A stretch of 32,220 bases of DNA from an uncultured Lachnospiraceae bacterium (GTDB taxonomy: Bacteria; Bacillota; Clostridia; Lachnospirales; Lachnospiraceae), in assembly GCA_947625015.1 (NCBI GenBank), contig CANQMR010000029.1, positions 1 to 32,220 of the forward strand, written 5' to 3'. Shown here one piece after another: positions 1 through 32,220 of this stretch (within the stretch, counting starts at the first letter, position 1; the number at the start of each line of letters is the position of its first letter). The position numbers were made by a program, and so were the translations under genes. The notes under the pieces were generated by a model that saw only the letters and a program-made list of their open reading frames with translations, was not told the origin of the DNA and made no database searches.

Positions 1-135
1 AATATCTGCATTTTTCAAGGTTCATCAGAGCCTGTTTTTTTCAGCTCAGTTTTTCATATGTCACTTGACACTACCTACTTAAGCGCCTCTTTTGTGTTAT
101 ATTTGAATTTCCAAACCAAAAATTTTCCAAAAAAG

Positions 136-188
136 GCCTATCATTATGCCTAGTATAACACAAGCTATGATATTTAGCCTATCATAAT
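136..188. repeat. 12-bp direct repeat upstream of nitroreductase gene
   Basis: GCCTATCATTAT (136-147) and GCCTATCATAAT (177-188) match at 11 of 12 bases and lie 41 bp apart, start to start. They sit just upstream of the candidate nitroreductase promoter, so they could be a paired operator. That role is inference; nothing else in the first 265 bases looks like a gene. Confidence 0.3.
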
Positions 189-215
189 TATATTTCTTCC
201 TATTTATTTCTGATG

Positions 216-224
216 TGTTATAAT
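216..224 (+). promoter_or_regulatory. extended -10 promoter for the nitroreductase gene
   Basis: TGTTATAAT at 216-224 is a TGn-extended consensus -10 box. The -35 at the right distance (TTCCTA, 197-202, 16-bp spacer) is poor, as is usual for extended -10 promoters. It would give a 5' leader of about 60 bases before the chosen start codon. Confidence 0.5.
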
Positions 225-289
225 ATTTTTAGTTAAAAATAAAGTTAAAAAATAAGGGTTACAATATGAAAGAAAGAGAGGATTTATTT

Positions 290-832
290 ATGAACGCACT
301 GGATTGTATCAAGACAAGAAGAAGCATCCGCAAATTTAAAGAGGAGGCCGTAAACCGCGACACCATTAACGCTATTGTCGAAGCCGCCGCCATGTCTCCT
401 TCCTGGAAGAACACGCAGATTACCCGTTACAATGTGATTGAGGACAAGGCGATTTTAAATGAAATCGCAGACAACTGCGTCCTGGATTTTGAATTTAACC
501 AAAAGACCATACGCCGCGCGCCGCAGCTTGTTGTGGTGAGCATGATTAAGAACCGGTGCGGTTATGAAAAGGACGGCAGCTTTTCCACCTCCAAAGGAGA
601 CCGCTGGGAAATGTTCGATGCGGGAATTGCCTCCCAGACCTTCTGTCTGGCCGCACATGATATGGGCGTGGGAACGGTTATTTTAGGCATCTTTGACGAG
701 GACAAGGTGGCAAAAGCAATTAACCTTGCCGACACAGAAAAGGTTGCCGCATTGATTGCGATGGGGTATCCGGATCAGGAGTGTGAAGCGCCTAAGAGAA
801 AAACCGTAGAGGAACTGGTGCGGTATCTGTAA
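290..832 (+). CDS. nitroreductase family protein
   Basis: Protein of 180 residues, the usual size of a single-domain FMN-dependent nitroreductase. The N-terminus carries the family signature CIKTRRSIRKF (R10, R11, S12, R14), which binds the FMN phosphate. It is followed by an SPSWKNTQ segment and a central GIASQTFCLAAHDMGVGTV helix typical of the fold. Known members use NAD(P)H to reduce nitro groups, quinones or flavins in the cytoplasm; the substrate here cannot be told. I chose ATG 290, eight codons inside the longer frame (ATG 266), because AGAGAGG lies about 9 bases upstream and homologues begin at this signature. ATG 266 also has an AAGGG upstream and is not excluded. The gene is monocistronic, with its own extended -10 promoter and a terminator right after the stop. 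Confidence 0.9.
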   Translation: MNALDCIKTRRSIRKFKEEAVNRDTINAIVEAAAMSPSWKNTQITRYNVIEDKAILNEIADNCVLDFEFNQKTIRRAPQLVVVSMIKNRCGYEKDGSFSTSKGDRWEMFDAGIASQTFCLAAHDMGVGTVILGIFDEDKVAKAINLADTEKVAALIAMGYPDQECEAPKRKTVEELVRYL

Positions 833-855
833 AATTACCGGTAATCGTTCCATTG

Positions 856-885
856 AAAAAAAAGGGCACTTGTGCCCTTTTTGTT
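856..885 (+). terminator. intrinsic terminator after nitroreductase
   Basis: AAAGGGCAC (861-869) and GTGCCCTTT (872-880) form a 9-bp stem, extended by flanking A and T runs, and the 3' arm runs into TTTTT. It lies 24 bases after the nitroreductase stop. The A run on the left arm may let it act in both directions. Confidence 0.88.
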
Positions 886-894
886 AAATTTAAA

Positions 895-923
895 TTGATA
901 TACATGAAACATTAGTGTATAAT
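895..923 (+). promoter_or_regulatory. sigma-A promoter for the AAA/DUF4143 ATPase
   Basis: TTGATA (895-900), a 17-bp spacer and TATAAT (918-923) form a near-consensus vegetative promoter. It lies between the preceding terminator and the ATPase start at 975, so this gene is transcribed alone. Confidence 0.75.
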
Positions 924-974
924 ATTGAAAAACAAGGGCACAATGACACTAAATTATCAAAGTGAGGAATTGCC

Positions 975-2228
975 ATGGAGATTAAAAGAAATACCTATTT
1001 ACAAAAACTAATTAACCGTATGCACAATGGAATGATTAAAGTGGTTACAGGTATCAGAAGATCCGGCAAATCATATCTTATATTTCATATTTTTAAAGAA
1101 TACCTGTTAAACAACAATGTAGATGAAAAACACATCCTTTCCATTGAACTGGATCGCTGGGAGAACAGACAGTACCGCAAGCCGGATGTGATATTGGAGT
1201 ATATTCATTCACAAATTACAGATAAAAAAGATTATTATATTTTATTAGATGAAGTACAGATGCTGGAAAATTTTGAAGATGTGCTAAATTCCCTGCTGCA
1301 CATTTCCAATGCAGACGTATATGTGACCGGCAGCAATTCTAAATTTTTATCAAAGGATATTATTACGGAATTTCGGGGACGCGGCGATGAAGTTCATATA
1401 TATCCGGTAAGTTTTAAGGAATTTATGGAAGTATACGAGGGAGACCGGTATCAAGGCTGGGCTGATTATGTGACTTATGGCGGTCTTCCCCTCGCCGTTA
1501 CCTTGAAGACGGAAGAACAGAAAATAGATTATCTTACCCGGCTCTTTGAAGAAACCTATATCCGGGATATTATTGAACGGAACCGCATTGACAAAATACA
1601 GGAACTTAACGACCTTATAAATATACTGGCTTCCGGTATTGGTTCTCTCACAAATCCTTCAAGAATTGAGGCAACTTTTAAAAGTGTCATTCAATCAGAC
1701 ATCAGCCTCAACACAATCCGCACATACATTGATTATTTGAAGGATGCCTTTATTATCAGCGAAGCTAACCGCTATGATGTAAAAGGCAGAAAATATATCG
1801 GCACTCCATTAAAATATTATTTTGAGGACGTCGGTCTTCGCAACGCCAGACTTGGTTTCCGCCAGACAGAAGAAACCCATTTAATGGAAAATATCATCTA
1901 TAACGAACTTCGTATGCGGGGATATCAGATAGATGTAGGCGTTGTTGCCAAAAGGAACCATACAGCCGACGGCAGGCAGGAAAAAAAGCAGTTGGAAATC
2001 GATTTTATTGCAAATATGGGAAGTAAACGCTATTATATTCAGTCTGCATTAAACCTTCCGAGCGAAGAAAAAGCAAAGCAGGAAAAGGCGTCTTTTTTAA
2101 GCGTAAATGATTCATTTAAAAAAATCATCATTGTAAAGGACGTTATTCACATTCAAAGAGATGAATATGGCATTACAACTATGAGTATTTTTGATTTTCT
2201 GTTACAGGAAAACAGTCTTGAACTGTAA
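975..2228 (+). CDS. AAA family ATPase with DUF4143 C-terminal domain
   Basis: Protein of 417 residues. The Walker A loop GIRRSGKS (26-33) and Walker B ILLDE (89-93) are intact. VTGSNSKFL (117-125) follows as a sensor-like strand, with FRGRG (133-137) after it. The C-terminal half (about 200-400) matches the DUF4143 region, including YIRDIIERNRI. This is the AAA_14/DUF4143 ATPase family, common in several variable copies in anaerobes. Its role is not firmly known; links to DNA-associated or defence functions are speculative. The start at ATG 975 has GTGAGG 8-9 bases upstream. The gene is flanked by terminators on both sides, so it is an isolated unit, and its AT-rich codon use differs from the metabolic genes that follow, which fits acquisition by transfer. 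Confidence 0.9.
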   Translation: MEIKRNTYLQKLINRMHNGMIKVVTGIRRSGKSYLIFHIFKEYLLNNNVDEKHILSIELDRWENRQYRKPDVILEYIHSQITDKKDYYILLDEVQMLENFEDVLNSLLHISNADVYVTGSNSKFLSKDIITEFRGRGDEVHIYPVSFKEFMEVYEGDRYQGWADYVTYGGLPLAVTLKTEEQKIDYLTRLFEETYIRDIIERNRIDKIQELNDLINILASGIGSLTNPSRIEATFKSVIQSDISLNTIRTYIDYLKDAFIISEANRYDVKGRKYIGTPLKYYFEDVGLRNARLGFRQTEETHLMENIIYNELRMRGYQIDVGVVAKRNHTADGRQEKKQLEIDFIANMGSKRYYIQSALNLPSEEKAKQEKASFLSVNDSFKKIIIVKDVIHIQRDEYGITTMSIFDFLLQENSLEL

Positions 2229-2257
2229 TATTTTTCCATCTGTCAGTGCATAAACTC

Positions 2258-2305
2258 AAAAAAAAATCAAGTTTTTGCATTTCAGTGCAAAAACTTGATT
2301 TTTTT
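2258..2305. terminator. strong bidirectional terminator
   Basis: A 19-bp stem (2261-2279 with 2286-2304) encloses a 6-base loop, and A and T runs lie at the two ends. It separates the plus-strand ATPase from the minus-strand transketolase pair and would stop transcription from both sides. Confidence 0.92.
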
Positions 2306-2325
2306 CGTATATTCTGCAATCTATC

Positions 2326-3264
2326 CTACAGATTTCCCTTCACCTGCTTATAGATTCCCTCCGCATCCAGTTCATATTTATGCAGAAGCTCCACAGCCGG
2401 GCCGGACTCACCGTACCGGTCGCGCATACCAATCTTGTAGACCGGAACCGGAGCATTTTCACATACCACATCGCATACGGCGGAGCCAAGGCCGCCGATA
2501 ACAGAGTGTTCCTCCACCGTAAACAGCTTTTTCGTCTCCTTCGCCGCCTTAACGATAATATCCTTATCAATAGGCTTGATGGTATGGATATTGATTACCC
2601 TTGCGTCAACGCCGTCATCTGCAAGCATCTTTGCAGCCTCTAAGGCAAAATTAACCTCCAGACCCGTCGCCACAATGGTAATATCCTTTCCTTCCCGGAG
2701 AGTTACACCCTTGCCAAGCTCAAATTGATAATCCGGCCCGTCATTAATCACCGGCGCAGCCAGACGGCCAAAACGAAGATACACCGGGCCTTTGTGCTCA
2801 TAGGCTGCCCGTACTGCCGCCCTCGCCTCCACATCATCACATGGGTTAATAATCACCATATTGGGAATAGTGCGCATCAGGGCAATATCCTCATTACACT
2901 GGTGGGTTGCCCCGTCCTCGCCCACAGAAATTCCTGCATGGGTGGCACCAATCTTCACATTTAACTTGGGATAACCTATGGTGTTGCGTACCTGCTCATA
3001 GGCCCTGCCTGCCGCAAACATGGCAAAGCTGGAAGCAAACGGCACCTTTCCGGTCAAAGACAGGCCCGCCGCAATTCCCATCATATTACACTCTGCAATA
3101 CCGCAGTCGATATGGCGTTCGGGAAATTCCTTTTTAAAAATCCCGGTCTTGGTGGCAGCCGCTAAATCTGCATCTAACACCACTAAATCCGGATATTCCC
3201 TGCCTAACTCCACTAAAGCATTGCCATAGCTTTCCCGGGTAGCAATCTTCTTCACATCTGCCAT
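2326..3264 (-). CDS. transketolase, C-terminal subunit (pyrimidine and C-terminal domains)
   Basis: Protein of 312 residues matching the second half of transketolase: a pyrimidine-binding domain with GIAECNMMGIAAGLS and THAGISVGEDGATHQ, then the C-terminal domain with TVEEHSVIGGLGSAV. In full-length transketolase the glutamate in the first segment activates the thiamine ring. Here the enzyme is split in two, as in many clostridia and archaea, and the two chains should form the active heteromer that moves two-carbon units between sugar phosphates in the pentose phosphate pathway. The ATG overlaps the stop of the N-terminal subunit gene by one base (TAATG at 3266-3262), so translation is coupled and the subunits should be made in equal amounts. 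Confidence 0.95.
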   Translation of the reverse strand: MADVKKIATRESYGNALVELGREYPDLVVLDADLAAATKTGIFKKEFPERHIDCGIAECNMMGIAAGLSLTGKVPFASSFAMFAAGRAYEQVRNTIGYPKLNVKIGATHAGISVGEDGATHQCNEDIALMRTIPNMVIINPCDDVEARAAVRAAYEHKGPVYLRFGRLAAPVINDGPDYQFELGKGVTLREGKDITIVATGLEVNFALEAAKMLADDGVDARVINIHTIKPIDKDIIVKAAKETKKLFTVEEHSVIGGLGSAVCDVVCENAPVPVYKIGMRDRYGESGPAVELLHKYELDAEGIYKQVKGNL

Positions 3265-4088
3265 TACGCTTCACCTGCCTTTTCTAATTCCGCCATTGCC
3301 GTTTCGTACTGTTCATCATTGGGCGCCGCGCCATGCCATGAAACCTGGTTCTCCATAAAGGACACGCCCTTTCCCTTTACGGTCTTTGCGATAATGGCTG
3401 TCGGCATTCCCTTCGTCTGCCTTGCCTCTTTAAATGCCGCCTCAATCGCGTCGAAATCATGTCCGTCAATCTCAACGACATGGAAGTTAAACGCCTTGAA
3501 TTTATCTGCAATCGGATATGGGGAGCAGACGTCCGCCACACTTCCGTCAATCTGCAAATCATTGTTGTCCACAATAACCACCAGATTATCCAGTTTCTTA
3601 TGTCCGGCAAACATAGCCGCCTCCCAGACCTGCCCTTCTTCAATCTCACCGTCGCCTAACAGGGTATACACCCGGTACTGCCCGCCGGAAAGTTTTGCGG
3701 AAAGAGCCATGCCCACTGCAACGGACACGCCCTGTCCCAGAGAACCCGCGGACATATCCACTCCCGGCGTTCCCTTCATATCGGGATGCCCCTGAAGCAT
3801 CTCGCCGGTCTTGCGAAGCTTTAACAGTTCCTCCTCCGGAAAATATCCCTTCATGGCAAGAATGCCGTAAAGCGCGGGCGCCACATGTCCCTTGGACAAT
3901 ACAAAACGGTCCCTGTCTTCCTTTTCCGGCTTTTTCGGATCAATATTCATCTCCTCATAATATAAATAGGTGACTATATCCGCCGCAGACAGGGAGCCTC
4001 CCGGATGCCCGCTTTTGGCGGCATGGAGGGAAGCTACAATGTGCTTTCTCAACTGGTTTGCTTTTTGCTGAAGCTCTGCCTTATTCAT
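3264..4088 (-). CDS. transketolase, N-terminal subunit (thiamine diphosphate domain)
   Basis: Protein of 274 residues corresponding to the ThDP pyrophosphate-binding domain of transketolase. SGHPGGS (26-32) supplies the conserved histidine, and GDGE (145-148) followed by DNN (174-176) is the metal/ThDP motif. It pairs with the C-terminal subunit encoded directly downstream. I chose ATG 4088 rather than the TTG two codons earlier, because AGGAG lies 7 bases before the ATG and almost touches the TTG. The gene follows rubrerythrin by only 40 bases with no terminator visible between them, so the three genes may share a transcript, though a separate weak promoter cannot be ruled out. Confidence 0.95.
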   Translation of the reverse strand: MNKAELQQKANQLRKHIVASLHAAKSGHPGGSLSAADIVTYLYYEEMNIDPKKPEKEDRDRFVLSKGHVAPALYGILAMKGYFPEEELLKLRKTGEMLQGHPDMKGTPGVDMSAGSLGQGVSVAVGMALSAKLSGGQYRVYTLLGDGEIEEGQVWEAAMFAGHKKLDNLVVIVDNNDLQIDGSVADVCSPYPIADKFKAFNFHVVEIDGHDFDAIEAAFKEARQTKGMPTAIIAKTVKGKGVSFMENQVSWHGAAPNDEQYETAMAELEKAGEA

Positions 4089-4128
4089 AATCAATCTCCT
4101 TTTCCTTCGGCAATCGTCTATATCTCTA

Positions 4129-4671
4129 TCAATAATTTTCTGCTCTCAGCTTAAAATAACTCTGCGGATGCTCGCAGACCGGACATACCTCCGGAGCCTC
4201 CTTTCCAATATGGATATGACCGCAGTTCGAACACTCCCAAATCATATCCCCGTCTCTGGAAAATACCAGACCGCCCTCAATATTGGCTAGCAGTTTGCGG
4301 TATCTCTCCTCATGGGCCTTCTCGATAGCAGCTACCATTTCAAAAGATTTGGCAATATCCTCAAAGCCTTCCTCTCTGGCTGTCTTTGCAAACTCCGCAT
4401 ACATATCCGTCCACTCGTAATTTTCTCCCTCGGCTGCATCCTTTAAGTTAGCCACCGTTCCCGGTACTGCGCCGCCATGAAGAAGCTTAAACCACATCTT
4501 TGCATGCTCCTTCTCGTTATTTGCGGTTTCTAAAAAAATGTCTGCAATCTGATTATACCCATCTTTCTTTGCCTTGCTGGCATAATAGGTATACTTATTT
4601 CTCGCCTGTGATTCACCGGCAAAAGCCGCCATCAGGTTTGCCTCCGTCTTTGTTCCTTTTAAGTCTGCCAT
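4129..4671 (-). CDS. rbr: rubrerythrin
   Basis: Protein of 180 residues with the classic two-domain layout. An N-terminal four-helix ferritin-like domain carries the diiron ligands (E20, E53-K-E-H56, and a second helix pair in [10 protein letters not shown]). A C-terminal rubredoxin-like domain has two CxxC pairs, CSNC and CPVC, that bind one iron. Rubrerythrins are cytoplasmic NADH-linked peroxidases that protect anaerobes from hydrogen peroxide. The start has AGGAGG 8 bases upstream, and a good promoter lies further up (4748-4775). Downstream are the transketolase genes, an arrangement that could link peroxide defence with pentose phosphate flux, but this is only suggested by position. Confidence 0.96.
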
Positions 4672-4747
4672 ATCTTTATCCTCCTATCATTATTAATCGC
4701 TGTGAAACATTTATGATTTTTTCATCTTGTGCGCATAAAGCAATATC

Positions 4748-4775
4748 ATTATATCATTTTATAAAATTCCTGCAA
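4748..4775 (-). promoter_or_regulatory. sigma-A promoter for rubrerythrin
   Basis: Reading the minus strand, TTGCAG (4775-4770), a 16-bp spacer and TATAAT (4753-4748) form a good vegetative promoter about 75 bases before the rubrerythrin start. It lies just past the stop of the upstream HAD gene, where no terminator is evident. Confidence 0.7.
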
Positions 4776-4786
4776 GGGTACAAATA

Positions 4787-5470
4787 TCAAAGCGAGCATA
4801 TGTCCTTAACGCCAATCTCCTGAAAAGTGCGGATACACCGGTTCACCAGCCCGGTTTCTTCTAACAGTTCCCGGCTGCTGTCCCCGTATACGCCGACAAT
4901 CCTTCCCGCTCCTGCCCTGTGGGCGGAGAGCACGCCGGAAACCGCATCTTCAAACACAACGCAGTCCGAAGGCGCCGCATGTAAAGTCTCCATGGCCCGG
5001 AGATAGATATCCGGGTCCGGCTTTCCCTTAAGGCTGCCGTCGTCATAGACCACCCGCTCCCTTGCAAACCATTTTTCCAGGTTAAAATGTGCAAAGTAAA
5101 AATCAATGTTTGCCAGATTGGCGGCAGTGGCAATGGCCATGGGAATATGGGCCGCCTTTGCTTCGTCAAGAAACTGCTCAAGCCCCTCCGTCAGATGAAA
5201 CCGCTCCTTATGTTCCATGCAAAGCTTCCGGTAATACCGCTCCTTTTCCTCGGAATAGCGCATCACCTCCTGCGGCGGAAGGCTTTCTTCCCCCAGAAAA
5301 TGAGCTAAAATCATCGCCGAGGTTTTCCCATGGACATGCTTTTTAAACTCCTCCTCCGGCACGCTGCGCCCGCAGAGGATTTCCACATAATGCCGCCATG
5401 CCGTCTCATGCATATAGGAGTCCATTACCATTGTTCCATTGAAATCAAATATAAACGCTTTTTTTCCCAT
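4787..5470 (-). CDS. HAD superfamily hydrolase, beta-phosphoglucomutase-like, with altered motif I
   Basis: Protein of 227 residues with the order of a HAD subclass with a helical cap. Motif I is FDFNGT (D9 nucleophile), the cap spans about 18-95, motif II is ATAAN, and motifs III/IV are KGKPDPDIY and VVFEDAVSGVLSA. Motif I is odd: the usual second aspartate (DxD, the general acid/base of phosphatases and phosphomutases) is asparagine N11. This may mean altered chemistry or substrate. The gene starts inside the metK stop codon (TAATG at 5472-5468) with only a weak Shine-Dalgarno sequence, so it depends on metK translation and is controlled by the same SAM riboswitch. A job connected with SAM or methionine metabolism is inference; the substrate cannot be read from the sequence. 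Confidence 0.85.
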   Translation of the reverse strand: MGKKAFIFDFNGTMVMDSYMHETAWRHYVEILCGRSVPEEEFKKHVHGKTSAMILAHFLGEESLPPQEVMRYSEEKERYYRKLCMEHKERFHLTEGLEQFLDEAKAAHIPMAIATAANLANIDFYFAHFNLEKWFARERVVYDDGSLKGKPDPDIYLRAMETLHAAPSDCVVFEDAVSGVLSAHRAGAGRIVGVYGDSSRELLEETGLVNRCIRTFQEIGVKDICSL

Positions 5471-6657
5471 TACAGATAACTCTTTAACTTGTCCACCATG
5501 TCAAGCTTCTCCCATGGCAAATCTAAGTCTGTCCGTCCAAAATGACCGTATGCCGCAGTCTGCTTATAAATCGGGCGGCGCAGGTCTAACATCTTGATAA
5601 TGCCCGCCGGGCGAAGATCAAAGTTTTCCCGCACAATTTCCACCAGCTTTAACTCGTCAAGTTTGCCTGTGCCAAAAGTGTCCACCCGGACAGAGGTCGG
5701 TCTCGCCACGCCAATCGCATAGGAAAGCTGAATCTCGCACTTGTCTGCCAATCCTGCTGCCACAATATTTTTTGCCACATATCTGGCGGCATATGCCGCA
5801 GAGCGGTCTACCTTGGTACAGTCCTTGCCGGAAAATGCGCCGCCGCCATGACGGGCGTAGCCGCCGTAGGTATCCACGATAATCTTACGCCCCGTAAGGC
5901 CGGAATCCCCGTTCGGGCCGCCGATGACAAACCGTCCGGTGGGGTTGATAAAGAACTTTGTATCCCCGTCCACCATTTCTGCCGGTAACACCGCATCAAA
6001 TACATATTTCTTGATATCCTCATGAATCTGCTCCTGTGACACCTCCGCATCATGCTGTGTGGAAAGCACCACTGCCTCTAAGCGGACCGGTTTGCCCGCC
6101 TCGTCATATTCTACGGAAACCTGTGTCTTTCCGTCCGGACGGAGATAGGGAAGGGTTCCGTTTTTCCGGACCTCCGTAAGCCTTCTCGCCAGCTTGTGCG
6201 CCAGACTGATCGGATAAGGCATATACTCTTCCGTCTCGTTGGTGGCGTAGCCGAACATCATGCCCTGATCGCCCGCGCCAATGGCCTCAATATCCGCATC
6301 GCTCATCTGGTTTTCCTTTGCCTCTAAAGCCTTGTCCACGCCCATGGCAATGTCGCTGGACTGCTCGTCAATGGCGGTAATCACGCCGCAGGTATCGCAG
6401 TCAAAACCGTATTTTGCCCGGTCATAGCCAATCTCCCGGATTGTGTCCCGCACAATCTTCTGAATATCCACATAGGCATTGGTGGAAATTTCTCCCATCA
6501 CCAGCACAAGACCTGTGGTAATCGAAGTCTCACAGGCAACGCGGCTGTTCGGGTCCTGCGCCATTAAGGCGTCCAATACGGCGTCGGAAATCTGGTCGCA
6601 GATTTTGTCGGGATGTCCTTCTGTTACCGACTCAGACGTAAACAACAATTTCTCCAT
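5470..6657 (-). CDS. metK: S-adenosylmethionine synthetase
   Basis: Protein of 395 residues, full length for MetK. It has [18 protein letters not shown] near the N-terminus (HPDK 15-18), the signature [12 protein letters not shown] (127-138) and the glycine-rich [19 protein letters not shown] segment that binds ATP phosphates. It makes SAM from methionine and ATP in the cytoplasm as a homotetramer. The ATG has AGGAGG 9 bases upstream. Expression is controlled by the SAM-I riboswitch and terminator in the leader, and a consensus promoter lies at 6895-6923. The HAD gene is coupled downstream. Confidence 0.98.
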
Positions 6658-6684
6658 AGTAAAAATCCTCCTTTAATTCCTGCA

Positions 6685-6739
6685 ATAAAAAACTTCAAAT
6701 CCAAGGATTTGAAGTCCGGTAATTCTTATGTTCAAATCC
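6685..6739 (-). terminator. riboswitch expression platform: terminator and antiterminator
   Basis: On the minus strand the terminator stem is formed by 6715-6706 with 6701-6692 (ACTTCAAATC / GATTTGAAGT), followed by TTTTTTATT. The sequence GGATTTGAA at 6739-6731, directly after and sharing one base with the aptamer P1 3' strand, is fully complementary to TTCAAATCC in the terminator 5' arm. So an alternative antiterminator helix exists. SAM binding should stabilise P1, free the terminator and switch metK off. The layout is read directly; the mechanism is that of known S-box leaders. Confidence 0.88.
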
Positions 6740-6844
6740 TCTTATTGATCGATGCGTATTACCGCTCGCTTCAGGCCGGCACCTTCCTTTCCGGGGTTGC
6801 CGTGGCTTCTTCGTCCCTTCTGACTCCACCACTCTGAATAAGAG
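6739..6844 (-). ncRNA. SAM-I (S-box) riboswitch aptamer
   Basis: On the minus strand the element opens with CTCTTATT (6844-6837) and closes with AATAAGAG (6746-6739), an 8-bp P1 helix. Inside are the S-box hallmarks: CAGAGTGGTGGAG, then GAAGCCACGGCAACC, then GGTGCCGGCCTG, and a P4/linker region ending in ATCGATC before P1 closes. Order and spacing match the SAM-I class rather than other SAM riboswitch families. It lies between the promoter and metK, with a terminator platform directly downstream. Confidence 0.95.
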
Positions 6845-6894
6845 AAGTTTCTTTTGCAATTCTGACTGGAACTGGTACTTTACAGTTCTTATCC

Positions 6895-6923
6895 ATCATA
6901 CTCTATAATGCAGTATTGGTCAA
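6895..6923 (-). promoter_or_regulatory. sigma-A promoter for the metK riboswitch transcript
   Basis: On the minus strand TTGACC (6923-6918), a 17-bp spacer and TATGAT (6900-6895) make a near-consensus promoter. Transcription would start near 6888, about 45 bases before the aptamer. Its -35 box lies 7 bp from the -35 of the opposite promoter for the HD-GYP gene. Confidence 0.8.
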
Positions 6924-6930
6924 GATGTAA

Positions 6931-6959
6931 TTGACTTTCCACACAGCTTTTTTTATAAT
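6931..6959 (+). promoter_or_regulatory. sigma-A promoter for the HD-GYP gene
   Basis: TTGACT (6931-6936), a 17-bp spacer and TATAAT (6954-6959) form an almost perfect vegetative promoter about 100 bases before the start at 7058. It is divergent from, and nearly back to back with, the metK promoter. Confidence 0.82.
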
Positions 6960-7057
6960 CTAAAGAAAGCGGCAACTTAACGGCTTTATTTTTCTGTGAG
7001 TAATGAGTCCATGGGCAGAGCATCACATAAAAGGATTGGACGGAAAGGGGATTTTCA

Positions 7058-8143
7058 ATGAACATCATACAGATCATGCTTCACAGGGTAACGCTTGGCA
7101 TGACGTTGGCAGAAGACGTCTACCGGGGTTCCCAGCTATTAATCCCCAGAGGAACGATAATTGATGACGAGGTGCTGAATATTTTAAGATATTCCTCCAT
7201 CGTCTCCGTAGCTGTGTACGGCAAGGATGTGTCCCGCCAGAATATGGCTACCCTGACGCTGCCTGTCCAGACACATTCCGAGAAGGTTCGGGAAAGCAAG
7301 GATTTTAAGGAATTTGAGGAGAATTTCAAAGAGCAGACGGAGACTTTTACCTATGCCCTCAATGACATTGCCAGCCGGAACAAAGAAGTGGATATTGACG
7401 ATTTGTTCACCTCCGCCAATGAGATGATGGCGGGAGAGACTAACACCTACCAGCTTATGGATATCCTAAGCAATATCCGGTACTTTGACGATTCCACCTA
7501 CGCCCATTCCCTGAATGTCGCCATGCTTGCCAACATTTTAGGCCGCTGGCTTAAGTTCAGCGATGAAGACCTCAAATTACTGACGGTTGCCGGTATGCTC
7601 CACGATATCGGCAAGGTGCTGACACCGCCGGAGATTATCAAGAAACCGGGGCGGCTCACCCGGGAAGAATTTGAAATCATTAAGGGACATACCACCAAGG
7701 GGTACAAGCTATTAAAGGAAAAAGGCGTCAGTGAGAACATTGCCCAGGCGGCGCTGCTCCACCACGAAAAATGCGACGGCAGCGGCTATCCCATGGGGCT
7801 TAAGGGCTATAAGATTAATGAACTGGCAAAGCTGATTACCATTGTGGATATATATGAGGCCATGACGGCCAACCGATGCTACCGGGAGGGCATCTGCCCC
7901 TTTGCGGTCATCCGCATGTTTGAGGAGGAGGGCTACGCCAAATACGATCCCAAATACCTCCTTCCATTTTTACATGGGATTTCCGACACCTACCTGCACA
8001 ATACGGTTCTGCTGAGCGACAACAGAAAAGGCGAGATTATTCTGACAAACAAAACTGCCGTATCCCGCCCCAGTCTGCTGGTGGATGGAGAATATTTAGA
8101 CCTGACTCTCCACCCGGACCTTAATATTATTGAAATTTTATAA
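7058..8143 (+). CDS. HD-GYP domain protein, probable cyclic-di-GMP phosphodiesterase
   Basis: Protein of 361 residues. An N-terminal region of about 130 residues starts with a short beta-rich segment (LGMTLAEDVYRGSQLLIPRG) seen in many HD-GYP proteins and shows no receiver domain. The HD-GYP domain follows: H150, H182-D183 with K186, H211, HHE (235-237) and DGSGYP (240-245). The GYP variant and the extra histidines mark the class that cleaves cyclic-di-GMP using two or three metals. No transmembrane segment is visible, so it is cytoplasmic. AAAGGGG precedes the ATG. The stop lies 3 bp from the stop of the convergent SPOCS-LysM gene, with no terminator between them. What signal it senses is not apparent. 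Confidence 0.93.
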   Translation: MNIIQIMLHRVTLGMTLAEDVYRGSQLLIPRGTIIDDEVLNILRYSSIVSVAVYGKDVSRQNMATLTLPVQTHSEKVRESKDFKEFEENFKEQTETFTYALNDIASRNKEVDIDDLFTSANEMMAGETNTYQLMDILSNIRYFDDSTYAHSLNVAMLANILGRWLKFSDEDLKLLTVAGMLHDIGKVLTPPEIIKKPGRLTREEFEIIKGHTTKGYKLLKEKGVSENIAQAALLHHEKCDGSGYPMGLKGYKINELAKLITIVDIYEAMTANRCYREGICPFAVIRMFEEEGYAKYDPKYLLPFLHGISDTYLHNTVLLSDNRKGEIILTNKTAVSRPSLLVDGEYLDLTLHPDLNIIEIL

Positions 8144-8146
8144 TTA

Positions 8147-9697
8147 TTATTCTTTGACAATGATCAGCTTATCTCCCTCATGAATCTGATCCGAATCCAG
8201 CCCGTTGATTTCCTTAATCCGGTCAACGGTTGTGTAATATTTCTTGGCGATACTCCACAGGGTATCGTCTTTTTTTACCACATAGCCAATCACGCCCGGC
8301 AGTTCCTTCTTCCGCTCCAAGTCAATCGGCTCCACCTCTACATCCAGCACAGCCTTTGCCTTTTCATTGGTAAACGCCAGCACTTCCAAAGATACCTCCG
8401 CCTTAATCTCAATCTGGGTGTCGCTCTGCTGCAAGGCGGTAATCTGGTCTAAGAACGGCACAATGGAATAGCTGATCTCATCCCGCATACCGTTAATCTC
8501 TATCTCATAGGAAAAAGGAATGTCAAAGGTCACAGAGGCAAGGGCCCCATTTTCTTCCTTGTTGAGATAGGTAATCTGGGTGCCAACCACGCCCTCTACC
8601 ATAATCCCCTTCGCCGTCCGCTCCGTATCGTCGATGGAGACGGAGCCCTCCACATTGCAAATCTGCAAAATGGACTGCTGCTTTGGCATATCCACAATAT
8701 CCGTTACCTTGGTCTTAGCGCAGTTGCGCAGCAGTAAATGCTGAATCGTAAAAGTCTTCCACTTCGGCTTAATCTCCACATCCGTTGAGTAAGCGTCGCG
8801 CACCAGCTTCATTTCCTCATTTCCATAAAGTTTGATTTCCACAGTAAATTCCGCAGACAGGTCAATCAAACGGTCTTCGCCGCTTTCGTCCGGCACCACC
8901 GTAATATGATACTGGTCCAGGCTTAAGACGCTGCCGGAAATCATATCCTCGCTGGAAAGGTCCTCCGTAATCTTCTGCTCAAACGGTACCTCCATGGTAA
9001 AGTATTGCAGCGGCATATTATCTTCCTCCGCCGTATATACCAAAAAGACATTTAAGTTGCCGCTGGCCATAAGATACCCGTCCGCCGGTTTAATCTGCGC
9101 CTTTGTGAGCGCCATGCTCTTCCAGATTACCTGATAAATATTCGGCTTGTTGGCCGGAATCTCCACCTGCTCATCCACCTGAATCCGCTCCTTTTTCTGG
9201 AGCTGCAAGCTCATCATGGAAATAGTGCCGTCCAAAATCTCCGCATTGTCCCCCTGTTCCACATCCGTAACCGCATCAAAATTCTCATTTTCCTTCACCT
9301 GATAGTCAACGCCCACCAAAGCCTTCAGGCTGATTTTTCTGGAATGCAGCATGGTAACGGTCAGATCATTTAAGCATAAATGCGCCTCTATGTAATCGTC
9401 TTCATTGGTGCCGTCCGCATTAATGTATTCCACAAAGGGCACTTTGCCGTTCAGCGTGTCGAAAGCGCTGTTGTCCTTGTCGGCACTGTATAGAATCTGG
9501 TAATTTAAGGTGCCCTTTATCTGAAACCGGTCCACCATCGCCTGGGTATCGTCTAGCACCACATTTCCCTTTACCAGTATCAGCCGCTCCATATCCATTA
9601 AATTCTCGGGAATATTAATGGTATCATCTATCGTAAACTGCATTGCATTTTTTACCTTCCATGAAAAATTATGAATATTCCGTTTAACTAATTCCAT
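8147..9697 (-). CDS. SPOCS (DUF3794) repeat protein with C-terminal LysM domain
   Basis: Protein of 516 residues without a signal peptide. Most of it (about 30-455) is built of beta-rich DUF3794/SPOCS segments, the domain shared with the spore-coat protein SafA and cyanophage-like clostridial proteins. The last 46 residues (GYVVKKDDTLWSIAKKYY to the end) are a LysM peptidoglycan-binding domain. Proteins of this architecture are common in Clostridia and are thought to be loaded onto the forespore or cell wall; the lack of a secretion signal fits delivery from the mother cell to the spore surface. AAGGAGG precedes the ATG. A candidate -10 (TATAAT) lies at 9742-9737 on the minus strand, with no good -35. 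Confidence 0.85.
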   Translation of the reverse strand: MELVKRNIHNFSWKVKNAMQFTIDDTINIPENLMDMERLILVKGNVVLDDTQAMVDRFQIKGTLNYQILYSADKDNSAFDTLNGKVPFVEYINADGTNEDDYIEAHLCLNDLTVTMLHSRKISLKALVGVDYQVKENENFDAVTDVEQGDNAEILDGTISMMSLQLQKKERIQVDEQVEIPANKPNIYQVIWKSMALTKAQIKPADGYLMASGNLNVFLVYTAEEDNMPLQYFTMEVPFEQKITEDLSSEDMISGSVLSLDQYHITVVPDESGEDRLIDLSAEFTVEIKLYGNEEMKLVRDAYSTDVEIKPKWKTFTIQHLLLRNCAKTKVTDIVDMPKQQSILQICNVEGSVSIDDTERTAKGIMVEGVVGTQITYLNKEENGALASVTFDIPFSYEIEINGMRDEISYSIVPFLDQITALQQSDTQIEIKAEVSLEVLAFTNEKAKAVLDVEVEPIDLERKKELPGVIGYVVKKDDTLWSIAKKYYTTVDRIKEINGLDSDQIHEGDKLIIVKE

Positions 9698-9769
9698 ACT
9701 GCCTCCTTATAAATACTGATATTTCATCTATCCTCCATTATATGCCTGACCAACAAAAAAAAGACCAGC

Positions 9770-10189
9770 CTAACGGAAATTCACCTCCACATCATAAAGC
9801 TCGCATTTTACGGCAATCCATGGATAGGACACCAGATTGTCCTCCAACGTCGTGTCTTCTACGGCCACCAGGTCCGTATCTACAAAGATTGCATTTTGGG
9901 TCAGATAAAGCTCTGTCATCGTCACATTCAGGTCAGTGCGGTCCTGTGCGCCGTAGCCCACTACAATATAGAGATAATCCTTTGTCCGGTAAGTCAGCTT
10001 AAAGGGTTCCTTTCTCTTCTCGTGAATCAATTCCACCAAGGCGTCCGGCAGCTTGCTCTCGTCACAAATTGTATAGTCCAAATCCTTGATTTTGGTCTCC
10101 TCCGTTTCCTCCAAACGGCAGCCCGTCAGGGCCGACAATATAAATACGCCCAGTATCGTAAGAATAAATATGTACCTGCATCGCTTCAT
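9770..10189 (-). CDS. small predicted lipoprotein of unknown function
   Basis: Protein of 139 residues. It begins MKRCRYIF, has a hydrophobic stretch of about 14 residues and then the lipobox LTGC (C23), so it should be lipidated and anchored on the outer face of the membrane. The mature part has a conserved-looking LVELIHEKRKEPFKLTYRTKDYLYIVVGYGAQ segment followed by beta-strand-rich sequence. It resembles the small protease-inhibitor-like or PrcB-type domains found on some clostridial lipoproteins, but I cannot assign it. The ribosome-binding site is modest (AGGATGGG). It sits behind a terminator, so it needs its own promoter, which is not obvious. Confidence 0.7.
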   Translation of the reverse strand: MKRCRYIFILTILGVFILSALTGCRLEETEETKIKDLDYTICDESKLPDALVELIHEKRKEPFKLTYRTKDYLYIVVGYGAQDRTDLNVTMTELYLTQNAIFVDTDLVAVEDTTLEDNLVSYPWIAVKCELYDVEVNFR

Positions 10190-10273
10190 CTTCTATCCCA
10201 TCCTGCATTTTACTTAATCTATGATTTCCATATTTATTTATATTAACTTCGTCCATAAAATAGACATTTTCCC

Positions 10274-10312
10274 AAAAAGAAATACAGACCCGCCAAACTG
10301 ACGAATCTGTAT
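10274..10312 (-). terminator. intrinsic terminator after the SleB-like gene
   Basis: On the minus strand ATACAGATTCGTC (10312-10300) pairs with GGCGGGTCTGTAT (10294-10282), a 13-bp stem with several G-U pairs and an AGTTT loop. TTCTTTTT follows. It lies just after the hydrolase stop. Confidence 0.82.
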
Positions 10313-10323
10313 CTCCAAATCTA

Positions 10324-10839
10324 TTATTTGAATTGATGCGCTCCCAACTGGTACTTTGCATTCGCAATGTGCCGGGAGAAAAATAGATATTTTTTCATTT
10401 GTTTCTCTTTACCGTTTACCTTGACTGTGGTGGAGCCTGACAGCGCTTCCTTCGCCGCCTTCATGCAGGAAGTCATCGCATCATCAAAACTGTCTTTCTT
10501 GTTCTGTGTATCGTAAATCTTCAAAGCCTTTTTCATATATCCGTTGCGTACCGGTGAAAACTGCCCTTTCTGGTAAATCACATCCTTTACTTTATCAGGG
10601 AACTTATCGCTTCTCACCCGGTTCATTACGACAATTCCCACTGCCTTCTGGCCTGCATAACTTTCGCCTCTTGCCTCGCAGTAAATGATACTTGTCATAT
10701 AGCGAAGCTCTTTGGCGGTATATTCACTTTCTGTTTTCTTTGCTTTTGTAGTAGCTTTGGTTGTAGCTGCTTCACAGGATACACTTAACATCATACATAA
10801 CATAAGCCCTGCTACAATTACGGTTACTATTTTTTTCAC
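10324..10839 (-). CDS. secreted cell-wall hydrolase, SleB type (Hydrolase_2)
   Basis: Protein of 171 residues with a signal peptide (about 1-24) and a short lysine/threonine-rich linker. A SleB-type catalytic domain (about 45-171) includes YCEARGES with the likely catalytic E55, then VVMNRVRSDKFPDKVKDV, GQFSPV (92-97) and a C-terminal HQF. This family comprises lytic transglycosylase-like cortex or cell-wall hydrolases such as SleB and CwlJ. Without the SleB peptidoglycan-binding domain it resembles the shorter CwlJ-like members but is exported. The start is GTG at 10839, with GGAGG 8 bases upstream. It is transcribed away from the gene-free region that holds the first fold-back element. Confidence 0.88.
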   Translation of the reverse strand: MKKIVTVIVAGLMLCMMLSVSCEAATTKATTKAKKTESEYTAKELRYMTSIIYCEARGESYAGQKAVGIVVMNRVRSDKFPDKVKDVIYQKGQFSPVRNGYMKKALKIYDTQNKKDSFDDAMTSCMKAAKEALSGSTTVKVNGKEKQMKKYLFFSRHIANAKYQLGAHQFK

Positions 10840-11126
10840 TTTTTACACCTCCGAACCCTTATTTTCATAAGGTTCACTTTTTGATTTGCTATATAATCTG
10901 CTACAAAATCCGGAATCGTTGCTGTAATTCCGCAATGTTTTTGTAACAAATTTGTAACATTATTGCATACTTTTTTGATTATGTCAACCTTTATTCAACA
11001 AATAATTGTTTCCAAAATCTAGCATATTCTTTATATTTTCGTCAAAAACACAATATGTACCAATTATTTTTGACAAACCACAACATATTACAAAATTATT
11101 AAATATATTTTTTTATTTGTTAAAAG

Positions 11127-11390
11127 ACTGTCCCGCATATTTAATTGTACGTGCGAAGAAATGTCTACGTACCGGAAAGGGGGCAGGAAACATCTTAAGC
11201 CACGCTTGCGCTCTGTTGAAAACGCAACGGTACATAAGCGGAGGCCCTGTTCATTATGTGATGAATAGCAAATTTTGCATAGAGCCTCCGCAAGTACCGG
11301 CGTTTTCAAAGGGGCTTTAGATGTTTTCCTGTCCCCCCCTTCCCGGTGAAGGTTATTCATGAGCACGTACAATTAAATATGCGGGACAGT
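11127..11390. repeat. 264-bp fold-back (long hairpin) element, copy 1
   Basis: Positions 11127-11154 and 11363-11390 are a perfect 28-bp inverted repeat. Inside it the arms continue to pair: 11171-11201 with 11313-11347, and 11216-11245 with 11284-11310, leaving a loop at 11246-11283. A bulge of about 14 bases (11202-11215, CACGCTTGCG...) exists only in the left arm. No transposase or convincing reading frame is present, and the bases flanking the outer repeat do not match as a target duplication. The core from 11147 to 11370 is shared with a second copy near the window end. The remaining 10840-11574 stretch is AT-rich, with TTGTAACAAATTTGTAAC near 10941 and a possible TATATA -10 near 11462, and holds no gene. 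Confidence 0.9.
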
Positions 11391-11574
11391 TTGGCGGCGG
11401 AAATTCTATAAATTAAAATCCGTATGAAAAAGCGAAAATTTTATCCTGCGGTGATATTTCTATATAAAGTAGGAAGAAAGTGGGAAGAATGGAAACATAT
11501 CCTTGAAATACGGGATAAAAAAGGGTAGAATAAGAGACAGAAGATTAAAATATGAGATGAAAAGGAGGATTGCT

Positions 11575-12222
11575 ATGACATTTGCACATCAGGCAATGAC
11601 CATTAATTCAAGTTATAATAACAGTGTTAAGATTACTGTAATCCCTGGGCATTTTGCCACAAACCATTCCCACATTACCCACTACATTGATATGACGGTA
11701 TTGAAATCCCGCCAGAGTATGGCAAGGGCTGCCGCCAAATCCATCGCCAGCGAGTATGTCGGGACAACCGTTGTTGACACGATTATCTGTATGGACGGTA
11801 CGGAGGTAATCGGTTCTTATCTTGCAGAGGAGCTGACCAACTGCGGAATCATGTCCATGAACCAGCACAAGGCTATCTATGTTGTTACGCCGGAGTTTAA
11901 CTCTGTAGGACAGATGATCTTCCGGGATAATCTGCAACCTATGATTAAGGGCAAGCATGTGTTATTCCTGTTGGCTTCCGCCACCACCGGACGGACCATT
12001 GAGCGAAGCCTTGAGTGCCTGTCTTATTACGGCGGCATCGTAGCCGGTATCTCCGCTATCTTCTCCGCCAACAAGGTAATTGCCGGACAGCAGATTCACA
12101 CCCTGTTCAAGCTAGAGGATATTCCGGAATACAAGACCTATCCGCATAACCAGTGTCCGTTCTGTCAGGCCGGACAGCGGATTGAAGCGATTGTGAACAG
12201 CTACGGTTACTCCAAACTGTAG
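11575..12222 (+). CDS. phosphoribosyltransferase-like protein
   Basis: Protein of 215 residues from ATG 11575, chosen because AAGGAGG lies 6 bases upstream; a longer frame from 11503 has no ribosome-binding site. The order of elements follows the orotate-type phosphoribosyltransferase fold: an MDGTEVIGSYLAEEL strand-helix (73-87), a central IYVVTPEFNS strand, then KHVLFLLASATTGRTIERSL (127-146) where the PRPP loop should be. The loop keeps TTGRT, but the two acidic residues usually before it are L133-A134. The C-terminus carries CPFC (194-197). Known members join PRPP to a base; I cannot say which base, or whether this one is active. It is followed by a bidirectional terminator. Confidence 0.75.
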   Translation: MTFAHQAMTINSSYNNSVKITVIPGHFATNHSHITHYIDMTVLKSRQSMARAAAKSIASEYVGTTVVDTIICMDGTEVIGSYLAEELTNCGIMSMNQHKAIYVVTPEFNSVGQMIFRDNLQPMIKGKHVLFLLASATTGRTIERSLECLSYYGGIVAGISAIFSANKVIAGQQIHTLFKLEDIPEYKTYPHNQCPFCQAGQRIEAIVNSYGYSKL

Positions 12223-12270
12223 GCATCTTCCACATAAAAATGTATATCTGAGATAATCCAAAAGAGATAA

Positions 12271-12316
12271 AAAAAGAGACCGATTATGATAATCTTCATA
12301 ACCGGCCTCTTTTCCT
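12271..12316. terminator. bidirectional terminator between convergent genes
   Basis: AAAAAGAG (12271-12278) with CTCTTTT (12307-12313), CCG/CGG and TTATGA/TCATAA form a stem of about 20 bp with small mismatches around a TAATC-centred loop. Both ends are A/T runs. It serves the phosphoribosyltransferase-like gene on the plus strand and the small peptide gene on the minus strand. Confidence 0.8.
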
Positions 12317-12320
12317 ATGC

Positions 12321-12428
12321 CTATACATACATCAACCATTGGAACACCTCGTTAAAAAATACACAAATGGAAATCAGACTTATGGCATACACACAAACAT
12401 CACTGAAAATCTTCTTAAACTTCTGCAT
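12321..12428 (-). CDS. 35-residue predicted membrane peptide
   Basis: This short frame encodes MQKFKKIFSDVCV, then a hydrophobic helix (YAISLISICVFF), then NEVFQWLMYV. The basic N-terminus and single hydrophobic span suggest one transmembrane segment with the N-terminus inside. It has an excellent ribosome-binding site, AAGGGGTGAT, 4-9 bases before the ATG. It ends just before the bidirectional terminator and starts 73 bases after the YwmB-family gene, so the two form a likely operon. I do not recognise a family; the signal, spacing and terminator make it a credible gene. Confidence 0.65.
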   Translation of the reverse strand: MQKFKKIFSDVCVYAISLISICVFFNEVFQWLMYV

Positions 12429-12501
12429 TGTTATCACCCCTTTCCATGTAAAAAGCTTACTACACAGGGGCGTCAGACTATGGCAGATTATAAAAAATTT
12501 T

Positions 12502-13251
12502 TCAAAAAGAAGAATTGACAATCGGTATTCCGATTTTGATATGGGTAGAATCCGTATTTTCATCATAGAACAGGGCAATCTGAAGATTGACTTTCTCCCC
12601 GTTAAGCGTAATATAGGAATCTACTTTTTTTGTGTACCCGTATACCGTACATATGCCGTTTTCCCGGACTGCATCTACCTGTTTTGCGTCCGTCAAATCC
12701 AGGATTTCACGAATCGGCGCTTCCCGATTGCCGGTTACATAGTCCCCCTCCCGTTCCATTTCCGACTCAAAGCTGACATTTCCCTCCATACCCAGTTCCT
12801 CATAAATCCGTTCCACTTTCTTATAGAGCTTCCACGCCTCCTTCGCCCCCTCACCGGTAGAAATCTCTACGGAAACATATTGACGGGGTTCTCCTTCTGT
12901 CTGTGGCATACCGAGAATCTGTAATCTGGTATCCGCCTGCTTTCCCTTTTTCGTCAGGGCCATGCCATTACCGGATTCCCCCTGCACCTTTTCCAAGGTA
13001 TATCCGTCTGTTATCCCCAGCTTATTGGCCAGATTCTCAAGCATTTTCCGGTAAAGGTCTTCCGAAATCTCCATATCGCCAAAATAACCGCATCCCCGCA
13101 CCCATTCCCGGGTCATGCTGTCCTCCATCACAGAAAAAGCCGTTACCGTCCGATTTGACCGGCTTTCCTGCTCCTGATAATTTACATACATCTGTATGGC
13201 GACAATGCTCCATACCAAGATTAAAAAACTTGTCTTTGCTTTTTTTGTCAC
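12502..13251 (-). CDS. YwmB family (TATA-box-binding-like fold) protein
   Basis: Protein of 249 residues from GTG 13251: MTKKAKTS, a membrane/signal segment FLILVWSIVAIQMYV (8-22), then an extracytoplasmic domain. This contains LANKLGITDGYTLEKVQGESGNG, QYVSVEISTGEG and a C-terminal LNGEKVNLQIALFYDENTDST, matching the YwmB/DUF1779 domain. The function of the family is unknown; in Bacillus the gene lies by murA and spoIID, which is not the case here. I chose GTG 13251 over the TTG five codons earlier because a G-rich site lies 8 bases before the GTG, whereas AGGA almost touches the TTG. The 35-residue peptide gene follows. Confidence 0.8.
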   Translation of the reverse strand: MTKKAKTSFLILVWSIVAIQMYVNYQEQESRSNRTVTAFSVMEDSMTREWVRGCGYFGDMEISEDLYRKMLENLANKLGITDGYTLEKVQGESGNGMALTKKGKQADTRLQILGMPQTEGEPRQYVSVEISTGEGAKEAWKLYKKVERIYEELGMEGNVSFESEMEREGDYVTGNREAPIREILDLTDAKQVDAVRENGICTVYGYTKKVDSYITLNGEKVNLQIALFYDENTDSTHIKIGIPIVNSSF

Positions 13252-13355
13252 AAAAAATGCCCCCAATCCTTATGTGCTTCTTTTCATAGGATTGACGGCA
13301 TTTCTATTTTTATTCAAATACCCTTATATGATTTATGGATACCGGCGGACGCTGG

Positions 13356-14885
13356 TTATAAATCCCTATCAATCTGCCAATGACCATTTATTCCTGTTCC
13401 TTCATAATTTACTGTAGGCATTTTATTTAATATTCTTTGCAACGTCCTAAGACTAACATTAAGTCGCCTTGCCATTTCTCTTCTTGTAATCTTTGGGTTT
13501 TCTAATATTAGTTCCATTATCCGTTGCTGGGTGCCATTCCGAGTGCCATTTTGAGTGCCATTCTGAGTGCCATCCTGAGTGCCATTCTGAGTGCCATCCT
13601 GAGTGCCATTCCGTTGCTGAGTGCCATTCCAAGCGCCATTCTGGGTGCCATCCTGAGTGCCATTCCGAGTGCCATCCTGAGTGCCACTTCCCCCAACCTG
13701 TAACTCGGCAACTGCTTCTATTGGAATAACTATTTCAAAAATATCATCTTCAACAAAAATTGGCGTTCCACCTGAATATAATTTTGTGTATTTGTTGGCG
13801 TTTCTCATTCCTGAACCCAATTCATCGGCATATCCAACTTCTCTAAATACTTTAGAAATTAGTGGATTCTTTGGAAATGGATCAAATTTGTTGAGCTGTA
13901 ACTCACCATGTCCATGTGGCAAATTACTATTCTTGGTATACAACTTATCTCTCTCTATTACAAACTGGGCTGTATACCCATTAGAATAATCTCTATGCAC
14001 TAAAATATTTGACACAACTTCTCTAAGGATTTTATCTCTTGCACTTATACTTTGATCTCCTTCCGTCACAAAAACATCATTTAAATGCTTTTTACCAAAA
14101 TCCATTAAAAGACGGAAACTGTCTATAAGATTTGTTATAACAACTTCCCTATCATCATAGCGATCCATATTTTTTACTCTGTAAATTGCATCTGTCTTGT
14201 ATTGCGGTAATACCGACATAATTGTACTATCTTTACCAAAAAGTAGTATTGCAGCAAGAGTAATTCCTTCTTTTCCTGTATCTGGATCTGTTAAAATTAA
14301 ACCTGAACTCCTGAGAATTTCTTCTTCATTCATATTGGTCCATGCATGATTATCTACCCTTGCTAATGCCAGTTTTTTTGCTCTTCTGATAACGTCAAAA
14401 TCCAAAAATTCCAGTCCCAAATTTGAATATACTTTATTTACAAAATATGTGTTTTGTTTTCTCGCATACAATTTATAAACTAATTCTGCATTGTCTGTAA
14501 TATCAATATCACCTTCATATGTTCTGTCAAAAATGCGGCCATTTACCCGTCTCACCTGTGTACCCTTTGGCACATAAATATATATAATCTTCTTTCCATC
14601 AATTTCATAATCCTCTGGAACAAGATACATAGGCGGGTTAATTTTTTTAGAATTATTAATAGCTGTTGTGAACTCTTTCTTCATTTTATCAATTTTATCA
14701 GGATTAATCCCACATATTTCCCTTGTTTCATCGACTATACCAAGAAAAATATGTCCACCATCTCTATTGCTAAAAGAACATACAGTCTCATATAAATCTC
14801 TATTCAATTTATCGTGTGATTTCTTAAATTCAATATCAACTTTTTCACCTGTATTGATAAGTCTTTTAAGTTCCTCTATTGTCAT
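13356..14885 (-). CDS. AlbA_2/Schlafen-type putative transcriptional regulator with HATPase_c_4 and HTH
   Basis: Protein of 509 residues. The AlbA_2 domain (about 12-130) has EFKKSHDKL and [21 protein letters not shown] middle region leads to an HATPase_c_4-type C-terminal domain (about 270-390) with [16 protein letters not shown] and ELGSGMRN. About 395-457 is a low-complexity run of GTQDGTQN units, and the end is a helix-turn-helix ([20 protein letters not shown]). Such proteins are thought to be DNA- or RNA-binding regulators; the target is unknown. AGAAGGTG precedes the ATG, and TTGTCA-16-TAATAA on the minus strand (about 14953-14980) is a weak promoter candidate. Codon use is markedly AT-rich beside its neighbours, suggesting transfer. 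The 163 bases upstream hold no gene. Confidence 0.82.
13529..13690. repeat. 12-bp tandem repeat encoding GTQ(D/N) units
   Basis: About thirteen imperfect copies of a 12-bp unit (plus strand GAGTGCCATYCT) lie in frame inside the AlbA_2 gene. Each unit encodes four residues, G-T-Q-D or G-T-Q-N, and the run is broken by a few QQR or W variants. Because the unit is a multiple of three, slippage would change linker length without breaking the frame. Confidence 0.9.
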
Positions 14886-15048
14886 GCGCGCACCTTCTCT
14901 TAACTCTCGCTATCTATTTCATATTTGAGCTTATTAATTCTTTTTTTAACATTTATTAGTATTATGCTCAATTCTGACAAAAACATGATTAAGCCTTATA
15001 TAATTATACGAATCATCCACCAAACACCTCTCGTCCCCCCAATCAATA

Positions 15049-15762
15049 CTACACGTCCCCGTCTGTCCCGGCATCCGGTTCCACTGATATCGGGTGGCTC
15101 TCCTGCATCTCAAAAGCAGACCTTGTATGATAGACCGGCGCAGTTGTTTCACCCGCAGCCCCGGTTCCCTGACCGTTAAGAGACTCCACCTTGCCTGACT
15201 GCAAAGAAGATTCTCCGCCAGCCGCTTTACCCGCCTGCAAGGAAGCGGCGCTGTCTGCGGATTCCGGCTTACCCGGCCGCACAAAAGAGGTCTCCTCCTC
15301 CGGTTTTGCCACCGGCGTCATGCCTGCATATACCACATAAGTGTCGGAAAGCATATCATGAAATCCCTGCTTTTTCTCTGTCACGATAATAGCCAGATAC
15401 CCGATGCACAGCAGGGAGGACAAAAATCTGCCCACCGTTTCCCGGTACAGAATATTTAAGAACGTCCATTCCCTGTCCACCGTAACCACCCGCAGGCGGA
15501 ACAACAGCTTGCCGGGCGTTCCATGGGCAAAATACGTCAGCAGTACAAAATATGCGGCAACCCCGATATAACCCAGCACGTCCAAAAGGGAATAGTGAAA
15601 GATAAAGTTCGCTTTCAAAAAACCGGCCCCGGCAGAAGCCGCAATCGACAGGGGAAGCTTGACAACACCCACCAGCAGCGCAGCCAGCATACTGTCAACG
15701 GCGTAGGCGACAAGCCTGACAAAGAAACCGGCATACGCCTTATTCTCCGATTGGTTTTGCAT
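15049..15762 (-). CDS. RDD family membrane protein
   Basis: Protein of 237 residues. The first 140 residues form an RDD domain: AGFFVRLVAYAVDSMLAALL with the conserved arginine and aspartate, a second membrane helix (LLDVLGYIGVAAYFVLLTYF), then GTPGKLLFRLRVVTVD and a third helix (FLSSLLCIGYLAIIV). The C-terminal 90 residues are hydrophilic and low complexity (SLQAGKAAGGESSLQSGK) and probably cytoplasmic. RDD proteins are poorly understood; some are Na+/H+ antiporters or lipid-handling proteins. The gene overlaps the end of sppA by 23 bp and is the third gene of the carboxyltransferase-sppA-RDD operon. RDD next to SppA is a recurring pairing, which hints at membrane quality control. Confidence 0.85.
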   Translation of the reverse strand: MQNQSENKAYAGFFVRLVAYAVDSMLAALLVGVVKLPLSIAASAGAGFLKANFIFHYSLLDVLGYIGVAAYFVLLTYFAHGTPGKLLFRLRVVTVDREWTFLNILYRETVGRFLSSLLCIGYLAIIVTEKKQGFHDMLSDTYVVYAGMTPVAKPEEETSFVRPGKPESADSAASLQAGKAAGGESSLQSGKVESLNGQGTGAAGETTAPVYHTRSAFEMQESHPISVEPDAGTDGDV

Positions 15763-16777
15763 AATACATTGGCACCCCGCTTCCTAACTGGTTCATCAAA
15801 TCAACAAGCACCTCCGCCTCGGTCTTCTCCTTCTCCGGCTTTACGAAACCCATCAGGCTGGCAAGATAACCGCCGGAGCTTTTCGGCTCATAGAACAAAT
15901 CCACGCCGCTGGTTTCCTTCACATAAGCATCAAACTCCTCCGAAGTCTTGATACCGTCAATCAGGCCGTTCTCTACCGCCTGTTTCGCCGTATAGATTCT
16001 TCCGTCAGCCAGTTTCTTTACTTCCGCTTCAGACATATTCCGGCCCTTTGCCACAATTCCCACAAACTGCTCGTAATACTCGTCCACTACAGACTGGTAG
16101 ATTGCCTTCTGCTCGCCGGTCATCGGCTTTCCGGCAGAACCCATGTCCTTATTCTCCGCAGATACAATATTTACTTCCTTAATGCCCAATTTCTTGTAAA
16201 GCTCCGACATGTCATAATTTGACATGATAACGCCGATAGAACCGGTTGTGGTAATCCGGTTGGCGTACTGCTCATCAGAAGAGGAAGCAATGTATACGCC
16301 GCCGGAACAGCACATACTCTCCATGTATGCCCAGATTGGCCGCCCGGTCTTTTCCTTATACTCCATCAGTTTCAGATAAAGTTCGTCGGCCTCATAGACC
16401 GTTCCGCCCGGCGTATCCAGCCGCAGGATAATGCCCTTGTTCGCATCGTTGTCTATCAGTTTATTCACATACGCCATCAGCAGATCATGGTTATAGCCTT
16501 CCCCGCTGTATATGCTGGCACCGCCGGACGCCTGAATGGTTCCCTCAATGGGAAGGACTGCAATAAACTCTTCGCCGTTCGGCATATCCGCCAGCATGGC
16601 GGACACATCTCCCGTTCCATACAGGCTGTCCATAATGCTTCCAAAACCGGAAGCCATCTGCTCCTCACTGTCTGCCGCCAGCCGCTTAGAAAGGGCGTTG
16701 GTCAGCACGCTGGCAATACCGCCCACAATAAAGATAACGGCTGCCACAATAAACCATGTGGTCTGTTTCTTATTCAT
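15740..16777 (-). CDS. sppA: signal peptide peptidase SppA
   Basis: Protein of 345 residues with one N-terminal membrane helix (7-28) and an S49 serine protease domain outside. IILRLDTPGGTVYEADEL (116-133) is the oxyanion region, S158 in MCCSGGVYIA is the nucleophile, and K210 in NKDMGS is the general base. The 52-residue spacing between them equals that of the Bacillus subtilis enzyme. SppA degrades leftover signal peptides in the membrane. The ATG follows AAGGAG, which lies in the 18-bp gap after the carboxyltransferase stop. It is the middle gene of the operon and is overlapped by the RDD gene. Confidence 0.93.
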   Translation of the reverse strand: MNKKQTTWFIVAAVIFIVGGIASVLTNALSKRLAADSEEQMASGFGSIMDSLYGTGDVSAMLADMPNGEEFIAVLPIEGTIQASGGASIYSGEGYNHDLLMAYVNKLIDNDANKGIILRLDTPGGTVYEADELYLKLMEYKEKTGRPIWAYMESMCCSGGVYIASSSDEQYANRITTTGSIGVIMSNYDMSELYKKLGIKEVNIVSAENKDMGSAGKPMTGEQKAIYQSVVDEYYEQFVGIVAKGRNMSEAEVKKLADGRIYTAKQAVENGLIDGIKTSEEFDAYVKETSGVDLFYEPKSSGGYLASLMGFVKPEKEKTEAEVLVDLMNQLGSGVPMYYAKPIGE

Positions 16778-16795
16778 CTTTTCTCTTCTCCTTTT

Positions 16796-18340
16796 TTATA
16801 AAGGTATGTTGCCATGCTTTTTGTATGGCCTTTGTACCTCTTTCGTCTTAAGGGCGTCTAACGCCGCCATAATCTTCTTCTTGGTCTCGTCCGGACGGAT
16901 TACCTCGTCCACAAAGCCTCTCTTCGCCGCAATATAGGGGTTTAAAAACTTATCGCTGTACTCGTCAATCAGCTCCGCCCGCTTAGCCTCCGGATTCTCT
17001 GCCGCCTGAATCTGCTTTCTCCCTACAATGTTAATCGCGCCTTCCGCGCCCATAACCGCAATCTCAGCAATGGGCCATGCGTACACGATATCCGCCCCCA
17101 TCTGCTTGGAGTTCATGGCAATGTAAGCGCCGCCGTAAGCCTTCCGCATAATCAGGGAAATCTTGGGAACCGTCGCCTCGGAAAAGGCATATAAAATCTT
17201 TGCCCCATGCCGGATAATTCCGTTGTGCTCCTGCTCGGAGCCCGGTAAAAATGCGGGCACGTCAATCAGGGAAACCAATGGAATGTTAAAGCAGTCGCAA
17301 AACCGGATAAATCTGGCCATCTTGTCCGAAGCGTCAATATCCAAAGAGCCGCCCTTGAAATTCGCCTGATTGCAGACAAATCCCACCGTATTGCCCTCCA
17401 TTCTGCCAAAGCCAACCACTGCATTCTTTGCCCAGTTCTTCTGTACCTCAAAAAAGCTGTCCCGGTCAATCATGGTATTGATAACATCATGGACGTCATA
17501 GCTTTTCTTCTTATTGTCCGGCACGATGTTGACAAGGTTCTTGCACTGGTCCACGCTTCTGCCCGGTTTAACCGGCAGCGGCGACTGGTTGTTGTCGGGG
17601 AGATAGGAAAGGAGTTCCCGCACGCCCCCAAGACAATTCTTTTCGCTCTTATAGAGGAAATGCGCCACACCGGATTTGGCGGCATGCGTCATGGCTCCGC
17701 CTAACTCCTCCGGCGTAAGCTCCTCCCCGATTACCGTCTTTACCACCTGTGGACCGGTAATGAACATTTTACTAATCTCATCTACCACAAAAATATAATC
17801 GCAGATTGCAGGCGAATAACATGCGCCGCCGGAGCAGGGCCCCAAAATCACAGTAATCTGCGGAATCACGCCGGAGGCAATGGTATTGCGCTCAAATATG
17901 CCGGAATATCCGCTTAGCGAATCAATGCCCTCTTCAATCCTCGCTCCGCCGCTGTCATTAATCGTAACAATCGGACAACGCATCTTAAGCGCCATATCCT
18001 GAATATTCACAATCTTGCGGGAATGATATTCCCCAAGGCTTCCCCCGATTACCGTAAAGTCCTCAGAACAGGCAAATACGGTTCTGCCGTTCACCTTGCC
18101 GTAACCGGTAACTACGCCGTCGCCGGGCGTCCGCTTCTTGTCCAGACCGAAATCGTCAATGCGGGACTCCACCAGGTCATTGACCTCCACAAAAGTACCC
18201 TCGTCAAACAACAAATCCAGTCTCTCCCTGGCAGTCAGCTTTCCCTTCTCGTGCTGCTTATCAATGGCGGCCTGTCCACCGCCAAGCCTCGCCTGTCTGC
18301 GGCGGCCTTCCAAATCCTCTATCGCTTCATTCCAGTCCAA
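16796..18340 (-). CDS. acyl-CoA carboxyltransferase subunit (propionyl-/methylmalonyl-CoA type)
   Basis: Protein of 514 residues, the full length of the carboxyltransferase subunit of biotin-dependent enzymes. The N-terminal crotonase-like half has KGKLTARERLDLLFDEGTF and LGPCSGGACYSPAICDYIF; the C-terminal half has IPLVSLIDVPAFLPGSEQE and MRKAYGGAYIAMNSKQMGAD. It moves CO2 between biotin and an acyl-CoA, as in propionyl-CoA carboxylase beta or methylmalonyl-CoA decarboxylase alpha. No biotin carrier, biotin carboxylase or sodium-pump subunit is beside it, so its partners lie elsewhere or were lost. The start codon is TTG at 18340, fixed by AGGAGG 8 bases upstream. The promoter at 18392-18420 drives it, with sppA and the RDD gene downstream. 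Confidence 0.9.
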   Translation of the reverse strand: MDWNEAIEDLEGRRRQARLGGGQAAIDKQHEKGKLTARERLDLLFDEGTFVEVNDLVESRIDDFGLDKKRTPGDGVVTGYGKVNGRTVFACSEDFTVIGGSLGEYHSRKIVNIQDMALKMRCPIVTINDSGGARIEEGIDSLSGYSGIFERNTIASGVIPQITVILGPCSGGACYSPAICDYIFVVDEISKMFITGPQVVKTVIGEELTPEELGGAMTHAAKSGVAHFLYKSEKNCLGGVRELLSYLPDNNQSPLPVKPGRSVDQCKNLVNIVPDNKKKSYDVHDVINTMIDRDSFFEVQKNWAKNAVVGFGRMEGNTVGFVCNQANFKGGSLDIDASDKMARFIRFCDCFNIPLVSLIDVPAFLPGSEQEHNGIIRHGAKILYAFSEATVPKISLIMRKAYGGAYIAMNSKQMGADIVYAWPIAEIAVMGAEGAINIVGRKQIQAAENPEAKRAELIDEYSDKFLNPYIAAKRGFVDEVIRPDETKKKIMAALDALKTKEVQRPYKKHGNIPL

Positions 18341-18391
18341 AATCCGTACCTCCTGTTTCTACACATTTATTATTTTTCCCTTATATAATAG

Positions 18392-18420
18392 ACTATACAC
18401 CATTCATTGTCCATTTTCAA
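18392..18420 (-). promoter_or_regulatory. sigma-A promoter for the carboxyltransferase-sppA-RDD operon
   Basis: On the minus strand TTGAAA (18420-18415), a 17-bp spacer and TATAGT (18397-18392) form a good promoter. The -35 box overlaps the stop codon of the upstream nucleotidase gene. No terminator lies between, so read-through is also possible. Confidence 0.75.
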
Positions 18421-19208
18421 CCCATATCAACCCATATATTCTCCCTGCGGTTCACAATGAAAAAGCCCTTGTCGTTCAAGGTATTCTCCCTGTTGTACAG
18501 TAGCTCCGTATTGTTCATCTGCCGCACAACGGCTCCCGCCGTCTCCGCAATGCAGTGCATGGCCGCCGTATCCCATTCACAGGTAAGGCCGAAACGGTAA
18601 TACACATCCGCCCTTTGCTCCGCCACCAGACAACCTTTTAGGGAGCTCCCGGCAGAAATGGTCTCTGAAATCCGGCTTTGGTGCGCCGCAATCAGATTCT
18701 CCTCCTTTTCTGTGGAGTGGGATTTGCTGCCCACCCAGATTAAATGGTCCAGTTTATCCGATACGGAAAGCCTCTTGACGCCGCCGTTTGCCCCATCCTG
18801 CTTATAGGCGCCCTCCTCCTTAGCGGCATAATATAAATCCTTCGTCACAGGCACATAGATTACTCCCACTATCGGCTTTTGCCGGCAGACCAGAGCAATA
18901 TTAACCGTAAATTCCCCATTGCGCTTTACAAATTCCTTCGTGCCGTCTAAAGGGTCCACAATAAAACAGTAGTCGTTCTCCCTCCGGCTCCTGTCATCCT
19001 TAAGCTCCTCGGAAAGAATGGCGCAGTCCGGAAAATGCTTTTGCAGGCCCTCCACAATAATGGCGTTCGCAGCTTTGTCCGCCGCCGTCAGGGGCGAAGA
19101 ATCCTCCTTGTAATCCACCTGAAAATCCGTATTGTAAATCTCCATAATCTTTAACCCGGCCTTCACTGCCAGATCCTTTAACACCTGTAATACTTCTTTC
19201 TGATTCAT
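18417..19208 (-). CDS. cysQ: 3'(2'),5'-bisphosphate nucleotidase / inositol monophosphatase family
   Basis: Protein of 263 residues from ATG 19208. The metal-binding motifs of the family are present: SEE (66-68), IVDPLDGTKEFV with DPLDGT at 85-90, and a C-terminal CEWDTAAMHCIAE. The EDSSPLTAADKAAN segment before them is typical of CysQ. The enzyme removes the 3' phosphate from PAP, a by-product of sulfate assimilation and of carrier-protein modification; broader inositol-phosphatase activity is possible. I chose this ATG, nine codons inside the longer frame, because AAGGAG lies 8 bases upstream and homologues begin with this helix. It is followed closely by the carboxyltransferase promoter. 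Confidence 0.85.
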   Translation of the reverse strand: MNQKEVLQVLKDLAVKAGLKIMEIYNTDFQVDYKEDSSPLTAADKAANAIIVEGLQKHFPDCAILSEELKDDRSRRENDYCFIVDPLDGTKEFVKRNGEFTVNIALVCRQKPIVGVIYVPVTKDLYYAAKEEGAYKQDGANGGVKRLSVSDKLDHLIWVGSKSHSTEKEENLIAAHQSRISETISAGSSLKGCLVAEQRADVYYRFGLTCEWDTAAMHCIAETAGAVVRQMNNTELLYNRENTLNDKGFFIVNRRENIWVDMG

Positions 19209-19283
19209 CACCTTTTCTCCTTGATCAAATAACAATGATGGCCTTCCAGTAAGACGATGGTCCGGACGTCGCTTCTCTTTTAC

Positions 19284-19330
19284 CAGAATAACAATAATAA
19301 TAATGCAGGCAGCTTATATACTACCTGCAT
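19284..19330 (-). terminator. intrinsic terminator after the repeat protein gene
   Basis: On the minus strand ATGCAGGTAG (19330-19321) pairs with CTGCCTGCAT (19312-19303), a 10-bp stem with one G-U pair. TATTATTATTGTT follows. It lies 29 bases after the stop of the membrane repeat protein. Confidence 0.75.
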
Positions 19331-19358
19331 CTATATCTCAACTATCCGCCATTGCTGT

Positions 19359-20885
19359 TCAAGAAGATGAAGCGGCAAACAATGCGGCGATCTCATCCGG
19401 CGTAAGCTGTTTGTTCGGATCGTCAGAGATTGGCTGTACCTTGACCGGTTCCTTTTTCGGGGCCGGTTCCGCAGCCGCAAACAATGCGGCAATCTCATCC
19501 GGCGTAAGCTGCTTGTTCGGATCATCAGAAACCGGGGCCACCGCTTTCGGCTCCGGCGCGGGTTCCGGCTTAGCTTCCTTCTTAGGCGCGGGGTCCGCAG
19601 CCGCAAACAATGCGGCAATCTCATCCGGCGTAAGCTGTTTGTTCGGATCATTACCCAGATCGCCAATCGTCTTAATCTGACCTGAAACCGGTTCGGCAAC
19701 AGGTTCTTCTGCCTGTCCCGCAAACTCCTCTATCGTCTCTTCAACGGCTTTCTCTGCCGGACCCGCAACAGGTTCTTCTGTCTGTCCCGCAAACTCCTCT
19801 ACTGTCTCCTCAACGGTTTTCTCCGCCAGACCCGCAACAGGTTCTTCGGCTTGTCCCGCAAACTCCTCTATTGTCTCCTCAACAGCTTTCTCCGCCAGAC
19901 CCGCAGCAGATTCTTCTTCGGTCTGCCCTGCAAACTCTTCCGCCGCTAATCCCCCAACGGGTTCCTCCGGCAGTGTTCCTATCGGTTCCTGCTCATCAGA
20001 TCTGCCCACAACTGTAAAAGTCGGCGTAAATTCTTCCGGGCTCTCCGTTCCGGCGTCAACGGTTTCTGTAACTGCTTTTGCAGGTTCTTCTATGGGTTCC
20101 ATTCCTTCCTGACCCTTGTTCTCTGCCACAGCCTCCGCCTCATTCACTGCGAAGCCCCCCTGCGCCGCCTCAACGGCCGTTACGTCAGGCATACCCGCCA
20201 CAGGCTGCACATTTGCGGCAAACCGGATATGTTGAATACTGTTAGACACATTCTGTAATTCTCTGGCTATGCTGTTTAACTGTATACCCATCTCCTGATC
20301 CATGCTGCCGGACTGGCTCTTTAAATATTCTACAATCTCTCCCAAAGTATTGACAACCTCTGTGTTGTCCGGCTGTAACTGATCAAATCCCTGCACCATG
20401 GTGTCGCTTATCTGGTTCCGCAGGTCCTTAATCGTAGAAATAACCTTGGTCGTATTGCTCTGGTCATATTTAATCATCAGTTTCGTCGCCTTGTTATGGG
20501 CATTGGACAGGGAAATCAGATTCTTATAAAGCGCTTCCTGGCTCTCGCTGTAATTATTCTCTAAGGCAGCCACGCTCTTGGCGGCCTTCCGGGTATAGAG
20601 ATAAGTCGCCTTTCCAATCTGTGTCTGTACGCCGCTCATGGCTTCTAATTGGTTGGCAATGCCGTCCACAGAATTCTTAATCTGCACATTCAGGGATTTG
20701 TTCCGCATGGTGGCGAAAGAAATTATGCTCTGGGTCAAAATGAACGCACAAATCAGAAATAAGGCGCTCATTCCGATTACGGCAAAAAAGAGATTATGAT
20801 ACATGATTAAGGTATAAATCAACCCTATGCCGGACGTCAGGGTGGCTAACACCCAGACCGCAAGTTTGTTGTCCTGTCTACTCAT
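19359..20885 (-). CDS. membrane-anchored repeat protein with three FliM-like C-terminal peptides
   Basis: Protein of 508 residues of no family I recognise. Two adjacent membrane helices lie near the N-terminus (VLATLTSGIGLIYTLIMY and FFAVIGMSALFLICAFIL). A helical, coiled-coil-like region of about 180 residues follows. Next is an acidic alanine/glutamate-rich region with four 23-residue repeats (EEFAGQ.EEPVAG.AEK.VEET). The end holds three copies of DPNKQLTPDEIAALFAA (413-429, 455-471, 489-505) joined by proline/lysine linkers. LTPDEIAALF resembles the CheY-binding N-terminal peptide of FliM (LSQDEIDALL). The helices and coiled coil suggest a membrane scaffold with cytoplasmic docking peptides; that is inference. 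It has its own promoter (20968-20996), GGAGG before the ATG and a terminator, so it is a single-gene unit. Confidence 0.8.
   Translation of the reverse strand: MSRQDNKLAVWVLATLTSGIGLIYTLIMYHNLFFAVIGMSALFLICAFILTQSIISFATMRNKSLNVQIKNSVDGIANQLEAMSGVQTQIGKATYLYTRKAAKSVAALENNYSESQEALYKNLISLSNAHNKATKLMIKYDQSNTTKVISTIKDLRNQISDTMVQGFDQLQPDNTEVVNTLGEIVEYLKSQSGSMDQEMGIQLNSIARELQNVSNSIQHIRFAANVQPVAGMPDVTAVEAAQGGFAVNEAEAVAENKGQEGMEPIEEPAKAVTETVDAGTESPEEFTPTFTVVGRSDEQEPIGTLPEEPVGGLAAEEFAGQTEEESAAGLAEKAVEETIEEFAGQAEEPVAGLAEKTVEETVEEFAGQTEEPVAGPAEKAVEETIEEFAGQAEEPVAEPVSGQIKTIGDLGNDPNKQLTPDEIAALFAAADPAPKKEAKPEPAPEPKAVAPVSDDPNKQLTPDEIAALFAAAEPAPKKEPVKVQPISDDPNKQLTPDEIAALFAASSS
19369..19652. repeat. three ~51-bp repeats encoding the LTPDEIAALFA peptide
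   Basis: The unit reads, on the plus strand, GCGGCRATCTCATCCGGCGT followed by AAGCTGYTTGTTCGGATC. It occurs near 19385, 19487 and 19612. The copies are almost identical in DNA, while the linkers between them differ, suggesting recent duplication or strong constraint on the peptide. Confidence 0.85.
19693..19945. repeat. 69-bp tandem repeats in the repeat protein gene
   Basis: GCAAACTCCTC recurs at 19720, 19789 and 19858 (69 bp apart), and a diverged GCAAACTCTTC occurs at 19930 (72 bp). The units encode the 23-residue acidic repeat between the helical region and the C-terminal peptides. Confidence 0.85.
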
Positions 20886-20967
20886 ATTGTTATCCTCCGT
20901 TATCGCAGTTTCCCTGATATAACTTTATCATACTTTATATATTATGCTTAGGGCATGTTCTTTACTC

Positions 20968-20996
20968 ATTATACATGAAAAACGGAATTTCGTAAA
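20968..20996 (-). promoter_or_regulatory. sigma-A promoter for the membrane repeat protein
   Basis: On the minus strand TTTACG (20996-20991), a 17-bp spacer and TATAAT (20973-20968) lie about 85 bases before the ATG at 20885. Confidence 0.7.
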
Positions 20997-21032
20997 GAAA
21001 AAGTATAAGTAAACCGCCGGAAAACAATACGA

Positions 21033-21063
21033 CGGCGTTAACCGTCCTATACGGTTAACGCCG
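21033..21063 (-). terminator. GC-rich hairpin terminator ending the secreted-protein pair
   Basis: CGGCGTTAACCGT (21033-21045) and ACGGTTAACGCCG (21051-21063) form a perfect 13-bp stem with a 5-base loop. On the minus strand it is followed by TCGTATTGTTTTCC, a modest U tract. It lies about 70 bases after the stop at 21136. Confidence 0.7.
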
Positions 21064-21135
21064 CCGCATGATTAGCTTAACAGAAAATAATGTACTTTCA
21101 TACCTTATTCCCCATACAACTGCTATACCGGATAA

Positions 21136-22494
21136 TTACTTCTTCGAAAATTCGAAGGATTCCCAGCTGCCTGTCGCATACGGTCCGCCATCTGAGGTTG
21201 CAACTCTATCCTCTGTATCCCCGGCATATCTGTAGGTTGTCTGAATATGCACTCTTCCCTCCGGATCGTTTGGAATCGGCACAAGATCAAACTTGCTAAA
21301 TGCACCTGTATGTTTATTTTGGTATGCTATATATATTGTGGTTGGCTTATACATTGAGGTATCCACCTCGGAATACGTTTCGACTCCTGTATAATAATCC
21401 TTACCACTCCTTGTCCTTTTCAAATACTGTGAACCATATGCAATCGTTTTCTTGTTCCCTACCTTCTGATAGAGCGGATTGCCCTCTGCATCATAAGTAA
21501 CCACAAGGATACCGGTAAGTTTATAGTTCTTGTTGCTCATCTTTACTGTCAGCTTACCGCTGTTACCCTTTAAGAATTTGCGGTATACTACAGACGCCTT
21601 GCTACCATATGCCTTATTGGCTGACTTATTCACATACATGTTCGTCTTGCCCAGCTTAATTGAAGCAACCGGATTTGTTGTCTTTAATACCTTGTAGCTG
21701 GTTGTGTGCACATACTTTATCTCGTTCGCCGGATTGTACTTCACATGCGGCTTGCCGTCTCCGCCGGTCGCAATAACGGCTGTAACATAGGTATCCTCAC
21801 TGGAACTGTACGCATAAATTGCATGTGTAGTCACGCCCTCAAAATAAGTATCGCCATATACGGTTTCAGGAATACCATCCTCGTCTGTTTCTGTCCACTC
21901 CAACTGTTTCCGTTCAAACAACTCGCCATTGTTTAATACGAGTTCCCGGTCGTAACTATAGAACCGGTAATAGTATTTACCCGTAGCCGGATCATACACA
22001 GAGGAAGTATTGTAATATTCTTTATCTTCCGGATCATATATACGCTCGCCAATCCGGCCGATATTTTCTTGCTCATAGGTATTATAGGTAATCTTATAAG
22101 TTCCTGTCTTTAAAAATCTCAACTCATAATCGCCGGTAGCGATATACTTAATTGCATTAGTATAATTATTATTATAAGCCGCAGTAGCAGCAGAACCTTC
22201 GCCATAGGCTGCTGAATTAGCAAAATAAGCCTTGGTATGATAAAATGTAGATTCAGGGTTTGTCGCTGTCTGTACAGATTTTACCTTTTTCTTTGATTTG
22301 GCAAGGGACTTCTTATTTACCTTAATCCCTGAAGCATCATTTATATCAACCTCGTAGCCAACAGACACTACCTCTTTCTTTTCGTCCATTTTCTTTGTTA
22401 CAATCTTCGCCTCTGCGGTTATATTAGACGCCGATACAGCCAGTGCCAGAGCGCCTAACATCACCCATGTCTTACATTTAGATAAAATTCTCAT
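21136..22494 (-). CDS. secreted protein of unknown function, paralogous C-terminal module
   Basis: Protein of 452 residues. It has a signal peptide (about 1-29, MRILSKCKTWVMLGALALAV... cut near AEA), a lysine-rich stretch (SLAKSKKKVK), then a long beta-rich region with many tyrosines. Residues about 290-410 (YVNKSANKAYGSKASVVYRK, then SNKNYKLTGILVVTYDAEG, then TTIYIAYQNKHTGAFSKFDL) align by eye with the C-terminal half of the neighbouring secreted protein. I recognise no catalytic motif and no anchor signal. AGGAGGTGA precedes the ATG and overlaps the 19-bp gap after the upstream stop, so the two genes form an operon. Role unknown; a surface or matrix protein is a guess. Confidence 0.75.
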   Translation of the reverse strand: MRILSKCKTWVMLGALALAVSASNITAEAKIVTKKMDEKKEVVSVGYEVDINDASGIKVNKKSLAKSKKKVKSVQTATNPESTFYHTKAYFANSAAYGEGSAATAAYNNNYTNAIKYIATGDYELRFLKTGTYKITYNTYEQENIGRIGERIYDPEDKEYYNTSSVYDPATGKYYYRFYSYDRELVLNNGELFERKQLEWTETDEDGIPETVYGDTYFEGVTTHAIYAYSSSEDTYVTAVIATGGDGKPHVKYNPANEIKYVHTTSYKVLKTTNPVASIKLGKTNMYVNKSANKAYGSKASVVYRKFLKGNSGKLTVKMSNKNYKLTGILVVTYDAEGNPLYQKVGNKKTIAYGSQYLKRTRSGKDYYTGVETYSEVDTSMYKPTTIYIAYQNKHTGAFSKFDLVPIPNDPEGRVHIQTTYRYAGDTEDRVATSDGGPYATGSWESFEFSKK

Positions 22495-22513
22495 TGCTCA
22501 TTCACCTCCTGTA

Positions 22514-23461
22514 TTAATACTGCCAAAGTATTATGTCACAGCCACTACCGCCCGTATAATAGCTTGTAGTCTTAAGCCCCGTCTTCTTAGTAACCCTAAC
22601 GCACTTAATCTCTTTGATTCCGCGGGAGTTCTTGCCCTTTGCCTTACTTACAGAATACTTTACGCTGTCGCCGGTAAATGTGTTCTTATAAGAAACATAT
22701 ACACATGTGTACTTCTTACTGTCATGGTCATCATATCCATTTGACGCATGGTATTGATACTGATAAAGTTTGGAAAGCGTAATCTTACCGCCGTTCTTAA
22801 TCTTCTTGTAGGTATACGTTCCATTCTTGTCAATTGAGGCAACCACCAGACCGGTAATCTTATACTTGCTGTTCGGTGTGAGCTTTATATTGCCGGATTC
22901 ACCAGTTACTCTGTACTCACTTTCTGATGTAGACGTCCGAACGCCCTTCTTCAGTTTGTTGCTTGCAGAGAGCACCGTCTTGCCGCCAAAAGTTACCTTC
23001 TTATACGCTCCTGACAACTCTCTTACCAGCAGTGTTACCTTGCAACTTCTGCGCACTACGCCCTGATTGTTTACCACATCAAAGGAAAGGGTATATTTAC
23101 CAGTCTTAGCCGCATATAGGGAAATGGTTGCATCTCCCGATGGCACATATGTCTCGGTGGCGGGACGATAATTATTATATGTATACGTTACCTTGGGTAA
23201 AACGCCGCCAGATTTCTTAACCTTCAGATTGGCAATCCTGTCTCCTCCGCCAAATTCTACATCCAAGTTATAAGTATTGCCAAGGACAAGCTCCATCTTC
23301 GTTGTTTCCTTGATATTGTTCTTTGCGTCCCTAAACGTGTCCACATAAACTCCGCCCGGAACCTTCTCCGTTGCCGCATTGACGGTTATAACATTGGCAA
23401 ACATAAAGCAGAGTGTCATAGCCGTTATCATGCTCAACATAATTCTCTTGATTCTTTTCAT
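22514..23461 (-). CDS. secreted protein of unknown function, first gene of the pair
   Basis: Protein of 315 residues with a signal peptide (about 1-29, ending VNA-ATE). Residues 30-150 look like a pre-peptidase or Ig-like beta sandwich (GDATISLYAAKTGKYTLSFDVVN). The rest carries the module shared with the next gene (ASNKLKKG, TPNSKYKITGLVVASIDKNG, YTCVYVSYKNTFTGDSVKYS). It is strongly basic, with many lysines and tyrosines and two late cysteines (in KCVRV and GSGCDI). No enzyme motif is visible. A consensus promoter lies at 23517-23545, and AGGAGG precedes the ATG. It is cotranscribed with the 452-residue protein. Confidence 0.75.
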   Translation of the reverse strand: MKRIKRIMLSMITAMTLCFMFANVITVNAATEKVPGGVYVDTFRDAKNNIKETTKMELVLGNTYNLDVEFGGGDRIANLKVKKSGGVLPKVTYTYNNYRPATETYVPSGDATISLYAAKTGKYTLSFDVVNNQGVVRRSCKVTLLVRELSGAYKKVTFGGKTVLSASNKLKKGVRTSTSESEYRVTGESGNIKLTPNSKYKITGLVVASIDKNGTYTYKKIKNGGKITLSKLYQYQYHASNGYDDHDSKKYTCVYVSYKNTFTGDSVKYSVSKAKGKNSRGIKEIKCVRVTKKTGLKTTSYYTGGSGCDIILWQY

Positions 23462-23516
23462 AAAACTATCCTCCTATTTTTTTCTTTTGCCATTTATCTG
23501 CTTTGGCAACGGATCT

Positions 23517-23545
23517 ATTATATACCCATTTACAAAGAATTACAA
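23517..23545 (-). promoter_or_regulatory. sigma-A promoter for the secreted-protein pair
   Basis: On the minus strand TTGTAA (23545-23540), a 17-bp spacer and TATAAT (23522-23517) lie about 56 bases before the ATG at 23461, just after the cellulase terminator. Confidence 0.75.
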
Positions 23546-23613
23546 GATTCTGTATTTAATATCTTAAGTTTTTTTTAAACCGCCTGCTTTTCAAAGATTA
23601 TTTTACTTAAACA

Positions 23614-23657
23614 AAAAGACCGGCCGGGGCATTTTTACCTGCCCCGCCGGTTTTTTT
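23614..23657 (-). terminator. terminator of the CAP-cellulase operon
   Basis: ACCGG-C-CGGGGCA (23619-23631) pairs with TGCCCCG-CCGGT (23640-23651), a 12-bp GC-rich stem with one bulged base. T-rich runs flank both sides (TCTTTTTG on the minus strand). It lies 28 bases after the cellulase stop. Confidence 0.88.
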
Positions 23658-23678
23658 ACTTTAATTATTCCGTTAAAT

Positions 23679-26600
23679 TTAATTCACTTTCAGGTTATAC
23701 GTCTTCTTCTTTCCGCTGCCGTCTGTGGCTACCGCGGTAATCTTGACTTTACCTTTCTTTATTCCCTTTACTTTGCCGGAAGCGTCAACCGTAGCAATCT
23801 TCTTATTACTTGATTTCCAGAAGACCGCGTTGCTGGCCTGTTTCTTATCCGGCGTCAGAACGGCTTTTAACTTAAGCGTCTTCTTTACCTTAAGCGTAGA
23901 TTTTGATGCCTTAATCGTTACTTTGGTTACCGCCTTTTTCATTACCTGTACCGTAAATGATTTGGATATGCCGCTTTCAGACTTAACCGTAATCTTTGTC
24001 TTTCCGGGTTTCTTCCCTGCTGTAATCTTACCATTGCTGTCTATTTTGGCAATCTTTGGATTACTGCTGGTAAAGGTAACGTCTTCGTCCTCTGCGTCTT
24101 CCGGTAAAAATGATACGTCTATGGTCATCTTTTTCTTTGGCGCGAGTTTCATGGTTCCCTTAACCGGAATCTCCCCGGCGCCTCTTACCTCTGCGGTCAA
24201 CGCCATGGATTGCGCTTTTATCTCCGGATCATCATCCTCCTCATCATCTGCATCATCATCCGCATCATTTGCGCCGCCGATAACCGTTATCGTTATTGCG
24301 CCGCTCTTTCCGCTGCCATCGTTAGCTGTAGCCGTAATCACCGCAGTTCCCGGAGCAACGGCCGTAATCAAACCGCCGGCAACTGTCGCCACAGCGGGAT
24401 TACTGCTTTGCCAGTTCACACTTATATCGTCAGCATCTGCCGGAACAACCGTTAATGTCGGGCGCACTGTGCTGCCGACTTCCAGTGTGGTTGGATTGAG
24501 GAGAAGGCTGATGCTTTCTACTTTCTTTTCCACTTTTACATATTTGGCATAGAACGTCAGATCTTCCTCAACGGTTACTTTTGTACCCGGTTTCAAAATC
24601 TCATCCGGAGCAGACTGCTTATACCACCCCTCCGCTTTGTAACCTTCTTTTTCCTCTACAAATTCGGGCAGGGTTACATTGGTGCCTTTTCCGGCTTTCC
24701 TTTGTTCCGTTTTGCCGTCTCCATAATCATAGGTAATGGTTACCTCCTCTACAGGGTTTCCTTCGGCATCAACCGGCGGTTTTGAATAGACCTCCTCTGC
24801 CTTCGACTGAATCTGCGTACCTTCTAATATAATGTCTCCACTCTCTGTCTGAATCGGCGGTTCCGTTCCCGTCTCTGTATTTGCGTTAAGGCTGCCGCCT
24901 TTTAACTGAATGTCGCCTTCCGCCTTAAGCGCCGGCGCATCGCCTTTGCCCGTTGCCGTCACGTCTCCGCTTTCAATGACAATCTCCTGTCCGGTAATGG
25001 CACCGCTGCCGCTTTCGCCTCCTGTCACAGTCAGACTGCCCGCCGGGGAATCGGTTCCGCTCTTAACCGTAACTTTCTTTTCTCCCACAATGCCGTCCGT
25101 AATCGTGTTATTGCCCTTTAACGTAATGACAATATCTTCCGTTGCTTCTAAGCGTTTGAATTTTGCATTGTCAAGAACTACTTCTTTCGCCTGCCCGCAG
25201 TCAACCGTTACGTCCGGATTACTGCCCGTAATTGTGTATGGACCCGCCTCCTTCAACGTAAGGGTGTGATTAGTCTCGTCATATTCAATCTTTCCATTAT
25301 GCGCTTCCACATAATCTGCATCAGAAAGCTTTGACAAATCGACAGTATAACAGTCTTTCTCTGACAAATATGTCGTCACGCTAAGCGTCTTGCCCTCTGC
25401 ACTGTCATTGTAAATATCATCTCCGGCAAACTTTAACGCAAAGGTATACGTCGTATATGGAGATAAGTTCGTAAACTCGTTGGATTCCTGCCAGGTGTAA
25501 GCGGAATTTCCTTCTTTCATACCATATAAAACCTTTTTGTCATTATCCGCATACGGAGAAAGGGTAACGGATTTGTCGGTCTTTTTGGCCACTGTCGGGC
25601 TATCCGGTACTTGATCATAATCTTGCTTCGTTACCTTAAACGTGACAACGGTCTCTACCGTTTCATATGTATCTGTATCTTTTGGCGTAAATACTACTGT
25701 AAATTTCTGATTATTATGCGCATATGTAATGAGCGTATCTGCCGCCTCTTTCCAACTGAAAGTTCCCTCTACTCCCTCCGGCGCCTTACAGCCAGTAAGT
25801 GGAATATCCTGTAATTTAGTACCGGCCGTCACAGAAAAGGTACCGGGCACTGAAACCTGAGGCCTATTCCGGGAAACAGTAAAGGAAACCTTTCTCGTCA
25901 CACTGGTACCCGCTTCATTCACACCTGAAACAGTCTGGTCAATTCCCACATTCTTTGCATCTTTTAATGTATAAACCATATCTGCATCAGTCATATCCTT
26001 AGTAACTATAGTATTGGGCGTTTTCCAACTAAAAGTTCCATATGCATCTTCCGTCTTGGAAAGCGTAATATCCTTCAACGCAGTTCCTGCGGCAACCGTT
26101 TTGGAAACAACAGGGAATGTTATATCCTTCAGTATTTTTTTCGTTACGGTAACCTGAACTTCCCTTATTACTGTGCCTGTCGCTGCGTCATATCCTGTTA
26201 AGCCGGAATAATCATAATTTCTTGTGTTCTTAGGCGTATAGACCATTTCATAAGAATCTGTTCCCACCTCTGGCTGCAACGTCGGTTCCTTCCACGCATA
26301 TGTACCATAATCGTCACTCGTACGAGAAAGTTTTACCTCCGCCAGTGTAGTTCCATATTCAACAGCTTCTGCCGTCGGAAAACTAATCTGGGAATCCGCT
26401 AATTTCGTCTTCTCTATTTCTTCGCCGCCATTTTTTGCAATTCCGCCCTCATTAGAAGGACATTCTGCTCCTGCATCAATATTATAATTGGAATCCAGCA
26501 TTTGATCTTCATCCTTCTCATTCAGAAGATATAATGCTGCCGCCGCGCCGGTGAAGGCTGCATTATAATCGATAGCAACCTCGTTGCAATAGTAGTCCGC

Positions 26601-28358
26601 TGAAGAATCATGATATGTTCCGTCAGCGCTCTCAATTCCCCCGACCAATGCTCCGGTCAATACGTGGGCCTGAGGCGTTGTCGCATAACCAGCATTCGGA
26701 AATCCTCCATATCCGGAGGATGAACGGTGATGCGGATATTTGCTGGAATTTTCATTATATCCAACCACATAACACCGCTTATTATCACTATTCCCCAACA
26801 GGAATCTCATCTGCCCGTTTGCCCACTCTGTATATTGCGCTTTACCACTATTTTTATCATAAATCAAACCTTCCAGCTGCATATTGCAATTATATCTGGC
26901 AGAACCCCACTGACACAGCCATGCATAACCATTGCTGATTGTTTGGGTGCCGCCTAGCGTATTTTTAACATTTGTTTCCAATGGAGAAAAATCTCCGCTG
27001 CCATAAGCAAGTGCATACGGTCCTACCTCATCCCATGACGGCCATGAATAAACACTAACGTCTCCCATGTTGGCATTGTACTCGGCTAAATAAGACGCGT
27101 CTTTTGTAGCCTTATATAACCAGGCCGCCGCCAGACAATAATCATCCTTCCAAGTGGAGGATTTATAAAACACTTCGCCGGTAGCAGTGTCAGAATTTTT
27201 TGCCGACTTGCTGTTTTGCTTTGCCATAGCAAATAATTTTTCGGCATACTCCAAATAGGTTTTATTGCCGAAATTCATATAATGAATGGCGAGCGCTGCC
27301 GCCGCCTCGCTAACCTGATCCGTCGCCGGATTGCTGCTGTCTGCAAAATATGCCGGCCGGTTAATATTCTCGTCCTCTGCTGCCACCCATGATTCATGGT
27401 CTTTGCCATCCCCTACCTGATAACAAAAGGCAATCGCATTGCCTGAATCATCTAGTACTGTACAACGGACAAAGTAATCGCAAAAATAATCCAATATCGT
27501 TTTAAAGTGAGATTTCTGTCCGGTCTTTTCATAAGCCTCCTTATACTCATAATAACCGATTCCTAAGATAGAGGCGCTATAACCCTGGGGCAATCCGAAT
27601 TTATCATGATCCCCCGCATCATGGAAACCACCGGATACATTAATGGTCTTTCCCTTATAAGTAACCGTCTTGTCGGCAAGATGGCAATTTTTTCTCCAAT
27701 TGACGCCGCATTTTCCCTCCAACTCGCCACACATGTTAGCGTCATAAAAATATAAGGAGTATTGTAATAATTTGGCAAAATTGTATTCAACATCCAGATT
27801 TAAATCTGTGGTTGTATCGCCCTGAGCCCCACCGGTACCGCCGCCGGTACCACCACCGCCTGTTTCCTCCGGTCCTGATGTAGATTTGCCTTTTGCATAT
27901 GTGAGGGTAACTGTTGCTCCGCGCAGCGCATCTTCATTTACCTGAAATCCTGCCCCTGATCCCGTTTTTTGATCATAGATTGTGGCATTATCCCATCCTG
28001 ACCCGCCATAGGTCGTAATCGTAATCTTCATGTCCTCCGCCGAACACGAAACGCCATTCCAGCCTGCGTTATACCCCGGATTAACCTTAAACTGTATTGT
28101 GATCGTCCAGTCGCTGATTGTTTCACCCGAATTATTATGCACAATTACATCATACTGTCCGTAGTCCGTAGTAGAAGATTCCTGATTCTTCTTTAGCTCC
28201 ACGTAAACCGGCAGACTTGTGTTAGTAGCATCTGTTACGGTTATCTTATCCGCCGCCTGCGCTTCCCCCGCCGGGACTGCCGCCAGCCCCACAATCATAA
28301 CCAGCGTCAATATCCATGCGCTGATTCTGTTTCTCATTCTTGCTACACCCTTGTTCAT
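23679..28358 (-). CDS. secreted multidomain GH9 cellulase (endoglucanase)
   Basis: Protein of 1559 residues. Domains in order: signal peptide (1-36, cut after AQA); a carbohydrate-binding domain resembling CBM2 (about 38-157, with GWNGVSC); a glycine-rich linker (158-182); and the GH9 catalytic domain (about 190-640). The GH9 domain has SGGFHDAGDHDKFG with DAGD at 247-250, then PHHRSSSGYG and NEVAIDYNAAFTGAA with the general-acid glutamate. Three Ig-like repeats (about 655-950), an Fn3-like segment, a carbohydrate-binding-like beta region and an InlB-type repeat (EGWYKQSAPDE) follow. Three Big_2-type domains close the protein, with an acidic DDDADDEEDDD linker before the last two. GH9 enzymes cut beta-1,4-glucan. 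No dockerin, SLH or LPXTG is seen, so it is probably free or held by the basic Big_2 tail. AGGAAGGAG precedes the ATG; it lies 47 bases after the CAP gene, as an operon. Confidence 0.93.
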   Translation of the reverse strand: MNKGVARMRNRISAWILTLVMIVGLAAVPAGEAQAADKITVTDATNTSLPVYVELKKNQESSTTDYGQYDVIVHNNSGETISDWTITIQFKVNPGYNAGWNGVSCSAEDMKITITTYGGSGWDNATIYDQKTGSGAGFQVNEDALRGATVTLTYAKGKSTSGPEETGGGGTGGGTGGAQGDTTTDLNLDVEYNFAKLLQYSLYFYDANMCGELEGKCGVNWRKNCHLADKTVTYKGKTINVSGGFHDAGDHDKFGLPQGYSASILGIGYYEYKEAYEKTGQKSHFKTILDYFCDYFVRCTVLDDSGNAIAFCYQVGDGKDHESWVAAEDENINRPAYFADSSNPATDQVSEAAAALAIHYMNFGNKTYLEYAEKLFAMAKQNSKSAKNSDTATGEVFYKSSTWKDDYCLAAAWLYKATKDASYLAEYNANMGDVSVYSWPSWDEVGPYALAYGSGDFSPLETNVKNTLGGTQTISNGYAWLCQWGSARYNCNMQLEGLIYDKNSGKAQYTEWANGQMRFLLGNSDNKRCYVVGYNENSSKYPHHRSSSGYGGFPNAGYATTPQAHVLTGALVGGIESADGTYHDSSADYYCNEVAIDYNAAFTGAAAALYLLNEKDEDQMLDSNYNIDAGAECPSNEGGIAKNGGEEIEKTKLADSQISFPTAEAVEYGTTLAEVKLSRTSDDYGTYAWKEPTLQPEVGTDSYEMVYTPKNTRNYDYSGLTGYDAATGTVIREVQVTVTKKILKDITFPVVSKTVAAGTALKDITLSKTEDAYGTFSWKTPNTIVTKDMTDADMVYTLKDAKNVGIDQTVSGVNEAGTSVTRKVSFTVSRNRPQVSVPGTFSVTAGTKLQDIPLTGCKAPEGVEGTFSWKEAADTLITYAHNNQKFTVVFTPKDTDTYETVETVVTFKVTKQDYDQVPDSPTVAKKTDKSVTLSPYADNDKKVLYGMKEGNSAYTWQESNEFTNLSPYTTYTFALKFAGDDIYNDSAEGKTLSVTTYLSEKDCYTVDLSKLSDADYVEAHNGKIEYDETNHTLTLKEAGPYTITGSNPDVTVDCGQAKEVVLDNAKFKRLEATEDIVITLKGNNTITDGIVGEKKVTVKSGTDSPAGSLTVTGGESGSGAITGQEIVIESGDVTATGKGDAPALKAEGDIQLKGGSLNANTETGTEPPIQTESGDIILEGTQIQSKAEEVYSKPPVDAEGNPVEEVTITYDYGDGKTEQRKAGKGTNVTLPEFVEEKEGYKAEGWYKQSAPDEILKPGTKVTVEEDLTFYAKYVKVEKKVESISLLLNPTTLEVGSTVRPTLTVVPADADDISVNWQSSNPAVATVAGGLITAVAPGTAVITATANDGSGKSGAITITVIGGANDADDDADDEEDDDPEIKAQSMALTAEVRGAGEIPVKGTMKLAPKKKMTIDVSFLPEDAEDEDVTFTSSNPKIAKIDSNGKITAGKKPGKTKITVKSESGISKSFTVQVMKKAVTKVTIKASKSTLKVKKTLKLKAVLTPDKKQASNAVFWKSSNKKIATVDASGKVKGIKKGKVKITAVATDGSGKKKTYNLKVN

Positions 28359-28405
28359 ACTTTACTCCTTCCTTTATTCATATTTGCTTTGTAACCCTGT
28401 TCCTT

Positions 28406-29299
28406 CTACTTTGTCTTTACCTTTAACTGCTTCCACTTGCCGCACCGTCTTACGGTGTTGCCGGACCCGTCCTTTTCGTCTATATAAGCCCGGATTCTGA
28501 CATAATACCATTTCTTGGATTGTAATTTCTTTTTATTATATTTTTTGAGGGTCTTCTTGACCGTCTTCCTGCCCGCTTTATATGTCTGGGCTTTCTTGAA
28601 TTTTTTATTTGTTGAAAGCTGAATCTGATAGCCGCTGATTCCCGCTTTAGCAGACCATTTCAGCGTCAGTTTACCCTTTCCGCCTATCGCTTTAACGCCT
28701 TCAACTTTCTTTGCCAGCGGGTCAATCTTTTCTGAACTGACCGCTACAGTATCTTCTTTGTCAGAGAGCCCCACCTGATAAGTTCTCTTACAATTACCCG
28801 GATTGGCCGCCGCGTCCGCCGCCGAAAAGCCAAAGCACTGTGTCCAATACAGCGTTCCGTTATATTTAAAACAGCCGATGCCAATGGAAGTAAACCCGCT
28901 GTTTAAAATGTTGCTCTTATGACCGGGAGAATTCATCCAGCATTTCATGACCGCTGCCGGAGAACTAAAGCCCATTGCAATATTCTCCCCATACATTTTA
29001 CTGTTGGCCGTAAAACACAGCTGCCCGTTGGGGCGTGTATGATCAAACGAAACCACACATTCCGCCGCCCTGAGCATGGCCGTTTCCAAAAGGGATTGAT
29101 CCATGCTAAGCGCGCCTACACCCGCCTTTTGCCTCTCCTGATTCACGATATCCAGGACCTGATACGCCTGATCATAATAACAGGTTCCCTTTACCGTCTT
29201 GGCGGCCTCCGCTTTCCCGGCCGGAACCAAAAGCGCGCAGCACACAAAAAACCAAACCAGAAAATATCTGCACCTCTTTAACACCTTCACCACTCCCAT
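28406..29299 (-). CDS. secreted CAP-domain (SCP/PR1-like) protein with Fn3-like module
   Basis: Protein of 297 residues. It has a signal peptide (about 1-32, ending AEA) and a CAP domain (about 42-165) with the signature parts VNQERQKAGVGALSMD, FDHTRPNG, GENIAMGF and WMNSPGHKSNILN. A lysine-rich Fn3-like domain (about 205-297) has SGYQIQLSTNKKFKK and YYVRIRAY. CAP proteins of Firmicutes are exported; enzymatic function is mostly unproven. The Fn3-like part resembles that of the GH25 lysozyme downstream. The start is uncertain: ATG 29299 has no ribosome-binding site, while GTG 29284, five codons in, has GGGAGTG upstream. It is the first gene of the operon with the cellulase; the promoter is at 29330-29358. 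Confidence 0.88.
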   Translation of the reverse strand: MGVVKVLKRCRYFLVWFFVCCALLVPAGKAEAAKTVKGTCYYDQAYQVLDIVNQERQKAGVGALSMDQSLLETAMLRAAECVVSFDHTRPNGQLCFTANSKMYGENIAMGFSSPAAVMKCWMNSPGHKSNILNSGFTSIGIGCFKYNGTLYWTQCFGFSAADAAANPGNCKRTYQVGLSDKEDTVAVSSEKIDPLAKKVEGVKAIGGKGKLTLKWSAKAGISGYQIQLSTNKKFKKAQTYKAGRKTVKKTLKKYNKKKLQSKKWYYVRIRAYIDEKDGSGNTVRRCGKWKQLKVKTK

Positions 29300-29329
29300 T
29301 CTAAAACAGATATATTTTCGTTAAATTTA

Positions 29330-29358
29330 ATTATATCAATATATTATTTTTGACACAA
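29330..29358 (-). promoter_or_regulatory. probable promoter for the CAP-cellulase operon
   Basis: On the minus strand TTGTGT (29358-29353), a 17-bp spacer and TATAAT (29335-29330) lie about 35 bases before the ATG. The -35 is imperfect but the -10 and spacing are ideal. Confidence 0.62.
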
Positions 29359-29404
29359 TAAATTTTTTCTGTAAAAGCCACCAAATTTTACTGTGAATTT
29401 GCAC

Positions 29405-29447
29405 AAAAAAAGAACCAACCCAATGTGCTAAGACATCAAATTGATTC
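29405..29447 (-). terminator. terminator of the tRNA-Lys transcript
   Basis: On the minus strand, after the tRNA, GAATCAA pairs with TTGGTTC and ATGT pairs with ACAT around a CTTAGC loop, with G-U pairs between. TTTTTTT follows at once. It begins 7-8 bases after the tRNA 3' end. Confidence 0.82.
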
Positions 29448-29453
29448 CTTGCG

Positions 29454-29526
29454 TGGGCCGCCGGGGGCTCGAACCCCGCACACCCTGATTAAGAGTCAGG
29501 TGCTCTACCAAATGAGCTAGCGGCCC
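29454..29526 (-). tRNA. tRNA-Lys (anticodon CTT)
   Basis: The minus strand folds as a complete 73-base tRNA: acceptor GGGCCGC/GCGGCCC, D-arm GCTC...GAGC with TTTGGT loop, anticodon stem CCTGA/TCAGG with loop CTCTTAA (anticodon CTT), and T-arm CGGGG/CCCCG with TTCGAGC. CCA is not encoded (CGC follows), so it must be added after transcription. Its promoter and terminator flank it closely. Confidence 0.97.
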
Positions 29527-29564
29527 GTAAGATGTAATTGTGCGCTATTGCAACAACATTGATG

Positions 29565-29593
29565 ATTATAAATGATACATCAGTAAAATGCAA
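29565..29593 (-). promoter_or_regulatory. promoter for tRNA-Lys
   Basis: On the minus strand TTGCAT (29593-29588), a 17-bp spacer and TATAAT (29570-29565) lie about 40 bases before the tRNA 5' end. Confidence 0.82.
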
Positions 29594-29802
29594 GCATTTT
29601 TTTCATTTTTTGCCAAATTTTTTCCCTGTCTGCCAGCCGCCTGATATTTCCAGCTCTGTTTTCACTATAATTTCATATATTTTTTTTAATTTAGTCTGGC
29701 AATATTCATTATTGTGCGTTATTATAGAAAAAGTTATGCACTATCTTTAGCAGCAACATGAAAAATACGATTTAACGAAATTAGGAGAGGAGCATTTTAA
29801 TT

Positions 29803-31656
29803 ATGATGAAACATTTTAACCTGCGGTCTGTTGCCTGTGTTATATTCATGTTTGCATTAGTATTAATTTGTGTATCCGGCAATGTATACGCCGCTTCTGA
29901 TGATCCCGGTGCAGACAGGTTATCCGGTAGAAATATTCCGGAGGAATTTTATGGCGAACCCAGCAACCCGTTTTCAAGGATTTCCAGATTTGGCGCTTTT
30001 ACTTCAGCATGTCCATTCACTAATGAGACGTATACGCATCAGGATGCTTTTGTGAACCGTCCCATTTCTCATGGCATGGATGTAAGCCAATGGCAGAAAG
30101 ATATTGACTGGGCTGCCGCAAAGGCCGCCGGTATTGAGTTTGCTTTTGTTCGCGTGGGATACCGCGGCTATGGAGACGCCGGCACTTTAAATGAGAGTAC
30201 CAAAGATATATATTTTGACCAGAATATGAAAAACGCCAATGCCGCAGGCATTCCGGTAGGCATTTACGTTTTTTCCCAGGCAATCACCCCTGCGGAAGCT
30301 GTGGAGGAAGCGAATTACATTTTGCAGCATATCGGCTCCTACCGGATTTCCATGCCGTTAATCATGGATTATGAATATGCAAGCGACAGTAACAGCGGCG
30401 GCCGTTTGAAAAAAGCCAAGCTGTCCAAAGACGCAGCCACCGAAGTATGTATGGCTTTCTGTAGCACCATTGCAGCAGCCGGATATACCCCAATGGTCTA
30501 TGCCAACAAAAGCATGCTGACCAACCAGCTTAATGCAAAGACCATTACCGACAACGGTTATCGGATATGGCTGGCACACTACACAAAGAACACTGATTAC
30601 ACCGGCGAATTTGATTTCTGGCAGTACAGCTCCCAGGGCAAAGTCAACGGCATATCCGGAAATGTAGATATGAATTTCTACTATGCAAAAGAAGGGGATA
30701 ACTTTGAATTAATCGGTATTCCCCTTGGCAGTACTGTAATTTCTCCTGTTGCAAATCAGGCGTATACCGGTCAGAAGATTACTCCGGCCGTCACCTTGAC
30801 CTACGAGGGAATCCCGTTAACTGAGAATACAGATTACACGTTAAAATACAAGGACAACAAGAATCTAGGAACCGCCAGCATAATCATTAACGGAAAAGGC
30901 CGGTTTGGCGGCTCCATAACCGTTAAATTCAATATTGTTCCGAAGCGGCCTTCCAATATTAAGGCAAAAAAACGAACAGACAATTATATTACATTGAAGT
31001 GGCCAAAGATCGGTACCGCTACAGGCTATCAGATCTATCGGGCGACCTCCCCCAACGGCACTTACAAAAAAATTAAGCAGTTCTCCAAAAACTCAACCAT
31101 TACTTACAAGAATACAGGACTGACCGGAGGCCAGCGGTATTACTACAAAATCCGCACCTTTATCAAATCCAACGGTAAGACTTATTTCAGCGATTACTCC
31201 CCTGTAGCGGCTATAGATACGCCGCTGGGTTATCACAGATATGCGGAAGCCAAAAGCGGCGCCGTTATATATGCTTCCGAATCCACGTCCGACACAGTAA
31301 TCGCCACACCGGCTCCGGGCGCCAAAATGACTGTTTCTTACAGTACAGTGGATAACAACGGCACCACCTGGTATTGCGTATCTTACCAGGCGGAAGGGCA
31401 GACCTTTACCGGTATGGTAAAGAAATCCAAAGTTACCGTTACCATGAACGGAAAAGTTGCCAAGACCAACATTGTCAATGTGCGGAAGTCAGCCAGCACT
31501 TCATCCAAAAAGCTGACCTCCCTAAAGAAAAACAAGAAAGTGACCGTCTTAAAAACCAAGACCAAGAAAGGCGTCACCTGGTATCAGGTAACTTTCAAAA
31601 AGAGCGGCAAGACCTACAAAGGCTGGATATCTGCTCCCTACCTGAAACTCACATAA
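29803..31656 (+). CDS. secreted GH25 lysozyme with Ig-like, Fn3 and SH3 domains
   Basis: Protein of 617 residues. Domains in order: signal peptide (1-30, ending VYA); a linker; and a GH25 muramidase domain (about 90-305) with GMDVSQWQ (91-98), the catalytic D189 and E191 in MDYEY, and a closing GNVDMNFYY. An Ig-like segment (about 310-385), an Fn3 domain (about 386-480, TGYQIYRATS, YYYKIRTF) and two bacterial SH3 domains (about 488-550 and 552-617, WYCVSYQAEG and VNVRKSASTSS) follow. It cuts the MurNAc-GlcNAc bond of peptidoglycan outside the cell. Its own signal peptide and wall-binding domains, and the absence of phage genes, argue for a cellular hydrolase rather than a prophage lysin. AGGAGAGGAG lies 10 bases before ATG 29803; ATG 29806 is equally possible. 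A strong terminator follows. Confidence 0.94.
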   Translation: MMKHFNLRSVACVIFMFALVLICVSGNVYAASDDPGADRLSGRNIPEEFYGEPSNPFSRISRFGAFTSACPFTNETYTHQDAFVNRPISHGMDVSQWQKDIDWAAAKAAGIEFAFVRVGYRGYGDAGTLNESTKDIYFDQNMKNANAAGIPVGIYVFSQAITPAEAVEEANYILQHIGSYRISMPLIMDYEYASDSNSGGRLKKAKLSKDAATEVCMAFCSTIAAAGYTPMVYANKSMLTNQLNAKTITDNGYRIWLAHYTKNTDYTGEFDFWQYSSQGKVNGISGNVDMNFYYAKEGDNFELIGIPLGSTVISPVANQAYTGQKITPAVTLTYEGIPLTENTDYTLKYKDNKNLGTASIIINGKGRFGGSITVKFNIVPKRPSNIKAKKRTDNYITLKWPKIGTATGYQIYRATSPNGTYKKIKQFSKNSTITYKNTGLTGGQRYYYKIRTFIKSNGKTYFSDYSPVAAIDTPLGYHRYAEAKSGAVIYASESTSDTVIATPAPGAKMTVSYSTVDNNGTTWYCVSYQAEGQTFTGMVKKSKVTVTMNGKVAKTNIVNVRKSASTSSKKLTSLKKNKKVTVLKTKTKKGVTWYQVTFKKSGKTYKGWISAPYLKLT

Positions 31657-31670
31657 ATTTAATTTTACCA

Positions 31671-31704
31671 TTGGCGGATACTCTATGTTATCCGCCAATT
31701 TTTT
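31671..31704 (+). terminator. intrinsic terminator of the GH25 lysozyme gene
   Basis: TTGGCGGATA (31671-31680) and TATCCGCCAA (31689-31698) form a 10-bp stem, followed by TTTTTT (31699-31704). The left arm and loop also take part in the much larger inverted repeat that follows. Confidence 0.9.
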
Positions 31705-32143
31705 ATGCCTGCCGCCGCCGGGGAATCCTATCCTGTTTTTCCTGACACGCGGTTTTTTAGAAATCCGCCGTCTGCCGGTTCTGCCTGTTGCACGTGCGAA
31801 GAAATGTCTGAGCGCTGGGGAAGGGGTGTTGGGCAAACATCATGCAGCCACGCTTTCGCTCTGTTGAAAACGCAGCGGTACATAAGCGGAGCCCTTATGG
31901 GAAATTTGCTATTCATCACATAATGAACAGGGGCTCCGCAAGTACCGGCGTTTTCAAAGGGGCTGCTGATGTTTCCCAACTACCCCTCCCCCGGCGCGAG
32001 TTCTTCGGGAGCACGTGCAATAACACAGGCAGAACCGGCAGACGGCAGGATTTCTTAAAACCGAAACCAGTGCAGGAAAAACAGGATAGGATTCCCCGGC
32101 GGCGGCAGATACAAGAAAGGCAACGGTACATAGAATATCCGCC
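31673..32143. repeat. 471-bp fold-back element, copy 2, with extended outer arms
   Basis: Inverted-repeat blocks pair in order from outside in: 31673-31688 with 32128-32143 (15 of 16), 31709-31744 with 32073-32108 (36 of 36), 31767-31787 with 32026-32046 (21 of 21), and GCACGTGC at 31790-31797 with 32011-32018. The core (31790-32018) is the part shared with copy 1; its inner stem is 31886-31894 with 31931-31939, and the loop is 31895-31930. The outer arms have no counterpart in copy 1. Several frames cross the element, but they change frame with strand and look incidental. The final 77 bases (32144-32220) are AT-rich with nothing I can assign. Confidence 0.9.
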
Positions 32144-32220
32144 AGCTAGCGTAAAGTTTTTGTAGGAAAATAAAATAGAGAAGAGGATACCAACTTGTGT
32201 TAAAATATAAAAAACCAAAC

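Follow-up and report, generated by a model that had tools for sequence, protein, structure and literature searches.

Among the described repeats with which an intergenic fold-back element can be compared, MITEs are short, non-coding and present in many copies, and are recognised by terminal inverted repeats (TIRs), target-site duplications and ends in common with an autonomous transposon. REPs, which are tens of bp long, BIMEs and REPINs consist of imperfect hairpins whose foot bears a conserved tetranucleotide, and BIMEs and REPINs form inverted pairs and tandem arrays. Integron attC sites, which stand in cassette arrays, are recognised in their folded DNA form, in which extrahelical bases are conserved and the terminal stem varies. 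Correia/NEMIS, ERIC and bcr1 are intergenic palindromic repeats of mobile origin, and to our knowledge Shine-Dalgarno homing has been reported for none of them.

We analysed a window of 32,220 nucleotides (contig CANQMR010000029.1 of an uncultured Lachnospiraceae bacterium, assembly GCA_947625015.1) that contains two copies of a fold-back element. These copies are probably members of a Lachnospiraceae superfamily of non-autonomous, non-coding fold-back DNA transposable elements, in which a conserved asymmetric core lies inside long complementary arms. Subtypes have a common core and different ends: type A is a common subtype, and the window copies belong to type B. The element resembles MITEs in being short, non-coding and repeated, with TIRs and target-site duplications in type A, but differs in that no autonomous relative was found and in having one core with different ends among subtypes; type A also differs in the varying length of its duplication (8-17 bp) and in its insertion beside the Shine-Dalgarno sequence. 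With REPs, BIMEs and REPINs it shares the imperfect hairpin, the conserved tetranucleotide, the inverted pairs and the tandem arrays, but it is 200-480 bp long, type A has target duplications and Y1 transposase is missing in five element-rich carriers. Recognition by folding as DNA would make the element an analogue of attC sites, which likewise keep extrahelical bases and vary in the terminal stem; unlike them, it occurs as dispersed single copies with target duplications. It shares intergenic position, palindromic structure and mobile origin with Correia/NEMIS, ERIC and bcr1, but host, sequence and core are different. Our literature search, whose coverage was sparse for subscription journals and preprints, returned no description of such an element, and no Lachnospiraceae are named in the accessible part of an earlier survey of stem-loop families (PMC2267715).

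Results

Two fold-back elements in the window

The original prediction had recognised two copies with common blocks, and these are present as a 226-nt direct repeat of 71% identity; a covariance model built from 66 other cores matches the window at exactly two places, copies 1 and 2. Copy 1 (11127-11390, + strand) is a short type-B element whose outermost arms (11127-11154 and 11363-11390) form a perfect 28-bp match, being 100% complementary. Its conserved core (11178-11349, +; E 1.6e-14, 64.5 bits with the family covariance model) contains the mini-hairpin ACGCTTGCGCT (11202-11212, +), two bp of which covary family-wide (C-G in 58 and T-A in 8 of the 66 cores; G-C in 61, A-T in 4 and A.C in one), and a bulged stem, CGGTAC (11228-11233) with GTACCG (11294-11299), around a variable apical stem-loop (11228-11299, +). 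Copy 2 is a full-length type-B element of ~475 bp (31671-32145, +), with outer ends (~31671 and ~32145) taken from the fold and from the alignment of copies. Its predicted core, 31790-32018, was too short an extent, for the complementary arms run from ~31671 to 32145 and pair 31699-31744 with 32073-32118 (91% complementary) and 31750-31788 with 32025-32063 (82%). The conserved core of copy 2 lies at 31826-31997 (+; E 1.3e-15, 68.7 bits), and its apical 54 nt (31886-31939, +) are inverted relative to 11238-11291 of copy 1 (inverted repeat, 89% complementary). The outer arms of other copies are missing from copy 1 on both sides at equivalent places, and its orthologue in genome G023 has the same short form. 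Both copies are true fold-backs, as predicted: with DNA parameters the fold had a z of -11.8 for 11100-11410 (copy 1) and -26.1 for 31660-32165 (copy 2), and in each case none of 100 shuffled sequences folded as well. The copies, predicted to lack coding content, are intergenic, and no frame of the core recurs as a gene.

The arms of copy 2 begin 15 nt 3' of the stop codon of the gene at 29803-31656. Genes for wall-active enzymes had been noted beside both copies and are recognised by Pfam, as Hydrolase_2 (10324-10839) near copy 1 and GH25 (29803-31656) near copy 2; because the genome holds about 50 copies, we take this adjacency to be probably a coincidence. The gene adjoining copy 1 on the other side (11560-12222) is matched in nearly all genus genomes searched and has no Pfam match. 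Elsewhere, the window contains a SAM riboswitch (6739-6844, - strand), a 12-bp repeat array (13496-13710) inside a 509-aa frame with a Schlafen/AlbA_2 domain (13356-14885), and 69- and 102/126-bp spaced repeats (19347-19917) inside a 508-aa frame (19359-20885).

Copy number and range

Two copies in 21 kb had been predicted; this is correct for the window, but the genome holds far more. A DNA search of the own genome (G000, 2.8 Mb) gave 36 matches, counted by hand as 31 copies, two partial places (C7 and the contig end of C32) and two opposite-strand self-matches, and the covariance model gave at least 54, a lower bound because 126 of 320 candidates were scored. With up to 126 candidates scored per genome, the model found the core in every one of the 26 genus genomes, with between 2 and 101 matches per genome. 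It was present in at least 82 of 200 genomes of the family and at least 4 of 249 in a phylum sample, the four being the own genome and three others from Lachnospiraceae; both counts are lower bounds because strict filters were applied and 16 and 13 candidates, respectively, were scored per genome. Under these filters the model placed no core outside Lachnospiraceae in the 249-genome sample.

A DNA search of 60 relatives, followed by a pattern search of the genus, revealed that far more divergent elements share one core, which reads as the mini-hairpin CGCTTNCGCT, then GYAR, CGGTACATAA, a variable stem-loop, AAGTACCG and RCG. In a species-genome collection this pattern matched at least 119 stretches; among the 80 matches listed, the titles are mostly Lachnospiraceae with a few others, of which L106 and L190 lack the flanking core. 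The core is also present in bins titled Muribaculum and Gastranaerophilales in a sample series, for which we suspect mixed binning. Four patterns matched 4, 15, 16 and 1 stretches of viral collections, which we estimate to be about the chance number for 16-letter patterns, and the core was visible only in L374. A search of phages gave one record, MT839589.1 ('Bacteriophage sp.', L375), which has the core near its end and frames that look bacterial or chromosomal, one of them NUDIX; a search of plasmids returned no element. Rfam had nothing at the element in the window, in one stretch at E up to 1 or in 16 loci at E up to 1. The original prediction had proposed searches of the genome and its relatives, including one with a covariance model, and these found many copies at differing sites, which favours mobility, with further model matches in the own genome and in other Lachnospiraceae. 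The two outcomes that it would have counted as a refutation, a lack of further copies and a match to a named family, did not occur in the collections searched.

Covariation of the core and arms

The 66 cores behind the covariance model are less than 80% alike; they include L068 and L077 from other places in this genome but neither window copy. The covariation score of these cores was 0.421, compared to 0.162 ± 0.008 for shuffled and at most 0.122 for slid controls, and 268 cells had changed on both sides against 88 in the control. The covariation is almost entirely between Watson-Crick pairs: at column pair 61-104, 35 of the 66 cores have T-A and 31 have C-G, with no intermediate. The invariance of the CGGTAC/GTACCG stem is uninformative, because both strings belonged to the search pattern. 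Summed over the mini-hairpin, stem 2 and the apical stem, the cells were Watson-Crick in 737 cases, G.T in 8, A.C in 21 and of another kind in 26; a single pair whose A is fixed by the search pattern accounts for eight of the A.C cells, and leaving this pair out gives 8 G.T to 13 A.C. All six helices gave 33 G.T to 52 A.C (44 without the pattern-fixed pair), and 135 apical stems gave 734 Watson-Crick, 8 G.T and 16 A.C. The long arms, aligned with a score that weighs G.T and A.C equally, gave 148 G.T to 169 A.C in 153 instances and 163 to 185 in 102 cluster representatives. By comparison, 22 tRNA genes from the same loci gave 40 G.T to 5 A.C, in a control that is small and depends on ARAGORN, which itself prefers G.T to A.C pairs. 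Fisher tests gave p ≤ 4e-5, for related sequences that are not independent.

These counts bear on the possibility, raised in the original prediction, that the copies represent a structured RNA. We considered this as a non-coding RNA, ribozyme or riboregulator gene family, multiplied in the genome, whose covariation would reflect RNA folding. Such a family could well have an asymmetric, highly conserved core with internal loops, a heptaloop and strong covariation, and the intergenic placement, often in 5' leaders, is also in its favour. However, a G.U preference is absent throughout, unlike in the tRNA genes, pair 61-104 changes without an intermediate, type A stands in both orientations relative to the gene (see below) and no Rfam match was obtained. 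We consider this explanation weakened and unlikely. Given the near absence of G.U from the covariation, the fold looks to be maintained as DNA, or via copying from arm to arm, rather than as single-strand RNA; the missing G.U preference would also be expected with periodic copying between the arms, or with a need for the RNAs of either strand to fold.

Comparison of nine copy pairs between G000 and G023 gave 30 double changes from one Watson-Crick pair to another in 1859 pairs, for ~2.5 expected from the per-site rate. Three of these copy pairs lie at rearranged junctions; the six clean orthologues gave 11 double changes in 1199 pairs, for ~0.8 expected. As judged from these alignments, the two arms co-evolve. 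Single changes that leave mismatches are frequent (97 of 1859 pairs in the nine copy pairs), and arm copying therefore fits better than strict purifying selection; the single-change mismatches between orthologues (45 G.T, 31 A.C, 58 transversions) lean slightly to G.T. Rearrangement junctions between G000 and G023 were found at copies: L051 unites the flanks of L003 and L004, while L032, L038 and L047 recombine the flanks of L008, L013 and L015.

Type A: ends, target duplications and insertion sites

Type-A elements are ~205 bp long and have TIRs at both ends (TAGGYRATTGCGAAAC...GTTTCGCAATYRCCTA); the fold of one example had a z of -5.8. With up to two mismatches allowed, genome G016 contains ~82 forward and ~83 reverse type-A ends. 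Direct repeats of at least 9 bp flanked 24 of 33 elements compared to 11 of 500 mispaired flanks, and in a second set such repeats were found at 18 of 28 elements compared to 3 of 400. When one mismatch was allowed, 43 of 54 elements had target duplications of 8-17 bp, mostly 13 or 14, and in the other 11 a duplication was not detectable.

Type A is inserted beside the Shine-Dalgarno sequence. We restored the targets by deleting the element and one of its repeats. A Shine-Dalgarno-like 5-mer then lay no more than 14 nt away on one side but not the other in 37 of the 43 (29 targets came from G016, 25 of them with the motif; the other 14, from seven or more further genomes, included 12 with it), compared to 842 of 8308 intergenic positions (10.1%) and 11% of random positions. 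Two of the remaining six had the motif on both sides and four had none by this rule, although inspection by eye suggests a ribosome-binding site with start codon in two of these four, L280 and L290. The distance between the duplication and the start of the motif was 3-6 nt in 28 of the 37 one-sided targets. By an alternative measure, a Shine-Dalgarno sequence with a start codon was in reach of 37 of 46 elements (a count in which L298 was entered twice), compared to 15% of random positions within 60 nt, and lay 16-22 nt from the element end in 34 of these 37. Relative to the gene, 21 elements had the same orientation, 12 the opposite one and 4 had sites on both sides. We infer that plain recognition of AAAGGAG in DNA would be enough for this choice of site.

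Some type-A elements of G016 and G020 (L274, L275, L276 and L277) are 258-572 bp long, with the apical or mini-hairpin arm expanded by nested hairpins. Type-A end pairs only 54 and 105 bp apart (G060:C8:7043-7096 and G063:C19:110233-110337) are possibly deletion derivatives.

Type B: the subtype of the window copies

The 30 type-B copies that were fetched are ~480 bp long, copy 1 being shorter, and their ends differ from copy to copy yet are self-complementary. As the original prediction had said of the window, no convincing target duplication was found in type B, both window copies included; a general scan gave direct repeats in 37 of 153 instances compared to 10% by mispairing, and these were mostly type A. 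Among the options of the prediction, the MITE-like one is supported, by the number of copies at differing sites between genes, by the lack of a coding partner and, in type A, the best-preserved subtype, by TIRs and target duplications; the subtype in the window has copy-specific ends and no convincing duplications, and no autonomous relative was found. Type A behaves like a MITE; a strict MITE label for the window copies would go beyond the evidence.

A stop codon lay at most 55 nt upstream of 23 of the 30 type-B copies (mechanical frames, hand count), and in co-directional settings the gene end was the nearer in 19 of 21 cases. Copy 2 conforms to this pattern, while copy 1 stands between divergent genes. 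The original prediction had also considered a processing or termination module, and type B could accordingly be seen as bidirectional terminators or mRNA-processing hairpins, diverse immobile palindromes selected behind genes. The position behind stop codons agrees with this, as do the outer arms of some copies, such as 31671-31700 in copy 2, which resemble a terminator hairpin with a T run. Against it are type A, which sits before genes and not behind them, and a conservation of the core far above what a terminator needs. In addition, comparison of orthologous intergenic regions at copy 1, as originally suggested, found nothing corresponding in five of six aligned relatives (L214, L215, L218, L220 and L230). 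Termination or processing as the whole explanation appears decidedly improbable, although type-B copies may have a termination role. The absence of copy 1 from the intergenic regions of these relatives supports insertion, at a junction that is unreadable in them because the intergenic DNA aligns poorly. The sixth relative, G017, carries a different superfamily member in the orthologous region (L216, corresponding to 10900-11575 of the window), an independent member accompanied by an extra frame.

Search for a mover

The original prediction had seen no transposase, and we found none for the element in searches for Y1 and IS1 types, for paired type-A ends, for open half-cores and for recurrent neighbour genes. 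The Y1 transposase domain PF01797 was absent from G000, G023, G025, G010 and G004, which have 34-58 model matches each (completeness 98% for G000, 85-86% for G004 and G023), and was found in 13 of the 26 genus genomes; a RAYT/Y1 transposase was on this basis ruled out as mover for this genome. The result also concerns the idea that the elements are REP/REPIN-type repeats moved by a RAYT (Y1, HUH) transposase, GYAR being the conserved 5' tetranucleotide of the hairpin. GYAR is indeed conserved at the hairpin foot, and inverted core pairs 300-460 bp apart occur in G018 and G411, as do tandem arrays in G415 (L354, L355 and L356: three units of 187 bp, four of 164 bp and two of 137 bp). Against it, PF01797 is missing from five element-rich genomes, and Y1 elements are not known for target duplications of 8-17 bp. 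This origin is very unlikely in our view.

The ends of the element resemble those of IS1. An IS1-derived element was ruled out, as PF03400 was found in 0 of 26 genus genomes while the E. coli control was positive. No inward pair of type-A ends enclosed a transposase, and so no ends in common with an autonomous transposon were seen, in the complete lists for G060 and G063 or among the listed end places of G016, 100 of 165; a 2.3-kb G016 end pair examined as an autonomous element proved to be two elements. Half-cores closed within 160 nt in 153 of 157 cases, so that no open autonomous form was seen, and of the four that failed the pattern, L146 and L315 are plainly closed by a changed partner, L164 and L244 less plainly. 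No recurrent gene of mobility type was present among the neighbour clusters. The commonest cluster (20 loci) is made up of frames called mechanically across the element, and the one of these that was checked had no Pfam match. Three representatives each place the next two clusters, with 15 and 7 loci, among ABC transporters and MATE proteins, common families that are not mobility genes.

Discussion

Our preferred reading remains that the window copies belong to a superfamily of fold-back DNA transposable elements. Because subtypes with unlike ends have the core in common, we propose it as the part read by the mobilising enzyme. The core comprises a mini-hairpin of two bp and, next to it, a stem that is interrupted by a bulged AR dinucleotide and an ATAA/AA internal loop and topped by a stem-loop that covaries freely. 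A trans-acting enzyme may read it as folded DNA, either single-stranded or cruciform. In type A, the enzyme or a partner may also read the AAAGGAG of ribosome-binding sites, and new copies would thereby land in a safe place between promoter and gene. The chances seem to us evenly balanced that the superfamily is inherited and recognised as a folded DNA shape, and that one branch homes to the Shine-Dalgarno sequence via the enzyme, duplicating 8-17 bp. Speaking against our preferred reading, a common core with different ends is unexplained by a simple pair of transposase and TIR.

The strong covariation without G.U is a warning that RNA discovery pipelines could list such DNA structures as RNAs. 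Element copies are also found where species differ by rearrangement and at the ends of contigs in draft genomes. If our reading holds, a dominant bacterial family of the human and animal gut carries an abundant class of repeats that the sources searched do not describe, and large hairpins stand in many 5' leaders, where effects on expression are likely. Homing to ribosome-binding sites would then be a rare case of bacterial targeting of a generic gene landmark and, if true, type A would be a bacterial counterpart of the transposons that target safe sites at gene starts.
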